Shown piece by piece: positions 1-64,000 of a stretch of DNA of 64,000 nucleotides (position 1 is the stretch's first letter; every line of letters begins with the position of its first letter). Where the stretch lies: assembly GCA_019637335.1 (NCBI GenBank), contig JAHBVV010000004.1:268471-332470 (forward strand), written 5' to 3'. The notes beneath the pieces were generated by a model. It was not told where the DNA came from. It saw only the letters and a list, made by a program, of their open reading frames with translations, and did not search any database. Source of the DNA: Candidatus Hydrogenedentota bacterium (lineage in GTDB: Bacteria; Hydrogenedentota; Hydrogenedentia; Hydrogenedentales; JAEUWI01). A program made the translations under genes and the position numbers.

Positions 1-2
1 CG

Positions 3-2225
3 GGGTCCGCCAGCAACCCGGTCTTCAACCCGGTGGCGCTCCACGACAGCCCCTTCGGCGACTTGTTTGGGGAGGGCGGCATCTCGCGGTTCCATTTCGT
101 GGACGCGGACGGCGACGGGGATTTGGATCTTATCGCTTTCCGGCTGTTCTATGGAAGCGCAGTCACCTATTACGAGAACACGGGAGGCGCGCCGCGCTTC
201 CGGGAGAGCGCGGACAACCCGCTGGCCGGTCTCCGCAGCGCCGGCGGCATTCTGGGCTACTTGACCTACGGCTTCGCGACCGTGGGGGACCTGGACGGCG
301 ATGGCGATCTCGATGTCTTCTACACGGACTTCGGCGCGTACTACGGCGAGACTCCCAGCCGCATCCGCTACGCCCAGAACCTGCGGCCGGCCCTTCCCGG
401 GACGTTCGAGGAGATATCCGGCGTTGCGAATCCGTTTAACGGTTTCCGGACGGGCGTGTTTTCTTCGCCGGTGTTGGTGGATATCGATGGGGACGGCGAT
501 CTGGATGCCTTCGCGGGCGGGCCGCTCTCCAGCTCCGGGGGTTCCGCCCCGATGTTGTTCTTCGAGAATGTTGCCGGGGCTCCCAGCGAGCCGCCGCCGG
601 TGGAAGAGGCGGCCGCCACGCTGCTGGCGGGCTTCGCAGCTGCCGACGCGAACGGCGATGGGCGGCTGAGCCTGGCGGAGGCGCAGGCGTACCTGGCGTC
701 GATTACGCCGGAGATCTTTGCCGCGCTTGACGCCAATGGCGACGGCTTTCTGGTGCAAGCAGAGCTGACGACCACGACCGATCCGCCGTGCGACGATCCG
801 GATCTGGACAGCGATGGCGATGGACTCTCGGACTGTGACGAGGCGGCGGCGGGAACCGATCCGGCGAATCCGGACACGGACGGTGACGGGATGCCGGATG
901 GCTTCGAGGTCGAGTATGGCCTTGATCCGCTGGATCCGTCGGACGGCGACGAGGATCTGGATGGCGACGGGTTGACGAACTATGAAGAATTCCAGGAGGA
1001 AAGCGATCCGTCAGACGGGAACGACCCGAATCCGACGATAATCGTGTCGCCGGCGGGATCGGACGAGTACGACGGCACGGCGGCGCGCCCGCTGATGACG
1101 ATAGGCGCGGCGCTGGATCTGCACGCGATGAATGGCGGCGGGCCGGTGCGCATCATTCTGGAGGAAGGCATCTACCCCGGCGACGCCGTGTTGAGTCCCG
1201 GCGTCACGCTGGCCGGCCGGCAGGGGGCCGTGGCCGTAATCGAGGGCCAGATCGTTGGCGCGGATGGCGCGCGGGTCGAGGACGTGGAGATCCAGTCGAT
1301 GTCCGAAGAGGACGTGTTGCTGGATCTGAACGGCAGCGCCATGAGCGTACGCCGCGTGAAGTTCACGGGCATGCCGTCGGCCCGGGGCGGCACCGGTATC
1401 GACGCGCGGGGATCCGGGGCGTCCCGTTCGCTTATCGAGCGCTGCGACTTCACGGACCTGGGTGTTGGCGTAGACATCTCGGGCGGCGTGCCGGTGATCC
1501 GGAAGTCGCTGTTCCGCGATCCCTCGGTGGCGGGCATTTACGTCCGGAGCACGGCGATGGTTGATGACTCCGGGCTGAGCGCCAGCAATGACGCGGGCAG
1601 CGGTTTCAATACCTTCAACTTCCAGACCGAGATCGAGGCGCCCGTGGAGACGCCGGTTGCGGTGCTGAATGAAACGGGCGTCACGCTCCGGATGGAGAAC
1701 AACGACTGGGGCACGGACGATCCGGCGGAGATCGACGCCCTGATTCAGGGCCCGAAGGACTTCGAGCCGTTCCTGGCGAAGGGATCGGCGATTCTCGCGT
1801 CGACGGTAATCTGCACGGTCTGGGACCAGCACGATCAAAAGCGGCTGGTGACGGCCAAGGTGTCGCTCCAGGGCAGCGCGTACAATCCCGTGGAGCGGAA
1901 TGACAACGGGGTGTATGTGTTCCCCTCGGTGCCGGAAGGGAGCTACTCGGTTCGCAGCGAGGCCAACGGTTACACCACCTTCACGGTTTCGGCCCCGGTT
2001 GGCGGCGGGATGATCGTGCCGGTTTCCGCGCCAATGCGGGCCGCCAGTACGCCGCCGCCGCCGCCCGGCGAAAATCCCGATCCTCCGAAGCAGCCGGCGG
2101 CGTGCCACGGCGTTGGCGCGTCCGGGACCGGCGTCTCGGGCGGAGACGCGCTGATGGCCCTGTTGCTGTTGGCGATGCTGTTCGGTTGTTCCCGGCGCAC
2201 GCGGGATGGCGAGGACACCGCATGA
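3..2225 (+). CDS. Secreted multi-domain calcium-repeat/beta-helix protein, 5' truncated by window edge
   Basis: The reading frame is open to the first base of the window, so the N-terminus is missing; the GTG at 33 is only an internal codon. Visible modules in order: FG-GAP/VCBS-type calcium loops (DGDGDLDL, DGDGDLDVF, DGDGDLDAF), an EF-hand pair (DANGDGRLS, DANGDGFL), thrombospondin-type-3-like Asp-rich repeats, a DUF1565-like start of a right-handed parallel beta-helix (about residues 335-600 counted from base 33), then a carboxypeptidase-regulatory-like beta-sandwich. The protein ends with a Pro-rich linker, a Cys-His-Gly motif, a glycine-rich stretch, a hydrophobic segment (LMALLLLAMLFG), a Cys and a basic tail (RRTR), which is the layout of a C-terminal sorting signal. 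Likely exported and surface-anchored; ligand unknown. The fold assignments are firm, the biological role is not. Confidence 0.85.
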   Translation, partial: GSASNPVFNPVALHDSPFGDLFGEGGISRFHFVDADGDGDLDLIAFRLFYGSAVTYYENTGGAPRFRESADNPLAGLRSAGGILGYLTYGFATVGDLDGDGDLDVFYTDFGAYYGETPSRIRYAQNLRPALPGTFEEISGVANPFNGFRTGVFSSPVLVDIDGDGDLDAFAGGPLSSSGGSAPMLFFENVAGAPSEPPPVEEAAATLLAGFAAADANGDGRLSLAEAQAYLASITPEIFAALDANGDGFLVQAELTTTTDPPCDDPDLDSDGDGLSDCDEAAAGTDPANPDTDGDGMPDGFEVEYGLDPLDPSDGDEDLDGDGLTNYEEFQEESDPSDGNDPNPTIIVSPAGSDEYDGTAARPLMTIGAALDLHAMNGGGPVRIILEEGIYPGDAVLSPGVTLAGRQGAVAVIEGQIVGADGARVEDVEIQSMSEEDVLLDLNGSAMSVRRVKFTGMPSARGGTGIDARGSGASRSLIERCDFTDLGVGVDISGGVPVIRKSLFRDPSVAGIYVRSTAMVDDSGLSASNDAGSGFNTFNFQTEIEAPVETPVAVLNETGVTLRMENNDWGTDDPAEIDALIQGPKDFEPFLAKGSAILASTVICTVWDQHDQKRLVTAKVSLQGSAYNPVERNDNGVYVFPSVPEGSYSVRSEANGYTTFTVSAPVGGGMIVPVSAPMRAASTPPPPPGENPDPPKQPAACHGVGASGTGVSGGDALMALLLLAMLFGCSRRTRDGEDTA

Positions 2226-2241
2226 CCGGGAAGTCCGGACG

Positions 2242-2832
2242 TTGAAACAGATTTGCGTATTTGCCGCGTCGAGCGACGCCGCGGCTCCGGCCTTCGGAGC
2301 CGCGGCGGCCCGGCTTGGCCAGCTTCTGGCCGAGTCCGGCTTGACGCTGGTCTATGGCGCGGGGAAAGTGGGCCTGATGGGGGAGGTCGCGCGGAGCGTG
2401 CACGCGCACGGGGGCCGCGTGATCGGGGTAATCCCCGAGAAGCTGCACGTGGACGCGCTGACCTACCGGGACTGCGACGAGTTGATTGTCACGGAGACCA
2501 TGTCCGAGCGCAAGGCGATCATGACGGCGCGCGCGGACGGATTCGTGGTGCTGCCCGGGGGGTTCGGCACGCTCGAGGAGTTGTTTGAGGTGCTGGTGGG
2601 GCGGCAATTGGGGTACCATACCAAGCCGATAGTGTTTTTGAACACGGGCGGGGCCTTTGACGGCCTGATGGCGTATTTTGCCGACATGGTGACGCTGGAC
2701 CTGGTGCGCGCGGACCAGTGCGACCTGTTTTCGGTCGCCACGACGCCCGAGGGGGCGCTGGAGGCGCTACGCGCCAGTAATGCCACGCCCGTGGCGGGAA
2801 AGTGGGCGGAGCCAGTCACGCTTCGCCCGTAA
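2242..2832 (+). CDS. LOG-family protein (TIGR00730-type, Rossmann fold)
   Basis: A 196-residue protein with the LOG/lysine-decarboxylase-like signature PGGFGTLEE and the upstream conserved SERK. Characterised members are nucleoside 5'-monophosphate phosphoribohydrolases (cytokinin-activating type); the bacterial role of most copies is unclear. The start is taken as TTG 2242 (protein begins MKQICVFAASS, the normal family N-terminus), with GGGAAG about 9 bases before it; a longer version beginning at 2206 would overlap the previous gene. It lies 16 bases after the upstream gene and 19-28 bases before the next, all on one strand, so co-transcription is possible although no functional link is apparent. 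Confidence 0.85.
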   Translation: MKQICVFAASSDAAAPAFGAAAARLGQLLAESGLTLVYGAGKVGLMGEVARSVHAHGGRVIGVIPEKLHVDALTYRDCDELIVTETMSERKAIMTARADGFVVLPGGFGTLEELFEVLVGRQLGYHTKPIVFLNTGGAFDGLMAYFADMVTLDLVRADQCDLFSVATTPEGALEALRASNATPVAGKWAEPVTLRP

Positions 2833-2860
2833 CAAGAGAAGAGCAGTACCCTTGACCGCG

Positions 2861-5563
2861 ATGCCGTTTCCCAAGCGCCTTTCTCCGCACGCCAGCCTGT
2901 TTTTGCTTGTGCTGGCGTTCTTTTTTGTTTCCGGGGCCTGTGGCCTGCTGTACCAGGTCGTCTGGACGCGCAAGCTCGTGCTGCTCTTCGGGACGACGTC
3001 TTATGCGGTGAGCACGGTGCTCTCGATCTTTTTTGTCGGTCTGGGTGTGGGCAGCGTGTGGGGCGGGCGGATTGCCGACCGGACTTCACGACCGCTCTGG
3101 TGGTACGGCGTCTTCGAATGCATTATCGGGGTCTGGGCGCTGTTCTTCATCGCTTCGATCCTGTATGGCGAGGGCCTGGTGGTCGCGCTGTTGAAGGAGT
3201 TTCAGTTTTCGCGGGCGATGGGTGTGGGGCTGCGGGCGCTGCTGGCGCTGGTCCTGCTGTTCGTCCCGGTTTGCCTGATGGGCGCCACGCTTCCGTTGCT
3301 GGCGCGTTTTGTGACGCGGGAATCGTCGGTGCGGGGCATGCCCATTGGCGCGCTGTACACGCTCAACACCCTCGGGGCGGTGGCGGGCTGTTTCGTGACG
3401 GGTTTTTTCCTGATCGCGCGATTCGGATACACGCAGACGACGTTGATTGGCGCGGTGGCGAACATTGCCGTCGGCGTGGCCGCCTGGGCCGTGTCGCGGC
3501 GGCACGAGACCGCGGGCGCGCGAGACGACGCCGTGGCGGTCGCGGTGGCGGGGCCGATAACGCCGTGGCAGTACCTCATCATCGGCGTGTTCTTCCTGTC
3601 CGGGTTCTGCTCGCTGGGACTAGAGGTGTTGTGGACGCGGCTGCTCTCGATCATCTTCCTGGGCACGACCTACGCCTACACCAGCATGTTGACGACGCTG
3701 CTGCTGGGGATTGCGCTGGGCAGCGCGGCGGCCTCGCTGGTGGTGGATCGGCTTCGCCAGCCGGCGCTCCTGCTGGCGACCTCCCTGATTGCGACGGGCG
3801 CCGGAAGCATTTACATGCTCGGAATTCTGGGCGATATGCCCGCGCGGGTGATGGAATTGCAGGGGGGCAGGGGCGGCGACTGGGGGGCGGTCGTGCGCGG
3901 GAAGTTTTTCCTGGCGTTTCAGGCGCTGTTCATTCCGACCTTCTTCCTCGGGATGACCTTTCCGCTGGTGGTGAAGGCGGCGAGCCGGCATCGCGAGACG
4001 CTCGGGCGCGATGTGGGGCGCTTGTACTGCGCGAATACGGTGGGCGGCGTGCTGGGGTCCATCGCGGGGGGCTTCCTGGCTATCCCGCTGCTGGGGACGC
4101 ACGGCGGCATTGTGTTCTTCGGGCTGGTCCTGGTTGGATCGGGGCTTGCCGTGGTGCTGGCGGGCCGGGACTGGGGCCTGCCGGCCAAGGTGGCGGGGGC
4201 CGTGGCGTGCGCCCTGCTGCTGGCGATCAGTTTCCGGCGCGCGCCGGAAGATGTGAACCGCGCGCTGACCGCGGGGTACATCCCCGAGGATCACCGTGTG
4301 ATCCATTACGCGGAGGGCGTCGAGGGCACGGTGGCGGTATCGGAGCCGGCGGACGATAGCTCGGGGGCCGACCGGGTGCTGTGGATTAATCGCGTGCAGG
4401 CGACCACATCGATCGAGAAGGGGGTGAAGATGAATCGCCTGCAGGGGGTGCTGCCGCTGCTGTTCGACCGGGATCCGAGGGACGTGCTGTTCATGTGCTT
4501 CGGATCGGGGATCACCTGCGGGACGCTGGCGCTGTCGGATTTTGAACGGATCGACGCGGTGGACATCTCGGCGGAGGTACTGGCGGCGGCGCCGTATTTT
4601 GAAACGGACAATCTGGGGGTGATCGAGCGGCCGGAAGTCACGTTTCACGTGGACGACGGGCGGAACTTTCTGCTGACGTCCCCGCGCGGCTACGACGTGA
4701 TCACGTTTGAGCCGATGCCGCTCGCGCTGGCGGGCGTATCCACGTTTTACACGCGGGAGTACTATGAACTCTGCCTGGCGCGGTTGAATCCGGGCGGGCT
4801 GGTGTCCCAGTGGATCCCGCTGCACAGCCTGAACCCGGAAATTGTGCGGTCGCTTGCGCGGACGTTTACGACCGTCTTTCCGCACTATACGGCCTGGTTT
4901 ATCAATGCGGATCTATTCTTGATCGGATCCGGCACGCCGCTTCACCTGGACGCCGCGCGCATTCAGGCGCACTTTGAAAATCCGGCGCTCCGGCAAGCGC
5001 TGGAGGACGTGGGCTTCTACGATATTGAGTCGGTGGTGGCGTGCTACCTGATGGACGAAGCGGGGCTGGACGCGTTTGTCGAAGGGGGATCCATCATGCG
5101 GGACGACCTGCCGTGGGCGGAGTTTGAGGCGCCGAAGCTGGTCTATTCGCGGACCCAGGCGGAGTCCATAAGGGAGATCGAGCAACACATGACAAGCCCC
5201 GTTCCGCTGTTTGGCCCGGAGGCCGACCCGGCGTTGCTAGCGCGGATCGAGCGGCGCCACCAGGCGCACAAGCATGACATGAAGGGCCTGCGGGAGTATT
5301 ACGGGGGCATGCTGATGGGATCGCGCGCGCCGGATCTCTTCCTGGAGTCGCTCGATATCGATCCGACGGACTGGAACGCGCAGTACTACCTGCGCGAAAT
5401 CGGCCGGATCCAGGGCGAGATGTATCTGCGCTGGGTGGAATACGACGCCGGTATCGAGATCCTGGAGCGGATTCTGGCGCGCATGCCGGGTGACGAAACG
5501 TTGCAGCCGGTCTATGAGGCGCTGTTGCGCGCAAAGGCGGAGGAGGGCGTGGCGCGGGATTAA
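2861..5563 (+). CDS. Fused MFS-like membrane protein / spermidine-synthase-like methyltransferase-fold protein
   Basis: About 900 residues. The first ~480 are very hydrophobic with repeated membrane segments and the pattern GACGLLYQVVWTR that opens the fused MFS/spermidine synthase family; the second half carries a Rossmann SAM/decarboxylated-SAM fold with FGSGITCG as the nucleotide loop and DDGRNFL further on. The catalytic Asp-containing loop of true aminopropyltransferases is replaced by EPMPLA, so polyamine synthesis should not be assumed. The C-terminal ~150 residues are helical and TPR-like. ATG 2861 is chosen; TTG 2852 is an equally placed alternative with better spacing from the AAGAGAAGAG at 2834. 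The stop overlaps the convergent next gene by 4 bases. Confidence 0.8.
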   Translation: MPFPKRLSPHASLFLLVLAFFFVSGACGLLYQVVWTRKLVLLFGTTSYAVSTVLSIFFVGLGVGSVWGGRIADRTSRPLWWYGVFECIIGVWALFFIASILYGEGLVVALLKEFQFSRAMGVGLRALLALVLLFVPVCLMGATLPLLARFVTRESSVRGMPIGALYTLNTLGAVAGCFVTGFFLIARFGYTQTTLIGAVANIAVGVAAWAVSRRHETAGARDDAVAVAVAGPITPWQYLIIGVFFLSGFCSLGLEVLWTRLLSIIFLGTTYAYTSMLTTLLLGIALGSAAASLVVDRLRQPALLLATSLIATGAGSIYMLGILGDMPARVMELQGGRGGDWGAVVRGKFFLAFQALFIPTFFLGMTFPLVVKAASRHRETLGRDVGRLYCANTVGGVLGSIAGGFLAIPLLGTHGGIVFFGLVLVGSGLAVVLAGRDWGLPAKVAGAVACALLLAISFRRAPEDVNRALTAGYIPEDHRVIHYAEGVEGTVAVSEPADDSSGADRVLWINRVQATTSIEKGVKMNRLQGVLPLLFDRDPRDVLFMCFGSGITCGTLALSDFERIDAVDISAEVLAAAPYFETDNLGVIERPEVTFHVDDGRNFLLTSPRGYDVITFEPMPLALAGVSTFYTREYYELCLARLNPGGLVSQWIPLHSLNPEIVRSLARTFTTVFPHYTAWFINADLFLIGSGTPLHLDAARIQAHFENPALRQALEDVGFYDIESVVACYLMDEAGLDAFVEGGSIMRDDLPWAEFEAPKLVYSRTQAESIREIEQHMTSPVPLFGPEADPALLARIERRHQAHKHDMKGLREYYGGMLMGSRAPDLFLESLDIDPTDWNAQYYLREIGRIQGEMYLRWVEYDAGIEILERILARMPGDETLQPVYEALLRAKAEEGVARD

Positions 5564-6354
5564 CGCCAGGGGGCCCACTCGCGGAGCAGCAGGCCCGCGA
5601 CAATCAGGAGCAGGACGGCGGCGAGGACGCGGCGGCGGCGGGCGATGGGCAGGCGCTGGTTGATGCGGCGGCCCGCGACGCCGCCCGCAAGCGCGCCAAC
5701 GAGCACCCAGGGGACGAGGGAGAGGTCCACGTGCCCGATCACCCAGGCGCCCGCCGCCGTTGCGGTGGCGCGCAGGTGGGCGATGCTTCCGGAGGCGGCG
5801 ATGGCGGCCATCACGAGATTGGACACGGCGGTAACGTTCTTGTTGGTGGTGAGGCCGGCCTGGAGGGTGAGGGGCACGAGGATGAGGCCGCCGCCCGTGC
5901 CGGTGGCGCCGCCGGCGAGTCCGCCGCAGGCGCCGACGAGGGGGCTGCTCAGCCACCGGGGCCGTTTTCCCGGCTTGGGCTCCGGCGCCGTGGCCCCTGC
6001 GACGAGGCGCCAGGCCATGCCCAGCAGGAGGGCGCAGAACACGGCCAGCACAGCGGTTTCCGGGAGCTTCGTGGTGAGCCAGGCGCCGCCGTAGCCGCCG
6101 GCGATCGCGCCCGCCGCGAGCCGCGCGGCCAGGGCCCAGGGCACGCGCTCGGCGTGGCGATTGAGCCGCCAGGCGTTGATGGTGGCGACGAAGAAGATGA
6201 CGAGCAGGCTGGAGCCCTTTGCGGTGTGCGCGTCGATGCCGGGGGCGAAGAACAGAAACGCGGGCACCATGAACACGCCGCCGCCGAGCCCGAGGGCGCC
6301 GCTGATGATCCCGACGCAGACGCCGAGAACGAGCATTTCAATCGTGAAGAGCAT
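5560..6354 (-). CDS. TauE/SafE-family sulfite/anion permease
   Basis: A 264-residue polytopic membrane protein with the family's two glycine-rich repeats: GVCVGIISGALGLGGG near the N-terminus and ACGGLAGGATGTGGG in the middle, each at the start of a half-molecule. TauE/SafE proteins move sulfite, sulfoacetate or other small organosulfur or carboxylate anions across the inner membrane. The start at 6354 is supported by GGAGATACC directly before the ATG. The gene converges on the upstream gene with a 4-base overlap. Three sulfatases occur elsewhere in the window, but no direct link to this permease is visible. Confidence 0.88.
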   Translation of the reverse strand: MLFTIEMLVLGVCVGIISGALGLGGGVFMVPAFLFFAPGIDAHTAKGSSLLVIFFVATINAWRLNRHAERVPWALAARLAAGAIAGGYGGAWLTTKLPETAVLAVFCALLLGMAWRLVAGATAPEPKPGKRPRWLSSPLVGACGGLAGGATGTGGGLILVPLTLQAGLTTNKNVTAVSNLVMAAIAASGSIAHLRATATAAGAWVIGHVDLSLVPWVLVGALAGGVAGRRINQRLPIARRRRVLAAVLLLIVAGLLLREWAPWR

Positions 6355-6482
6355 GGTATCTCCGGGCGCGCCGGACGGCGCCTGGGGGCCAGTATAGATC
6401 ACGGCGGGGGCGTGTGCGCGAGGGCGGGAAACTGCTGTCGGGAAAGTGTGCGCGCCAAACTTGGCGATCCCTGGCGGCGGGC

Positions 6483-6512
6483 TGGACGCGCGCGCGCCTT
6501 GAGGCGTATAGT
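6483..6512 (+). promoter_or_regulatory. Possible sigma-70 promoter for the WbqC-DegT pair
   Basis: TGGACG at 6483-6488 and TATAGT at 6507-6512 are 18 bases apart, leaving about 47 bases to the start of the WbqC-like gene. The -35 match is only partial (4 of 6). Confidence 0.35.
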
Positions 6513-6559
6513 CGTTTCGCGGGCGGCGGGATTGCGCCGGTAGCGGGAGTCGTGGTTTC

Positions 6560-7246
6560 GTGCTTGTTGGGATTCATCAGCCGCATTATCTGCCGTGGTT
6601 GCGATACTTTCATAAGATTCTTTGTTCGGATGTGTTTGTCGTGCTGGACAACGCCCAATACAACAAGAACGGGTATCAGAACCGGAACCGCATCAAGACG
6701 CCGCAAGGGCCGCTGATGTTGACCGTGCCGGTGTATGATCGCTTCGGGCAGAATCTGGAATCGGTGCGGATCGACAATAGCCGCCGCTGGGCGCGGAAGC
6801 ATTGGCGCAGCATTGCGCAGCATTACCGACGCGCCCGCTGGTTTGACCGTTATGCGGCGGGTATGGAGCCGTTTTACGCGCGCGAATGGGAATCGCTCAA
6901 TGCGCTGAACCGGGCGATGCTCGCCTACTTTCTCCGCGAGCTGGATATCGGCACGCCGGTACTGTACGCGTCGGAGATGGGTGCGGGTGGAAGCGCGACG
7001 GATCGGCTGGCGCGTCTGATACGCGCGGCCGGCGGCACGGCCTACCTTACCGGAGCGTATGCCGTGGACGCCTACCTGGACGCGACCGCCCTGAAGGATG
7101 CGGGAATTTCGATTAAGACCCAGGAGTGGCGCGCGGTACCCTACCCGCAGAGGCACGGGGCCTTCGAGCCGGATCTATCCATCGTGGATTTATTGATGGA
7201 ATGCGGCCCGGATTCGCGGGAAATCCTGCTGGGGAGGCCCCTGTGA
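6560..7246 (+). CDS. WbqC-like family protein
   Basis: A 228-residue protein opening with VGIHQPHYLPWL, the hallmark of the WbqC-like family, followed by DNAQYNKNGYQNRN, also typical. WbqC-like proteins are encoded in O-antigen and surface-glycan clusters and are thought to act in sugar-nucleotide or acyl/aminosugar modification, though the chemistry is not settled. The start is GTG 6560 with GGGAG about 11 bases upstream. Its TGA overlaps the GTG start of the DegT-type aminotransferase (GTGA), which suggests translational coupling and a shared pathway. Confidence 0.88.
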   Translation: MLVGIHQPHYLPWLRYFHKILCSDVFVVLDNAQYNKNGYQNRNRIKTPQGPLMLTVPVYDRFGQNLESVRIDNSRRWARKHWRSIAQHYRRARWFDRYAAGMEPFYAREWESLNALNRAMLAYFLRELDIGTPVLYASEMGAGGSATDRLARLIRAAGGTAYLTGAYAVDAYLDATALKDAGISIKTQEWRAVPYPQRHGAFEPDLSIVDLLMECGPDSREILLGRPL

Positions 7247-8253
7247 TCCCGCACAGCAAGCCGGCGATCGGCCCGGAAGAAGCCCGCGCGGTGGCGCGGG
7301 TGCTGGAGAGCGGCCAGATCGCGCAGGGGCGCGAGGTGGCGGCCTTCGAGGAGGCTTGCGCGGCCTTCGCGGGGCGCCGCTACGCGGTGGCGGTGAACAG
7401 CGGCACGGCGGCGCTTCACTTGGCATTGATCGGGCTCGGCGTGAAGCCCGGGGACCGGGTGGCCGTCCCTTCGTACGCCTGTGCGGCGCTGGCGCAGGCC
7501 GTGCGGTGGGCGGGCGCGGATCCGGTTCCGTGCGACGTGGGGGCCGACGGCAATCTGGATGCCGCGTGCGTCCCGTCGGACGTGTCGGCGGTGATCGCCG
7601 CGCACTTGTTTGGTGTGCCGGCGGCGCTGCCGCCGCATCCGGCGGTGGTCGAGGATCTTGCGCAGTCCTTCGGGCGCCCGGCGTCGCCGCCCACCCGCGT
7701 GGCGATTACCTCGTTTTACGCGACGAAGATGATGACGACCGGAGAAGGCGGCATGTTGTTGACGGACGAGGAGGGCATCGCGGACGAGGCGCGCGACCTG
7801 CGGGATTATGACAGGCGGGACGACTTCAAGACGCGCTACGCCTACAAGATGACGGATTTTCAGGCGGCCATGGGGCGCGTGCAGCTGTCGCGATTGCCGG
7901 AATTTGTGGAGCGCCGCGCAGCGCTGGCCGCCCTGTACCATGAGGGTCTGGCGGGGTCTCCCGTATTGCGCCCGCGTATGGAGGGGCGGGTGCATTACCG
8001 CTACGTGATAGAGACGCCGGCGCGGGAGGCGATGATGACGTGGCTCCGTGAATTGGGCGTGGGGGCGAGCCGCCCGGTGCACCTTCCGTTGCACCGCCTG
8101 GCCGGCGGAACGTGTCCGCAAGCGGACCTGCGGCACGAACGCGCGCTTTCGCTGCCGCTCTATCCGGCGCTGGCTCGCCGGGAGGCGGAGTTTGTGTTAC
8201 AATCGGCGCTGGCGTTTCTTGAACGGGCGGATGGGCAGCGCGCGGGCGCTTAA
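7243..8253 (+). CDS. DegT/DnrJ/EryC1/StrS-family PLP aminotransferase
   Basis: A 336-residue sugar aminotransferase. It opens with IPHSKPAIGPEE, has the PLP-site region VNSGTAALHLAL, and the lysine that should form the Schiff base sits in SFYATKMMTTGEGG. These enzymes transfer an amino group to keto-sugar nucleotides or inosose precursors of surface glycans. The GTG 7243 start is supported by GGGGAGG at 7231-7237 and by the 4-base overlap with the WbqC-like gene. Slightly shorter than the 360-400 residues usual for the family. The following WecA/TagO-like gene supports a role in envelope polysaccharide. Confidence 0.9.
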   Translation: MIPHSKPAIGPEEARAVARVLESGQIAQGREVAAFEEACAAFAGRRYAVAVNSGTAALHLALIGLGVKPGDRVAVPSYACAALAQAVRWAGADPVPCDVGADGNLDAACVPSDVSAVIAAHLFGVPAALPPHPAVVEDLAQSFGRPASPPTRVAITSFYATKMMTTGEGGMLLTDEEGIADEARDLRDYDRRDDFKTRYAYKMTDFQAAMGRVQLSRLPEFVERRAALAALYHEGLAGSPVLRPRMEGRVHYRYVIETPAREAMMTWLRELGVGASRPVHLPLHRLAGGTCPQADLRHERALSLPLYPALARREAEFVLQSALAFLERADGQRAGA

Positions 8254-8368
8254 GCCGCGCCATGCGCCGCGATCTTCTGGGCTGTGCGCGCCGGGCCATC
8301 GCCCATCGCCGCATACCATCCGCCCACGGCCTGCCGCGCGCCGGGGCGCGGCGCAAGGGATAACACGG

Positions 8369-9544
8369 ATGTTATTCAATCTGCCAGGTTACTGGCCGCG
8401 CACCTACCTGATGGTGGGCTGTACGGCGTTTGTTCTGGCGTCGATCCTCACGCCGCTCGCGATCGTGCTGCTCCGGCGCCTGGACATGGTCGACGCCCCC
8501 GCCTCCAACAAGATTCACACGCGATCCGTGCCGCGCGGCGGGGGGCTGGCGATTTTCGCGGCGTTTGCGGTGGCGGTGCTGCTGCCGGGCTACCGGAGCG
8601 ACGGCATGAACGGCATACTCCTGGGCGCGTTCATCTGCCTGGCGGTGGGGGCGCTGGACGACTACTTCGGCGGGATCCCGGGTTTCTATAAGCTGATCAC
8701 GCTGGTCGCCGCAACGTTTATTCTGTCGCGATTCGGGGTCCGCATCAATGTGTTTCAGAATCCCCTGCTGGACGTGCCGCTGACCATTCTCTGGATCGTG
8801 GGGGTGACGAGCGCATTCAACGGGACGGACAATATGGATGGCCTGGCGTCGGGGCTTGCGGTGATTGTGGCGGGGATGTTTTTTGTCATCGCGCTGCAGG
8901 CGTGGGCGGCGGCGCGCACGGAAACGAGCCTTTCGTGGTTCGGGATGCTTGCGGTGGGGCTGATCGGGGCGAACCTGGGCTTTCTCATCTACAACAGCAA
9001 GCCGGCGCTGGTGTTCATGGGCGATTCAGGGAGCTTCTTCCTCGGCTTCACGCTTGCGGCGCTGGGGGTCATGGGGGAATGGACGCCGAACCGGGTAATT
9101 TCGTGCACGATCCCGATTCTGATTCTGGGCGTGCCGTTGTTCGACTTCGCGTACATCATTATCGCGCGCATCGCACGCGGCGAGACGCGGACCCTGCGCG
9201 CTATCATCGATCATTGCGCGCCCGACCACCTGTCGCACCGGCTGGTCTGGTTTGGCTTCACGCAGCGGCAGGCGGTGTTCTTCATCTACCTGATCGCGGT
9301 GGCGATGGGGATCAGCGGGATTTTGCTGCGCAACACGGCGAGCCTGTTTGACAGCCAGCTGGCGCTCCTACAGGGGCTTTCCATTGTGGCGATCGTGATC
9401 ATCCTGATGGTGATTGCCGCGCGGCGGCGCCAGGCGATGGTGGACCAGCACGAAGCGGCCTATTCCGCGCTGGCTCGGGATCTGGAGGCGCGGGAGCGAT
9501 CCGGGGGCGGCGAGGGCGGCGAGGCGCGCCGCGAGGCCAGTTAG
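8369..9544 (+). CDS. Undecaprenyl-phosphate GlcNAc-1-phosphate transferase-like (MraY/WecA/TagO family)
   Basis: A 391-residue polytopic membrane protein. Family motifs are all visible: HTRSVPRGGGLAIF, DDYFG, the NGTDNMDGL loop with catalytic aspartates, KPALVFMGDSGS and the HCAPDHLSHRL cytoplasmic loop. It would move a sugar-1-phosphate from UDP-sugar to undecaprenyl phosphate on the inner face of the membrane, the first step of an O-antigen, enterobacterial-common-antigen or teichoic-type glycan. The start ATG 8369 follows AAGGGA by 9 bases. It is 115 bases after the DegT gene, so it may share its transcript. The last ~30 residues are charged and helical. Confidence 0.9.
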   Translation: MLFNLPGYWPRTYLMVGCTAFVLASILTPLAIVLLRRLDMVDAPASNKIHTRSVPRGGGLAIFAAFAVAVLLPGYRSDGMNGILLGAFICLAVGALDDYFGGIPGFYKLITLVAATFILSRFGVRINVFQNPLLDVPLTILWIVGVTSAFNGTDNMDGLASGLAVIVAGMFFVIALQAWAAARTETSLSWFGMLAVGLIGANLGFLIYNSKPALVFMGDSGSFFLGFTLAALGVMGEWTPNRVISCTIPILILGVPLFDFAYIIIARIARGETRTLRAIIDHCAPDHLSHRLVWFGFTQRQAVFFIYLIAVAMGISGILLRNTASLFDSQLALLQGLSIVAIVIILMVIAARRRQAMVDQHEAAYSALARDLEARERSGGGEGGEARREAS

Positions 9545-10356
9545 CCATCATCCTCCCGGGCGAGGCGCTGTTTCAGCCGCTTCCGCTCCTCCTGCATGCG
9601 CCGGGTTTCCGCCGCGGCGACTTCGGGCGCGCGCTCGTCAACGAGGCGCTGAAAGGCCCGGGCTCCATCGGCCTCGCCGCGGCTCTGGATGAAGCGCGCC
9701 ACATCGGCGCGCGCGCCGTAGACGATGAGCCGGTCGCCGTTGCGCACGTATGTGCCCCCCACGGGGGAGCCGACGAAATCGCCATCTTCCCGGCGGATCC
9801 CGAGGACGTTGACGCCGACCTGGGACAGGCGCAGCTCGTCGAGGCGCCTGCCGACCGGCCAGTCCCCTGTTTCGATCGGGAGTTCGGTGACGCTGTAGCC
9901 CTGCGCCAGGTTCAGGAGGCTGCGGTAATCGTGGATCTCGTCCGAGGTCCACCGCCGGAGGGCCCACCCGATGAGCTTGAAGAGCTGGTCGTCCACCCAG
10001 CGGCTCATGGCGAGCACCAGCAATAGCGCCAGGCCGGCGGCCATGATGCCGAGCCGCGCGCCGAGGGAGTAGGGGTCCTCCTCGCTTACGGTAACGGTGG
10101 AGACGGCGGTGGCGATCACGCCGACGAGGCCGACATTCCCGACCCACATGAGCGTGTAGATGATGCGGCGGCGGACCGGGTGGTTGACGATCGCTTCGGC
10201 CTCGCTGGTGACGTAGCCGGTGGTGCTGAACGCGGATCGGGCCTGAAAGCGCGCCATTTCGCGGGACAGCCCGGTGAGGGTAAGCGCAACCGTCCCGATG
10301 CGATTCACGATCACGGAGAGCAGGATGATAATGAGCAGGCCGAGTACCGCAGCCAC
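9541..10356 (-). CDS. Membrane protein with C-terminal TrkA-C (RCK_C) domain
   Basis: A 271-residue protein with two or three membrane segments in the first ~125 residues and a TrkA-C-type ligand-binding domain at about 155-230 (VGVNVLGIRREDG...GGTYVRNGDRLIVYG). The segment ARFQARSAFSTTGYVTSEAE is typical of this family and resembles the pore loop of Trk/Ktr cation transporters, but only one such loop is present and the full pore is absent. Function unproven; regulation of an ion flux by a bound nucleotide is a reasonable guess. GTG start at 10356 with GGAG 10 bases before it. It overlaps the convergent upstream gene by 4 bases. Confidence 0.8.
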   Translation of the reverse strand: MAAVLGLLIIILLSVIVNRIGTVALTLTGLSREMARFQARSAFSTTGYVTSEAEAIVNHPVRRRIIYTLMWVGNVGLVGVIATAVSTVTVSEEDPYSLGARLGIMAAGLALLLVLAMSRWVDDQLFKLIGWALRRWTSDEIHDYRSLLNLAQGYSVTELPIETGDWPVGRRLDELRLSQVGVNVLGIRREDGDFVGSPVGGTYVRNGDRLIVYGARADVARFIQSRGEADGARAFQRLVDERAPEVAAAETRRMQEERKRLKQRLAREDDG

Positions 10357-10595
10357 GTTGGAATCTCCAGTTTAATCTCGGGGATAAGCGCGCCTCGCGG
10401 ATCATTGTGTGCGGTGGGCGGGGCCATTGCAAGCCGGCGGCCCCACCGCGCGGGCCGGCGTGACATTTTTTGTCGCTTTAGGCCGCACAATGCGCGCAAT
10501 GGGCCGTCCGGCGCGCTTCGGGAGGCGGCCTCTCCGAGAGGCGTGTCCGCTGTAACCGGTTATTTGTAAACGTTTTGCGCTATTGTGGCAAAAAC
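10357..10595. other. Gene-free stretch before the pilin-like gene
   Basis: Between the divergent TrkA-C gene and the pilin-like gene there is about 345 bases without a coding region. Apart from the sigma-54 element listed separately, the part up to 10595 shows only GC-rich sequence and a small imperfect palindrome around 10545-10565 (GTAACCGGTTATTTGTAAAC region). An upstream activator site would be expected here but I cannot define one. Confidence 0.4.
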
Positions 10596-10611
10596 TGGCA
10601 TGCCGATTGCC
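10596..10611 (+). promoter_or_regulatory. Sigma-54 (-24/-12) promoter of the pilin-like gene
   Basis: TGGCATGCCGATTGCC matches the sigma-54 consensus, with GG at 10597-10598 and GC at 10609-10610 exactly 12 bases apart. The transcript would begin near 10621, giving an untranslated leader of about 80 bases. Pilin genes in several phyla are sigma-54 dependent through PilR; the activator for this one is not encoded next to it. Confidence 0.8.
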
Positions 10612-10702
10612 CTGTAAAAGGCGACAGTTGAAGTCAGTCAGCAGGCGGCGCGGACGCCGCCTGGCGCATGGTTTTACAAACTACCAACCGGAGGATTTGC
10701 TC

Positions 10703-11137
10703 ATGAAAAAGTCGAACAAAGGTTTCACGCTGATTGAACTGATGATCGTGGTCGCCATTATCGCCATTATCGCGGCGATCGCCATTCCGAACCTGCTTCG
10801 TTCGCGGATGCAGTCGAACGAATCGAGCGCGATTGGCAACCTGCGCACCATCGTGGGCGCCGAAGTGGCCTACCACGCCGCGAACTACACCTACACCGCC
10901 GCGTTTGCGGACCTGACGGGCGCGACCCCGCCCTTCCTGGACGGCACGTGGGATGGCACGACGAAGAGCGGGTACAACTTCGTGCTCGGCGGCGATGCGA
11001 ACAACTTCACGGCCAATGCGAACGCCGCGGCCTACGGGACGACCGGCAGCAAGGGCTTCTTCACCGACGCCAGCGGCGTGATCCGCTTCGCGAATGGCGC
11101 GGACGCGACGGCCGCGGACGCCCCGATCGGCGAATAA
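10703..11137 (+). CDS. Type IV pilin / type II secretion pseudopilin-like protein
   Basis: A 144-residue precursor: short basic leader MKKSNKG, cleavage expected after Gly7, then FTLIELMIVVAIIAIIAAIA with the conserved Glu at position 5 of the mature protein. The rest (LLRSRMQSNESSAIGNLRTI) continues the spine helix and leads to a small, Thr/Ala/Gly-rich globular part without the usual Cys pair. It could be a major pilin or a GspG-like major pseudopilin; the size fits both. Strong GGAGG ribosome-binding site 7 bases before ATG 10703. It is monocistronic, with its own sigma-54 promoter and its own strong terminator, which argues for a highly expressed major pilin. Confidence 0.88.
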   Translation: MKKSNKGFTLIELMIVVAIIAIIAAIAIPNLLRSRMQSNESSAIGNLRTIVGAEVAYHAANYTYTAAFADLTGATPPFLDGTWDGTTKSGYNFVLGGDANNFTANANAAAYGTTGSKGFFTDASGVIRFANGADATAADAPIGE

Positions 11138-11173
11138 CCGAAACGACACACAACGGCGCATGCAGGGTTCAAC

Positions 11174-11217
11174 GCGGGTGGCGAGGCAACAGGCCTCGCC
11201 ACCCGCGCCTGCTTTTT
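11174..11217 (+). terminator. Intrinsic terminator of the pilin-like gene
   Basis: A perfect 14-base-pair stem (11174-11187 with 11193-11206) closes a 5-base loop and is followed by GCCTGC and a run of five T. It lies 36 bases after the stop. Confidence 0.88.
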
Positions 11218-11283
11218 CGGGATGGCGGGAACGCGGCGGGCCGGGCGGCACGCGTGCCGCCTGGCCCCGCGGTATTGGCGAGT

Positions 11284-11781
11284 TCAATTGGCGGGTTCGA
11301 GTGGGGTGCTGCCTGTGTGGAGCTGGCCATCGGGCGCTTCGATTTCGATCCACAGTGCGTATTCGGCGGGGATGGGGCTGGGCACTTCCACGTGGCCGTG
11401 CATGTAGTCGTTTTCGACTTCGGTCTTCACGACCATGACGTCGCCGGGGTCCTCGAGGCCGGCCCAGATGCGGACGGCCTTGAATTCGGCGCCGGCGATG
11501 CGAAGGTTGTAGTGGCCGTCGGGGATTTCCTCCTCATACATGGGTTGGACCTGGTAGGGGCCGATGCTCACGGCGGCGAAGTTGCGCATCGGGATGGGGG
11601 AAGACGCGGGCGCTGCGGCCTCGGTTTCGGCGGGGGCGGGCGCGGGCGTTTCCGCCGGGGCGGCGGCCTGGGGCGCGGGCTGGGCCTCGGCGGGCGCCGG
11701 CGATTCCGTCTGTGTGGCGGTCTGGCCGCCGCATCCGGCGGCGAGGAGGGCGATCAGCAGGGCATTCAGGGTCTTCCTCAT
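11284..11781 (-). CDS. Lipoprotein of the metal-efflux operon
   Basis: A 165-residue protein with a lipoprotein signal (MRKTLNALLIALLAAGC, lipid-modified Cys17 expected), then a long Ala/Pro/Glu-rich linker (about residues 20-62) and a compact domain of ~100 residues that I do not recognise. The linker would let the domain reach through the periplasm from a membrane anchor. Its start overlaps the stop of the RND pump gene by 4 bases (ATGA), so it is the last gene of the five-gene operon and probably serves the pump, for instance as a periplasmic substrate-binding or regulatory subunit. That role is inference. Confidence 0.75.
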   Translation of the reverse strand: MRKTLNALLIALLAAGCGGQTATQTESPAPAEAQPAPQAAAPAETPAPAPAETEAAAPASSPIPMRNFAAVSIGPYQVQPMYEEEIPDGHYNLRIAGAEFKAVRIWAGLEDPGDVMVVKTEVENDYMHGHVEVPSPIPAEYALWIEIEAPDGQLHTGSTPLEPAN

Positions 11782-14700
11782 GGGGTCTTCCTTTCGTTAT
11801 GGGTTTCCATTTCAAGTACACGCGCGGCCTGTTGCCGGGATTCGATGGGATTGTTCCGGAAGAGCAGATCGTAGCCGGCCGGCACCACGATGAGGTTGAG
11901 GAAGGTGGACGTGGTGAGGCCGCCGAGCACCACGACGGCAAGCGGCGCCAGGAGCTCGCTGCCGGGCTCGCCCATGGCCATGGCGATGGGCAGGAGGCCG
12001 AGCACGGCGGTGAGCGCCGTCATGAGGATGGGGATGAGGCGCTCCATGCTGCCCTGGACGATGGCTTCGTCGAAGGGTTTTCCTTCCTCGTGCATGAGAT
12101 GGGCGTAGTGATTGACAAGCAGGATGCCATTGCGCACGGCAATTCCGAACAGGGTGACGAAGCCGACCAGGCTGGCGATCGAGACGACCGGGGCCTGGTA
12201 TTCGCCGAGGCCCAGGAGCCCGAGGGTGTTCCGCAGGAGGCCCGGGCCCTCGGTGAGGTAAATGGCCAGGACGCCCCCAATGAGCGAGAGCGGCAGGTTG
12301 GCCATGACGAGGACGGCCGCGCGCGTGGAGTTGAAGGCGCTGGAGAGCAGGACCAGGATAACAACGGCGACAAAGGCGCTCATCAGCAGGATGGCGCGGC
12401 TTGCGGATTGCTGCGCCTCGAATTGGCCGCCGTAACTGACCGTGTAGCCGTATTCCCGAACGATGGGCGTGGCCACGTTTCGCACGCGTTCGACGACGTC
12501 GCCGAGGTTGTGGCCCTGCGCGACATTGAGGGAGACGACCGCCTTGCGCTGGCCGTTTTCCCGCTGAATGCCCAAGGGGGTGTTTTCCGGGCCGATATTC
12601 GCGATTTCCTCCAGGCGAACGAGGGCGCCGCCCTTGCCGCGCAGGAGGAACTGGCGAACCTGCTCGGGGCCCTGGCGGTCCTCCGGGTGGAGGCGCACGG
12701 CGAGGTCATAACGGCGCACACCCTCGTTGACGGTGGCGGCGATCGCGCCGTTGAAGGCGGCCTCCACCTGCCGGGCGGCGTCGGCGGGGTTCAGGCCCCA
12801 CCGCTTGAGGTCCTCGTGGCGGTAGCGTATGGGGAGTGATGCGACCATGGCCTCGCGGTTCGCCAGGATATCGCGCGCGCCGGGCACGTCTTCCAGGGCG
12901 AGCTCCAGCCGCCGGGCGATTTCGCGGAGGGTGCCGAGATCGGGCCCGAAGATATTGATCGCGATCGCGGCCTGGGTGCCGGAGAGGACATGGGAAAGCT
13001 GGTGCCCGATCGGGGACCCCACTTCGGTCTGAAGGCCCGGCGTGTCCTGGAGCACGTCGTCAATGGCGCGCTGGATATCGTCCCTGGAAGCGCCGGGGCC
13101 GGCGCTGACCGTGATCTCGCTGCGGTTGACGCCATGCGCGTGTTCGTCGCGCTCGGCGCGCCCGGTGCGGCGGACGACGCCGCTTACACCGGGGATCTGC
13201 GCGAGGCGCCGGTCGATGCCCTCAACCATGCGGTTGCTTTCCTCCAGGGAGGTTCCGGGGGGCGCGTCGGTGAAGATGGTGAAGGCGCCCTCGTTGAACG
13301 CGGGCAGGAAATCCGTGCCGAAGGTGCTGGCGAGGGCGAGGCTTGCCGCGGTGGCGGCGAAAGCGCCGGCGAGCACGGTTTTTCGGAAGCGCAGGGCCAG
13401 GCGCAGGCTGGGCGCGTAGAGGCGTTTCATCCAGCGCACGAGGGGCCCTTCCTTGTCGTGGCTTGCCGCGTCATCGCGCAGGAGAAGTTTGCAGAGCGCG
13501 GGGATGACGGTCAGCGCGACGAGCAGGGAAGCGAGTACGGACGTGATATAGGCCAGGCCCATGGGGCGGAAGAAACGCCCTTCGATGCCCTGGAGGAAGA
13601 GCAGGGGCACGAAGACAACCACGATGATGGCGGTGGCGAAGACGACGGAGGCCCGGATCTCGTTGCTGGCGTCGAAGACGACACGCACACGGGGGCGTCG
13701 CTGGCTCTCGGGGAGACGCGCATTCTCGGACAGGCGCCGGTGGACGTTCTCCACGTCGATAATGGCGTCGTCCACGAGTTCGCCTATGGCGATGGCGAGG
13801 CCGCCGAGGATCATAACGTTGATGGTCATGCCCAGCCAGTCCAGCGCGACAAAGGCGGCGGCGATGGAGAGGGGAATGGAGACGAGTGTGATGACGGTGG
13901 TGCGGGCGTTGAGCAGGAAGAGCACGAGTACCACGCTGACAAATAGAGCGGCGTCGCGCAGGACATGCACGAGGTTGCGGACGGAGAGGTTAATGAAGTC
14001 GGCCTGGCGCATGACGTTTGCGTCCAGGACGACACCCTCGGGCAGGGTTGCCTGGAGGTCTTCCAGCATGCGATCCACGTTTCGGGTGATTTCGAGGGTG
14101 TTGGTGAAGGGGGCCTTCTTGATGGCGATGACCACGGCGTCGCCGCCGCTGGAGCCGCCCGTGCCGCGGCGCGGCGCGGGGCCAAGCTGAACTTCGGCGA
14201 CCTGCCCAATCGTGATGGGTACGCCGTCCACGTGCTGTATGATGGTGTTCCTGATGTTCTCGGCGGAGGATACCCGTGCGTCCTGGCGGAGGGGCAGCTC
14301 GACGCCCTGGACATTGGTCAGATAGCCGGCGCTCGCGATGCTGTGGGCCTCCTCGGCGGCCCGCAGCACATCCGTGACGGTGAGCCCGTAGAGGCGCAGG
14401 TCGTCCTGGCGGACGTTCACCTGGTACTCGGGAAGCTCGCCGCCGATGGCGACCACCTGGGCCACGCCGGGGACGGCGAGGAGGCGCTGCCGCAATTCAA
14501 ATTCGCCGAAGGCGCGAAGTTCCAGCGGGGACCACACGCCCGTTGGCGAGGAAAGCGCCATGAGCATGATTTCACCGGTGATTCCGGTGATGGGGGCGAC
14601 TTCCGTATGCACCCGGGGGGGCAGCTGCTCCAGGACCGCCGCGAGCCCTTCGCCCACGATCTGCCGCGCGCGGTAAATGTCGTGGCCCCAGTCGAATTCC

Positions 14701-14984
14701 ACCCAGACGAGGGAGAGGCCCATGGCGCTGCTGCTGCGGACGCGGCGGACGCCGGGGAGGCCGTTCACGGCGCTTTCCAGGGGGAAGGTGACGTACTGCT
14801 CGACTTCATCCGCGGCGAGCCCACCGGCTTCCGAGAGCAGTACGACCGTGGGGGCGTTCAGCTCGGGAAAGACGTCGACGGGCATGCGGTAGGCGGTGTA
14901 GCCCGCCAGACCGAGGGTCATGACGGCGAGGATGAGCACGAGTACCGTGTTGTCGAGTGAAAATGCGATGAGTCTTTTCAGCAT
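11778..14984 (-). CDS. Heavy-metal RND efflux pump, CusA/CzcA type
   Basis: A 1068-residue inner-membrane pump subunit of normal family length. It opens with LIAFSLDNTVLVLILAVMTLGL, has the porter-domain start MPVDVFPELNAPTV and the TM4 motif GELVDDAIIDVENV carrying the acidic residues that relay protons in the HME-RND branch (CusA, CzcA, NccA). It would expel metal cations, driven by the proton gradient, through the adaptor and outer-membrane factor encoded just upstream. The metal cannot be read from the motifs alone. It is 10 bases after the adaptor gene and overlaps the following lipoprotein gene by 4 bases. Confidence 0.93.
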   Translation of the reverse strand: MLKRLIAFSLDNTVLVLILAVMTLGLAGYTAYRMPVDVFPELNAPTVVLLSEAGGLAADEVEQYVTFPLESAVNGLPGVRRVRSSSAMGLSLVWVEFDWGHDIYRARQIVGEGLAAVLEQLPPRVHTEVAPITGITGEIMLMALSSPTGVWSPLELRAFGEFELRQRLLAVPGVAQVVAIGGELPEYQVNVRQDDLRLYGLTVTDVLRAAEEAHSIASAGYLTNVQGVELPLRQDARVSSAENIRNTIIQHVDGVPITIGQVAEVQLGPAPRRGTGGSSGGDAVVIAIKKAPFTNTLEITRNVDRMLEDLQATLPEGVVLDANVMRQADFINLSVRNLVHVLRDAALFVSVVLVLFLLNARTTVITLVSIPLSIAAAFVALDWLGMTINVMILGGLAIAIGELVDDAIIDVENVHRRLSENARLPESQRRPRVRVVFDASNEIRASVVFATAIIVVVFVPLLFLQGIEGRFFRPMGLAYITSVLASLLVALTVIPALCKLLLRDDAASHDKEGPLVRWMKRLYAPSLRLALRFRKTVLAGAFAATAASLALASTFGTDFLPAFNEGAFTIFTDAPPGTSLEESNRMVEGIDRRLAQIPGVSGVVRRTGRAERDEHAHGVNRSEITVSAGPGASRDDIQRAIDDVLQDTPGLQTEVGSPIGHQLSHVLSGTQAAIAINIFGPDLGTLREIARRLELALEDVPGARDILANREAMVASLPIRYRHEDLKRWGLNPADAARQVEAAFNGAIAATVNEGVRRYDLAVRLHPEDRQGPEQVRQFLLRGKGGALVRLEEIANIGPENTPLGIQRENGQRKAVVSLNVAQGHNLGDVVERVRNVATPIVREYGYTVSYGGQFEAQQSASRAILLMSAFVAVVILVLLSSAFNSTRAAVLVMANLPLSLIGGVLAIYLTEGPGLLRNTLGLLGLGEYQAPVVSIASLVGFVTLFGIAVRNGILLVNHYAHLMHEEGKPFDEAIVQGSMERLIPILMTALTAVLGLLPIAMAMGEPGSELLAPLAVVVLGGLTTSTFLNLIVVPAGYDLLFRNNPIESRQQAARVLEMETHNERKTP

Positions 14985-14994
14985 GTCGCGGATC

Positions 14995-16386
14995 TCAATG
15001 GTTCGTGTGCAGCGAGCCGTCGGCGTGGTAGTGGTAGCCGTCGGGGGCGCGATCGGTTCCGCCGGCGAGTTTCAGCGCGTAGGCGCCCTCCATCACCACC
15101 TGGTCTCCCGCCTTGACCCCGCTGCGCAGGGCCACCCAGCGCCCGTCGCTCTCTCCCAGGTCGGCGACGGCCCGCAATACCCGATCGGGATCCTTCGGGT
15201 CGCGGCGGAAATAGACCTGTTCCAGGCCATCCTGTATCACCGCGGATTTCGGGATGGCCCAGTATTCGCGGGCGCCACCCCGCAAGGTGACTTCGAGGAA
15301 GGCCGCAACGCCGGCGCGCATCCACGGAGCCGTGATCTCGGGCTTCACGTACAGAGAAACGGTGCGGGCGCCTTCTTTCGCCGTAAGCCCGAGCTGGAGC
15401 GTGCCCGCGGCGGTTTCCCGCAGGTCAACCGTGCTTCCCTGGGCCGGCGCAATACGCGCGGTCTGCCCCTCCTGATAGAGTCCGATATCGGATTGGGGCG
15501 CCTCGGCGTGGAAGTGCACCTGATCCGCCGCGATCGTGACCAGGACGAGCGCGCCCTCCTCGAGCCAGGCGCCGGACGCCGCGTCCAGGGTTGCGACCCG
15601 CCCCGGCGCTTCGGCGCGAAGTTCCAACTCCGTAATGCGGGTCCAGACGTGCTCGCCGCCAACGAATTCGTCCAGGGCTTCCGTGGTGCGGCCGGTAATG
15701 GAGGCCAGTGTGCGGAGGCGGGACTGGTAGTGTTCGTGCGCCTCGCTTACTGCGGCTTCCTGCTCGCGGAGTTCGGCTTCCAGCCGGGGCAGGCTTCCAC
15801 GGAGGGCGGTGGCCTCCGCTTCGAGCACCGCATCGCGCGCGCCGGCGGCGGCCAGGTTTGCGAGGCGGTCGTCGAGTTTCGTGAGCAGGCCACGGGTTTC
15901 CGCAAGGCGCGCGCGGGCGACATCCCGCCGGGCTTCGGACATCTTGATCTCGCCCTCGGCCTCCACCGCTTCATGTTGCAACTGGCGCCACTGGGGCGAG
16001 TTGATAGTGGCCAGCAGGTCGCCGGCCTGAACCTCCTCAAAGAGGGCGACCCGGGGCGTGACGCGGCCGCGGAGCGGGGCCCGGTATTCGTGGCGGGCGC
16101 CGGGAAGGAGTTCAAAGACGCCGGGCACGCGCCGGGTATCGGCAATGGCGCGGCGCTCCACGTCAATGAAGCGGATCCCCAGGTTTTCGCGAATGCCCTC
16201 GGTCAGTTCAATCCCGCCGGCGGCTGGAGCCGGATCCGCGGGATCCGATTTCGCGGCGTTCTCGGGTGGATTTGTGGCGGGCGCGGAGCCAGAACCGCAC
16301 CCCGGCGCGATGGCCGCGAGCACGATCATGGCCCCGAAAAGCGCGGCGGCCCTGAGGCGGGCGCGGATTGGTTCTATGCCATTCAT
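14995..16386 (-). CDS. RND efflux periplasmic adaptor (membrane fusion protein)
   Basis: A 463-residue adaptor with an N-terminal lipoprotein-type leader (MIVLAAIAPGC), a beta-barrel/lipoyl pair around a long alpha-hairpin (about residues 130-240, Glu/Arg/Ala-rich) and a C-terminal membrane-proximal domain. The last residues (GYHYHADGSLHTNH) are histidine-rich, which suits metal handling. The start is ATG 16386, supported by GGAG 9 bases upstream and by the 4-base overlap with the end of the TolC-like gene; a longer open frame upstream is an artefact. It would join the CusA/CzcA-type pump to the TolC-like channel. Confidence 0.9.
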   Translation of the reverse strand: MNGIEPIRARLRAAALFGAMIVLAAIAPGCGSGSAPATNPPENAAKSDPADPAPAAGGIELTEGIRENLGIRFIDVERRAIADTRRVPGVFELLPGARHEYRAPLRGRVTPRVALFEEVQAGDLLATINSPQWRQLQHEAVEAEGEIKMSEARRDVARARLAETRGLLTKLDDRLANLAAAGARDAVLEAEATALRGSLPRLEAELREQEAAVSEAHEHYQSRLRTLASITGRTTEALDEFVGGEHVWTRITELELRAEAPGRVATLDAASGAWLEEGALVLVTIAADQVHFHAEAPQSDIGLYQEGQTARIAPAQGSTVDLRETAAGTLQLGLTAKEGARTVSLYVKPEITAPWMRAGVAAFLEVTLRGGAREYWAIPKSAVIQDGLEQVYFRRDPKDPDRVLRAVADLGESDGRWVALRSGVKAGDQVVMEGAYALKLAGGTDRAPDGYHYHADGSLHTNH

Positions 16387-17771
16387 GGCGCATTCTCCTC
16401 GTTCGGATCGGCCAGGGGTGCGGCCGTCTGTATGGCGGCGTGAATACCGGCGGCGGCCCGGGCGTTTTCCGCCCGCGTTTGCAGGATCTGTTCTCGTGTT
16501 TCCAGGGTTTGCCGGATCACGTCGTAGAGCAGCGGGAGATCGAGTTCGCCCGCGTCCAGCAGAGCCAGCGCCTGCGCCAGCTGCGTATCGAGGATGCGCG
16601 CGGGGCCGTTGAGAAGCGTTTCGAGGGCCGCCGCGCTGGCCTGGTGGCGGGCCTGGCGGCGCCGCAGACCGGCGAGAAGATCGCGCCACGCCTCCTCAAC
16701 TTCCAGGCGCGCGCGATCGCGTTCGGCGGCCGCCTCCGCGATGCCCGGGCGGTTCGCGTTCCATACGGGAATCGGCGCGCCGAGCCCCAGCACCAGCGCC
16801 GTTTCGTCCCGATCGCTGGTGCGCAGCGGGCTGAAGGTAATGTCGGGGTACTGTTTTCGCAGTTCCAGCCGCAGCCGTTCCTCCGCCGCTTCATACGCCG
16901 CGCGGCGGTACGCGATCACGGTGTGACTGGGACTGACTTCCGGCGCGTCCGGGAGCGCGAGGTCCGGCGCCAGGGACGGCAGAAAGGTAATGGGGGCATC
17001 GGGCGACAGGCCCAGGGTGTGGACGACCTCGAGCCGGGCCTCTTCGCTGGCGCCTTCGAGCAGCGCGCGCCGGGCGCGGGTGCGGTCGTAGTCCACGAGG
17101 ATGAGCCCCAGGGCGGTGGGGGAACGTTCGCCGGTGTTGAGCAAGGCGCGCGCCATATCGTAGAGGGGTCGGAGCGTATCGAGGTGCGCGTCGAGGAGGG
17201 CGAGACGCTCCACGTTTTCTGACCAGGCGATCCAGGTCTCGCGAATGCGGCTTTGGACTTCCCATTCGGCGGCCTCGGCGGCGCGCAGGGCGGCGGCGTG
17301 CTCGCTGTTGAGGTAGCGGCGCTCGGCGCGCGGCCGGCCGGAGATGGGCACCGTGATGGCCAGGCCAATTTCCGAGATCCAGGCGCGATCCACGCCGTCA
17401 GGCCCATCGATTTCCTGCCGGCCCCGCCCGAGCAGAAGTTCGGGATCGGGCCAGCGTCCGGCATTGTTAGTGCGCGCGGCGGCGCTATCGGCCTCCAGGC
17501 GCGCACGGCGGGCGTCCGCGTTGTACCATAGGCCGAGGGCCTCGGCTTCGGCCAGGCTCAGGCCGTCTTCCGTGTCAAACGGGCCTGTCTGGCTCCTCGT
17601 CAAAGTTTGCAGTTCTTCGGCGTAGGCGCGCACGGGATCCGGATCGAGCGGGCGGGCTTCGAGGGCCGCGCGGATCTCGTCCAGATGCAGGGGTTCCCGG
17701 GGAATGTGCTGGCAGCCCGAGAGGGCAATCAACACCACCAGCGCGCCGGCAGCCGCGCGTAGCATGGACAT
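16383..17771 (-). CDS. TolC-family outer-membrane efflux lipoprotein
   Basis: A 462-residue outer-membrane factor. It begins with a lipoprotein signal (LVVLIALSGCQH) and shows the two long alanine- and arginine-rich helical repeats of the TolC/CzcC family, for example RYLNSEHAAALRAAEAAEW and the later ALVLGLGAPIPVWNANRPG, a phrase very typical of CzcC-like channels. It provides the outer-membrane exit for the pump encoded downstream. Start ATG 17771; the stop overlaps the adaptor start by 4 bases. The gene is 94 bases after the His-rich gene. Confidence 0.9.
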   Translation of the reverse strand: MSMLRAAAGALVVLIALSGCQHIPREPLHLDEIRAALEARPLDPDPVRAYAEELQTLTRSQTGPFDTEDGLSLAEAEALGLWYNADARRARLEADSAAARTNNAGRWPDPELLLGRGRQEIDGPDGVDRAWISEIGLAITVPISGRPRAERRYLNSEHAAALRAAEAAEWEVQSRIRETWIAWSENVERLALLDAHLDTLRPLYDMARALLNTGERSPTALGLILVDYDRTRARRALLEGASEEARLEVVHTLGLSPDAPITFLPSLAPDLALPDAPEVSPSHTVIAYRRAAYEAAEERLRLELRKQYPDITFSPLRTSDRDETALVLGLGAPIPVWNANRPGIAEAAAERDRARLEVEEAWRDLLAGLRRRQARHQASAAALETLLNGPARILDTQLAQALALLDAGELDLPLLYDVIRQTLETREQILQTRAENARAAAGIHAAIQTAAPLADPNEENAP

Positions 17772-17865
17772 ACGTCGCGGTTCCTGGGTTCAGGTTTGGG
17801 GGCGCGGTCCCGTTATACGCGGGCGCGCGCCGCCTGCTGTCGGCGATACAGGGTGCGGGGCTGTA

Positions 17866-18375
17866 TCAGGCCCGGGGCGGGCCCCGGCGGCGCTGCAGTG
17901 ACGCGACCAGGTGATCGCGCGGGAGGAGGAAGGATTCCGTGACGGGCGCGGGCGTGGGGGGCCACAGCGCGTCGAGCACCGGCAGGATGGTGGGCAAGAT
18001 GTCGGGCGCGGGCGCCAGTATCCGCTTCGATCCCGTGCGGTGATTCAGCAGATCGTGTCCGTGGTCTCCGTCACCAGGATGATGGTGTGGCAGGGGATGC
18101 CGGTGACAGTGGGACTCCCCGACGGCATGATCAACGCCGGGATCCGCGAGGTTGTGAAGGTGGGCGTGCTCCGGCGCGCCATGGCCGGGATGATCGTGAT
18201 CGCCACACTCGTGGCCGTTCTGGCTCTCGTGGTGGTGGTCTTCGGGGCCGTGCGGGTGCGCGCCGGTTTCGTGATCGTGGGTATGCGCATGATCGAGCGC
18301 AATATGGGCGGGCATGCCCAGCGCGTATACGAGGGCGAGCGCCGTGACGAGCGCGTATTTGACCCATCGGTTCAT
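17866..18375 (-). CDS. Histidine-rich exported protein, first gene of the metal RND operon
   Basis: A 169-residue protein with an N-terminal hydrophobic signal (MNRWVKYALVTALALVYALG) followed by ~100 residues in which roughly every third or fourth residue is His, often as HDH, HHH or HPH, mixed with Asp and Glu. The C-terminal third is Pro/Leu-rich and not His-rich. Such a sequence can bind several divalent metal ions in the periplasm. Position at the head of the RND operon suggests a metal buffer or presenter. The start is ATG 18375; a promoter -10 lies only 6 bases before it (separate entry), so the message is probably leaderless. No named family recognised. Confidence 0.72.
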   Translation of the reverse strand: MNRWVKYALVTALALVYALGMPAHIALDHAHTHDHETGAHPHGPEDHHHESQNGHECGDHDHPGHGAPEHAHLHNLADPGVDHAVGESHCHRHPLPHHHPGDGDHGHDLLNHRTGSKRILAPAPDILPTILPVLDALWPPTPAPVTESFLLPRDHLVASLQRRRGPPRA

Positions 18376-18381
18376 GCGGAG

Positions 18382-18411
18382 AGTATACGCGGGCTTGCGC
18401 GCGGCGATCAA
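18382..18411 (-). promoter_or_regulatory. Sigma-70 promoter giving a leaderless RND-operon transcript
   Basis: On the minus strand TTGATC (18411-18406) and TATACT (18387-18382) are 18 bases apart. Only 6 bases separate the -10 from the ATG, so transcription should start at or within a base or two of the A of ATG. Confidence 0.6.
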
Positions 18412-19005
18412 CGCGCCGGCGCCAGGCAACCGCATTGGGTCCAGGACGCCACCGTTGGGCGGCGCGTGAGGATGCCCTGTGTTCTTTGTGCTCTTTGTGG
18501 CTCCGAATCCAATCCCCCGCCCGCCGTGACCCCGCATCGCGCCCTCGATCGTCTCCTTTGCGCCTTCGCGCCTTCGCATGAATATCAATCCCCCTCCTAC
18601 TTCTTTCCTTCGTGGACTTCGTGCCCGTCCTGGTGATATCCCCGTCAGGAAAGCACGCAAAGGCTGTGCCGGATATGCTTCACCCCCGCAGCCACCCGGC
18701 CGCCCCCGACCACCCGAAAGCGCGGCAAAGGATCGCGGACAATCCTGTTCGCGGCAACAAGAGCCCACCTCGAAAGGAAAGTGGCGCAGGCGTCCCGCCT
18801 GCCCAAGCGCCGAAGGCGCAAAGGATCGCTGGTATTGCGCCTGCGGCGAATCCCTGACCTTGCCAGAGATGCCGGCGCTCCAACACGCTCACGGAGTCAA
18901 GGCTCCAAACCAACCCGATTTACGTCCAAATGCCGCGATCGGGTTTGAATGCGATTGCCCTGCCGGTATCGCGAGGCCGCCCGGCGGTCACCCGGCAGCA
19001 CGGCG
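18412..19005. other. Gene-free stretch with degenerate short tandem repeats and a dispersed repeat copy
   Basis: About 600 bases without a convincing gene. It contains three small arrays of near-identical 8-9 base words: TTCTTTGTG/CTCTTTGTG at 18477-18501, CCTTTGCG/CCTTCGCG at 18552-18579 and CTTCGTGGA/CTTCGTGCC at 18604-18626. From about 18721 to 18850 it holds a copy of the dispersed intergenic element (GGCGTCCCGCCTG next to GCGCCGAAGGCGC) that is repeated at 46.5-47.0 kb. A possible weak terminator stem for the next gene pairs 18912-18919 with 18938-18945. Confidence 0.6.
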
Positions 19006-20160
19006 CTATCCCCGCGCGAGCAGGCAGACCGTCTCCACGTGGGGCGTGTTCGGGAAGAGATCGATCGCCCGAATGCGGTCTATTCGCCACCCGCCCTCAT
19101 AGAGGCCCTTCAGGTCACGCGCGAGTGTCGCCGGGTCGCACGATACGTACACGATCGATTCCGCCCGGCTCGACGCCAGCGCCGGCACGAGCGACTTTGC
19201 CCCCGCCCGGGGCGGATCGAGTACGACCGTCTTCCAGGCGCCTTCCGTCAATTCCTTGTTCATCCGGGCTTCGTTGCCGTTCTCGTACCGGCCCCTGCCG
19301 GTCCGGCGGGCGGCGCGGATCGCCGGCTTGTTGTGATCCAGGCCAAGCACGTCGCACCGTTCCGCCAGCCCCAGGCTCAGGTTGCCGCTCCCGCAGTACA
19401 AGTCCAGGACCGCGCCCCGGTCCCCGGCGAATTCATGTGCCGCCGACACGAGCCGCCGGTTCAACAAGAGGCTGGACTGTGAAAAGGCCCCATTGACGAC
19501 CGGTACGCCGTCAAACAGGAACATAGCGGGCGGGCGCTCGTCGCGCGGCGTGTTCGACTGCGCAAAGCGGTCCCGCAGTTTCCGGTTCAGAAAGCTGGTC
19601 CAGACCAGGACATCTTCTCCCTCGGGATTCACCGTTACCGTCACCGATCCCTTCACTTCGAGCTCGCGCAACTTCCCGAGCGCCCGGTTCATTGCCGGGT
19701 GGCACAGCGGGCATTGCGCCGTGTCCACGATTTCGTGGCTGCCCAGCGCGTAGAACCCGAAGCGCTTCCCATCCCCGTGAAACTCCGCCCGCGTTCGGTA
19801 GCCCGTCCGAAGCGCGGGATCCTCATCCCACTCCAGCGCGACATCGGAAATTCCCGCAATGCGCGCCAGGCAGTCGCGGACGATCCGCTGCTTCCACTCC
19901 GCCTGCGCCGGATACCGGAAATGCAACCAGGTGCTTACGCCGCTGGGCTGCCAGCCCGGGTATTCCGGCGACGTCCGGTCCGGCGACGCGCTCAGCACCG
20001 ACGCCACCTCGCCCCAGAGCATCTTCTTGTTGGCGCGCGTAATCTTTACTTCGAGCCGATCGCCCGGAAGGCCATACGGGACAAAGCACACCTGGCCATC
20101 CACACGGCCGATCCCCGCGCCGCCATGCCCCACGGCGGTGATTTCTACTTCCGTTATCAC
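19006..20160 (-). CDS. TrmA/RlmD-family RNA 5-methyluridine methyltransferase
   Basis: About 384 residues. An N-terminal TRAM domain (ITAVGHGGAGIGRVDG...PGDRLEV) is followed by a central domain with the Cys pair CPLCHPAMN, the SAM loop LDLYCGSGNLSLGLAE, the motif DPPRAG and the catalytic nucleophile in YVSCDPATLARDL. The enzyme would methylate a uridine of tRNA or 23S rRNA at C5; the site cannot be told from motifs. The open frame extends far upstream, but the TRAM domain sets the start. GTG 20160 has GGAG 10 bases before it and is preferred; ATG 20181 is the alternative. Confidence 0.88.
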   Translation of the reverse strand: MITEVEITAVGHGGAGIGRVDGQVCFVPYGLPGDRLEVKITRANKKMLWGEVASVLSASPDRTSPEYPGWQPSGVSTWLHFRYPAQAEWKQRIVRDCLARIAGISDVALEWDEDPALRTGYRTRAEFHGDGKRFGFYALGSHEIVDTAQCPLCHPAMNRALGKLRELEVKGSVTVTVNPEGEDVLVWTSFLNRKLRDRFAQSNTPRDERPPAMFLFDGVPVVNGAFSQSSLLLNRRLVSAAHEFAGDRGAVLDLYCGSGNLSLGLAERCDVLGLDHNKPAIRAARRTGRGRYENGNEARMNKELTEGAWKTVVLDPPRAGAKSLVPALASSRAESIVYVSCDPATLARDLKGLYEGGWRIDRIRAIDLFPNTPHVETVCLLARG

Positions 20161-20309
20161 TTCTTGGCATCTCCTGGCCATCTGTCCGACCGCCAATGGT
20201 GGGATCGGGATAAAAGGGGGCGTGCTCGGCGCTGCCGGCACGCAAGGTTGGTATGAATGGCGCCCATCTCGCGCCGGAGGCTTCCGGCCCGCCGGCGGTT
20301 TGGCTTCTG

Positions 20310-21056
20310 TCAGTTGCTCGATGGGTGGAACGCGCCAATAGCCGCGTTGCGCGCTTCCCACTGGCGGTGAAAGGCCTGTAAAGCCTCCGACGGAGCCGGG
20401 CCCGCCGAGGAAAGCCAGTACAGGCAAACCGGCGGCGCCTGCCACGTCTTCCCGGGGCCCAGCGATACACTCCCTTCCCACACCGGCGCGCAGTACGCCG
20501 GATTCGGATGGAACAGGGCGAATCGCGCCCGGCGAAAGGCCCCAAGCAGAAACTGGCCCTCCGCCCCCCGTAGACCCGCGTAGTGAACCGGTTCGCCCGC
20601 CGCCATCAGGCTGAATTCCGCCTCCCCCTGCACGCTCCGGGACAGGAAACGGTCGGGATCCAGGGGTAGAACCTCCGCGGCCGCGCGCGTGATGGCCACC
20701 GCGTCCCCGCCGGTATTCGTAACCGACAATTGCCGAACCAGGCCCGGCGCGCGGTGATACAGGCACGTCTCCAGCCGAATGGCGACCCCCGGACCCTGGA
20801 GATCGAGCGTGACCGCCGCCCCCAGGTCGTCCACCGAATCGCTCCAGTTCAGGTCGCCCAGGTCCATCGCCGCCAGCGGGCGATTCCCGTAATCCACGTG
20901 AAACTCCGGCGATTTGCGCGAGAGGCAATCCGCGCCCCCCGCCGGCACGCGCAACTCTATGGTCGTGCCCAGAAACGCGCTCCAGCGCCGCTCCATCCAG
21001 GCATTTCCAAGGCGCACCAGGCCTTTTTCGATTCGCGCGTATGCCCGTTCCACCAT
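20310..21056 (-). CDS. Hypothetical protein, predicted beta-sandwich
   Basis: A 248-residue protein I do not recognise. The sequence is rich in alternating beta-type segments (VTLDLQGPGVAIRLETCLYH, LVRQLSVTNTGGDAVAITRA) and loosely recalls the N-terminal supersandwich domain of GH36-type alpha-galactosidases, but no catalytic domain follows. It has no signal peptide. ATG 21056 (MVERAYARIEKGLVRLG) is chosen because GGGA/AGG lies directly upstream; the frame is open to 21146. It is encoded 150 bases before the RNA methyltransferase on the same strand. A role in handling oligosaccharides would fit the neighbourhood but is only a guess. Confidence 0.6.
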   Translation of the reverse strand: MVERAYARIEKGLVRLGNAWMERRWSAFLGTTIELRVPAGGADCLSRKSPEFHVDYGNRPLAAMDLGDLNWSDSVDDLGAAVTLDLQGPGVAIRLETCLYHRAPGLVRQLSVTNTGGDAVAITRAAAEVLPLDPDRFLSRSVQGEAEFSLMAAGEPVHYAGLRGAEGQFLLGAFRRARFALFHPNPAYCAPVWEGSVSLGPGKTWQAPPVCLYWLSSAGPAPSEALQAFHRQWEARNAAIGAFHPSSN

Positions 21057-21180
21057 CCTGATTCCCGCTAAGTTCGTTATTGGTTCGTCTACAACGAAGT
21101 ATACCGCATCCCGCCGCGCCGCCACCAGACCCGCCCGCAGCCCCACGAATCCCCAGATTCTCCTGTTCCTCCTCCCTACA

Positions 21181-21425
21181 GCCTAAAGCCTAAAGCCTGA
21201 AGCCTGAAGCCTGAAGCCTGAAGCCTGAAGCCTGAAGCCTGAAGCCTGAAGCCTGAAGCCTGAAGCCTGAAGCCTGAAGCCTGAAGCCTGAAGCCTGAAG
21301 CCTAAAGCCTAAAGCCTAAAGCCTAAAGCCTAAAGCCTAAAGCCTAAAGCCTAAAGCCTAAAGCCTAAAGCCTAAAGCCTAAAGCCTAAAGCCTAAAGCC
21401 TAAAGCCTACAGCCCAATGCCTAAA
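21181..21425. repeat. Heptanucleotide tandem array, (GCCTAAA)2 (GCCTGAA)15 (GCCTAAA)15
   Basis: Read base by base, the array has two GCCTAAA units, then 15 uninterrupted GCCTGAA units (21195-21299), then 15 uninterrupted GCCTAAA units (21300-21404), one GCCTACA and a decaying edge. The array lies between the start of an unknown gene and the terminator of the porin gene, in non-coding DNA. A 7-base period cannot keep a reading frame, and on the plus strand stop codons occur in every frame. Confidence 0.97.
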
Positions 21426-21459
21426 AAAAGCCCTTGCAGGCGAACCTGCAAGGGCTTTT
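21426..21459 (-). terminator. Intrinsic terminator of the porin gene
   Basis: A perfect 15-base-pair stem (21426-21440 with 21445-21459) around the tetraloop CGAA/TTCG, with A/T runs on both outer edges, 30 bases after the porin stop. It can act in both directions, but only the minus strand has a gene reading into it. Confidence 0.9.
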
Positions 21460-21488
21460 GATTCAAACGGTGTTTACCGTTGCTGGAA

Positions 21489-22949
21489 TTAGAAGCTGAG
21501 CTCCGCTTCCCAGAACAGGTAGTTGTAGTCGGCGTCGTCCTTGCGGTTGCCGAACAGGCCCAGGAAGCCACCGCGGCGACCCGTGTTGTGCACGAGAGCG
21601 GCGAAGCCGTTCAGCGCGCTGTTGTTGAAGCCGTTCAGGCCGTCTTCGTCGCCGAAGAAGTGCGCGTAACCGGCGCGGAAGACCAGGTCTTCGCTGTACT
21701 GGTAATCACCGTAGAGGCCGATTTCCCAGCCCAGCGTGTCGTCCTGGGGATTGCGCCACCACAGGAAACCGCCCGCGTCGTTCGACTCGTCGGTTTCAAA
21801 GTAGCTGGCGGCAAGCAGCAGGGAGATCTTCTCGGTCGGCATCGCGCTGATACCCGCACGCAGCACCCAGGCGTTCGACAGCTCGGTGTTCTCGATGAAC
21901 TCGCTGTATTCCCAGTTGCTGAACAGGCGGTTGAAGCTCAGGTCGTTGTTGGTGTTGCCGAACAGGAAGTCCCAGAAGCCGCGGTCCTGATCCGCGCCCT
22001 CGAAGAAGGCGCCGCCCAGGTAGACGCGGGGCGTCCAGGCCATGTCAAAGGTGTAACCGGCTTCGATGTTGAACGCGAACGCGTCGTAGTCGAGGTCGTT
22101 GTTACCGAACCAGAACGGGTCCTGGCGGTCGATTTCGCCAAACTGATACGCTACTTCTGCTTCAAGGTCAAATGCACCAAATGTGCCAGCTCCGCGGAGG
22201 CCGATGGTGTGGATGTCGGTGTCTTTGGCAAGCGTGCCGGGGACGCCGAGCGCCGCCAGCGTGGCGTTCGTGACGGGCGCGCCCGCGTTGCGGACCGCTT
22301 CATCTTCCGTCAGCCACAGCCAGTACAGGTCGAACTGCCAGTCTTCGAGGCCGAGGTAGCTGCCATAGATACCGTACAGGTTCACGTCGCCGTCGGCGAA
22401 GTCGTTGAAGGTCTCGCTCAGCTTGAACGAAAGCAGGTCAACGGAGAACATGTCCGTCGCGTACGTGGTGCGGATACCGTCGAAGGACAGGCCGGGGAAG
22501 AAAGCGGCGGTGTCATTGTTGCCAATGAGCCACTCGCTGCCCAGCTGAAGCTCCTGACGGCCGATGCGCGTGCGCAGCGGAAGGCCCCAGGCGTTGTTCA
22601 CTTCAATGTAGGACTGGTAGATGTCCACATTGTCGTTGTTCCCGCCGTTGGCGAAGTCAAGACCGCTGATGAAGTTCGAGCGGAAGGCGTCGCCCCAGGT
22701 GTTGTACGCGTCGAATTCGATGTACAGGGACACGTCGTCGGTGAAGTCCGCCTTCGCGCCAAGACGCGTGCGGTGCTCGACCCACGCCTGATCTTCACCG
22801 CCGTTGATGAAGATGTTGTTGTCCCAGTCGTAGAAGTTGCCGCGGATGCGGATCGAGCCGTCCAGCTCGACATTCTGCAGCTCGGCCTGCGCGGCGCCAA
22901 CCACGCCCAGCGCAAGCGCTGCCATCATGATAATCTTAAAGGAACGCAT
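21489..22949 (-). CDS. Alginate-export-type outer-membrane porin
   Basis: A 486-residue precursor with signal peptide (MRSFKIIMMAALALGVVGAAQA) and a mature part built of alternating beta-strands rich in Tyr, Trp, Asp and Asn, ending in ...FWEAELSF, with the C-terminal Phe expected of proteins inserted by BamA. Phrases such as GIRTTY and RIGRQELQLGSEWLIG match the AlgE-like/alginate-export family of substrate-specific porins. Codon use is AT-richer and more even than in its neighbours, and it has two strong promoters, an ~275-base leader and a strong terminator, all signs of an abundant envelope protein. Start ATG 22949 with GGAG 9 bases upstream. Substrate unknown; sulfated or uronic oligosaccharides would fit the region. 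Confidence 0.85.
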   Translation of the reverse strand: MRSFKIIMMAALALGVVGAAQAELQNVELDGSIRIRGNFYDWDNNIFINGGEDQAWVEHRTRLGAKADFTDDVSLYIEFDAYNTWGDAFRSNFISGLDFANGGNNDNVDIYQSYIEVNNAWGLPLRTRIGRQELQLGSEWLIGNNDTAAFFPGLSFDGIRTTYATDMFSVDLLSFKLSETFNDFADGDVNLYGIYGSYLGLEDWQFDLYWLWLTEDEAVRNAGAPVTNATLAALGVPGTLAKDTDIHTIGLRGAGTFGAFDLEAEVAYQFGEIDRQDPFWFGNNDLDYDAFAFNIEAGYTFDMAWTPRVYLGGAFFEGADQDRGFWDFLFGNTNNDLSFNRLFSNWEYSEFIENTELSNAWVLRAGISAMPTEKISLLLAASYFETDESNDAGGFLWWRNPQDDTLGWEIGLYGDYQYSEDLVFRAGYAHFFGDEDGLNGFNNSALNGFAALVHNTGRRGGFLGLFGNRKDDADYNYLFWEAELSF

Positions 22950-23226
22950 GGTGCGTTATCTCCGTTTCTTGTTGCATTCTCGCGCGGAACCACTCCGCGC
23001 GGCGGGTCTCAACCCGGCGGCAGCCAGGGAAACACCTTTTTACCTATATCGTGTGCTAACTCGGATTTTGCTCGATCCCTGAAGGTTGGCTATCTCTAGC
23101 GCGCTACCATCCCTCCTTTCGCCTTCGGATTTGGAATCGGTCCCGATGGTGTAGTCCAGTGGTCCCCCGCACAGGCGCCAGCCAAACCGCTGGCCCGTAC
23201 AGGTACACCCCATGCATTCGGGGCGT
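22950..23226 (-). other. Long 5' leader of the porin gene
   Basis: About 275 bases separate the proximal promoter from the porin ATG. The RNA could form a GCCAGC/GCTGGC hairpin near its 5' end (about 23163-23180) and a GC-rich hairpin near 23000. I searched by eye for cobalamin, c-di-GMP, TPP and similar riboswitch cores and did not recognise one. No small reading frame with a good ribosome-binding site stands out. Confidence 0.45.
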
Positions 23227-23255
23227 AGTATACCAACTTCAATTCGGTGCGTCAA
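23227..23255 (-). promoter_or_regulatory. Porin promoter P1 (sigma-70)
   Basis: TTGACG (23255-23250) and TATACT (23232-23227) with a 17-base spacer, a near-consensus promoter on the minus strand. Confidence 0.75.
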
Positions 23256-23264
23256 GCGTTTTCT

Positions 23265-23309
23265 CAACCGGTTGTACAAGTTTTTCCATACCCCATATAG
23301 ACCGGTTGA
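23265..23309. promoter_or_regulatory. Pair of CCGGTT palindromes, candidate operator
   Basis: CAACCGGTTG, a perfect palindrome, at 23265-23274 and the near copy GACCGGTTGA at 23300-23309, centres 35 bases apart. The first lies directly upstream of P1 and both lie just downstream of P2, where a bound regulator could activate one and block the other. Confidence 0.5.
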
Positions 23310-23328
23310 AATCACGAACACCAGTAAA

Positions 23329-23357
23329 AGTATAGCACGGGTAATTACTTGACGCAA
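23329..23357 (-). promoter_or_regulatory. Porin promoter P2 (sigma-70)
   Basis: TTGCGT (23357-23352) and TATACT (23334-23329) with a 17-base spacer, 102 bases upstream of P1 with the same -10 hexamer. Confidence 0.6.
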
Positions 23358-23418
23358 GCACTTTTTTCTCAGCCCCGCCGGAGACCCAAAAACGACCGTA
23401 CCCGCGCGCGCCGCGCCC

Positions 23419-25305
23419 TCAAAACAGCATCATCTGATCCGGGCCCTCCTCCTCCGCATAGCCATCGTCTTCCGCCTCCGGCATAAGCGGGGCCGGCGCC
23501 ACGATGTCCGCCTCCGCCTCCGGCATGGCTTCCCACGCCGGCGCATCCGGCTCGGAAGGCACGTCGGGCGCCACCACCGCCTGCAAATCCGCCTGCGGCT
23601 TCGATTTCCGCACCCGCACCGATCCCGCGCCGCTCACCTCGGTGTCATACAGCAGCGTCGGGTCATAACGGCCCGGCAGGCGCTCCGCCAGCTCGCTTTT
23701 CGTTGTATCAATCCCGGCCAGCGCCGGGCCGCTGAAATAATCGCCATCGCCATCGCCGTCGCCGCCCGCCGCCTCCTCCGCGCTGTCCTGTTGGTACCGG
23801 AATACAGGCTTCGGATCGCGTTCAACCCGCGGGCGCCTCCCCCAGGGCTCCGGCGCGTGCGATTCCTCCTCCCGCTCGAATCGGGGCGCGGGTATCTCGC
23901 GGTAGCTTCCGGTGTCCTCCGCAATGGGGCGCGCGGGCTCCACCGTGTTCAGGCCGCGCATCGCCTGCAGGTGCAGGTCGAATATCTTGTGGAACGCGTT
24001 GTCGCAGCGCAGGCTGTACACCGCGTACAGGTTTTCCATATCCTCCGTGTCAAAATGCCCCTCCAGCCACGCCCGCTCCGCACCCCGCTGCGTCGCCATG
24101 ATCTTGTGGATGAGCCGCGTGAGCTTCGCCGGATTCGCCGCCGTCTCGATCTCATCCCCGAAATCCATCATGGATTCGAAATACGGCCGGATCGCCGCCC
24201 GCTTCTCCGCCTGGATCTGCTGCCGGTGGCGGCCCGACAGAAAATGAAACACGCTCGCCAGGCACACGATCCCCGCCAGGAAGAAGGACAGGATTTCGAA
24301 GCGGTCGGCCGAAATCGGGTCGTGCCGGCTGTAAAACGCCTCCGCCGCCGGGTGCAGCGGCAGATGAAGCGCCTCCTGCGCGCCCGCCTCCGTCAGGTCC
24401 GTCAGCCGCGCCGCCCGGAGGAAGTCCCCCCGGAAAATCAGTTCCAGTATCGTGTAGACCTGCCGGTGCGGCAGCGGCTGCGGCGCCACAAGCAGCGTAT
24501 TGACCGCCAGCGTCGGAAAGGGCGCGCCCCCGTGCGGCGGTATCGTGCGATCGGGGCCATACAGGCCGCCGGGCAGCGACTCCGCGAAGACGCCGGGCAG
24601 ATACCGCGCGACCGCCTCCGCCTCGTCCACGGGAATCAGGCGGTACCAGCCCTCCCCCAGCAACCGCTCCATCGCCGGCGAAAAGAGCGAATAGACGGTG
24701 AACGCCGCGTCGATCTCGCCATCCAGGAAGGCCTTGCGCAGGTCCGGCTCGTGATCCTGCACCTGCACCGTCTCTTCCGTAAAGCTGAAAAACCCGAGCA
24801 CGCTCCTCGCCAGCGCGTCCGAACCGCCGCCCGCCGGGCCGACCCCCACCCGCTTGCCCGCCAGATCGCGAAAGTTCTCAATAGATGAATCCGCCGGAAC
24901 CACCAGGTGCAGGTACTGCCGCCCCAGGTTCGCCAGCGCCAGCACCCCCGCGCGGTCCGCCGCAAGCCCGCCCTGGATCAGCGCCAGGTCGGCCTTCCCC
25001 TCCTGCAGCAGCAGCAGGTTTTCCACCGATCCCTGCGTCGCCCGCACGTCAAGCTTATACGAATGAAACGCGTCCAGGTGCTGCCGCAACACCGTCCCCA
25101 GCTGGTAATACGCCCCGTCCTCCGCCGCCGTCACCAGCACCAGCGGATCCTCGCCCGACGCGTGCAGCCGCCCCAGAATATCGGCCCGCAACCGGCTCGC
25201 CTGGTACGGCGCAAGCACAAAAAAAACCCCGCCCGCCGCAATCATCAGCAGGATCGCCGCGGAACAAACCTTGATCATTGTCGAACGATTCGGTATCCGT
25301 GCCAT
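23419..25305 (-). CDS. Membrane-anchored TAXI-family TRAP solute receptor
   Basis: A 628-residue protein. Segment 10-31 is a membrane anchor; residues ~50-330 are a TAXI periplasmic receptor (VTAAEDGAYYQLGTVLRQ, ATQGSVENLLLLQEGKADLALIQGG cut here into its two motifs, and KRVGVGPAGGGSDALA). A second membrane segment follows at ~345-367, then a cytoplasmic helical region (~370-470) and a long acidic, Pro-rich, probably disordered tail to 628. Ordinary TAXI receptors are ~320-residue soluble proteins that feed a DctM-type permease; none is encoded nearby. The topology suggests a transmembrane sensor: ligand outside, signal inside. It is encoded on the same strand 103 bases after pspF. No ribosome-binding site clearly decides between the Met at 25305 and that at 25278. 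Confidence 0.75.
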   Translation of the reverse strand: MARIPNRSTMIKVCSAAILLMIAAGGVFFVLAPYQASRLRADILGRLHASGEDPLVLVTAAEDGAYYQLGTVLRQHLDAFHSYKLDVRATQGSVENLLLLQEGKADLALIQGGLAADRAGVLALANLGRQYLHLVVPADSSIENFRDLAGKRVGVGPAGGGSDALARSVLGFFSFTEETVQVQDHEPDLRKAFLDGEIDAAFTVYSLFSPAMERLLGEGWYRLIPVDEAEAVARYLPGVFAESLPGGLYGPDRTIPPHGGAPFPTLAVNTLLVAPQPLPHRQVYTILELIFRGDFLRAARLTDLTEAGAQEALHLPLHPAAEAFYSRHDPISADRFEILSFFLAGIVCLASVFHFLSGRHRQQIQAEKRAAIRPYFESMMDFGDEIETAANPAKLTRLIHKIMATQRGAERAWLEGHFDTEDMENLYAVYSLRCDNAFHKIFDLHLQAMRGLNTVEPARPIAEDTGSYREIPAPRFEREEESHAPEPWGRRPRVERDPKPVFRYQQDSAEEAAGGDGDGDGDYFSGPALAGIDTTKSELAERLPGRYDPTLLYDTEVSGAGSVRVRKSKPQADLQAVVAPDVPSEPDAPAWEAMPEAEADIVAPAPLMPEAEDDGYAEEEGPDQMMLF

Positions 25306-25408
25306 GCGAGCCGCTTGGTGACCTCGGTGCGGAACATTCCAGTGTTAGAGCATACCCCCGTTTCGATGCATACAGTTCTATCAGGCCCGCCACCGCGTAT
25401 GCAAGGAT

Positions 25409-26479
25409 CTACGGCGAAATATCGCCACCCGGCCCCGCCTGCGATCCCTCGTATTTCCGGTAGAGCCCCCGAAACTGGTGGTAGGTCAGGCCCAGCAATT
25501 CCGCCGCCTTCCGCTGGTTAAACCGCGCCTCCTCCAGCGCCGCCTGAATCAACCGGCGCTCCAGCGCCGCCACCTGCTCGGTAAATGGACGCGCCAGGTC
25601 AACCGCCGGCCCGGCCTCTTCCGCGGCGCGCACCGGCGCGGCCTCGCCGCCCGCCAAAACCGACCCCTCGCCGACCGGCAACGGCGCAAACGGCGAGTGA
25701 AACGGGTCGAACACCACCCGGTCGATAAGCTCCCCCCGCGCCTGGTACACCGCCCGCTCCACCACATTCTTCAGCTCGCGCACATTCCCCCGCCACGGAT
25801 GCGCGTTCAGCGCCTTCTCCACCGCCGCGCTGAAACGCGGAATCGTCTTGCGCCCCAGCTCAAACGCCATCCGGCTCGAAAAATGCTGCGCCAGCAGCAG
25901 AATGTCCTCCTGGCGCGCCCGCAACGGCGGAAGATACAACACCTCGAACGATAGCCGGTCCAACAGATCCCGCATGAACCGCCCCTCCTCCGCCAGCCGG
26001 GGCAGATCCGCGTTGGTCGCCCCCACGATCCGCACATCCACCGACACCTGCTCCGTGCCGCCGACCCGCTCAAAACGGCCATACTCCACCACCCGCAGAA
26101 TCTTCTCCTGCACGGAGAGCGGAATATTCCCGAGTTCGTCGAGGAAGAGCGTGCCGCCGTTCGCCAGTTCAAAGCGGCCCCGCCGCTGCCGCTGCGCCCC
26201 GGTAAACGCCCCCGCCTCGTGCCCGAAAAGCTCCGACTCAATAAGCGACGCCGGCAGCGCCGCGCAATTCAGCTCCACCAGCGGCTCCTGCCACCGCCGC
26301 GACAAGAAATGCACCCGGCGCGCCGCCAACTCCTTGCCCGTACCCCGCTCGCCAATCAGCAGCACCGGCCGGTCCACCGCCGCGACCCGGCTGAGTCGTT
26401 CCTGGAAGTCGAGAAAGACCTCCGACTCGCCCAGCGCATCCGGCAGCGCATCGGGATACGTGTCACCTGGCTCGTACAT
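25409..26479 (-). CDS. pspF: PspF-type sigma-54 enhancer-binding activator
   Basis: A 356-residue AAA+ activator with no receiver domain, as in PspF. Visible: Walker [14 protein letters not shown], the sigma-54 contact loop GAFTGA, Walker [12 protein letters not shown], the arginine-finger region, and a C-terminal Fis-type helix-turn-helix [20 protein letters not shown] that closely follows the Escherichia coli PspF pattern. PspF drives sigma-54 promoters of the phage-shock operon and is held inactive by PspA. It is divergent from a nine-gene psp operon with a good -24/-12 promoter. The start ATG 26479 is chosen for the GGAGG 7 bases upstream; the frame extends to 26497. Confidence 0.93.
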
Positions 26480-26524
26480 CACCCATCCTCCAACCATCCG
26501 TCCCGCGAACCCTGTGTTACATCA

Positions 26525-26563
26525 AGTCCCTTAGGTCCCTGCCGTCCCTGTCGTCCCTGCAAT
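26525..26563. repeat. Short degenerate array of GTCCCTG words
   Basis: Four successive copies of a 9-base word (GTCCCTTAG, GTCCCTGCC, GTCCCTGTC, GTCCCTGCA) just upstream of pspF. A related array stands at the other end of the psp operon (30654-30692). Confidence 0.8.
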
Positions 26564-26691
26564 CCGCGCGCAGCCCAGAATACCACGATCTGGCCCAATC
26601 CCCCAACCCTTAGCCGACACCACCAAGCCACCCCACCCCGCCGTTTCCCACAACCCCCTTCCCACCAACCACTTCCAACAAATCCACGTTC

Positions 26692-26707
26692 TGGCACACC
26701 CCTTGCC
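26692..26707 (+). promoter_or_regulatory. pspA operon promoter: Sigma-54 (-24/-12) promoter of the psp operon
   Basis: TGGCACACCCCTTGCC, with GG at 26693-26694 and GC at 26705-26706, 12 bases apart, an almost perfect match to the sigma-54 consensus. It lies 45 bases before the first psp gene and faces away from pspF, which encodes the matching activator. The ~100 bases upstream (26590-26690) are unusually poor in G on this strand and should hold the activator and IHF sites, which I cannot define. Confidence 0.92.
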
Positions 26708-26751
26708 TTATCTCTGGCAGAAGCAACGCCCCCCAAAGGAAAGCGAATACC

Positions 26752-27195
26752 ATGGCAACGTCCACCACCCACGTACGCGAGCTGAGAGCCCCCCTGGCGG
26801 GCACGCTGCACTACGTGTCGGGCTGCGGCAACGCGGGGCGCGCCGCCTGGCTGAACATCAGCCGGACCGGCGCCTCGGTTCGGCTGGGCCGCTATCTGCG
26901 GCCCGGCCACCGGGTCCACCTCGTCCCCGCCGACGCCGATCAGGGCGCCCCGTGGGCCATCCCGGCGCGTATCGTCTGGTGCGCCCCCATTCCGGGAACG
27001 CTCCTGTTCCGCGCCGGCCTGGCGATCGACCGGCGTTGCCCCGAATGCGCACTGCGCTTTGCCGAGCTGGGCTATGCGGCCCGGCCGTCGAATAAAACCA
27101 ACCGCCACACAGTAACAACGGCGGGGTGGTCGCCCGATGCGGCGGCGCCCGCCCTGTCCAACGCCGGCCGGACCGAATGGGTCCGGGCGGTCTAA
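26752..27195 (+). CDS. PilZ-like domain protein, first gene of the psp operon
   Basis: A 147-residue soluble protein. Residues 30-92 read as a PilZ-type six-stranded barrel: AAWLNISRTGASVRLG contains the N-x-S-x-x-G half of the c-di-GMP signature, and the domain ends in RIVWCAP...RAGLAI, the usual last strands. The N-terminal Arg motif is RELRA rather than the canonical RxxxR, so binding of c-di-GMP is uncertain. A CxxC (RCPEC) follows the domain and the C-terminal ~50 residues look disordered. AAAGGAAAG precedes ATG 26752. Being the first gene after the sigma-54 promoter and 12 bases before pspA, it should be made together with the membrane-stress proteins; such a partner is not part of the classical psp operon. 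Confidence 0.7.
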   Translation: MATSTTHVRELRAPLAGTLHYVSGCGNAGRAAWLNISRTGASVRLGRYLRPGHRVHLVPADADQGAPWAIPARIVWCAPIPGTLLFRAGLAIDRRCPECALRFAELGYAARPSNKTNRHTVTTAGWSPDAAAPALSNAGRTEWVRAV

Positions 27196-27207
27196 AAGGA
27201 GTCCACC

Positions 27208-27882
27208 ATGGGTATCTTCACACGGGTGCGCGACATCATCAGCTCGAACATCAACGCCATGCTCGACAAGGCGGAGGATCCGGAAAAACTGGTCAAAATG
27301 ATGATCCGCGAAATGGAAGACACGCTGATCGAGATCAAGGCCAACTGCGCCAGCGGCATGGCCACGAAGAAGAAGATCAAGCGCGAGATCGAGACGGTGC
27401 TCGACCTGGCCAAGAACTGGGACGCCAAGGCCCAGCTCGCCATCAACAAGGGCCGGGAAGACCTGGCCCGCGAAGCGCTGATGGAGAAGCGCCGGCACGT
27501 GGAGCGCGCCGAGTCCCTGGAGGAAGAGCTGGAGCAGGCGAAAACCCTGGTCACCCAGTGCCAGAGTGATATCATGCAGCTCGAAGACAAGCTCAGCGCC
27601 GCGCGCGAAAAGCAGCGGACCCTGGTACAGCGCCACACGAACGCGAACACCAAGAAGAAGGCGCAGCAGCAGATCCGCCGCTACGACACCTCCGAAGCCC
27701 TGGATCGCTTCGACAACTTCCAGCAGCGCATCGACCGCATGGAGGCCGACGCCGAACTCGTCAACTATGGCCGCAAGACCTCCCTGGCCGACCAGTTCAA
27801 GGAGCTCGAAACCGACGACGAGATCGAGAAGGAGCTGGCGGCGATGAAGGCGCGGCAGCACGGCGAAACGACTGGCGCGTAA
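27208..27882 (+). CDS. pspA: Phage shock protein A (PspA/IM30 family)
   Basis: A 224-residue, almost wholly helical protein of normal PspA length, opening with GIFTRVRDIISSNINAMLDKAEDPEKL cut at the conserved Asp-Pro, and carrying the family's long charged coiled coil (KKKIKREIETVLDLAKNWD, RERVEALE-like heptads) to the end. PspA forms ESCRT-III-like assemblies on the inner membrane that limit proton leakage, and in its free form inhibits PspF. The N-terminal amphipathic helix that binds lipid is intact. AAGGAG lies 6 bases before ATG 27208. It is 12 bases after the PilZ-like gene. Confidence 0.95.
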   Translation: MGIFTRVRDIISSNINAMLDKAEDPEKLVKMMIREMEDTLIEIKANCASGMATKKKIKREIETVLDLAKNWDAKAQLAINKGREDLAREALMEKRRHVERAESLEEELEQAKTLVTQCQSDIMQLEDKLSAAREKQRTLVQRHTNANTKKKAQQQIRRYDTSEALDRFDNFQQRIDRMEADAELVNYGRKTSLADQFKELETDDEIEKELAAMKARQHGETTGA

Positions 27883-27968
27883 TTCCGGCCGCGCACCGGG
27901 TGCAATCGGCCCGGTGCGCGCGCCGCGCGCTGGGATAGTCTGATGCCGGAACCGGAAAGGGTACTGCC

Positions 27969-28427
27969 GTGAAGGGAATCGTAAAACTCGCCGCCGCGAT
28001 CGCCGCGATCGGACTCGTGGGCCTGCTGGCCCTCAGCGTGCTGTCCGTGGTGGTGGCCATCGGCGCCCCGATGTACGCCACGGTGGTTCCCCGCGAAGAG
28101 GTTCACCTCTTGCATCCGCGGGAGGCCGGCGCCGTGGTAGACGCCGTCTACTACAACAACTCTTCCAGCCATGGCTATGCGGCCCCGCAAGCGCCGTTCA
28201 CATCCTGGGCGGGGGTCGTTGTGGCGTCCGCGACGGTGGGCGTCATCCTGTTCGGGCTCGCCATCGCGGCGCTCATCGCGCTGAAGATGCTGCGGGGCCG
28301 GACCCCGGTGGCCGCGCCCGCCGACGGCGCGGAGCTGGGGGCCCTGCACCGCCAGGCGCAATCCCTGACCGAACGCCTGGAGGCCCTCGAAACCCTGTTG
28401 CTCGAACGCGGCCCGCACGGCCGGTGA
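27969..28427 (+). CDS. Two-TM membrane protein with PspB-like C-terminal coil
   Basis: A 152-residue inner-membrane protein: TM1 about 8-33, an outside loop of ~45 residues with an Asn/Ser/His-rich patch (YYNNSSSHGY), TM2 about 82-106, then a cytoplasmic tail ending in LHRQAQSLTERLEALETLLLER. That tail copies the leucine-zipper-like end of PspB (eRIqaLEsIL pattern). It looks like a PspB with an added outside sensor loop. GTG start 27969, 86 bases after pspA. No other family recognised. Confidence 0.75.
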   Translation: MKGIVKLAAAIAAIGLVGLLALSVLSVVVAIGAPMYATVVPREEVHLLHPREAGAVVDAVYYNNSSSHGYAAPQAPFTSWAGVVVASATVGVILFGLAIAALIALKMLRGRTPVAAPADGAELGALHRQAQSLTERLEALETLLLERGPHGR

Positions 28428-28445
28428 TGGAGGAGGACACAAATC

Positions 28446-28706
28446 ATGATCCTGAGCACGCTCGCAATCAGAATGTTGCTTTTCGCCGGATGCGCCGCGC
28501 TGCTCTATATCCTGGTGAAGCGAGCGGCCAGCGGTCCCGTGCGCGGGTGCAGCCGCGAGGAGACGGAGATGATCCAGCAACTACACCGCGGCCTGGACCG
28601 CATGTCCCGGCGCGTCGAAGCGCTGGAAACGATACTGATGGAACGATCCGAGGCCTGGCGCTCGACCCCGCCGCCCATACCGCGTAATGAACACGCCGAA
28701 CGATAG
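28446..28706 (+). CDS. PspB-like membrane protein
   Basis: An 86-residue protein with a single N-terminal membrane segment (LAIRMLLFAGCAALLYILV) and the cytoplasmic coil QQLHRGLDRMSRRVEALETILMERSEAW cut here at the conserved ALE, which follows the PspB consensus (RMRERIQALESIL...W) very closely. PspB works with PspC to sense envelope damage and pull PspA away from PspF. GGAGGAGG stands 9 bases before the ATG, within the end of the upstream gene's spacer. This is the best PspB match of the three in the operon. Confidence 0.82.
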   Translation: MILSTLAIRMLLFAGCAALLYILVKRAASGPVRGCSREETEMIQQLHRGLDRMSRRVEALETILMERSEAWRSTPPPIPRNEHAER

Positions 28707-28732
28707 ACCGTAGCCCCACGGAGGAATACCCC

Positions 28733-29104
28733 ATGCGTCACCACACCACCACCGGCCTCTACCGCAGCCGCCGCGGCCTGCTCTTCGGCGTCTGCCGCGG
28801 CCTGGCCGATTACTTCGACTTCTCCGCCTTCTGGATGCGCGTCCTGTGCGTGGCGGCCTTCATCGTCACCGGCTTCTTCCCGGTGGTCGTCGCCTACCTC
28901 GTTGCCGCGCTCGTCATGCGCCTGGAGCCCGCGGGATCCCTCGCGTCCGACGACGCGTATGGAGCTTGCGGCGCCGCCGAGCGACCGGCCACCCTGCAGC
29001 GGATCCGGAGTTCTTTCGAGAGCCTCGACCGCCGCATCCAGCGCATCGAAAGCGCGGTCACCGCGCGCGAATACAGCTGGGACGAGCGCCTGCGCAACGG
29101 CTAA
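28733..29104 (+). CDS. pspC: PspC-domain protein, copy 1
   Basis: A 123-residue protein. The PspC domain fills residues 5-65: GLYRSRRGLLFGVCRGLADYF, then a hydrophobic segment (VLCVAAFIVTGFFPVVVAYL) ending in VMRLEP. The C-terminal coil LDRRIQRIESAVTAREYSWDERL matches the end of classical PspC. PspC is the inner-membrane partner of PspB in Psp signalling. GGAGG 8 bases before ATG 28733. A second, similar PspC gene lies 394 bases downstream, separated by another PspB-like gene. Confidence 0.9.
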   Translation: MRHHTTTGLYRSRRGLLFGVCRGLADYFDFSAFWMRVLCVAAFIVTGFFPVVVAYLVAALVMRLEPAGSLASDDAYGACGAAERPATLQRIRSSFESLDRRIQRIESAVTAREYSWDERLRNG

Positions 29105-29194
29105 TCCACTCATCATGACGCGGCGCCGCCTGGAACGCGCCCAGACCGGATCCCGGCCTGTTCGCCGAAAAAATCAAGAAGGACTTACCAAACC

Positions 29195-29413
29195 ATGGAT
29201 ACTGTACTCATTGTCGCCATTGTCTTCGGCGCCATTCTCAGCGGCCTCTACATCGTGTCCAACATGATCGTGCGGGTCCTCGGCGGGCGCGTCACCGGCG
29301 GCCTGAGCGAAGACGAATCCCAGATCATGCAGGAAATCTTCTACGGCCTGAAAAAGATGGAAGAGCGCGTCGAATCCCTGGAAACCATCCTGCTCGACCG
29401 CGACCGCAAATGA
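29195..29413 (+). CDS. PspB-like membrane protein, third copy
   Basis: A 72-residue protein: TM segment VLIVAIVFGAILSGLYIV, then a cytoplasmic coil with IFYGLKKMEERVESLETILL, again the PspB end pattern. Its length is close to classical PspB (74 residues). AAGGA precedes the ATG by about 10 bases. It repeats the B-then-C order seen just upstream, so the operon contains two successive PspB-PspC modules. Confidence 0.82.
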   Translation: MDTVLIVAIVFGAILSGLYIVSNMIVRVLGGRVTGGLSEDESQIMQEIFYGLKKMEERVESLETILLDRDRK

Positions 29414-29497
29414 GAGGGCTGAAGCCATGCCACGCGCAAGCGCGTCCAATTCCTGCGATACCTGTAAGCCGCCAACCCATCCTGGGAGACCCCAACC

Positions 29498-29887
29498 ATG
29501 ACCCACACCAACCAATCCCGGCACGGCGGGCCCTACCGCTCCCGCGACGGCCTCATCTTCGGCGTATGCCGCGGCGTCGCCGAACACCTCGACTTCTCCG
29601 TGAATGGATTTCGCCTCCTGGCCATCGCCGGCACGTTGTTCACCGGCCTCTGGCCCGGCTGCATCGCGTACATCATCGCCGCGCTGATCATGAAGCCGGA
29701 GCCGGTGATTCCGTTCGACTCCAGCAGCGACGCCGAGTTCTACAGTTCCTACAGCACCAACCGGAGCATGGCCCTGCGCCGCCTCAAGGACACCTTCGAC
29801 AACCTCGACCGACGCATCCAGCGCATCGAAAACATCGTCACCTCGCCCGACTACGACTGGGACGAGCGCCTGAACAGCGGCAAGTGA
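29498..29887 (+). CDS. pspC: PspC-domain protein, copy 2
   Basis: A 129-residue paralogue of the first PspC: PYRSRDGLIFGVCRGVAEHLDF, a hydrophobic segment (LLAIAGTLFTGLWPGCIAYI), LIMKPEP, then the coil LDRRIQRIENIVTSPDYDWDERL. The coil is almost the same in the two copies while the membrane part differs, which fits duplication followed by divergence of the sensing half. GGGAG stands 10 bases before ATG 29498. Confidence 0.9.
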   Translation: MTHTNQSRHGGPYRSRDGLIFGVCRGVAEHLDFSVNGFRLLAIAGTLFTGLWPGCIAYIIAALIMKPEPVIPFDSSSDAEFYSSYSTNRSMALRRLKDTFDNLDRRIQRIENIVTSPDYDWDERLNSGK

Positions 29888-29901
29888 CCCCGGAGCATCC
29901 C

Positions 29902-29985
29902 ATGGAAACGCAGGTATCCCGGCCGCACCTCGCCATTATGGCCGCCGTCATCGCGATCACCGTTCTGCACGCGTGGCTGTCGTAA
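29902..29985 (+). CDS. 27-residue single-TM protein in the psp operon
   Basis: A very short reading frame, METQVSRPHLAIMAAVIAI..., with a polar N-terminus and one membrane segment to the end. Support for it being real: a GGAG ribosome-binding site 6 bases before the ATG, position 14 bases after pspC copy 2, and a TAATG stop/start overlap with the next gene, so ribosomes reading it would feed directly into that gene. Length and shape are those of small stress-induced membrane proteins. No family recognised. Confidence 0.6.
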   Translation: METQVSRPHLAIMAAVIAITVLHAWLS

Positions 29986-30233
29986 TGGACACCCGGAACC
30001 CCCATACCGCAGCGCGGACGCCCCGCTTCGGGCGCATCCTCGCCTGGCCCTTCCGCGCCCTCTGGCGCGCCGCCTCCGCCATCGAGCGGCGGCTCGGCAT
30101 CGGCATCACGCTCCTCGCGGGCCTCGCGGCGAGCGCAATCGGACTCGTCCTCATCCTTTCCCTGGCCGGGCTCCTGGCGGGAATTCCCCTACTCGCCCTG
30201 GGCCTCGCCATGGTGCTGCGCGCGCTCTATTAG
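29985..30233 (+). CDS. Small two-TM protein, last gene of the psp operon
   Basis: An 82-residue protein with a basic, Pro/Arg-rich N-terminal ~40 residues, possibly an amphipathic helix (LAWPFRALWRAASAIERRLG), and then a helical hairpin (ITLLAGLAASAIGLVLIL and GIPLLALGLAMVLRALY). It takes the place that pspD or pspG-like genes have in other Psp systems, without clear similarity to either. ATG 29985 shares its A with the TAA of the 27-residue gene. A strong hairpin follows 17 bases after the stop. Confidence 0.7.
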   Translation: MDTRNPHTAARTPRFGRILAWPFRALWRAASAIERRLGIGITLLAGLAASAIGLVLILSLAGLLAGIPLLALGLAMVLRALY

Positions 30234-30249
30234 CGCCGCACAAACGCAG

Positions 30250-30292
30250 CGCCGGCCCGCGCCGTAATCCTTTGCGGCGGCGCGGGCCGGCG
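30250..30292 (+). terminator. GC-rich hairpin ending the psp operon
   Basis: A perfect 15-base-pair stem (30250-30264 with 30278-30292) with a 13-base loop. There is no T run after it, so it may act as a bidirectional or factor-assisted terminator between this operon and the convergent small membrane-protein gene. Confidence 0.65.
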
Positions 30293-30339
30293 TCTCCCCG
30301 GGGCTCCCGTTCCCCATCGAGTCCATACCTCACCTCGAT

Positions 30340-30537
30340 TCAGGCGTCCCGGAATTCGTCGTCCAGGATTACCCCGAAATCCTCCGCCCGCACCGTCGCG
30401 CCGCTGGCGTCGTGAATCGATATCCGCCCCTCCCGGATCGCCGCCGCCACCTGGCGGCCGCGCCGCTCGCGCGCCAGCAACCCCCCAGCCATCACGCCCA
30501 ACGCCCCGCCGATCAGCACACCCAGTAAGAAGCCCAT
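30340..30537 (-). CDS. Small YtxH-like membrane protein
   Basis: A 65-residue protein: a glycine-rich membrane segment (MGFLLGVLIGGALGVMAGGLLA) followed by a charged tail (RERRGRQVAAAIREG, then an acidic end). This resembles YtxH-like/gas-vesicle-GvpP-like small stress proteins. GAGGAGAG lies 11 bases before ATG 30537; the frame is open farther upstream but without a start signal. It converges on the psp operon, whose terminal hairpin lies between them. Confidence 0.65.
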   Translation of the reverse strand: MGFLLGVLIGGALGVMAGGLLARERRGRQVAAAIREGRISIHDASGATVRAEDFGVILDDEFRDA

Positions 30538-30653
30538 GGCGAACGTCTCTCCTCGTGTCGTCTGGCGCCGGAACCAACCGGCCCGTATGAAACTATCGAA
30601 AAGAGAGAAATTTGTCAAGAAGAAATCGCGCCCGCCGCCATTGCAAGCCACCG

Positions 30654-30692
30654 TGCCACCCTGCCGTCCCTGAAGTCTCTGCCGTCCCTGCC
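30654..30692. repeat. Short degenerate array of GTCCCTG/GTCTCTG words
   Basis: Four near-copies of a 9-base word (CCCTGCC, GTCCCTGAA, GTCTCTGCC, GTCCCTGCC), the same word as in the array at 26525-26563. Confidence 0.75.
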
Positions 30693-30697
30693 CCCCA

Positions 30698-31933
30698 TCA
30701 GGGCGTCCACCACGCGTCAATCGAAGCCTTCAGTTCCGCCACCCGCTCGGGCGCCGCGGCCGCCAGGTCATTCAACTCCCCCGGGTCCGCCGTGATGTGG
30801 TACAACTCCGGCTCCGCCGCTGGATCCGCCGGCACGATCAATTTCCACTCGCCGGCCACCGTCCAGCGGTTCTCGAGGCTCTTCGCCGGCGCATCCAAAT
30901 CCGCCACGTCGTGCGAGAAATTGCTCCCAAACACCTGATCCCGGTCCGCGGGCGGGCCATTCAGCAGGCTGACCCCCGGCATCGACCCGGGCGGCGTCAC
31001 GCCACAGGCGGCCAGGATCGTCGGCGCGATGTCCACACTGCTCACCAGCGCGGTTTCGTTCCGCCCTGGCGCAATCGTGCCCGGCCACTTGAAGATAACC
31101 GGCGTGCGCAGGCCCCCGTCGTAGGGGGATCGCTTGCTGCGCGGCGCGAACCCGTTCCGGTCTTCCAGCTGGATCCAGCCGTTGTCCGTCACATACACCA
31201 CCAGTGTGTTGTCAGTCAGGCCGCGTTGATCCAGCAGGCCGAGCAGCTGCCCGCAGGTCTCGTCGAACCATTCGCACATCGCCCAGTACTTCGCCACGAA
31301 CTCGCTCCGCCCCTCCGCGCGGTACTTCGCCAGCAGGCGCTCCGGCGGGTTGTGCGGCGTGTGCGGCAGGAAGGGCGCGTACCACAGGAAAAACGGTTTC
31401 CCCCCGGTCTCGTCCAGGAAGGTCTCGATCGGCGCCAGCCCTTCCCGGCCGATCTTCAAGCCCTCGTCGCCATGGCGTCCGCCGCGGTTCACGTCGCCAT
31501 GCGTCATGCCGCGCGTAAAACCGCCCCGGCTGTAGTGCCCTTCCCACCACTTGCCGGACTGGTGCGAAACATACCCCGCCTCGCCCAACAGATGCGCCAC
31601 CGTCGTCGCCGCGTCAATATGCTTCAGCATCAGGTTTCGGTCCGTGCCCCTGGGCGGGTCGTTCCCCGTAATCTTGTGCTGGTGCGGGAACAACCCGGTC
31701 GCGAGCGTCATCAGGCTCGCCCGGCACAAACTCGCAGGCACATAGCCCCGCGTATAGGTGTAGCCCTCCGACGCCAGCCGGTCGATATGCGGCGTCTGAA
31801 TATGCGGATGGCCCATGAAGCTGTAATCGCCCCACGCCTGATCGTCGCTGATAATCAGCACCACATTCGGCGGCGCGGCGAACACCGAAAAACACAACAA
31901 GGACGCAATACCAACGGCGCAATAACGCATCAT
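30698..31933 (-). CDS. Sulfatase-family protein with a non-canonical active-site motif
   Basis: A 411-residue exported protein of the alkaline phosphatase/arylsulfatase fold: signal peptide (residues 1-20), PNVVLIISDDQAWGDY with the first metal-binding Asp pair, IDRLASEGYTYTRGY, and near the middle TLVVYVTDNGWIQ with the second Asp-Asn pair. The usual formylglycine motif C/S-x-P-x-R is absent: the aligned residues are A67-S68-L69-C70-R71. Metal ligands are kept, so the fold is intact, but how or whether it cleaves sulfate esters is unclear; a phosphoesterase-like role is possible. GGAG 7 bases before ATG 31933. Two canonical sulfatases lie at 42.6-46.4 kb. Confidence 0.85.
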   Translation of the reverse strand: MMRYCAVGIASLLCFSVFAAPPNVVLIISDDQAWGDYSFMGHPHIQTPHIDRLASEGYTYTRGYVPASLCRASLMTLATGLFPHQHKITGNDPPRGTDRNLMLKHIDAATTVAHLLGEAGYVSHQSGKWWEGHYSRGGFTRGMTHGDVNRGGRHGDEGLKIGREGLAPIETFLDETGGKPFFLWYAPFLPHTPHNPPERLLAKYRAEGRSEFVAKYWAMCEWFDETCGQLLGLLDQRGLTDNTLVVYVTDNGWIQLEDRNGFAPRSKRSPYDGGLRTPVIFKWPGTIAPGRNETALVSSVDIAPTILAACGVTPPGSMPGVSLLNGPPADRDQVFGSNFSHDVADLDAPAKSLENRWTVAGEWKLIVPADPAAEPELYHITADPGELNDLAAAAPERVAELKASIDAWWTP

Positions 31934-31997
31934 GGGAACTCCTCTCGCAACGCGAAGCCTGATTCGCCATCATACCGCAGACGCCCCGCCCGGCCAC

Positions 31998-32038
31998 AAG
32001 GGGACTGCATCGGGCAACCCAAGGGGACTGCATCGGGC
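31998..32038. repeat. Perfect 18-base direct repeat
   Basis: AAGGGGACTGCATCGGGC at 31998-32015 and again at 32021-32038, between the sulfatase start and the lyase stop. Non-coding. Confidence 0.95.
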
Positions 32039-32107
32039 GGAAATTCCACCCCAACACCCCAAAAAAACCACCCCAACACCCGCCCGAGGCTGTACCCGCT
32101 AACCCCC

Positions 32108-35100
32108 CTACCGAAACCGAACCGGGGTCACTTCCACCCGGTCGCCCGGGCCCGCATTCACGATCCACGCATCCTCCCCCGCCACAAACCCCGCGGCGAC
32201 GTCCCCCGGCTCGGCAAATAGCGCAACGCCCCCCTTCACCGCGCGCAGCGGCACAAAGGCCGAGAAGTCCTCATGCGCCGCATACGTCCCGTCATACACC
32301 GGCGCAAAGGCCAGTCCCGTGGCCGTCGCCAGCCCATCCTCCCGCGCCACCGCAACCCGAATCCGCCCCACCCGGAGATCGTCGGCCACGGTAATAACCG
32401 CGCCCTCCGCCGTCGCCTCCACCGAAGCCACCGGATGCGCGGCGCGCCGGTACGCGTTCTCAAAATGGACAATGCCCCCGCCGGCGACGGATAGATCCGC
32501 CGCCGCGCCGTCCAGCGCCACGTGGACGCGTCCCGATTCCGGCTCCACCCGCGTTACCGCGCCCGCGATCCCCGGCGTCTGTTCAATGCGCTCGTCCCCG
32601 ATGCGCAGGTAGCTCCCGGCCGCCATCCAGTACCGGGGGGCGCCCTCCCCCGCAAAGCGCACGAGCGCCATCGGCGCGTCCGTCTCGACGCCCTCCGCCT
32701 CCCGGCGCATTACGCCGCCCTCCGTGTTTATCAGCACAAGATCACGCCCGGACTCGCCCCCGGGCAGCGCCCAGCGCACTTCCAGCGCGACCCCGTCCCC
32801 GGGCAACAGCCGCCGCGACTGGATCGCGGGCGATTCGCGGTGCGGCTCGATCACGGAGACAAACCGCGACGCCAGCGCGTCACCCGTCCGCCGCGCGATC
32901 AGGTACGTGAGCCGCTGGGTGTGCGTGATCGGCGACACCTGGGCCTCCGCGCGCAGGATCTCGGCGTCCGGCGCCAGCAGATCGATCCGGATTCGCGCGT
33001 CGGCATCCCGCTCGTGCCGCCACACGCCCGCCGCCGCGCCGCCCGTCAGCCGCTGGACCTTCTCCAGGTGCTGGAAACCCGATCCCCGGTAGTTCGCGTA
33101 GCTCCCGGTATAATCCGCCCCGGCGATCTCGGGCTCGTCGTACAGATAGCCCACGGGCACATCGGGACCCGCCAGCGTGCCCGGCGCCGGATCGGACCAT
33201 TCCCCGTCCACCGCCGCAAACGTCCCCGGCGGGCCGTGCAGGCTGTAGTCGTGCTGCGCGCTGTCCGCGCCCGCCACGGTGAAACAGTCCACCGCGTAGG
33301 AACGCGCACCGTCGAGATCGATCAGCATCATCCGGCGCCGGTAGGTGTCGGTCTCGGGGTAGGTGGCCGCCGCGTCGATGTCCAGCGCCCGCGCGAAGCC
33401 CGCGTCCGCAAACAGGTGTACCGTCCCCGGCTTGTTCACCAATTGCCGCTGCGCGTTCACCGTCACGGTGTTGTGCGCGATCGTGTTCTTGCTCCACGAA
33501 AAGATCCCCGGGACATACGCGTTCATGAAGTCCGGATATCCGAGGTCCGGCATCATCACCTGATCGTTGGCGAACAGTTCGAAATGCAGCCGGTCGTAGT
33601 GGCCGTGGCCGCCGGCGTATCCGTAATACAGCGCCAGGGACACGGTGTTCGCGGGGTTGTTCAGTATCGCCATCCCGTAGCCGTCCAGCAGCCGCGACCG
33701 CACGGGCGTGGACGCAGGTTCCCCCGCCTCCACAATCGGCGCGAAGAGGCTCTCGAATCGCCGGATGCCCGCTTCGCCCACCGCCCCGAAGGACTGCAGG
33801 TGATCCCGGTAGCGCGGATCCCCATACGCGCGCCACGCGCTCTGGTATACAAACGGATCCAAGCCCACCAGGCCGCCATACACCGAACCGCTGTCCCCCA
33901 CCGACGGCGTGTGCTTCCCGACGTTCACCACATCCAGCACGGCGTCGTACAGCCGCCGCATCTTCGGAATCCCGTACACATCGTAGCCCGCGCGGGTCAG
34001 CGCCTCCGCCACCGTCGTCAGGTTCACCACCCACGAAAAGTTGTAGCCCGGCGCCGTCTCGTAGGGCGCGCCATCGCGGTACACCAGGTTGTACAGCGCG
34101 TAGTTCAACCCCGTCATCCGGTAATTGTCGCCCGCGTCGTTCAACAGCCCTTCAAACCATTCGTCCTGCTTCCCGTATTGTCGCGCCAGCCCCACGTACA
34201 CCAGCGCCTTCTGGTGCATCCCGAAGTTCCCCCGCGCCTTGCCCGAAAAGTACGCGTCGATGCCTTCCTCCAGCAGATTCGCCTCGATATTCGCCCGCAC
34301 CTGCTCCCCCGTTTTACCCGCCACCGTCGTGTCGTCGATCGCGTCCCAAACGTAGTCGTAGGCCTCCGCCATCATGGTGAGCACCCCGGTCTCCCATATC
34401 AGGTTGACGATCTTGCCCTCGTACCGCGCGCCGTTCGCCGCCTGCATCTGCCCGTAACGCGACTGCGTGTGGTAGTCCATGTTCGGGTACACCTCCGCGA
34501 TACGGTCCAGCAGCACCGCGGCCTTCCGCGCGTAGTCCCGGTTGCCCGTCAGCACGTACGCGCGCCCCAGGTAGTGCGCCGCCGGAATCACATGGTTCCG
34601 CCACGTCCAGTGATTCGCATACGCCACAAACCAGTACCGGTGGCCATCCGGCCCGGCCCAGCCCCAGCCGTCATCCGGATAATCCCCCGTGAGCAGCGTG
34701 CGATCATTCAGCCCGCCCGCGTAGTACGCCGCGTAGTCGTTGCTCGGATAGGTGCTCCCGTCCACCGGACACGTCACCTGAAAGGGCTTCTTCGGATCGA
34801 TAATCCACGGGTACGTCCCGCCCTTTTCGTAGATCGCCTTCCCGCACTGCGGGCAGCCCGCCGTGCCCACGTTAAACGCGCGGGGCACGTCCGCCGTCGG
34901 AACCAGCGCCCGCAAAGCCGCGTCGTCCCACGCCAGCCACGCGTCCGCCCGCTTGACGATCGTATCCGCAATGCCCTTCGCTGTTTCGTAGCGCGCCACC
35001 TGCTCGCGCGCCAGCGCAATGTCCGCATCGCTCAGCAGCATCCGCTGCGTTTTCAGCGGATACTGCGGCGCCCGAACCTTCGTCGGAAGCAACTCCGCCG

Positions 35101-35158
35101 CAACCGGCCCACAAAACAGAAGCAGCGCGGCCCAGGCCGCAAGCGAATGAACGCGCAT
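32108..35158 (-). CDS. Heparinase II/III-like polysaccharide lyase
   Basis: A 1016-residue exported protein. Signal peptide MRVHSLAAWAALLLFCGPVAA; an alpha-toroid domain (~80-400) with a Cys-x2-Cys insertion (CPQCGKAIY...CPVDG) that may bind zinc, and NHWTWRNHVIPAAHYLGRAY; then the heparinase II/III beta-sandwich with GGHGHYDRLHFELF and the HNTVTV motif, whose Tyr and His are the catalytic base candidates in this fold. It should cut uronic-acid-containing polysaccharides by beta-elimination. ATG 35158 has GGAG 8 bases upstream; the frame is open to 35218. The neighbouring sulfatase on the same strand, 174 bases downstream, suggests a sulfated substrate. Confidence 0.85.
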   Translation of the reverse strand: MRVHSLAAWAALLLFCGPVAAELLPTKVRAPQYPLKTQRMLLSDADIALAREQVARYETAKGIADTIVKRADAWLAWDDAALRALVPTADVPRAFNVGTAGCPQCGKAIYEKGGTYPWIIDPKKPFQVTCPVDGSTYPSNDYAAYYAGGLNDRTLLTGDYPDDGWGWAGPDGHRYWFVAYANHWTWRNHVIPAAHYLGRAYVLTGNRDYARKAAVLLDRIAEVYPNMDYHTQSRYGQMQAANGARYEGKIVNLIWETGVLTMMAEAYDYVWDAIDDTTVAGKTGEQVRANIEANLLEEGIDAYFSGKARGNFGMHQKALVYVGLARQYGKQDEWFEGLLNDAGDNYRMTGLNYALYNLVYRDGAPYETAPGYNFSWVVNLTTVAEALTRAGYDVYGIPKMRRLYDAVLDVVNVGKHTPSVGDSGSVYGGLVGLDPFVYQSAWRAYGDPRYRDHLQSFGAVGEAGIRRFESLFAPIVEAGEPASTPVRSRLLDGYGMAILNNPANTVSLALYYGYAGGHGHYDRLHFELFANDQVMMPDLGYPDFMNAYVPGIFSWSKNTIAHNTVTVNAQRQLVNKPGTVHLFADAGFARALDIDAAATYPETDTYRRRMMLIDLDGARSYAVDCFTVAGADSAQHDYSLHGPPGTFAAVDGEWSDPAPGTLAGPDVPVGYLYDEPEIAGADYTGSYANYRGSGFQHLEKVQRLTGGAAAGVWRHERDADARIRIDLLAPDAEILRAEAQVSPITHTQRLTYLIARRTGDALASRFVSVIEPHRESPAIQSRRLLPGDGVALEVRWALPGGESGRDLVLINTEGGVMRREAEGVETDAPMALVRFAGEGAPRYWMAAGSYLRIGDERIEQTPGIAGAVTRVEPESGRVHVALDGAAADLSVAGGGIVHFENAYRRAAHPVASVEATAEGAVITVADDLRVGRIRVAVAREDGLATATGLAFAPVYDGTYAAHEDFSAFVPLRAVKGGVALFAEPGDVAAGFVAGEDAWIVNAGPGDRVEVTPVRFR

Positions 35159-35553
35159 GATACATCTCCAGGAAGAAACGCCCTCCGGCATCAACGCCGC
35201 AAGAAGCAATGGAAACACCGTATGCCATACCCTATTCCATTATCAATCGAATCAAGACCCAGCCAGGTCTCCACGCCCCAGCCGCCATGTTCGTCCACAG
35301 TGCGCGCGACCGGCTGTATCCAGGTCTTCCACAGACCCTGCCTCCCACTTCCGTCGGTTACCGAAGAAAGCAGCCTCCGGCCTTCGATCCGGGGGGCTTT
35401 TCTGTATACTGGAAAATGTGGGTCTGAAAAACTCTTCCGGAGCCGGGCGTCCGCGGGTCGAGAATTGTCCTTTTTGGCGTGCGGCAATCGTCGATCACCA
35501 GACCTATCCGTACGTTCCCGTAGAACCGATCACGAACACCGAAGGAGCCACAA
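35159..35553. other. Intergenic region between the lyase and BNR genes
   Basis: About 395 bases between divergent genes with no convincing coding region. A TATACT -10-like hexamer at 35405-35410 faces the BNR gene but has only a poor -35 (TTCGAT, 16-base spacing). An imperfect hairpin (about 35369-35402) precedes it. Nothing else recognised. Confidence 0.4.
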
Positions 35554-36741
35554 ATGAGTACGGTACGAGTACTTGTCGGTACGAAAAAGGGCGGTTTCAT
35601 TCTCACATCGGATGGCAAACGCGGGACCTGGGACGTCAGCGGCCCGCATTTTGCCGGTTGGGAGATCTACCACATGAAGGGATCGCCCGCCGATCCGAAC
35701 CGGATTTATGTTTCGCAGACCAGCGGCTGGTTTGGCCAGATTATCCAGCGCTCGGATGACGGCGGCAAGTCCTGGTTCCAGCCCGGGACGCCCCCCGGGG
35801 AGCCGGCGACGACGCCGGATGGAATGCCCATGGGCGAAAGCAACAAATTCGCCTATGACACCTCCGAAAAGACGGGAAAACCCCTTACGACACACCAGTG
35901 GTACGATGGAACCCAACACCCATGGGAATTTAAACGTGTCTGGCATGTGGAACCGTCACTGACGGATCCCGAAACGGTCTATGCCGGCGTCGAGGACGCC
36001 GCGCTGTTCCGCTCGACGGATGGCGGCGTTTCGTGGCAAGAGCTGGCGGGCCTGCGGGGCCACCCTTCCGGGGAGAATTGGACGCCGGGCGCCGGTGGAA
36101 TGGGGCTCCACACCATTCTGCTCGATCCCACGAATCCCAATCGGATTTTCGGGGCCATATCCGCGGCCGGCGCCTTCCGAAGCGACGACGGCGGCGCGAC
36201 CTGGAAAACCATTACGAACGGCTTGAGCTCGCTCTACATCCCCGACCCCAACGCCGAGGTGGGGCATTGCATCCACCGCATGGCGCTGCATCCGGCGCGG
36301 CCCGATGTCCTCTTCATGCAAAAACACTGGGACGTTATGCGCAGCGACGACGCCGGCGACAACTGGTACGAAATCAGCGGCAATCTACCGTCGGATTTTG
36401 GATTTCCCATTGAAGTGCATGCCCACGAACCCGACACGGTCTACGTGGTGCCAATCAAGAGCGACTCCGAGCACTATCCGCCGGAAGGAAAGCTTCGCGT
36501 GTACCGTTCCAAAACCGGCGGCAACGAGTGGGAGGCGCTGACCAAGGGGTTGCCCCAGGAGAATTGTTATGTGAACATCCTGCGGGATGCGATGTCGGTG
36601 GATACGCTCGACCCGTGTGGCGTCTACTTCGGCACCACGGGCGGCCAGGTATTCGCTTCGGCCGATTCGGGTGATAGCTGGACCCCCATCGTCAGCCATC
36701 TGCCGTCCGTCTTATCGGTCGAAGCCCAGGTGCTTCCGTAA
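35554..36741 (+). CDS. BNR/YVTN beta-propeller protein (sialidase-like)
   Basis: A 395-residue protein without signal peptide, built of repeated Asp-box blades: [32 protein letters not shown] and ADSGDSW. It starts [12 protein letters not shown], the usual opening of this WD40/YVTN/BNR group. These proteins are annotated as glycosyl hydrolases, yet the catalytic set of sialidases is not evident and several are thought to be binding scaffolds. GGAG is 6 bases before the ATG. The next two genes encode a MoaD-like carrier and a MoeZ-like activating enzyme, a grouping I recall from other genomes, which suggests a shared sulfur-transfer or conjugation job. Confidence 0.8.
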
Positions 36742-36901
36742 GCCAGGAGTTGCATAGACGCAACAAGCCCCTCATGCGGTGGTCGGCTGATACAGTTCAG
36801 GGCTATGGCGATCTAGTAAACATGCTGACGGCCGTCATCCCCGTGAAAGGGCCTGTTGATTTACTATTTACGTCCTACTGTACGGAAATAAGAGCGTATC
36901 C
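36742..36901. other. Gene-free start of the BNR-MoaD spacer
   Basis: The spacer between the BNR and MoaD-like genes is 304 bases. This first part shows no gene, hairpin or promoter that I can support; the rest is the inverted-repeat element listed next. Confidence 0.4.
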
Positions 36902-36985
36902 GTCATCCCCGCGCAAGCGGGGATCCAGAAACGCGAACGCACAAACCGACGAGACCCGCTGGATTCCCGCTTTCGCGGGAATGAC
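36902..36985. repeat. Extragenic inverted-repeat element
   Basis: An 84-base imperfect palindrome whose outer arms read GTCATCCCCGCGCAAGCGGG and CCCGCTTTCGCGGGAATGAC, continuing inward as GATCCAG and CTGGATT. This GTCATTCCCGC/CTGGATTCC element is a well-known mobile intergenic repeat in many Gram-negative genomes. It sits between the BNR and MoaD-like genes. Confidence 0.85.
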
Positions 36986-37045
36986 GTCCTGGAAAAATTT
37001 CAATGCCTTTTGATGAATTCGAGACGTTGGAACCACGGTGATATT

Positions 37046-37351
37046 ATGAGCCATCAAATTCGCGTCATCCTGCCCGCCCACCTGAAGACGCTGGCAAGCA
37101 TTGAGGGCGAAGTCACGCTTGATCTGGATGGCGAGGTGACGCAGCGCGCGGTGCTCGATGCGCTCGAGGACCGCTTCCCCATGCTCAGGGGGACCATCCG
37201 GGACCACGTAACCCGGAAACGCAGGGCCTTTGTGCGGTTCTACGCCTGCAATCAAGACCTGTCCCACGACGCGCCGGATTCACTTCTCCCGGAAGCCATT
37301 GCGACGGGTGCGGAACCCTTTCTCGTCGTGGGCTCGATGGCGGGCGGATAG
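37046..37351 (+). CDS. MoaD/ThiS-family ubiquitin-like sulfur carrier
   Basis: A 101-residue protein with the ubiquitin-like pattern (IRVILPAHLKTLASIEGEVTLD cut at the turn, TQRAVLDALEDRFPML) and a C-terminal Gly-Gly (GSMAGG), the residue pair that is adenylated and turned into a thiocarboxylate. It is a little longer than classical MoaD (81-90). The ThiF/MoeB-type enzyme that would activate it begins 10 bases after its stop. ATG 37046 is chosen by family alignment; the ribosome-binding site is weak. Confidence 0.85.
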   Translation: MSHQIRVILPAHLKTLASIEGEVTLDLDGEVTQRAVLDALEDRFPMLRGTIRDHVTRKRRAFVRFYACNQDLSHDAPDSLLPEAIATGAEPFLVVGSMAGG

Positions 37352-37361
37352 GAACACGGCC

Positions 37362-38528
37362 ATGTCTCCAAACAATCCGCCAGACTTGTCTGCCCCGGAG
37401 ATCGCCCGCTATAGCAGGCATTTGATCATGCCGGAAGTCGCCATGGACGGGCAACGGAAGCTGAAGGCCGCGAAGGTGCTGATTGTCGGCGCGGGGGGAT
37501 TGGGTTCGCCCGCGGCCCTGTACCTAGCCGCGGCCGGGGTTGGGCGGTTGGGGCTGGTGGATTTCGACGACGTGGAACTCTCGAATCTGCAGCGCCAGAT
37601 CCTGCACGGAACCCGGAATGTCGGCCGCCGAAAGACGGACTCGGGAATCGAGCGGATCCGGGATATAAACCCCGAGATCGAAGTCGATGCGCATGATACG
37701 CGCCTGACCAGTGACAATGCGCTCGACATCATCCGGCCCTACGACATGGTGATCGACGGCACGGACAATTTTCCGACGCGCTATCTGGTGAATGACGCCT
37801 GCGTGCTATTGGGCAAACCCAGCATCTACGGGTCCATCTTCCGGTTCGACGGGCAGGCATCCGTTTTTAAACCGCCGGACGGCCCATGCTACCGCTGCCT
37901 CTTTGAAGAGCCGCCTCCGCCCGGGGTGGTTCCCAGTTGCGCCGAGGGCGGTGTACTCGGCATTCTGCCCGGCGTCATCGGTTGCATCCAGGCGACGGAG
38001 GCCATCAAGCTGATCCTCGGAAAAGGCACGACGCTGATCGGGCGCCTGCTGCTGTACGACGCGCTCGATATGCGGTTCCGCGAGGTGAAGATCGCGCGCA
38101 ACCCGGAATGTGTCGTTTGCGGCGAAAACCCCTCCCTCACCAAGCTCATCGACTATTCATGGTTTTGCGGCATCCGGGGCGAAGAAGCGCCGGCCGGGGA
38201 TACGGATGCGCAACAAGAAACAACCGTCCAAGAAATGAAGGCGCGGCTGGACCGGGGGGACGACTTCGACATCCTGGACGTGCGCAATCCCGAGGAGTGG
38301 CAAATCTGCCGTATCGACGGGGCCATCCTCATACCCGTCGGCGAACTTCCCGCGCGGCTGGACGAGCTCGATCCGGCCCGCGAAATTCTGGTCCATTGTA
38401 AATCGGGCGTTCGCAGCGCAAAGGCCGTTGGCATCCTGCGCGAAGCAGGCTTCCAAAACGTATCCAACGTCCGTGGCGGGATCCAGGAATGGGCCCGAAG
38501 AATCGATCCGTCCATGCCCCTATACTGA
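37362..38528 (+). CDS. moeZ: MoeB/ThiF-type adenylyltransferase with C-terminal rhodanese domain (MoeZ-like)
   Basis: A 388-residue two-domain enzyme. Residues 1-260 are an E1-like adenylyltransferase: RYSRHLIMPEV, the nucleotide loop VLIVGAGGLGSPAALYLA, DNFPTRYLVND, and the CVVCG half of the zinc site. Residues ~285-388 are a rhodanese domain with active-site loop CKSGVRS (Cys346). Such MoeZ/MOCS3 proteins adenylate the C-terminal glycine of a MoaD/ThiS-type protein and pass sulfur to it. The partner is encoded directly upstream. AGGA lies 9 bases before ATG 37362. Physiological target (molybdopterin, thiamine, tRNA, amino acid) not determined. Confidence 0.9.
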   Translation: MSPNNPPDLSAPEIARYSRHLIMPEVAMDGQRKLKAAKVLIVGAGGLGSPAALYLAAAGVGRLGLVDFDDVELSNLQRQILHGTRNVGRRKTDSGIERIRDINPEIEVDAHDTRLTSDNALDIIRPYDMVIDGTDNFPTRYLVNDACVLLGKPSIYGSIFRFDGQASVFKPPDGPCYRCLFEEPPPPGVVPSCAEGGVLGILPGVIGCIQATEAIKLILGKGTTLIGRLLLYDALDMRFREVKIARNPECVVCGENPSLTKLIDYSWFCGIRGEEAPAGDTDAQQETTVQEMKARLDRGDDFDILDVRNPEEWQICRIDGAILIPVGELPARLDELDPAREILVHCKSGVRSAKAVGILREAGFQNVSNVRGGIQEWARRIDPSMPLY

Positions 38529-38572
38529 TCCGGTAGCGGCGCGGATGCTATTCGAGGTCGGGACCAAGCGCT

Positions 38573-38827
38573 TCACCGGCCCCGCTTTTGCCTTCCCAGT
38601 TTCACAATATCGTCCACAACAAACGGAACGCCCTCTCCACGATCCAGTTGCTCTATCCCGATGGCCAGGTCGCGGCGCAGCCGCTCCAATTTCAAGGTCT
38701 CACCCTCTTTCCGCTCTTTGAGGAGTCTAAGCCCATCGCGGTACACCTCCTCAGGCGATTCGTAAAGCCCGGAAGCGACCTGTGCCTTCACGAATTCGTC
38801 GAGTCCTTTGGGCAATATCAATTCCAT
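38573..38827 (-). CDS. ParD/CC2985-family antitoxin-like protein, apparently orphan
   Basis: An 84-residue protein with a ribbon-helix-helix N-terminus (MELILPKGLDEFVKAQVASG) followed by YESPEEVYRDGLRLLKER, the standard ParD pattern. The C-terminal arm that would bind a ParE toxin is present. No toxin gene follows: only 44 bases separate its stop from the convergent MoeZ-like gene, and nothing ParE-like lies upstream. Start set at 38827, where GGAG is 8 bases away; Met at 38833 is too close to the same GGAG. Confidence 0.75.
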   Translation of the reverse strand: MELILPKGLDEFVKAQVASGLYESPEEVYRDGLRLLKERKEGETLKLERLRRDLAIGIEQLDRGEGVPFVVDDIVKLGRQKRGR

Positions 38828-38961
38828 GCGCATATCTCCGTGACTAACCGGTAGAAAGGTGCGGCTCTTTTCCAATGTCGTTTGTCGATCCCATTAATGC
38901 ACGAAGTCGTCCCGAAGGTTGTCCGGGAGGGATCGGGGCAATCGCTTGCCGCGCGAGGCTC

Positions 38962-38991
38962 TTGGACCATGCCACGCCCATGCGGTAGAAT
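38962..38991 (+). promoter_or_regulatory. Sigma-70 promoter of metG
   Basis: TTGGAC (38962-38967) and TAGAAT (38986-38991), 18 bases apart, 51 bases before the metG start. Confidence 0.6.
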
Positions 38992-39042
38992 ACGGGGCTT
39001 GCTACCCCAATCCACACCATCAGGAAACAGGCCCAAATTATC

Positions 39043-40785
39043 ATGGCTTCTGAACATAACTATACCCGCACCCTGGTTACCAGCGCGTTGCCCTATGCGA
39101 ATGGCCACATCCACCTGGGCCACATCGCCGGCGCCTACCTGCCGGCCGATATCTACGTCCGCTACAAGCGCCTCCGGGGCGAAAAGGTCCTCTATATCGG
39201 CGGTTCCGACGAGTACGGCGTTCCCATCACGCTCACCGCGCTCAAGGAGGGCATCTCCCCCCGCGAGGTCATCGACCGCTATCACGAGGCCAACAAGGCC
39301 GCCTTTGCGCGCCTGGGCATCTCCTACGACATCTACGGGCGCACCTCCTGGGACCTCCACGCCGACACCACCCAGCAGTTCTTCACGAAACTCCACGAGG
39401 GCGGCTATATCCACCAGGAAGACATCGAGCTGTGGTATTCGGAACAATCCGACCGTTTCCTCCCGGATCGCTACGTCCGCGGGGCCTGCCCGAAGTGCGG
39501 TTATGAGGACGCCAACGGCGACGAGTGCGAAAGCTGCGGCGCCCAGTACCCGCCCCACGACCTCGTGAATCCGCGCGCCAACATCCCCGGGGACAGCTCC
39601 ACGCCGGTGCTCAAAAACTCGCGCCACTGGTTCCTCGATCTGCCCAAATTCCAGGCCAGCCTCAAGGAATGGCTCGACACCCACCCCGAATGGCGCGCCA
39701 ACGTCAAGGGCATCGCCCACAGCTGGGTGGATGACCTCCGCACCCGCTGCATCACCCGCGACACGGACTGGGGCGTCCCCATCCCGCTCGATGCGCCCGA
39801 GGCGCAGGGCAAGCGTATCTACGTCTGGTTCGACGCCCCCATCGGCTACGTCACCAACACCCGCCAGTGGGGCATCGAGGTGAAAAACGACCCGAAGGCC
39901 TGGGAAGCCTGGTGGAAAGGGCCGGACTCCCGCCTGGTCCACTTCATCGGCAAGGACAACATCCCCTTCCACGCCGTCATCTTCCCCGCCATGCTCCAGG
40001 GCCAGGGCGATTTCATCGCCGCGGACAATGTCGTCGGCAATGAATACCTCAACATCTTCAACCGCCAGACCGGCAAGTCCGAAAAAGGCTCCAAGTCCCG
40101 CGGCAACATGATTTCCGTCAAGTGGGCGCTCGACCAGTTCGACCCCGACGTCATCCGCTACTACCTCTGCGCGAATGCCCCGGAATCGAAGGACGCCGAT
40201 TTCGACTGGGACGACTTTATGCAGCGCTACAACGGCGAACTGTGCGATGTGGTCGGCAATTTCGTCCACCGCTCCCTCACCATGACCGTCAAGAACTTCG
40301 ACGGCCACGTGCCGCACCCGGGCGCGCTGGACGAGGACGACCGCGCCATGCTCGAAGCCATTCCCGCCGGCCTCAACGCCGTGGCCGAATCCCTGGAAGG
40401 CTTCCGGTTCCGCCAGGCCCTCGAGCGCTTCATCGACATCGGCCGCAAGGCCAACGTCTATTTCGACGCCAAGGCCCCCTGGACCACCCGCAAGACCGAC
40501 ATGGAGCGGACCGCGACCACCCTCTACGTTTGCTGCCAGATTGTCCACGGACTCTGCTACGCCATGGCCCCCTTCCTCCCCGGCGGCGCCGCAAAACTCG
40601 CCGGCATCCTCAACATCGCGCTGCCCCAGGGCGGGCCCGACGGCGGAACCGATGCCTGGATCCAGGCCAACGAGGACCTGCCCGCCGGCGCGCCGCTGAA
40701 CGCCCCCGAGGTCCTCTTTCCCAAGCTCGACAAGGACCGGATCGCCGAACTCGCGGACCTCCACCTCAACGGCCAGGCCTTCTGA
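39043..40785 (+). CDS. metG: Methionyl-tRNA synthetase
   Basis: A 580-residue class I synthetase. The HIGH motif is HLGH at 24-27 after TSALPYANGHI, the KMSKS motif is KGSKS at 348-352 followed by RGN, and the zinc knuckle is CPKCG...CESCG at about 149-167. It charges initiator and elongator tRNA with methionine. The protein ends after the anticodon-binding helical domain and lacks the C-terminal tRNA-binding (OB-fold) extension found in longer MetRS forms; that is a normal variant. A promoter lies 51 bases upstream. This is the only obvious housekeeping gene in the region. Confidence 0.96.
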   Translation: MASEHNYTRTLVTSALPYANGHIHLGHIAGAYLPADIYVRYKRLRGEKVLYIGGSDEYGVPITLTALKEGISPREVIDRYHEANKAAFARLGISYDIYGRTSWDLHADTTQQFFTKLHEGGYIHQEDIELWYSEQSDRFLPDRYVRGACPKCGYEDANGDECESCGAQYPPHDLVNPRANIPGDSSTPVLKNSRHWFLDLPKFQASLKEWLDTHPEWRANVKGIAHSWVDDLRTRCITRDTDWGVPIPLDAPEAQGKRIYVWFDAPIGYVTNTRQWGIEVKNDPKAWEAWWKGPDSRLVHFIGKDNIPFHAVIFPAMLQGQGDFIAADNVVGNEYLNIFNRQTGKSEKGSKSRGNMISVKWALDQFDPDVIRYYLCANAPESKDADFDWDDFMQRYNGELCDVVGNFVHRSLTMTVKNFDGHVPHPGALDEDDRAMLEAIPAGLNAVAESLEGFRFRQALERFIDIGRKANVYFDAKAPWTTRKTDMERTATTLYVCCQIVHGLCYAMAPFLPGGAAKLAGILNIALPQGGPDGGTDAWIQANEDLPAGAPLNAPEVLFPKLDKDRIAELADLHLNGQAF

Positions 40786-41200
40786 ACAAGATGATAAATG
40801 ACACGTTGGCCGTACGAAGTGGCGCCAGCACTTTATCGTCATGCCGCAACTCTACGGCGAGAGTGCGCAAGGCTGGGAGCGCAGGCGTCCCCGCCTGCAA
40901 TGCACCGAAGGTGCATGGCGTGTCTGCAGTAACGGCACAAGTGATCGGGCAGACAATTCGGCCTGGACACCACCACCAAAAAGATTCCCGCCTTCGGCGC
41001 GTTGCGGGCGGGCCGTCCACCACGGCGCAGCTTCGACCCGCGCTCCCATTGATCCGCACTTCCATTGCGGCGCATCTTTGTGTCGCAGAGGAGTCAACCC
41101 AACTTCATTCCACTGAAGCCTTACGATGATTTTTCTCTGGCGCAAGGCCCTGTGATTTCTGTATGATCCCCGCCATTCTGGGTTGAGGAGTTCCGGATCG
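40786..41200. repeat. Gene-free spacer with a dispersed GCAGGCGTCCCCGCCTGC element
   Basis: About 415 bases without a convincing gene. At about 40876-40925 stand the palindrome-like GCAGGCGTCCCCGCCTGC and TGCACCGAAGGTGCA, an arrangement matching the intergenic elements at 18.7-18.85 kb and 46.5-47.0 kb (compact inverted repeats separated by a few bases). A TATGAT hexamer near 41162 may be a -10 for the next gene, without a good -35. Confidence 0.6.
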
Positions 41201-42433
41201 ATGACAGCACATACAGGGTTGGATGCGGCGCGCCTGCAGTCGCTGGCCACCACCTATCGCGATGGTTTGTTGAACGACACCGTGCCTTTCTGGCTGCGCC
41301 ACGGATTCGATCGCGATTATGGCGGTATCATGACCTGCCTCAACCGGGACGGCGCAGTCATCGACACCGACAAGGGCCTCTGGCAACAGGGTCGCTTCAC
41401 CTGGCTCCTTTCGACACTCCTCCACGACATCGAGGACCGCACGGAATGGCGCGCCGCCGCCGCCTCAACCGCCGAGTTCATGGAGCGCGCGGGCTACGAT
41501 CCGGACGACCACATGTATTTCCTCGCCACGCGCGAAGGAAAGCCTCTCCGCAAGCGCCGCTACGTCTTCACCGAGTCCTTCGCCGCCATCGCGCTGGCCG
41601 CCTGGGCCCGCGTTTCCGGCGATGAAGGCCCCCGCGATCGCGCGATCGAGCACTACCAGCGCTTCGTCGATTTCAACGAGACGCCCGGCTGGATCAAGCC
41701 CAAGATGGAGCCCGGCACACGCCCCTGCCAGGGTATGGGCCCCCACATGATCCGCATCAACACCGCCCAGGTCCTCCGGGACACGATCGGGTATGAAAGC
41801 GCAAACGCCGACATCGACTTCGCGATCGACGCCATCGACCGCAACTTCGTGAACCGGGAGTGGAAAGCGGTCCTCGAAACCGCCACGCCGGAGGGCGATC
41901 TCATCGACCACTTCGACGGGCGCCTACTCAACCCCGGACACGCCATTGAAGCCGCGTGGTTCATCCTGCACGAGGCGTGGATCCGCGACAACGACCCCCG
42001 CCTTGTCGAACTGGGGTGCACCATGCTCGACTGGATGTGGGAGCGCGGCTGGGACAGCGAACATGGCGGCATCCGCTACTTCTGCGACGTCAAGGGCCTG
42101 CCCGTCCAGGAATACTGGCACGACATGAAGTTCTGGTGGCCGCAAAACGAAACCATCATCGCCACCCTGCTCGCCTGGGCCCTGACCGGCGACGAAAAAT
42201 ACGCCCGGATGCACACCCAGATACACGACTGGGCCCACGCCCACTTCCCGGATCCCGAATTCGGCGAGTGGTTCGGTTACCTCCACCGCGACGGACGCCT
42301 CTCCGTCCCCCTCAAGGGCAATATCTGGAAAGGCCCCTTCCACATCCCCCGGATGCAGTGGTTCTGCTGGCGCCTCTGCGAGCGGCTCCTCGAACACCAG
42401 CAAGGCGGCCCCCTCACCCCCCTGCGCTACTGA
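41201..42433 (+). CDS. AGE-family sugar epimerase/isomerase
   Basis: A 410-residue (alpha/alpha)6-barrel protein of the N-acylglucosamine 2-epimerase family: WLRHGFDRDYGGIMTCLNRDG near the start, KGLWQQGRFTWL, NPGHAIEAAWFILHEA, and KFWWPQNETIIATLLA. The His and Glu residues in these motifs line the active site in characterised AGE and cellobiose-2-epimerase members. It would interconvert C2 epimers of a free sugar or N-acyl sugar released by the glycan-degrading enzymes encoded nearby; cytoplasmic, no signal peptide. GAGGAG stands 10 bases before ATG 41201. Confidence 0.88.
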   Translation: MTAHTGLDAARLQSLATTYRDGLLNDTVPFWLRHGFDRDYGGIMTCLNRDGAVIDTDKGLWQQGRFTWLLSTLLHDIEDRTEWRAAAASTAEFMERAGYDPDDHMYFLATREGKPLRKRRYVFTESFAAIALAAWARVSGDEGPRDRAIEHYQRFVDFNETPGWIKPKMEPGTRPCQGMGPHMIRINTAQVLRDTIGYESANADIDFAIDAIDRNFVNREWKAVLETATPEGDLIDHFDGRLLNPGHAIEAAWFILHEAWIRDNDPRLVELGCTMLDWMWERGWDSEHGGIRYFCDVKGLPVQEYWHDMKFWWPQNETIIATLLAWALTGDEKYARMHTQIHDWAHAHFPDPEFGEWFGYLHRDGRLSVPLKGNIWKGPFHIPRMQWFCWRLCERLLEHQQGGPLTPLRY

Positions 42434-42638
42434 AACCCGGCGGAAACGCGGGGAAACAGGTGTTCCTGTCTGCGTAACGCTTCGGCCGTCTGACGTGGAT
42501 CGCGCACCCGCATCACGATTCGGAATCTTCCAGGGCGTCGCCTATATGCCGGTTCAGGGGACGCCTTCCCGCCCGCGAAAGCGCGCCGAAACCGGAGCCA
42601 CCGCCAGGGCGCGGAAACGCCAGACGCCGCCCCACGGA

Positions 42639-44078
42639 TCAAAAATCCCGGAACGGGCCGCGCGGTTCCGACGCGTCCATCTCCGCGCGCCACGCGGCGA
42701 AACGCTCCCGCATCATCTTCAGAATCTCCGGGCGCTCTTTCGAGAGGTCGTTCTGCTCCCCGATGTCTTCCGAGAGATCGTACAGCCCCGATCCGCGCTT
42801 CGCATCCACCCATTTCCAATGGCCCACGCGCGCGGCCTTCTCTTCGCGGCGCTGCCAGAACATCGCCTCGCGCGGGGACGCCCCGCCCCCGAGCGCCGCC
42901 CGGATGTCGTAGCCGTCGATCACCACGCCCTCGGGCAGCGGCGCTCCCGCCGCTGCCGCCAGCGTGGGGAAGAGGTCCAGCGCGGTCACGAAGGCGTCCG
43001 ACACCGTCCCGGGCCGGGTCACGCGGGGCCACCGGATCAGGCACGGCACGCGCACACCCCCTTCCAGCACCTGGCCTTTGCGCCCGTTCAGCGGGCTGTT
43101 GTCCGCGCCGCCGGAACCGCCGTTGTCGGAGAAGAAGATCACGATGGTGTTGTCCGCGACCCCATGCGCCTCCAGGGCGTCCAGAATCTTGCCGATCGAG
43201 GCGTCCATGCACGTGACCGCGGCCTTATACCCCAGATCGCGCTCCGCCCTGTTCGGCACCATGGCCTCCTGGCCGTAGCGCTGGCCCTTCTGGAGCCCGG
43301 CCTCCGAAAGCAACTCCGGGTACATCGCGCGGAATTCGTCCGGCGCCTGCACCGATCCCCGGATTGCGGGATCGAGGTTGGACGCCCCATGCGGCGCGTT
43401 GAACGGCACATAGAGAAAGAACGGCTGCTCCCGGCGCGCTTCCAGAAAGCGCAGCGATTCCCGCTCGAAAAGATACGTCGCGTAGGCGCCCTTGTCTTCC
43501 ACCGTGGGCATGTTGTCCCGGTACATCGACGGCGTGCCGTAGCGCTCGTGGGTGTAGTAGTCGATCCCGGTGTTCGTGAACCCGTAAAACGCGTCGAAGC
43601 CCCGCTGGAGCGGTAGAAAGCGCTTGAGCTGGCCACCGTCCCACTTGCCGAAGACCCCGCACGCATAGCCCGCATCGCTCAGGATGTCGGAGATCATCAT
43701 CTCCCGCGTGTCCATCCCCAGAATCCGCTCCGGCGTATACGGGTAGTCCTCCGGCGTGATCTCCACCCCAAGATCCGCCACGTCGTTCCGGATCATGTCG
43801 TACAGCCCGTTCCGCTGCGGGTAACGCCCCGTCAGCAGGCTCCCGCGCGACGGCGTGCACGCCGGCCACGCCACGTAGAAATCCGTCAGCCGCAGGCCCT
43901 CCGACGCAAGCCGGTCGAGATTCGGCGTAAGGATCGCGTCATTCGTCACGCCCAGGTCGTTGTACCCCTGATCATCGGAAACAATCACCACAATATTCGG
44001 CGGCGCCGCCACGGCGGCAAGCGCCACCCCGAAAACAACGGCCACCAGACAGCGCGTCAGCCAGGTAAACGCGGACAT
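42639..44078 (-). CDS. Sulfatase (arylsulfatase type), canonical motif
   Basis: A 479-residue exported sulfatase. Signal peptide about 1-25; PNIVVIVSDDQGYNDLGV with metal-binding Asp residues; the formylglycine motif C74-T-P-S-R78 in WPACTPSRGSLLTGRYP; and TIVIFFSDNGGSGG with the second Asp-Asn pair. Cys74 would be oxidised to formylglycine by an anaerobic or aerobic maturase, not encoded here. It removes sulfate esters from a glycan or aryl substrate in the periplasm or outside. GGAGG just before ATG 44078; the frame is open to 44183. It converges on the AGE gene. Confidence 0.93.
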   Translation of the reverse strand: MSAFTWLTRCLVAVVFGVALAAVAAPPNIVVIVSDDQGYNDLGVTNDAILTPNLDRLASEGLRLTDFYVAWPACTPSRGSLLTGRYPQRNGLYDMIRNDVADLGVEITPEDYPYTPERILGMDTREMMISDILSDAGYACGVFGKWDGGQLKRFLPLQRGFDAFYGFTNTGIDYYTHERYGTPSMYRDNMPTVEDKGAYATYLFERESLRFLEARREQPFFLYVPFNAPHGASNLDPAIRGSVQAPDEFRAMYPELLSEAGLQKGQRYGQEAMVPNRAERDLGYKAAVTCMDASIGKILDALEAHGVADNTIVIFFSDNGGSGGADNSPLNGRKGQVLEGGVRVPCLIRWPRVTRPGTVSDAFVTALDLFPTLAAAAGAPLPEGVVIDGYDIRAALGGGASPREAMFWQRREEKAARVGHWKWVDAKRGSGLYDLSEDIGEQNDLSKERPEILKMMRERFAAWRAEMDASEPRGPFRDF

Positions 44079-44188
44079 AACACCTCCTCGGTATCCTCTT
44101 GCGACTTCGCCAAACCGTCTAGTGTAGGGCCCCGCGCCAGCCGGTGCAAGGCGCGGCCAAGAGGCCCGCCCGGTTGGCTTCAACCCCG
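44079..44188. other. Upstream region of the sulfatase
   Basis: GC-rich spacer leading to the AT-rich palindrome region. The whole stretch from here to 44497 (about 420 bases) lacks a gene; its palindrome, promoter-like motif and tandem repeat are listed separately. Confidence 0.4.
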
Positions 44189-44221
44189 TTTCATACTAAT
44201 TTGACACAAATTAGTATGAAA
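44189..44221. repeat. Perfect AT-rich 15-base palindrome
   Basis: TTTCATACTAATTTG at 44189-44203, a 3-base centre ACA, and its exact reverse complement at 44207-44221. Only 5 of the 15 positions in an arm are G or C-type, in sharp contrast to the GC-rich surroundings. Could be an operator or a hairpin in RNA. Confidence 0.9.
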
Positions 44222-44249
44222 TTGACATTTTGTAAGTATCTGTTAATAA
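44222..44249 (+). promoter_or_regulatory. Promoter-like motif next to the palindrome, no gene downstream
   Basis: Consensus TTGACA (44222-44227) and TAATAA (44244-44249), spacing 16. It points into the non-coding tandem repeat and, beyond it, antisense to the third sulfatase. Confidence 0.45.
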
Positions 44250-44305
44250 GATGGTTACGTCGTTGCGACCGCGATTGAAACGCCTCATAGTCTTCAGGAA
44301 ACTCT

Positions 44306-44466
44306 GTGCCACCCGATGTGACTCCGCCACTTTGTGTGCCCGTCGTCCAGTGCCCGTCCGACATGCGCAAGGCCCCAAGTACGCGTCCAACCCCGTGCCA
44401 CGCGATGGGACTCCACCACTTCGTGTGCCCGTCGTACATTGCCCGTCCGACATGCCAGCAGGCCCC
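44306..44466. repeat. Two-copy imperfect tandem repeat of ~89 bases
   Basis: Copies start at 44306 and 44395 with GTGCCAC.CGATG.GACTCC, share TGTGCCCGTCGT.CA and TGCCCGTCCGACATGC, and end in GGCCCC at 44376 and 44466. Base differences are scattered. Not coding on either strand as far as I can tell. Confidence 0.8.
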
Positions 44467-44497
44467 GGGCGAGCGGCTCACCAACAAAACCCGCCCC

Positions 44498-46384
44498 TCA
44501 ATCCACCGTCTCGTTCGTCCCCAGCAGTTCGTTCAGCGCCCGGTTGAGCACCCGCACCGTATACTTGCCCTGCGCCACCATCTCCTCGCGGTAGGCCTTG
44601 TTCCGCCGCATCGCATCCAGCGCCGGAAGCGCGTCCTCTTCCATTTCATCGAGCACAATCGCTGCGTGCAGCCGCTCCCACTGCGCACCGCCGTCCACCA
44701 CCGCCACCAGCACGGGCAGCGCCGCCTCCGGCTCGCCCATCCGCGCGAAGGCCCGCGCCGCCGCCACGCGCACCACCGGCGCCGGGTCCTCCAGGATCGG
44801 CCGCAGCGCCGCCCCCGCACCCGCCGCCGCCGCGCCCAGGTTCCCCAGGCCCGTCGCCGCCCAGTAGCGCACCGCAGGATCCGGATCCGCCAGCAGCCCG
44901 ACAAGCCGCTCCCGCGCGCCGGCGCCCGCCAGCGCCAGCGATGCCGCGTCCCGGATTCTCTCCATCCGCGCCGCGCCGTCCGGCCCATTCAGCACGGCCC
45001 AGGCGCTCCCGGCCGCCTCCGCCTCCGCCACCAGCAGCGGCTCCGGAATCAGGCCCGTGTCGCGCGTCTCCGCCACCCAGTCCAGGTGCGCCCGCCGCAG
45101 GCGCTCCAGCGCTTCCCGGTGCGCCGGGTCCTCCGCGAGGTTGCGCAGCTCGTGGGGATCGTTCTCCACGTCGTACAGCTCCTCGAAAGGCTTCCGGTCC
45201 GCGAGAAACAGCGCCACCGCCGGCGCCGCGTCCCCTTCCGCCTGCGCCCGCCGGATCTCGCGCATCGTCGCGCCCTTTTCCGGGGTGTTCATATACTGGT
45301 AGTACGGCTTGAACGGCTCGTAATTCCGGATGTAACGGTACTTCGCGTCGCGCACCATTCGGATGATGTCGTAGCGCTCGTCCATGCGGTCCCGCGCACC
45401 ATGGATATACGCGCGCGGCGCCGGAATCCCCGCGCCCAGAAAGGCCTGGCCCTGCACGTGCCCCGGCGCGTCCAGACCCGCCAGCCGAAGCGCCGTCGGC
45501 CCCAGATCCATCAGGCTGACCAGCCGCTCATCGACCGATCCCGGCGCGCCCTGCCCCGCCGCGCGGAACCGCTCCGGTATACGCACAATCAGCGGCACGC
45601 GCGTCCCCGACTCATAAAGCCAGCGCTTCGCCCGCGGCAGGCCCGCCCCGTGGTCCGACCAGAAGATCACGATCGTGTCGTCCGCCAGGCCCGCCTCCTC
45701 CAGCCCCGCCAGGTGCTCACCGGCCCACCGGTCCAGCGCCGCGATCACGTCGTAATAGCGGCCCCAGTCCTCCCGCGTCACCGGCGTGTCCGGGTAATAC
45801 GGCGGCAACGTCTTCGCGGCCGCCGCCCGATCGATCGGCGCGATGCCCTCCGTCACCGATCGGTATTTCTCCTCGTTTTCAATGCCCGACTCGTGGCAGC
45901 CCGTGTAGTTGAACACCGCAAAAAACGGCTGGTCCGGTTCCGGGCGGTTCTTCCAGTGCGCGCGGTTGCTCGATTCGTCCCACGTCCCCGCCGGCGCGTC
46001 AAACTGGTAATCCGTCTTGCTGTTGTTCGTGCAATAGTACCCCGCCGCGCGCAGCGCGACCGTAAACGGCCCGATATGCACCGGCAGCGACGCCTTCCCC
46101 CGCATATGCTGCGTGCCCAGCGACGTCTGGTACATCCCCGTGATAATCGCCGACCGGCTCGGCGCGCACACGCCCGCCGTCGTATACGCCCGCGCAAAGC
46201 GCGTCCCCTCCGCCGCCAGCCGGTCCAGGCGCGGCGTACGCGCCTCCGCATCGCCATAGCAGCCCAGGTGCGGGCCAATATCCTCCGCCGAAAGCCACAC
46301 GATATTCGGGCGATCCGCCGCCCCCGCCGGAAGCAACCACAGCAATCCCGCAAACGCGGCCAGAACACGAAAAAAACGCCACAT
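44498..46384 (-). CDS. Sulfatase with C-terminal HEAT-like repeats
   Basis: A 628-residue exported protein. Signal peptide about 1-23; PNIVWLSAEDIGPHLGCYGD; formylglycine motif C73-A-P-S-R77 in GVCAPSRSAIITGMY; TIVIFWSDHGAGLPRAKRW with the second metal pair, the heparan-N-sulfatase (SGSH)-like form of this motif. After the catalytic domain (~480 residues) come helical pairs such as PDPAVRYWAATGLGNLGAAAA, DPAPVVRVAAARAFARMG and WERLHAAIVLDEM, a HEAT/PBS-lyase-like scaffold. Sulfatase-HEAT fusions are common in planctomycete-like bacteria. GAGGTG is 7 bases before ATG 46384; GTG 46387 is an alternative. Confidence 0.92.
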   Translation of the reverse strand: MWRFFRVLAAFAGLLWLLPAGAADRPNIVWLSAEDIGPHLGCYGDAEARTPRLDRLAAEGTRFARAYTTAGVCAPSRSAIITGMYQTSLGTQHMRGKASLPVHIGPFTVALRAAGYYCTNNSKTDYQFDAPAGTWDESSNRAHWKNRPEPDQPFFAVFNYTGCHESGIENEEKYRSVTEGIAPIDRAAAAKTLPPYYPDTPVTREDWGRYYDVIAALDRWAGEHLAGLEEAGLADDTIVIFWSDHGAGLPRAKRWLYESGTRVPLIVRIPERFRAAGQGAPGSVDERLVSLMDLGPTALRLAGLDAPGHVQGQAFLGAGIPAPRAYIHGARDRMDERYDIIRMVRDAKYRYIRNYEPFKPYYQYMNTPEKGATMREIRRAQAEGDAAPAVALFLADRKPFEELYDVENDPHELRNLAEDPAHREALERLRRAHLDWVAETRDTGLIPEPLLVAEAEAAGSAWAVLNGPDGAARMERIRDAASLALAGAGARERLVGLLADPDPAVRYWAATGLGNLGAAAAGAGAALRPILEDPAPVVRVAAARAFARMGEPEAALPVLVAVVDGGAQWERLHAAIVLDEMEEDALPALDAMRRNKAYREEMVAQGKYTVRVLNRALNELLGTNETVD

Positions 46385-46492
46385 CACAAATCACCTCGCA
46401 AAAAGTACGGCTCACACAACGCCCCCGCAGTGTAGACCGCCCCCGCCCCCCAGTCAACGCCCACGGCCCGCCGCAAAACCCACCGCGAAAAG
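46385..46492. other. Start of the repeat-filled spacer after the HEAT sulfatase gene
   Basis: The region from here to 47088 (about 700 bases) carries no credible gene. This first part holds nothing recognisable; the remainder is the 197-base tandem repeat. Confidence 0.4.
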
Positions 46493-47013
46493 AAAGTCGC
46501 ACAGGCTCATGACGCGCCGGAGGCGGGCGTCCCGCCTGTGTTCAACCCCGAAAGGCGCAAACGTAGGATAGGCGTCCCGCCTGTCCAAAGCGCCGCGAGG
46601 CGCAACAGGATCGCGGACATTCGTGTCCGCGGCAACGTGAGCCCACCGCCAAAAGTTCCCCTAACCCCACCAAAACCACCCCGAAGGGAAAGTGGCACAG
46701 GCTCATGACGCGCCGGAGGCGGGCGTCTCGGCTGTGTTCAACGCCGAAAGGCGCAAACGTAGGATAGGCGTCCCGCCTGTCCAAAGCGCCGCGAGGCGCA
46801 ACAGGATCGCGGACATTCGTGTCCGCGGCAACGTGAGCCCAACCCCAAAAGTTCCCCTGCCCCCCCACCAAGACCACCCCGAAGGGAAAGTGGCACAGAC
46901 TCATGACGCGCCGGAGGCGGGCGTCTCGGCTGTGTTCAGCGCCGAAAGGCGCAAACGTAGGATAGGCGTCCCGCCTGTCCAAAGCGCCGCGAGGCGCAAC
47001 AGGATCGCGGACA
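46493..47013. repeat. Tandem intergenic repeat, period ~197 bases, about 2.6 copies
   Basis: Copies begin with AAAGTNGCACAG at 46493, 46689 and 46887. Each contains GACGCGCCGGAGGCGGGCGT, GGATAGGCGTCCCGCCTGTC and GCGCCGCGAGGCGCAACAGG, each an internal inverted repeat, and ends with GTCCGCGGCAACGTGAGCCC and a CCACCAAAACC tail; the third copy stops early at ATCGCGGACAT. Copies differ by only a few bases. Related single copies are at 18.72-18.85 kb and, more distantly, 40.88-40.93 kb. Confidence 0.92.
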
Positions 47014-47088
47014 TGCCCGACTCCCCGCATCCCAGGGTATACTACGCTCCATACCCCCGGGCCACCGAACCGCGCGAAAGGAGCGGCC

Positions 47089-47433
47089 ATGAACACCCGA
47101 ATCGAATACCTCTACCGCGACGCACACAACTACAAGACCTTCGGCGAAGCCGTCCTCCGCGGGGCGCTTTCGCCGGAGGAAGTCCAGCCCTGCTACCACG
47201 AAAAAACCTGGTTCCTCCCCGAAGAAGTCGGCCTCGACGGCCTCCAGGAACACCCCACCACCAGCGCCGACCACGTCTGGCACGAAATCATCGCGCTCCA
47301 ACCCACCCCCGAGCCACCCACCACCCCCCTGACCGCCCACGCCTTCCTCCAGCGCATGAAAGCCGCCGCCAATGCCCGCTGGGACACCCCTGCCGTGCGC
47401 CAACGGATGATGGAGATCGCCTGCGGGGAATGA
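47089..47433 (+). CDS. Hypothetical protein
   Basis: A 114-residue soluble protein I cannot place in a family. It opens with TRIEYLYRDAHNYKTFGEAVLRG, has the phrase WFLPEEVGLDGLQEHPTTSADHVWHEI cut at the dipeptide DG, and ends in a helical, Arg-rich tail. The composition and codon use fit the host. AAAGGAG lies 6 bases before ATG 47089 and a TATACT hexamer 46 bases upstream (47038-47043). The N-terminal half reads like small uncharacterised proteins seen in defence and plasmid neighbourhoods; it borders the accessory island that starts at 47.5 kb. Confidence 0.65.
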   Translation: MNTRIEYLYRDAHNYKTFGEAVLRGALSPEEVQPCYHEKTWFLPEEVGLDGLQEHPTTSADHVWHEIIALQPTPEPPTTPLTAHAFLQRMKAAANARWDTPAVRQRMMEIACGE

Positions 47434-47577
47434 AGCGTGCGGTGTAGGCGCGCCCAGAGGAGAATCCACCAGTAAACGACGGTCTACTTTCGTAGCATGT
47501 AAAAATAGACTCTCTGGTGGTGTGGAACTCATCAAGTTGAGGGATTTGTGGCCCATAGCCACGCGTAAAGGGCCCTA

Positions 47578-48084
47578 TCATCTTGTCATCGATCTCGCGA
47601 GGCAGTGTATGATTTCCTTTCCGTCCTCGTAGGCCTTTACGACTTCGTCGAATGTGGCAGTAGTGTTTATTTGACCCTCATGGGCAAATTGATTTCGCCA
47701 AGCAATCATGTTCGCGTACGAGTTCCTTATATTCCTTTTGTATTGACGGAGGTGATCTTTTTCTTTCTTTTCAACGTTCAGACAGAACCTATTCACGTAC
47801 TTTTGACCGAAACGCGGTATATATTCTTCCTTGATATCCTTGACCCGGATTCGGCCATTTATCCGACTGAAGTGCGACTCGGCGTAATGACCAAAAATCC
47901 TATGTTTTTTCTGCGAAAATGATATAAAAATTTCTTTTATCGCTAACTCATATACCGTCACCCCGGCTATCGACGCAAATCCCACATACTTAGGACTCAA
48001 GAGCGGATCGCTAAGTGTTGGAACTAAGTCGCGCCAGTGGGCAATGATATCATCTGCATGCTCAAAGTGGTGTTGGTATTGCAT
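47578..48084 (-). CDS. HEPN-domain putative RNase
   Basis: A 168-residue, helix-rich protein with the HEPN catalytic signature R130-N-Q-F-A-H135 (R-x4-6-H) in AWRNQFAHEG, and the usual helix before it. It resembles the MAE_28990/RiboL-PSP group of HEPN proteins, which act as metal-independent RNases in toxin and antiphage systems. Its ATG follows the TAA of the DUF262 gene with no base between, so the two are translated together. The gene is far AT-richer than the surrounding chromosome, a sign of recent acquisition. The stop at 47578 is followed by no clear terminator. Confidence 0.8.
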   Translation of the reverse strand: MQYQHHFEHADDIIAHWRDLVPTLSDPLLSPKYVGFASIAGVTVYELAIKEIFISFSQKKHRIFGHYAESHFSRINGRIRVKDIKEEYIPRFGQKYVNRFCLNVEKKEKDHLRQYKRNIRNSYANMIAWRNQFAHEGQINTTATFDEVVKAYEDGKEIIHCLARSMTR

Positions 48085-49173
48085 TTACTGGTCCAGCAAT
48101 GCTCTGCACACGATTGTCAGTCTATTGTTAACTGTCTTTGTGTCCGTTGTGTTCACTGTGGCAGCGTCAATGAAGTCCTGGTCTTGGCGAAGGTGCTCAA
48201 ATCTCTTCTTAAGATTTCGGGATCCTGTCAGTTTTCTGTGATTCTCTATACATACAGACATCACCGAATCAAGGACGGAAATGTTTAATGGGCCTCGAAT
48301 ATGAAATGGACGCTCTCCAAGGTTTCGAACGACAAGATCTGTCACAATGGGGAAAGCCTTGAAGAACTCCCGTACTTTTGAAGTCTTGCCACTGCGGTGC
48401 TTCCCCATTTCGACATTGAGAAACTCCTTCATGGGCTTCTCATAACCTCCCGCTGAACCGACAAGCGAGAATACCCTTAGGATGAACTCCACATCCCTCA
48501 GATGCTTATCGATGTTCTTGCGCCCCAAGATCTTTCGCCAATTGGGATCCGTGTTTGCTTCTTTGAGCAACTGGCAGAATTCACCACGGAACACGCAATT
48601 GCGAATTTCTTGGGGCTTCAGTGGAACGCCACCAGTGTTCAATCGTTCAAAAATATGGTACGCGCTCGTGCTCTCCCCAATTGGGCGTAATTGCTTTATG
48701 TTAATCGCGCGAAGGACTGACTGCTTCAGTTTCCGCTGATCGGATTCTGCCAGCTCGTCAAATGTCCTCCTATTAAAGTGATTGTTCTCTCCAATACCGG
48801 TCAGTCGGAACACCTGTCGCTTTCCATGAGTGCTTTCCTTCCCGAAGTAGCCCTCAAGGTAGAATACAACACTTAGTATTCTCTGCTGGCCATCAATTAC
48901 TATGTTTTTGCTGTCTTCGTCGACATAGAAGAACACCGGTGGAACCGGAAGCCCTCGAAGGAACGAGTCAATTAGCAAAGACGATTGCTTGATAGACCAT
49001 ACGAATTCGCGCTGGTAATCTGGAATTTCTATATCCCCGTCGATCCACATCTGAGAAATTCCAGAGAGCGTAAAATCAGAGGGATATGTGGCAATCTCGT
49101 AATTTACACTAACTTCCGCTTCGTCTTCTTCACTTTCAGTTTCCAGGTCGTTCTCGTCATCAGGTGCAGACAT
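48085..49173 (-). CDS. DUF262 (GmrS-like) protein paired with the HEPN gene
   Basis: A 362-residue protein. After an acidic N-terminal 25 residues comes the DUF262 domain: IPDYQREFVWSIKQ, the ParB/Srx-like nucleotide motif DGQQR at 94-98, and FERLNTGGVPLKPQEIRN. In GmrSD-type restriction systems DUF262 domains bind and hydrolyse NTP and sense modified phage DNA; they also occur with HEPN or other effectors. The start 49173 is preferred because AGGAAG lies 8 bases upstream; ATG 49191 is the alternative. The ~280-base spacer beyond it is AT-rich with no gene; it probably holds promoters for both directions. Confidence 0.85.
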   Translation of the reverse strand: MSAPDDENDLETESEEDEAEVSVNYEIATYPSDFTLSGISQMWIDGDIEIPDYQREFVWSIKQSSLLIDSFLRGLPVPPVFFYVDEDSKNIVIDGQQRILSVVFYLEGYFGKESTHGKRQVFRLTGIGENNHFNRRTFDELAESDQRKLKQSVLRAINIKQLRPIGESTSAYHIFERLNTGGVPLKPQEIRNCVFRGEFCQLLKEANTDPNWRKILGRKNIDKHLRDVEFILRVFSLVGSAGGYEKPMKEFLNVEMGKHRSGKTSKVREFFKAFPIVTDLVVRNLGERPFHIRGPLNISVLDSVMSVCIENHRKLTGSRNLKKRFEHLRQDQDFIDAATVNTTDTKTVNNRLTIVCRALLDQ

Positions 49174-49454
49174 TACGTGGCTTCCTATCATAGTAGCAAG
49201 TCGTCAAAACGCTGTTTCAATGCATACCAAGGTTACGATTTTGACCTAACGATTTCAACATGGTCGTGAGAAGTGTACAACGTGCAGACGTATAGACAAA
49301 TTGCAACTAATGACGCCGAACCGTGCCGGGTTTGTTACAGCGCTCGATAGCATTAGTAATTTGCTCTGAGCTCGCTAGATACGTTCTCGCAATGCCGGTT
49401 GGTCGTTTTGCCTCTTAGAGCCTACAATGTCAACCACGAGTACCCAGAAGTTAC

Positions 49455-49892
49455 ATGCACAAGCCCCGCAAATCATGGACCCGCGAGGAACTCATCCTCG
49501 CGATAAACCTCTATTGCAAGACCCCATATGGGAAGATCCATATGCGGAATCCCGAAATAATCCGCTTTGCACAACTCATTGGCCGAACGCCCAGTTCGAT
49601 CGTATTCAAGTTGTCGAGTTTTGCCAACATCGATCCCGCGTTGCCGCGCAAGGGTTATGCCAATGTCAGCAAACTCGACCGTGAAGTTTGGGCGGAGTTT
49701 TCTGCGGATTGGGACAGGATGGTATTCGAAAGCGAACAACGGCTGGCGGCGTTAACGGATAAGTCGCTGGAGAGGTCGCGCGGGAGGAGGCGGATATTCC
49801 GCTGCCGGAGGAGGACATCCCCCTCCCCGAGGGCAGGACGTGCGAGGCGGTGGTCCGGCAGCGGGTGAACCAGGGTTTTCCGGCGGGCGGTG
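49455..49892 (+). pseudogene. Truncated, frameshifted HNH endonuclease gene
   Basis: Encodes the N-terminal recognition part of the HNH protein found intact at 51747-52535 (shared WTREELILAINLYCKTP, RNPEII, GRTP, SKLDR). The frame is broken near 49770-49790: beyond it the frame that matches the intact protein continues as EEDIPLPEGRT and VVRQRVNQGF in a different phase, and the homology stops dead at GGCGGGCGGTG (49892), before the HNH motif. The reading frame that remains would give a 137-residue protein with a meaningless Arg-rich tail. The first ~300 bases are clearly diverged from the intact copy (about two thirds identical residues), but the last ~85 bases are nearly identical. Confidence 0.85.
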
Positions 49893-49913
49893 GACACACA
49901 ATCCATTTATTTC

Positions 49914-49942
49914 TTGACAAACCGCCGCCTAAATTGTGAAAT
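49914..49942 (+). promoter_or_regulatory. Promoter of the deaminase gene
   Basis: Consensus TTGACA (49914-49919) and TGAAAT (49937-49942) with a 17-base spacer; the gene starts 45 bases downstream. It lies only ~20 bases after the break in the truncated HNH gene, so the module brings its own promoter. Confidence 0.6.
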
Positions 49943-49986
49943 TAGAACCACAACACATGTAATCCGTATTAATTGGGGCAAAAAAC

Positions 49987-51483
49987 ATGGGCGTTTCGAG
50001 CGAGAGCTTCTCGGGCTATAGCAAGTCCGAGCTTGTAATCGGGCTTGTAGGAGCGGTTGGCACCGACCTAGACGGCGTCATAAAGGTCTTCTCGGATCGA
50101 CTTCGGGGCTTCTCCTATGAAGCTCAAACGGTCCATATTTCCGAGCAAATCATCAAAAAAATCGCGGCCGTAAAGCGGTATTCCAAAACCGACAAGGCGG
50201 CACGTATAAATGCTCTCATGGACGCAGGAAATGAAGCCCGCAGACTTACCGGCGACAATGCGATTCTCGCCTTTGGAGTTGCCGCCCGGATCTCACAGGA
50301 GCGCGACAAGCCTCTTGAGCCAAAGGCCCGAAGCGCCTTTCTCATCCGGTCGCTAAAGCACCCTGACGAAATCCACGCGCTCCGGGACATTTACGGTGAC
50401 GGGTTCTACGTCGTGGGGGTATATGAGGAGAAAGACCTTAGGACAAAACACTTGATTGAGGATGACCAGATTTCTCTTCCAAAGGCCAAAAAGCTAGTGG
50501 AACGAGATGAAGACGAGCACATGGAGTTCGGCCAAAGGACCAGGGATACATTCCAACTTGCCGATTTCTTTGTGGATGCCGGAGCACCCGAGGAGCACCG
50601 TAAGAATTGCGTTCAGCGCATACTGGACATTCTCTTCGGACAGGTCTACAATACGCCAACTTTTGACGAATTCGCGATGTTCATGGCGTTCTCGTCCGCG
50701 CTGAGGTCGGCCGATCTCTCGCGCCAGGTCGGCGCCGTGATTGCCAGGGACGACGAAATTCTTTCCATGGGCGCCAACGACTGTCCCAAGTTCGGCGGAG
50801 GTCTTTATTGGCCGACCATGAACTATAAAGGTGTGGTGGCCGATGCGCCAAAAGGTAGGGACCACACACGCGGTTGCGACTCGAATAAGATCGAAAAGGA
50901 TAAAATCGTCGACGACATTCTTGGAAGCGTTTCTGACTTCCTGAAGGAGGGTGTCGATGAAGCGGTCGTAAAACGTTCAATCGCACGGAGCAGCATAAAC
51001 GACATCACGGAATATGGGCGTGTGGTCCATGCCGAAATGGAAGCCATACTTTCCTGCGCCCGGCAGAATATGAGTACCCGTGGCGCAACACTCTACTGCA
51101 CAACATTTCCCTGTCACAACTGCGCAAAACACATCGTTGCGTCAGGAATCAGGAGAGTTGTCTATGTTGAGCCGTACCCGAAAAGCAAAGCCTTGCAGTT
51201 TCACGATGATTCAATCAAACTGGACCTTACAACGTCTGGAAAGAGAACTACGAGCAAGACCAAGGTGCTCTTCGAGCCGTTCGTGGGTATCGGTGCGAGG
51301 CGATTTGCCGAGCTCTTCTCGATTCACACCGGATCGGGAAAGCCGCTGAGACGCAAAGATGCTGAAGGCAAGACCCTGACGATTGCCAGGAAAAGTGCCA
51401 AACTCAGAGTACAGATGTTGCCGGTTTCGTACCTGGAAAAAGAACTTGAAGCATCAAATATATTTTTGAACCATATTAGGTGA
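49987..51483 (+). CDS. Antiphage dCTP/dCMP deaminase-type protein
   Basis: A 498-residue two-part protein. The N-terminal ~200 residues open with ELVIGLVGAVGTDLDGVIKVF, a P-loop-kinase-like start in which the Walker A GxxxxGK is not intact. The C-terminal half is a zinc cytidine/deoxycytidylate deaminase: H348-A-E350 in VVHAEMEAI and C376-H-N-C379 in FPCHNCAKH. This layout matches the antiphage deaminases that convert dCTP or dCMP to the uridine form when phage infects, starving the phage of nucleotide. Composition is AT-richer than the host. A small gene follows 8 bases later. Confidence 0.85.
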   Translation: MGVSSESFSGYSKSELVIGLVGAVGTDLDGVIKVFSDRLRGFSYEAQTVHISEQIIKKIAAVKRYSKTDKAARINALMDAGNEARRLTGDNAILAFGVAARISQERDKPLEPKARSAFLIRSLKHPDEIHALRDIYGDGFYVVGVYEEKDLRTKHLIEDDQISLPKAKKLVERDEDEHMEFGQRTRDTFQLADFFVDAGAPEEHRKNCVQRILDILFGQVYNTPTFDEFAMFMAFSSALRSADLSRQVGAVIARDDEILSMGANDCPKFGGGLYWPTMNYKGVVADAPKGRDHTRGCDSNKIEKDKIVDDILGSVSDFLKEGVDEAVVKRSIARSSINDITEYGRVVHAEMEAILSCARQNMSTRGATLYCTTFPCHNCAKHIVASGIRRVVYVEPYPKSKALQFHDDSIKLDLTTSGKRTTSKTKVLFEPFVGIGARRFAELFSIHTGSGKPLRRKDAEGKTLTIARKSAKLRVQMLPVSYLEKELEASNIFLNHIR

Positions 51484-51491
51484 TAGAGAAA

Positions 51492-51680
51492 ATGAGCAAA
51501 TCTTCACGGGCCGCTTCAAAAGCGAAGTCGAATTCACAGGACGCATTTATGGCGCATCTGGAGTACGCGCGGAAACAAGTGTCAAGCTGGCCGACCTGGA
51601 AGCAGAATACCCTTGCCCACACGCGCCCGGCGAAGTCGGGTGGTTCCGCTTCCACGGCTGCATCGCCGAAACGCAAGTAG
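51492..51680 (+). CDS. Small WPxWKQ protein downstream of the deaminase
   Basis: A 62-residue basic protein. The middle reads FMAHLEYARKQVSSWPTWKQ, and both ends are Ser/Ala/Lys-rich and probably disordered. The W-P-x-W-K-Q motif after an amphipathic helix is one I associate with very small proteins encoded in defence loci; I cannot name a family. It begins 8 bases after the deaminase stop, so the two should be co-expressed. The ATG 51492 is preferred over the start at 51480, which would overlap the deaminase gene. Confidence 0.6.
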   Translation: MSKSSRAASKAKSNSQDAFMAHLEYARKQVSSWPTWKQNTLAHTRPAKSGGSASTAASPKRK

Positions 51681-51746
51681 CGTACGTGGATCGTGGCATG
51701 TGTATTGGCAGGTTCGAATCAGCCGTTCATTTGAGCGGAGCCCCAC

Positions 51747-52535
51747 ATGCCTAAGCCCTCCAAGCCCTGGACCCGGGAGGAGCTCATCCTCGCAATCAAT
51801 CTCTACTGCAAGACGCCGTTTGGGCGGATCCACATCCGGAATCCCGAGATCATTGCGCTGGCGGAGCTTTTGGGGCGGACGCCGGGGTCGGTGAGCTATA
51901 AGCTGGCGAATTTTGCGGCGATTGATCCGTCGTTGCCGCGCAAGGGGGCGTCGAACGTGAGCAAGCTGGACCGGGCGACTTGGGCGGAGTTTTTTGCGGA
52001 TTGGAACGGGATGGCGTTTGAGAGCGAGCGGCTTTGGGCGGAGCGCACGGGGAAAGCGCTTGGTCCGGTGGCGGATTCAGGCGCGGCGGCGGCTGGCGCG
52101 CCGCTGTTGGAGGAAGACATCCCCCTCCCCGAGGGCAAAACCCGCGAGGCGGTGGTCCGGCAGCGGGTGAACCAGGGGTTTTTCCGGCGGGCGGTGTTGT
52201 CGTCGTATGACGGGGCGTGTTGCATCACGGGGCTGGCGGCGCCGGAGTTGCTCGTGGGAAGCCATATTGTGCCGTGGGCGGCGGATGCGGGGAACCGGAC
52301 GAATCCGCGGAATGGGCTTTGTTTGAATGTGCTTCACGACAAGGCGTTTGACCGGGGGCTGATCGCGGTGGATGCGGATTTCCGGGTGGTGGTGTCGCCG
52401 CGGGTGCGGAAGCTGGGGATGGCGGGCGCGCGGGCGGTGTTGGAGGTGGAGGGCGCGGCGTTGCGGATGCCGCGCCGTTTTCTTCCGGACCCGGCGCTGC
52501 TGGCGTGGCATCGGGAGCGGGTGTTCAGGGGTTAG
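51747..52535 (+). CDS. HNH endonuclease
   Basis: A 262-residue protein. The N-terminal ~100 residues (WTREELILAINLYCKTPFGR, RNPEIIALAELLGRTPGS) are a conserved helical domain common in this restriction-like family; the C-terminal part is an HNH nuclease: CCITG, SHIVPW with His173, NPRNGLCLN, and LHDKAFDRG with His197. GGAG is 7 bases before ATG 51747. GC content is as high as the host's, unlike the deaminase and HEPN/DUF262 genes. It is followed by a terminator hairpin. Together with the truncated copy at 49455 it brackets the deaminase module. Confidence 0.9.
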   Translation: MPKPSKPWTREELILAINLYCKTPFGRIHIRNPEIIALAELLGRTPGSVSYKLANFAAIDPSLPRKGASNVSKLDRATWAEFFADWNGMAFESERLWAERTGKALGPVADSGAAAAGAPLLEEDIPLPEGKTREAVVRQRVNQGFFRRAVLSSYDGACCITGLAAPELLVGSHIVPWAADAGNRTNPRNGLCLNVLHDKAFDRGLIAVDADFRVVVSPRVRKLGMAGARAVLEVEGAALRMPRRFLPDPALLAWHRERVFRG

Positions 52536-52587
52536 GCGTTTAGACTTTAGGCTTTAGGTGTTTAGGCTTGAGGCTGGAGGCTTCAGG
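52532..52587. repeat. Degenerate TTTAGGC/TTTAGAC array
   Basis: Right after the HNH gene: TTAGGCG, TTTAGAC, TTTAGGC, TTTAGGTG, TTTAGGC, TTGAGGC, TGGAGGC, TTCAGGG. TTTAGGC and TTCAGGC are the reverse complements of GCCTAAA and GCCTGAA, the units of the perfect array at 21.2 kb. Confidence 0.8.
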
Positions 52588-52640
52588 GGCGCGGGGGTGG
52601 GGGCTTTCTGCGCGTGTTTCGCGCCCGCTGGAAATAGGAC

Positions 52641-52676
52641 GCCGCCGGCGCGTTCCCGGGGGGGCGCGCCGGCGGC
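52641..52676. terminator. GC-rich hairpin between convergent genes
   Basis: Perfect 12-base-pair stem (52641-52652 with 52665-52676), 12-base loop, between the HNH gene and the convergent EF-hand gene; no T run. Confidence 0.55.
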
Positions 52677-52707
52677 TGGCATCCGCGATGCCGATTGGAC
52701 GTCGGGG

Positions 52708-53523
52708 TTATTCTACCACGGGCGGGGCGGGGGGCGCCTGGGGAATTCGGTCCGGGCGGCGCTGCGCGCGCACTTCCTCCATCCGCTTTTCGTGGAACGC
52801 GTTGTACTCCGCTTCCGTGACCGCGCCGTCGCCATCCGCGTCCAGTTCCGAGAAGGCGGGCGGGCCGAAGGGACGCCGCGGGCCGGGGGCGCCGTCGGGG
52901 CCTTCGCCCATGGGGCCGGGGCCCGGGAATTCGGGCCGGGGCGGGCCCTGGCGGAAGTCGCCGCCACGCCCTTCGGGCCGCGGACCCTGCGCGCGCGGGC
53001 CATCAGCGCGTTTCATCCCTTCCGGCCCGGGACGCCCAGCGCCCTCGGGGCCGCGACGAAAGTCGCCGCGCTCCGGGCGATCGCCGCCCTCGGGGCCGCG
53101 CCGGAAGTCGCCGCGCTCCGGGCGATCACCCCCCTCGGGGCCACGCCGGAAGTCGCCGCGTTCCGGGCGATCACCCCCCTCGGGGCCACGGCGGAAGTCG
53201 CCGCGTTCCGGGCGATCGCCGCCCTCGGGGCCGCGCCGGAAGTCGCCGCGTTCCGGCCGATCACCGCCCTCGGGGCCACGCCGGAAATCGCCGCGTTCCG
53301 GGCGATCGCCGTCGCGCCGCGGGGCGGGCCGCTCGGCAAGCGTCAGGGGTTCGCCCGGCAATGCGGCGGGGGCGTCGAGCGCCGCCGCGGGCGCCGGGGG
53401 CTGAATGGCCTCGGGCGCGCTTTCCTGGGCGGCCGCGCCGGACGCCATGCCCATCGCGCCCATCACCAGCGCGCCGCAGGCCAGGCGGGCCGCCATTTTC
53501 TCTATCCGTTCGATTCTGCTCAT
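52708..53523 (-). CDS. Exported EF-hand protein with 15-residue Arg/Asp-rich repeats
   Basis: A 271-residue precursor: signal peptide ending GMASGAAAQ, a Pro/Ala linker, six near-perfect copies of a 15-residue unit GGDRPERGDFRRGPE, a Gly/Pro/Arg-rich stretch and a C-terminal EF-hand, FSELDADGDGAVTEAEYNAF. The repeat is highly charged and should be extended and disordered in the periplasm. GGAGG stands 8 bases before ATG 53523; the frame is open to 53607. Proteins of this type are common in planctomycete-like genomes with no known role; calcium binding is the only supportable function. Confidence 0.78.
   Translation of the reverse strand: MSRIERIEKMAARLACGALVMGAMGMASGAAAQESAPEAIQPPAPAAALDAPAALPGEPLTLAERPAPRRDGDRPERGDFRRGPEGGDRPERGDFRRGPEGGDRPERGDFRRGPEGGDRPERGDFRRGPEGGDRPERGDFRRGPEGGDRPERGDFRRGPEGAGRPGPEGMKRADGPRAQGPRPEGRGGDFRQGPPRPEFPGPGPMGEGPDGAPGPRRPFGPPAFSELDADGDGAVTEAEYNAFHEKRMEEVRAQRRPDRIPQAPPAPPVVE
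53041..53310. repeat. Coding minisatellite, six 45-base units
   Basis: Six head-to-tail 45-base units within the EF-hand gene, differing by a few silent or near-silent changes (CGCCGCCCTCG, CACCCCCCTCG at the unit edges). Copy number is likely to vary between strains. Confidence 0.93.
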
Positions 53524-53730
53524 GGTACCGTCCTCCGGTGGTTGTTGCGCCCGATTCCGGGCGGGCTTCACAGTCTTTCCCGATGGCGCCGCCGCCATCT
53601 GTCCCAACTGTAACCGGCGAAGATGACAGGCCCGCCGGAGGATTCATTACAACTTCGTAATCTTGGGCTTCCCGCCGCGTGTTTGTTAGGATGGCGGGCA
53701 GACTCGATTTCCCAACCGGAGCAGACCACG

Positions 53731-54609
53731 ATGCCGCACCATTGCCTCAGCCGCCGCCACTTCCTCATGACCTCCGCCGCCGCCCTCGCGGCCCTCGCCC
53801 CGGCCCGCCGCGCGTCCGCCGCCTACCGTATCCGCCAGGACTGGCACATGCACACCTGGCGCGCCGGCGGCAAGGACGACATGATCGTGGCCGATATGAT
53901 CAAGACCAACGCCGAGTATGGCCTCGACCTGATGGGCATTTCCGAACACATCGATCGCCTGGACGAGCGCGAGGAATTCCAGGAGAAGGTCGCCGCGAAC
54001 CGGAGCGAAGCCGAGGCGGCGTCTCCGGGCGCCATGAAGGTCATGATCGGCACGGAATCCACCATGATCAACCCGAAATTGTGCGCCGTGGGGGAAGAAA
54101 TCGCCGCGATGCTCGACTACCGCCTGGTCTCCTGCAACCACTACCACCTCAGGCACGTGGAGAACCCCGCGCCCGCCACGCCGGAGAACTACGCCGCGCA
54201 CTACCTCGATATGCTGTGGGGCGCCGCCGAACTGGGCTACGCCGACACCATCGGCCACCCCTTCTACCACCAGAAGCTGAACAAGATTTTCGATCACGAG
54301 GGGCTCATGGCGATCCTGAAGGCCTACGACACCGAGCGCCTGACCGCCGTGCTGAAAAAGTCCGCCGAGGTGAACATGGCCTACGAGATCAACCCGCGGC
54401 ACGCCGATCGCGCGCTGGAGTGGTTCCGCGATCTCATCCGGGAAGCGCGCCGCCACGGCGTGAAATTCACCCTGGGTACCGATGCCCACGCCATCCCCAG
54501 CCTGGGCTATCCCGACAACGATTCGGGGCGCACCTGCGCGGATGTGGTCACAGACCTGGGGCTCACCGACGACGACCTGAAGTGGGCGCCCATCGCGTAC
54601 GGCAAGTAG
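53731..54609 (+). CDS. PHP-domain phosphoesterase-like protein with Tat leader
   Basis: A 292-residue protein. The N-terminus SRRHFLMTSAAALAALAPARRASA is a twin-arginine leader, so it is exported folded, probably with metals in place. The mature part starts with the PHP motif H39-M-H41 and continues with MGISEHIDRLD, IGTESTMIN, LVSCNHYH and LGTDAHAIPSLGYP, the metal-binding motifs of the histidinol-phosphatase/PHP superfamily. The substrate is unknown. ATG 53731 lies 11 bases after CGGAG. It converges on the ceramidase-like gene. Confidence 0.85.
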   Translation: MPHHCLSRRHFLMTSAAALAALAPARRASAAYRIRQDWHMHTWRAGGKDDMIVADMIKTNAEYGLDLMGISEHIDRLDEREEFQEKVAANRSEAEAASPGAMKVMIGTESTMINPKLCAVGEEIAAMLDYRLVSCNHYHLRHVENPAPATPENYAAHYLDMLWGAAELGYADTIGHPFYHQKLNKIFDHEGLMAILKAYDTERLTAVLKKSAEVNMAYEINPRHADRALEWFRDLIREARRHGVKFTLGTDAHAIPSLGYPDNDSGRTCADVVTDLGLTDDDLKWAPIAYGK

Positions 54610-54625
54610 GGCCGGCGTTCCCCCG

Positions 54626-56056
54626 TTACTTCGCCCAGAGCGCCTTCAGGGCCTTCACGGTCTCGTCCGTAAGCACCTGGCCGCCTTCCGAGCCCACGTC
54701 GTTGCTCTGCACGATCGCGCTGTAGCCGCCGCCGGATTCGGCGTAGGGCGTGGGGACGTACGTGCCCGGGCCGCAGAGCTGGATCAGGAAGGTCTGGAGC
54801 GCCGGGCTCTTCGCCTTCATCTGGATCCCGTACTGGAGGAACAGCTCGAAGTCGTTCGTCGCAATCGCGACATCGCCCAGACGCAGCGTGTGCAGGTCCA
54901 TGATGTACGGCACGATCTCGCCGCGCTGCTGCCGCTCGTAGCGTTCGGCCACCTTGCGGTGCCACACCCCCCGGCGGTTGTACTTCGGGTCGCCGAGGAA
55001 CTTCACCGACTCCGCGAGCGCGTCTTCCATTTCCTCCTTCGTCACGATGCGCTCCGGCAGCGTGATATCCGCCACCTGGTGCGTGAAGGGAATGTCGTCA
55101 GACTTTTCCTGTTGCGCGCCCGCGTACGCCTCCTCCCACGCGTCCACGATGCGCCGCGCGATCTCTTCGATCTCGTCCACGCCGCGGGCATCCCGCATGC
55201 GCGCTTCGGCCTCCTTCCGGATCTGCAAATGCGGCGTGATGTCGCCCGCCGCGCTGATCCACGCGAGCACCACGAGCTCCTCGCCGTGCCGCGCCTTCAG
55301 CGTCTCCCGCACATTGTGCACGAAGTCCGCGTTGATTGCGCTGCCGCTCCCCGCCCGCTGCGCCGGACACGCCAGGCTGTAGGCCGTCGCGATCAGGCGA
55401 TCGCTTTCGTCCCAGAAATACAAGGCCTCCACGCCCGTGTCGTCCGGCCCCTCAATGCCCCGAAACGCTGGATCGGTCTTGCTCCCGTGCATCACCGCGG
55501 TCCCGTCCGCATAGACCATGCGCCGGTTGTGCCCGATCACCGCGTGGGCCATGCCCCAGCCCGCCTTCGCGGGGCGCCGTGCCGACCACGCCTCCGCAAT
55601 CGCCGCCACCACCTGCTTCGTGAAGAATTCGCGGTAGGCCGCCGGGGCCATCACCCCCTCCGGGATCGCGTACGTGTCATCGAGCATCACCGGGGCCGTG
55701 TGCGTGTGCGTCGCGCTCAGGATAACCTTGCGCGGGTCGAGATCGGGGATTTCCTCGGCCACCGCCGCCCGCACCATCTCCCGGATGCCCCCGCGAATGG
55801 CCACCAGCCCGCAGGAGACGAAAACCGCCTGATCGGCGACCGCGTCGCCTTCGCGCGCTTCAATAGCCAGCACATTGGCGAGCACCGGCGTTTCCACCTC
55901 GGTCGCCACGCGCGTGTGCATCTGCCCGGAAAGCGCCACCGGGCCGTCCGGGGTAATGGAAGTCGTCGCCGTGCCCACATGCAGGGTCGCGGCGCCGGAA
56001 AGCGCGGGGAAAAGCAGTACAGCCGCAAACAACGTGCGGCGCGGGGTGATTCGCAT
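54626..56056 (-). CDS. Neutral/alkaline ceramidase-like protein
   Basis: A 476-residue exported protein. Signal peptide MRITPRRTLFAAVLLFPALSGA; then LHVGTATTSITPDGPVALSGQ, the standard opening of the neutral ceramidase N-terminal domain family, and ILSATHTHTAP, which carries its zinc-binding histidines. GHNRRM follows. Characterised members hydrolyse the amide bond of ceramide; the many planctomycete copies lack the C-terminal immunoglobulin-like domain, as here, and their substrate is unproven. GGAGG lies 9 bases before ATG 56056. It is 83 bases downstream of the PSD1 gene on the same strand. Confidence 0.88.
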   Translation of the reverse strand: MRITPRRTLFAAVLLFPALSGAATLHVGTATTSITPDGPVALSGQMHTRVATEVETPVLANVLAIEAREGDAVADQAVFVSCGLVAIRGGIREMVRAAVAEEIPDLDPRKVILSATHTHTAPVMLDDTYAIPEGVMAPAAYREFFTKQVVAAIAEAWSARRPAKAGWGMAHAVIGHNRRMVYADGTAVMHGSKTDPAFRGIEGPDDTGVEALYFWDESDRLIATAYSLACPAQRAGSGSAINADFVHNVRETLKARHGEELVVLAWISAAGDITPHLQIRKEAEARMRDARGVDEIEEIARRIVDAWEEAYAGAQQEKSDDIPFTHQVADITLPERIVTKEEMEDALAESVKFLGDPKYNRRGVWHRKVAERYERQQRGEIVPYIMDLHTLRLGDVAIATNDFELFLQYGIQMKAKSPALQTFLIQLCGPGTYVPTPYAESGGGYSAIVQSNDVGSEGGQVLTDETVKALKALWAK

Positions 56057-56139
56057 GCGATAGAGCCTCCTTCGATTGCGTATCGGGCCAGCATACACGC
56101 CAGCGGCCCGAAATCAAAGCCGGGGCGGCGGGACGGCGA

Positions 56140-59100
56140 TCAATCCACAAACATGAACTCGTTGGACGACAGGAGAACCTGCGCGTACTTCTCCCACGCG
56201 CCCAGCGGTTCGGGTGGCGCGGTCCAGGGGCCGGCAAACTCGGCCCGGGCGTCCCAGCGCTTCGCCATGGCGCTGTCTTCCGTGTCCGCGCGCGTGATGA
56301 CCGGAGCCCAGAGGTGTTCGTCGCTGTTGAGCACCTTCCGGATGTCCACCTCGAAATCAAGGGTGTCGCCGGCTTCCACCGCAATGCCGTAGAGATTGGT
56401 GTCGGCCTGGCTGTTGTGCGCCATCCACGCGCCCAGCACGCCGTGGCGGCTGCTCAGAATGCGGGCCATGATGCCGTCGCCATTGGGGCTCTGGTGCACA
56501 ATGCGCCCCTCGATGTTGTACACGCCGGATTCGGGCGCGGTCCAGCGGCGGGCAATGGCGTGGTCGAGATCGTTGCCCGGGTGGCCGCCCTCCGCCGTGA
56601 TCTGTACCCAGCCAATCCGATCATCGGGCCAGGAGCGCCCGCCCTGGTAGGCCGTGCCGTTGAAGTGCGGGATCGGCGTGAAACTGGCCATCGCGCCGGC
56701 GGCCTCGTCGAAGCGCCCGTAGCCGTAGGTCCAGGCGGACGGCTCGACGGCGGGCGGCGGCGGCGGCGTAATGGCGGACTCCATAAACGCCAGGGATTGC
56801 GCGGCCTGCTCCGGCGTGGCTGCGCGCTGGTAGGCGTGCTGGAAGAACCACGCAATGCGGTCCGTGCCCGCCTCCGGAACGGCTTCGGCGGCACGCCCGG
56901 CGAAAGCCTTCGCCTGGGCCTGCACGAAGGGGTTGTTCATGAGGAATAGCGCCTGCTGCGGCACGGTGGTGTCAAGGCGGCGCGGGCTGTGCATGTCGGG
57001 GCTCGGGAAGTCGAACATGCGGAACACCGGCGGCAGGAACTGGCGGTCGACGCGCGCGTAGATCGTGCGGCGGGCCGGGTAGGGCTCGCGCGCAATGTCC
57101 ACCGGACGCCCGCCCAGCGCGAGATCGATTTCGCCGGACGCAAAGAGGATGGCGTCGCGCAGAGACTCGAAATCGAGGCGGTAGCGGTTGAAACGCCAAA
57201 GCAAACGGTTCTCCGGGTCAACTTGCATCGCCTTCGTAACGCGCGGATCGTCCGCCGGGGACGCGCTCGACTGCCGGTAGGCCGACGAAAGCACGATCTG
57301 GCGGTGGATCTGCTTGATGGACCAGCCCTCCGCAATGAAGTAGTCCGCGAGCCAGTCCAGCAGTTCCGGATGGCTCGGATCGGCGGCGCGCGTGCCGAAA
57401 TCGCTCGGCGTCGCGACGATGCCTTCGCCGAAGTGCCAGCCCCAGACGCGGTTCACCATCACGCGCGCGGTCAGCGGGTTGTCCGCGCTGGCGATCGCCT
57501 CGGCCATTTCGCGGCGCCCACTTCCGTGTTGGAAGGGCTGGCGCCCGGGGCCTTCGAGGATCTCCAGAAACTGGCGGGACACCTGCGGCCCTGGGTTCGC
57601 GGGATTCCCGCGGCCGAACACGCGCGGCGCGGGCATGTCGGGCTTGTCGGCAAGCGTCACGGCGAAGGGCGGAGCCGCCGGGGACTCAATGATCCAGCGG
57701 TCGATCTCGGCGTAGAGCCGACCGAGCTCGACGCGGGCCGGCTCGGCGAACATCCACTCCAGATCGACAATCGCGCCTTCCGGGACGCGGATGGGAGAGC
57801 CGTCGCGCACCATGATCTGGCGGATGGCCTCGCGGCCCGGGTCGGGCAGGGCCGCGGGCGCCTCCACCGCGTTCTCCTCGGCGGCCTTGACCAGCGCGAT
57901 CCACTCGTCCTCCACGCTCTTGAACAGCGCCCCGTAGCGCCGGGCCGCGTCGGTCAGGGAATCGGGCGCGGCGCCTTCAAGCAGCGCGCCCAACACCGGC
58001 GCGGCGGCCTGGGTGGCGGACTGCGCGGCGGACGCCAGGACGATGTCGCCATCGCGCGGCGGCGCATAGCGGGCAAGCACTTCGGGCGCGCGGTCCGCGA
58101 ACTGGTCCGGCGGGATCGACGCGAGCCGGTTCCACGGGCCGAATACCGGGTCGTCTTCGCCCAGCCGGGCGATGTACGCGGCCCAGCGCCGGACGATCGT
58201 CGGGTTGATGTCCTCCTCGTTGCGGATCTCGTAGAACTCGTCGGTGGGGAGCTTGTTCGCGTCGGGGACGGCGGCAAGGTAGCGGTCGACCTGGCTGCGC
58301 AGGCGCGTTTCCAGTTTCTCGGTTTCTTCCCGGAATCGTTCCCGCAGCGCCTGCTCGCGCTTCTGCATCTCCGCGGTGAACTCAGCCCAGGCCGGATCCT
58401 CGGCGTACTCCGGTTCAATAGGCACGCGGCGCTCGGAACTGCCGGTAAAGACGCCGTACAGGGAGTAGTAGTCTTCAATCGGGACGGGGTCGAACTTGTG
58501 GTCGTGGCAGCGCGCGCAACTCACCGTGAGCCCCATGAGGCCGCGCGTCACCGTGTCGATTCGGTCGTCGACAATGTCCGGCATAACGCCGAGGAAACGC
58601 TGGCCGAGGGTCAGAAAACCCATCGCCGCCAGGTCCGCGCGGCTCGATTCATCCGACATCTCGTCGGCCGCGATCTGGAGCTTCAGAAACTCGTCGTACG
58701 GGCGGTCCCGGTTCATGGCGTCCACAACCCAGTCCCGGTACACGTGGCTGTGGACGAACTTCACCTCCTCGCGCCCGCCGTAGACATAGCCCTTCGTGTC
58801 GGCGTAGCGCGCCACGTCCAGCCAGTGGCGGGCCCAGCGCTCGCCATAGTGCGGCGACGCCAGATAGCGCTCCACGAGGTTCTCGTAGGCCCTCGGATCG
58901 GGGTCGTTCTCAAACGCGACGACCTCCTCCGGGGCGGGCGGCAGGCCGAGCAGACCAAACGAAAGCCGCCGGATCAGCGTGCGGCGATCGGCCTCCGGCG
59001 CCGGGGCGAGCCCGGCCTCTTCGATCTTCGCCAGAATGAAGTGGTCGATTTCCGTGCGCGGCCAGGCCGTGTCCTGGACCGCCGGAAGCGCCTGCGGCGC

Positions 59101-59535
59101 CGGCGGATGAAAGGCCCAGTGCTTTCGCGCGCTCGCGAAGAGGTCGATGGGCGCATCGCTCTCGGGAAAGACCGCCCCCTCGCGGATCCAGCGATCAAAA
59201 TCGGCCACCACGGTCTCGGGGAGCGGCCCGGACGGCGGCATCTGAAGCTCGGGGTGCTGGTACCGGATGGCCCGCATCAGCCGCGACGCCGCGGGGTCGC
59301 CCGGCGTCACCGCCGGCTGCCCGGATTTCCCGCCGCGGGCCAGGCCCGCCGCCGAGTCGAGCAGCAACTCGCCTTTCACCGCGTCGGTCGCGCTGCTGTG
59401 GCAACCAAAGCAGTTGTCGATAAGCGCGGGGCGGATCTTCTTCTCGAAGAAATCTTCCGGGCTCGCGAGCACGGGGCACGCAATGCCAAGGGCGACACAC
59501 AATACCGGCAGGCGGGATTTCACTGCGATGCGCAT
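56140..59535 (-). CDS. PSD1-type cytochrome c / DUF1549-DUF1553 protein
   Basis: A 1131-residue exported protein. After a signal peptide comes the planctomycete-type cytochrome c motif C42-F-G-C-H46 (covalent haem), then DUF1549 (PRTEIDHFILAKIEEAGL...RHWLDVARYADTKGY) and DUF1553 (NPLTARVMVNRVWGWHFGEGIV, DYFIAEGWSIKQIHRQIVLS). Such proteins are a signature of Planctomycetota and related phyla, where they are encoded with a DUF1501 partner; none is adjacent here. The start is ATG 59535, with AGGAG 7 bases away and TATAAT at 59563-59558. A redox role in polymer breakdown is assumed, not shown. Confidence 0.92.
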   Translation of the reverse strand: MRIAVKSRLPVLCVALGIACPVLASPEDFFEKKIRPALIDNCFGCHSSATDAVKGELLLDSAAGLARGGKSGQPAVTPGDPAASRLMRAIRYQHPELQMPPSGPLPETVVADFDRWIREGAVFPESDAPIDLFASARKHWAFHPPAPQALPAVQDTAWPRTEIDHFILAKIEEAGLAPAPEADRRTLIRRLSFGLLGLPPAPEEVVAFENDPDPRAYENLVERYLASPHYGERWARHWLDVARYADTKGYVYGGREEVKFVHSHVYRDWVVDAMNRDRPYDEFLKLQIAADEMSDESSRADLAAMGFLTLGQRFLGVMPDIVDDRIDTVTRGLMGLTVSCARCHDHKFDPVPIEDYYSLYGVFTGSSERRVPIEPEYAEDPAWAEFTAEMQKREQALRERFREETEKLETRLRSQVDRYLAAVPDANKLPTDEFYEIRNEEDINPTIVRRWAAYIARLGEDDPVFGPWNRLASIPPDQFADRAPEVLARYAPPRDGDIVLASAAQSATQAAAPVLGALLEGAAPDSLTDAARRYGALFKSVEDEWIALVKAAEENAVEAPAALPDPGREAIRQIMVRDGSPIRVPEGAIVDLEWMFAEPARVELGRLYAEIDRWIIESPAAPPFAVTLADKPDMPAPRVFGRGNPANPGPQVSRQFLEILEGPGRQPFQHGSGRREMAEAIASADNPLTARVMVNRVWGWHFGEGIVATPSDFGTRAADPSHPELLDWLADYFIAEGWSIKQIHRQIVLSSAYRQSSASPADDPRVTKAMQVDPENRLLWRFNRYRLDFESLRDAILFASGEIDLALGGRPVDIAREPYPARRTIYARVDRQFLPPVFRMFDFPSPDMHSPRRLDTTVPQQALFLMNNPFVQAQAKAFAGRAAEAVPEAGTDRIAWFFQHAYQRAATPEQAAQSLAFMESAITPPPPPAVEPSAWTYGYGRFDEAAGAMASFTPIPHFNGTAYQGGRSWPDDRIGWVQITAEGGHPGNDLDHAIARRWTAPESGVYNIEGRIVHQSPNGDGIMARILSSRHGVLGAWMAHNSQADTNLYGIAVEAGDTLDFEVDIRKVLNSDEHLWAPVITRADTEDSAMAKRWDARAEFAGPWTAPPEPLGAWEKYAQVLLSSNEFMFVD

Positions 59536-59620
59536 GCGGACTCTCCTGTGACCCGCCATTATAGCCGAGGCGCGCCCACGCCGCCAGCGGCAAACGCGAG
59601 TCAACGGCGCGGGCGGGCGG

Positions 59621-60106
59621 CTACAGGATGGCGACCGCCTCGATCTCGAACTGAAGACCGGGAATCGCCAGCGCCGGCGTCCCCACGGCGGTGGACGCGG
59701 GATACGGCTGCTTCAGGTACTCCTTGCGCACCTTGCGGTACGCGGGCAGGTCCCGCGCGATGTCCACAAAGTAGGATCGAAGTATGACCACGTGCTCGAA
59801 ACCCGCCCCGGCCTCGGCCAGAACCTTCCCGATCCGGTCGAAGGTCTGGCGCATCTGCGTTTCCATATCGGCGTCGTAGTCCTCGGGGCCCTGTCCGGAA
59901 ACAAATACGACCGTCTGCCCGCCTTCGGCCTTGATTCCCGGCGTGTAGCCCGAATCCGCGGCGGGAGCGCCGTCCGGGTCGAGCCCGGTCCGCTTCACCG
60001 CGCTGGCCGCGGCGGATCCGGCGGCCAGAGCGGCGGCGCCAGCGAGACCGGCGATGCTTCCCGTCATGAAGGCCCTGCGTTCCGATGTGTTCGATGGCTG
60101 ATCCAT
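59621..60106 (-). CDS. RidA-family protein with Tat-like leader
   Basis: A 161-residue protein. Residues 1-36 look like a twin-arginine leader (SERRAFMTGSIAGLAGAAAL). The rest is the RidA/YjgF/UK114 barrel: VVFVSGQGPED, MRQTFDRIGKVLAEAGAGFEHVV and the end PALAIPGLQFEIEAVAI. Cytosolic RidA deaminates reactive enamines; the conserved Arg of the active site appears replaced, since the usual R at the P-A-R-x-A segment reads STAVGTPALA. Exported members have no settled function. GGAGG is 6 bases before ATG 60106. Confidence 0.85.
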   Translation of the reverse strand: MDQPSNTSERRAFMTGSIAGLAGAAALAAGSAAASAVKRTGLDPDGAPAADSGYTPGIKAEGGQTVVFVSGQGPEDYDADMETQMRQTFDRIGKVLAEAGAGFEHVVILRSYFVDIARDLPAYRKVRKEYLKQPYPASTAVGTPALAIPGLQFEIEAVAIL

Positions 60107-60344
60107 GGTCGCCCTCCTCGGCGTTTCCCTGTGAATCTCAATGCGTCTGCCCGGGGCTCCAGCGAGCCGATCCGATTATACGGCGCGGGGCGCGGGCCTT
60201 CAACGGCGGCGGTGGCGTTTGGTCCATCCGCGTGCGAAATGCGGCGCCCCTCGGACCACGCCATTGATTCCGCGGAATGGCGCGAAGGCGCCGTATGGAC
60301 CGGTGGCTTCTTTCGACACCCGCGTACGGCGGATACACCCGCCC

Positions 60345-60794
60345 TCAGGTGCGTGGCGTGTTGGCGCGGTTTTCCGTGTACACGAGGTGATACAGCGTTT
60401 CCCCCGTCTCCTCGTGCACGTGCTCCTCGTGAAAGGTGAACCCGTAGCGCCGGTAAAACTCGCGGCCGATACGGTTCTCCTTGAACACTTCGACTTCCAG
60501 ATCGCCGCGCATCCGGCGGGCATGGTCCATCAGCGCGCGGCCATACCCGCGCCCGTGGAACTCCGGATGCACAAAGAGCGCCCCGACCTCGTTCTTGATC
60601 AGCGCGATAAAGCCCACCACGCGCCCCTCGTCCTCGCACACGTAGGTATCCGCCATCGGAAGGTAGATATCCGTCATGTTGTGGCGCTCGATATCGAAGA
60701 ACTCGTCGGGAAGGAAGGAATGCGCCATCCGGGACGCCGTGTACCACGTCTCCAGCAGATCGTCCAGATCTTCTCGCGCGTACAGGCGAATCAT
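60345..60794 (-). CDS. GNAT-family N-acetyltransferase
   Basis: A 149-residue protein of the GCN5-related fold: GRVVGFIALIKNEVGALFVHPEFHGRGYGRALMDH contains, split at the turn, strand 4 and the acetyl-CoA pyrophosphate loop HGRGYGRAL, and NRIGREFYRRYGF is the usual last helix. It resembles the YjaB/YjdJ type of small acetyltransferase. Substrate unknown. It is 40 bases downstream of an XRE-type regulator on the same strand, so the pair may be one transcript. Confidence 0.88.
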   Translation of the reverse strand: MIRLYAREDLDDLLETWYTASRMAHSFLPDEFFDIERHNMTDIYLPMADTYVCEDEGRVVGFIALIKNEVGALFVHPEFHGRGYGRALMDHARRMRGDLEVEVFKENRIGREFYRRYGFTFHEEHVHEETGETLYHLVYTENRANTPRT

Positions 60795-60834
60795 CGGGAA
60801 ATCCTTACTGCAATGGCTCCACCGACCGCCGGAA

Positions 60835-61107
60835 TCAATTGCCCGCGACGGCCATATCTTCGCACAATGGCCCCGCTGCGGCGGGTTCTTCCAGATAAAA
60901 CACGTGGTCCACCGGACGCCCCAATTCCCGGGCGATCTTCAGGCTCAGCCGGATAGACGGGTTCAGCCGATCTTTTTCGATGGCCAGTATCGTCTGCCGG
61001 GTGACGTCCACGCGCTTTGCCAGGTCGGCCTGCCGCAACTTAAGCTTAACGCGCAACTCGCGCACGCGATTCCGAACTACAAGGCGTTCACTCATGCCCC
61101 TGATCAT
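60835..61107 (-). CDS. XRE-family helix-turn-helix regulator
   Basis: A 90-residue protein: NRVRELRVKLKLRQADLAKR and VTRQTILAIEKDRLNPSIRL form a complete Cro/C1-type helix-turn-helix, and HVFYLEE after it is the usual end of the small YozG-type group. Short regulators of this sort often control a neighbouring membrane or stress gene. ATG 61107 is listed; Met at 61095 is possible, neither has a clear ribosome-binding site. The AT-rich segment just upstream (61130-61146) probably holds its promoter. Confidence 0.88.
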   Translation of the reverse strand: MIRGMSERLVVRNRVRELRVKLKLRQADLAKRVDVTRQTILAIEKDRLNPSIRLSLKIARELGRPVDHVFYLEEPAAAGPLCEDMAVAGN

Positions 61108-61268
61108 AGCCCGGCGCCCCGGCCCGATTCAAATCATATAATATAGGACACTAGCACCAACTGCTATTCTCCCGATCATGGACAGGCGCGCAACGCTCCC
61201 ATTTTCTGGCGTTTCCGCTGTTATCGCCGTTTTCTCACCACGCGCCGCGCCCCGCCGTGTACGCGAGC

Positions 61269-61298
61269 TTGGCGCGGAAGCCCACCGGATCCTATACT
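61269..61298 (+). promoter_or_regulatory. Sigma-70 promoter of the HEAT-sialidase gene
   Basis: TTGGCG (61269-61274) and TATACT (61293-61298), 18 bases apart, 38 bases before the start. Confidence 0.55.
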
Positions 61299-61336
61299 GA
61301 GTCCGTCCACCGTTCTTCACCCACAGGAGCCCACGC

Positions 61337-63238
61337 ATGCAAGAAGTTGCGCGTATCACACTGATCATGACCCTTCTGACCGCCTCCGCCCTCGCCGGCG
61401 CGGCCCCCATCGCGCTCGACGGGCCGCTGCGCGACCGGTGCGTACATCTACTGCGCGCCGGTCTCGACGATCCCGATTTCTGGCCCGCGATGCACGCGGC
61501 CGAAGGACTCTCCCTCGCGGGCCACGGCATCGAGGTTACCGCCGCGCTCGCGCCGCGCCTGGCCGCCGAAACCGACGGCCAGCGCCAGTGCGGGCTGGCG
61601 CGGGAACTTGTTCGCGCGGGCGATCGCACCCGGGCCCGCGTCATGCTCGACCTGCTGGCGGGCGCGGATCCGTACGCCCATGTGCACGCGGCGGAGAGCC
61701 TCTTCAAGGTGAATGAAATCGGCGACGGGAACGCGCTGCGCGCCGCCCTGGAAGGCGATGGCCCGCCGTCGAAGGCGATCATGGCCGCCGCCGCCCTGGC
61801 GAACTGGGGCCATGCCGCCGCACTCGAACACCTCCGCGGACAGGCCGCCGCGCCCGATCCGGACGTGGCCCGCATCGCCGCCTGGGCGCTCGGGCAAATT
61901 GGATCGGCCGAGGACATCCCCGTGTTGCGGGCGGGCCGGGAACGCTTCGAGGACCCCGGCGTGCGCTCGTTCTTCACCCATGCACTGGCCGGGCTGGGCG
62001 ATCCGGAGGGCGTCGCGGGGCTCCTGGAAAACCTGGCCGCCGAGGACCCCGCCATCCGCACCATGGCCGCGAATTTCGCCGGCGAATTCGGCGTGGCCAG
62101 CGCGCGCGATGCCCTCGTCTCCCTGCTGGACGACCCGAACCTCGACACCCGGCTCCGCGCGGCGCAATCGCTCATCATGCTGGCGCGGGAGGGCGGTCTC
62201 CCCGAGGGCGCCTTCGCGCGCGATCTCTATCCCGCCACGGCGGAGAACCCGCGCTACAGCGAGGGCGATATCCACGTCCTGAACGATGGGCGCTACCTGT
62301 ACGCCACCACGGAATTCATCGGGGATGGAAGCGATTTCGCACGAGCCCACATTATCGGGCGGATTTCCTCGGACGGCGGACAGACCTGGGGCGATTCCTT
62401 TGAACTGCAGGAAAACACGGGCGGAAAGAACGTGATGTCCGTCACCTTCCAGGAACTCTCCGACGTGGAAGTCGGCATGTTTTACCTGCGGAAGAACGAG
62501 GTCGACGATCTGGACGTCTACCTGCGCCGATCGTCGGACGGTGGCGCCACCTTTGGCGAATCGCGCCTCGTCACCGACGCCCCGGGCTACCACGTCCTCA
62601 ATAACGACCGCGTGATCCGCCTGTCCAGCGGGCGCCTGCTGGTTCCCGTCGCCAGTTCGCCCAATGTGCACACCGACAACCACTTCAAGTGCCGCACGTG
62701 GATTTCCGACGACGCCGGCCACACCTGGCGCGCGGGCGCGGGCGAGGTGGACTACGCGAAGCGCGGCGCCATGGAGCCCGAGGTGCTGGAACTCCGCGAC
62801 GGGCGCATCCTCATGATCATCCGCACCCAACTGGGACACATTGCCGCGGCCTACTCCGGAGATGGCGGCGACACCTGGACGGAAGCCGCGGACTGGGGCG
62901 TGCGCGCGCCGGAGGCGCCATCGACCCTGCGCCGCATTCCCTCCACGGGAGACCTGCTCTTGATCTGGAACGACAGCTATGTGGAAGGCGCCGGCCACGG
63001 CGGCCCGCGCGCCCCGCTGACGGTCGCCATCTCGAAGGATGAGGGGAAGACCTGGATCCACAAGAAGAACATCGAGGACGCCGATCCCGACGCCGCGTCG
63101 TTTACCACGGGCTACGCCTACACCAGCGTCACCTTCGACCGCGGGCGCGCCCTCATCAGCTATTATGTCGCGGGCGATGCGAACGGGCGCATCGATTCGC
63201 GCTTCCGCTCCATCCCGATCGCCTGGTTTTACGAATGA
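61337..63238 (+). CDS. HEAT-repeat/sialidase-like (BNR) fusion protein
   Basis: A 633-residue exported protein. Signal peptide about 1-22; residues ~30-280 are HEAT/PBS-lyase-like helical repeats (PDPDVARIAAWALGQIGSAED, EDPAIRTMAANFAGEFGV, PNLDTRLRAAQSLIML split by repeat); residues ~300-633 are a six-bladed sialidase-like propeller with Asp boxes SSDGGQTW, SSDGGATF, SDDAGHTW, SGDGGDTW and SKDEGKTW. The arrangement mirrors the sulfatase-HEAT fusion at 44.5 kb. AGGAG is 8 bases before ATG 61337. The next gene starts inside its stop codon, so the peptidase is translationally coupled. Confidence 0.85.
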   Translation: MQEVARITLIMTLLTASALAGAAPIALDGPLRDRCVHLLRAGLDDPDFWPAMHAAEGLSLAGHGIEVTAALAPRLAAETDGQRQCGLARELVRAGDRTRARVMLDLLAGADPYAHVHAAESLFKVNEIGDGNALRAALEGDGPPSKAIMAAAALANWGHAAALEHLRGQAAAPDPDVARIAAWALGQIGSAEDIPVLRAGRERFEDPGVRSFFTHALAGLGDPEGVAGLLENLAAEDPAIRTMAANFAGEFGVASARDALVSLLDDPNLDTRLRAAQSLIMLAREGGLPEGAFARDLYPATAENPRYSEGDIHVLNDGRYLYATTEFIGDGSDFARAHIIGRISSDGGQTWGDSFELQENTGGKNVMSVTFQELSDVEVGMFYLRKNEVDDLDVYLRRSSDGGATFGESRLVTDAPGYHVLNNDRVIRLSSGRLLVPVASSPNVHTDNHFKCRTWISDDAGHTWRAGAGEVDYAKRGAMEPEVLELRDGRILMIIRTQLGHIAAAYSGDGGDTWTEAADWGVRAPEAPSTLRRIPSTGDLLLIWNDSYVEGAGHGGPRAPLTVAISKDEGKTWIHKKNIEDADPDAASFTTGYAYTSVTFDRGRALISYYVAGDANGRIDSRFRSIPIAWFYE

Positions 63239-64000
63239 TGCTCTCCCCCGAAGCCCGCGCGGCCTGCGCGAAATACGTCCTGGATCAAGCCCGCCACATT
63301 ATTGATACCTTTGGCCCGCGCGGCCCCGGCAGCGAAGGCGAGCGCGCCGCGCAGGAATATGTGGCCGCCCGCCTCGAAGAACTCGGCGCGACCGAAGTCC
63401 AGCGCGAGCCGTTCCCCGTCGCGCCCGAAGCCTTCATGCGCTTTCAGACCGTCGCGGGCGTCCTCATGCTGGTTGCGTGCGCCGTGTGGTGGTTTCTCCC
63501 GCCGCTCGCCCTGCTACCCGGCGTGCTCGCCTTCTTCGTGACCTGGCGTCAGTTCGTGCACTACCACCCGATGCTCGATGCCCTCTACCCGCAGTCGGAA
63601 TCCCTCAACGTCTACGCGCGGTGGGCGCCCCGGGGCGAAACCCGACGCCGGATCATCCTCAACGCGCACATGGACGCCGCCTTCGAGTGGAGGTACCATG
63701 TCCTCTGGCCCAAGGCGTTCCCCTGGCTCGTGCGCTACAGCCTCGCCGCGCTACCCGCCGCCCTCGTGCTCCAGGTGGCCAGCATACCGATCTGGATGGG
63801 CGACCCCGGCTCGATAATCCTGTGGTGGCTCGGCGGACTCCAGGCGCTCCTCGTACCCGCGTTTGTCCTCGCACTCTTCTTCACCGACTTCGACAGCCCC
63901 GTGCCCGGCGCCAATGACAACCTTTCCGGCGTCTTCCTCGCCGCCGGCGTCATACGCGCCCTGCGGGAAGCGGAATCTTCGTTCGAAAACACCGAAATCG
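63235..64000 (+). CDS. M28-family metallopeptidase, 3' end beyond window
   Basis: The frame runs open to the end of the window (255 residues seen). It starts ATGATG, overlapping the TGA of the sialidase-like gene. Early residues (FGPRGPGSEGERAAQEYV) are the usual M28 beginning. Two or more membrane segments (about 67-95 and 165-210) interrupt the catalytic domain, whose zinc ligands appear as NAHMDAAFEW and, after the second membrane part, VPGANDNLSGV. A peptidase with membrane helices inserted between its metal-binding motifs is a known minor M28 type. Aminopeptidase activity is likely; substrate unknown. Confidence 0.85.
   Translation, partial: MMLSPEARAACAKYVLDQARHIIDTFGPRGPGSEGERAAQEYVAARLEELGATEVQREPFPVAPEAFMRFQTVAGVLMLVACAVWWFLPPLALLPGVLAFFVTWRQFVHYHPMLDALYPQSESLNVYARWAPRGETRRRIILNAHMDAAFEWRYHVLWPKAFPWLVRYSLAALPAALVLQVASIPIWMGDPGSIILWWLGGLQALLVPAFVLALFFTDFDSPVPGANDNLSGVFLAAGVIRALREAESSFENTEI

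Follow-up and report, generated by a model that had tools for sequence, protein, structure and literature searches.

AvcD deaminates dC nucleotides, starving the phage, and is restrained by the AvcI RNA until host transcription stops (PMC10511110, PMC12409362). PD-T4-2 is reported to consist of a DUF262 protein and a HEPN protein of family PF18735 (PMC10952713). Predicted relatives of both lie close together in the window, the stretch of 64,000 nucleotides analysed here (G000:C4:268471-332470, from a 7.2-Mb genome), next to an HNH endonuclease gene (Table 1). It is probable that a ~4.2-kb defence cassette was inserted into a resident two-gene unit, between its genes ORF114 and HNH, and that a mosaic HNH pseudogene (HNH') lies inside the cassette. 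We infer the direction and order of these events, as well as every biochemical function given below.

Table 1. Features of the locus (window coordinates)
Feature	Position	Strand	Evidence
ORF114, 114 aa, resident partner gene of HNH	47089..47433	+	GC3 0.83; adjoins HNH in G001, G003
Low-GC block, inferred inserted cassette	47461..51610		Maximum likelihood change-points, GC 0.49 vs 0.67
Predicted RiboL-PSP HEPN protein, R-x4-H (RNQFAH), PD-T4-2-like pair gene 2	47578..48084	-	PF18735 E=5e-15
Predicted DUF262/GmrSD_N protein, IDGQQR motif, PD-T4-2-like pair gene 1	48085..49191	-	PF03235 E=3e-29
HNH' pseudogene, frame-broken N-terminal ~145 codons	49455..49892	+	tblastn; identity and GC comparison with intact HNH
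Predicted anti-phage dCTP deaminase; N-terminal half kinase-like, deaminase C-terminal; HAE + PCHNC	49987..51483	+	NF041025, PADLOC dCTPase
WPxWK microprotein gene, putative deaminase partner, probable ATG 51492	51480..51680	+	Homologues at same position in 49/80 deaminase loci
Intact resident HNH endonuclease gene, HNH_2 at C-terminus	51747..52535	+	PF13391, PADLOC PDLC04132

Composition and borders of the low-GC block

Two change-points were fitted by maximum likelihood to GC over 40-58 kb of the window. The best pair, at 47461 and 51610, separates 49% GC inside from 67% outside (2dLL 431) and flanks exactly the interval from ORF114 to HNH, the left edge being 28 nt past the ORF114 stop codon. 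The sequence-only reading had placed the shift in composition between the two HNH genes; the shift is real but has these other edges, the HNH-to-HNH bracket reaching a 2dLL of only 188 as a GC partition. Values of GC3 follow the same division, with 0.50-0.65 in the genes for HEPN, DUF262, HNH', the deaminase and the small ORF, and 0.80-0.87 in ORF114, intact HNH (GC 66%, GC3 82%) and every flanking gene. This partition assigns HNH' to the foreign side and intact HNH to the host side, and the fall of GC and GC3 inside the block supports the horizontal acquisition that had been proposed for the module.

The block extends beyond the deaminase module to the HEPN and DUF262 genes (GC 44-47%), which are divergently oriented and placed between ORF114 and HNH'. 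Its GC is uneven, 45% on the left and 52% on the right, so that two successive insertions are possible. The block ends have no direct or inverted repeats beyond chance (the best is a 7-nt match), no tRNA was found to mark them, and no integrase, transposase or recombinase is present among the ORFs examined. A transposon or integrative element was considered and rejected on these grounds.

Two repeat arrays lie in the vicinity. Directly left of ORF114, at 46471-47060, a GC-rich repeat of 196 nt is present in three head-to-tail copies, and a search of the genome gave 126 matches scattered genome-wide. At 52708-53607 (minus strand) a gene for an EF-hand protein contains a run of 45-nt repeats coding for RGDFRRGPEGGDRPE-type units.

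The resident ORF114-HNH unit and the mosaic HNH pseudogene

The phylum was represented by 68 genomes of a single order. Two relatives of the same genus, G001 and G003, have a single full-length HNH each, with nothing inserted before it, as the sequence-only reading had anticipated. Their HNH proteins are 82% (81% at the DNA level) and 66% identical in amino acids, respectively, to the intact HNH of the window. Two ancient, separate HNH genes, an arrangement that would speak against an acquisition, were not found: each relative that has a full-length HNH has just one, except G059 with two, and the genome of the window and G001 add fragments only.

ORF114 belongs to no Pfam family and was found in only 5 of the 68 genomes, in one of them (G002) at a contig end; its search on plasmids gave two weak matches. 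It lies immediately upstream of HNH both in G001, with a gap of 28 nt, and in G003, with a 4-nt overlap (ATGA); in G062 ORF114 comes straight after the final codons of an HNH gene. These arrangements indicate that ORF114 and HNH are probably neighbours as a rule, the order with ORF114 directly upstream being that of two relatives (G001 and G003). In the window 4.3 kb separate them. ORF114 represents an unclassified 114-aa family that may stand before or after its HNH partner and possibly forms a two-gene HNH system with it. The outer flanks of the three ORF114-HNH sites are unrelated, which argues that the HNH unit is itself mobile within genomes and makes the empty site an inferred rather than an orthologous one. 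An orthologous empty site was sought through the sulfatase and ceramidase neighbours, which were found in relatives but unlinked to HNH there. No HEPN-DUF262 pair adjoining HNH was found elsewhere in the phylum.

The gene order described by the sequence-only reading, broken 5' HNH, deaminase, small ORF and intact HNH, is present and entirely on the plus strand. HNH' is of the same family as the intact gene, far above chance (tblastn E=5e-44), with 69% amino acid identity over residues 1-105; residues 105-145 continue in a second frame with a stop, and the catalytic HNH_2 domain is missing. Intact HNH matches PF13391 (E=1e-13) and PADLOC HNH (PDLC04132, E=9e-88), and no further HNH copy of this family was found in the whole genome.

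Comparison with the resident gene divides HNH' in two. The 5' part (49455-49752) is 71% identical, with 51/99 third positions conserved, while the tail (49805-49892), only 88 nt long, is 92% identical, with 26/29 third positions conserved (Fisher p=2e-4 for third positions, p=2e-5 for all positions). The G001 gene, taken as a control, shows no such step relative to the resident gene (66/99 and 18/29), and the tail of HNH' is closer to resident HNH than is this orthologue from the same genus. At the switch the GC of HNH' rises from 52% to 75%, the 5' part having 62% GC in resident HNH, and a protein motif is doubled (EADIPLPE then EDIPLPEG). HNH' is a mosaic of a diverged low-GC 5' homologue and a resident-like tail, as would be expected from recombination, or from templated patching, of a diverged HNH with one of the resident type. 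The match of the tail to the resident gene (90% versus 51% of third positions) shows that HNH' did recombine with a resident-type HNH, as had been suggested. The bracket formed by the HNH copies is real, but these copies do not delimit the module, whose left border stands 2 kb further left, at ORF114. In the HNH tree HNH' groups with the resident and G001 genes, so that a common group is recovered for both copies while their finer branching is unsettled on ~100 residues.

Three other origins of this arrangement were weighed. The tail could be filler copied from the nearby HNH during end-joining, rather than homologous exchange; the patch is short, its junction is at a short repeat and mobile-element ends are absent, but it keeps the register of the corresponding stretch of HNH' and recombination between genes is simpler, which leaves this origin rather doubtful. 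Tandem duplication of resident HNH, with decay of one copy to HNH', insertion of the deaminase between the copies and separate arrival of HEPN-DUF262, is unlikely. It would account for the 92% identity of the tail, and tandem copies do arise, as in G001, where a 3' remnant of a second HNH (L042 8403-8483) lies ~300 bp downstream of the intact gene, is 91% identical to the HNH of the window and has duplicated downstream sequence. A local duplicate would not be expected, unless very old, to show 51% third-position identity over the 5' two thirds, nor 52% GC where the resident gene has 62%. The independent G001 remnant shows that incomplete copies of HNH arise repeatedly at such loci.

The sequence-only reading had also considered an incoming HNH-deaminase unit that replaced part of resident HNH. 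Recombination at the 5' end would then make the HNH copies the borders. This model agrees with the common orientation and family of the copies and with the mosaic junction within HNH', yet it is very improbable. Foreign composition continues past HNH' for 2 kb to the left, as far as ORF114, and after a single crossover the left copy should be resident-like at its 5' end, whereas its resident-like part is the tail. Moreover, a set of 80 further deaminase loci was taken from named genomes, with flanks of 6 kb for most and shorter ones where a contig ended; no HNH of the family in question is present in these flanks, nor an ORF114 or a noteworthy HEPN-DUF262 homologue. The HNH-deaminase association is therefore local history and not a conserved system, and a pre-existing unit of the two is not supported.

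The acquisition first envisaged was right in kind but wrong in its borders and in the proposed HNH-deaminase unit. In the insertion between ORF114 and HNH that we favour, the cassette would have comprised the PD-T4-2-like DUF262 and HEPN pair, the remnant of a diverged second HNH, the deaminase and a translationally coupled microprotein. The HNH remnant may have arrived with the low-GC DNA or been trapped by it; its last 88 nt would have been exchanged with a copy of resident HNH at the repeated IPLPE codon motif, and the remnant would then have decayed. Such an insertion would supplement the resident HNH nuclease with a system of nucleotide depletion and with a PD-T4-2-like pair.

The deaminase and its downstream microprotein

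The predicted identity of the deaminase as a member of the anti-phage dCTP deaminase family, already proposed from the sequence, is upheld by NF041025 (462 bits for a cut-off of 400, positions 1-432 of 437) and PADLOC dCTPase (E=1e-162). The zinc deaminase motifs are present as VHAEMEAI and FPCHNCAKH, and their motif residues do not vary across an alignment of 64 sequences. A relative modelled with AlphaFold2 (pLDDT 92) has structural matches among dCMP deaminases and adenylate-kinase-like folds. By analogy with characterised relatives, it most likely converts dCTP/dCMP to deoxyuridine nucleotides on infection, which would starve phage replication. Only 94 nt separate the HNH' pseudogene from the deaminase gene. 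The promoter formerly read there found no backing, a consensus scan upstream giving none and no excess over shuffles. A comparison confined to the models of Rfam gave no RNA match. The same genome codes for a second predicted anti-phage dCTP deaminase (G000:C32:13048-14553, L044) with 55% identity.

The small gene noticed after the deaminase is a real ORF which overlaps the deaminase stop codon. An ORF of 50-75 aa with the motif W-P-x-W-K follows the deaminase in 49 of the 80 loci, starting mostly within ~25 nt of the deaminase stop, and this pairing is conserved across many phyla. A microprotein profile searched against six frames of all fetched loci matched at the post-deaminase position only; it was built from the same loci, and its training sequences match by construction. 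Values of pN/pS of 0.40-0.50 in five sets of relatives argue that the microprotein is translated and under selection. The Methylocucumis deaminase (L077) carries the module as a C-terminal fusion, modelled as helices (pLDDT 74-89); the L044 deaminase has a 40-aa C-terminal extension with WKEWK, judged by eye an apparent second fusion. The pair is also present in E. coli P4-type satellites, where the small gene is annotated as hypothetical; one such pair is the deaminase WP_044686932.1 and the small protein WP_000021256.1. A fully supported clade of 20 in the deaminase tree is wholly devoid of the microprotein.

The microprotein most likely regulates the deaminase, either as an inhibitor released on infection or as a sensor subunit. 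We put forward, tentatively, that a large branch of the anti-phage dCTP deaminases has in it a dedicated second component that was overlooked, an inhibitor or a sensor of infection that would replace the RNA antitoxin, and that jumbo-phage copies could mimic it and disarm the enzyme. Stand-alone copies of 37-38 aa occur in the jumbo phages Kaldavass of Erwinia (L186 3010-3126) and XbC2 of Xanthomonas (L187 2995-3108); these peptides match the consensus of the deaminase microproteins and are possibly mimics or anti-defence peptides. WPxWK is also found inside larger proteins of phage 15G (L189 ~3990-4093) and Pantoea phage AAS21 (L190 2303-2779), and the flanks retrieved for these contain no deaminase. 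The WPxWK domain accordingly extends beyond the deaminase system, and its role as a dedicated partner has to be claimed with more reserve.

Comparison with described systems

The HNH scar suggests that defence genes can stack into an existing operon without a recognisable mobile element, here in a little-studied phylum, probably Hydrogenedentota. The deaminase-microprotein pairing is a more general result than the history of the locus. Searches treat dCTP deaminases as single genes, and assays omitting the downstream ORF of 50-70 aa may have overlooked a factor that holds the deaminase inactive or signals the phage. No prior report of a deaminase-linked microprotein was found in the open-access papers searched.

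The C-terminal HNH_2 domain of intact HNH is common to a group of endonucleases that includes phosphorothioated-DNA restriction enzymes (NF045808). Assignment to the latter was rejected, since the match to NF045808 covers the C-terminal half only and reaches 61.5 bits against a full-length cut-off of 180; the N-terminal half, unlike NF045808, is a separate family (PDLC04132).

The HEPN and DUF262 genes resemble PD-T4-2 in having both domains adjacent on the same strand, with IDGQQR and R-x4-H kept, and form a predicted defence pair. In composition (PF03235 + PF18735) the pair agrees with PD-T4-2, but specific models for both genes do not identify it as such: the DUF262 protein scores higher as PADLOC NsnA (E=2e-60) than as PD-T4-2_A (E=1.5e-47), and the HEPN protein has no PADLOC match. 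It is for this reason named PD-T4-2-like only.

The microprotein has no convincing match in solved structures, Pfam or NCBIfam. PHROG 38465, to which no function is assigned, matches 36 of the 49 deaminase-linked microproteins, and its name does not record the link to dCTP deaminases. The deaminase is akin to AvcD in its full-length NF041025 match above cut-off, its intact motifs and its kinase-like N-terminal half. While AvcD is described with the RNA antitoxin AvcI upstream (PMC10511110, PMC12409362), the deaminase gene of the window has a space of only 94 nt before it and a WPxWK microprotein gene after it.
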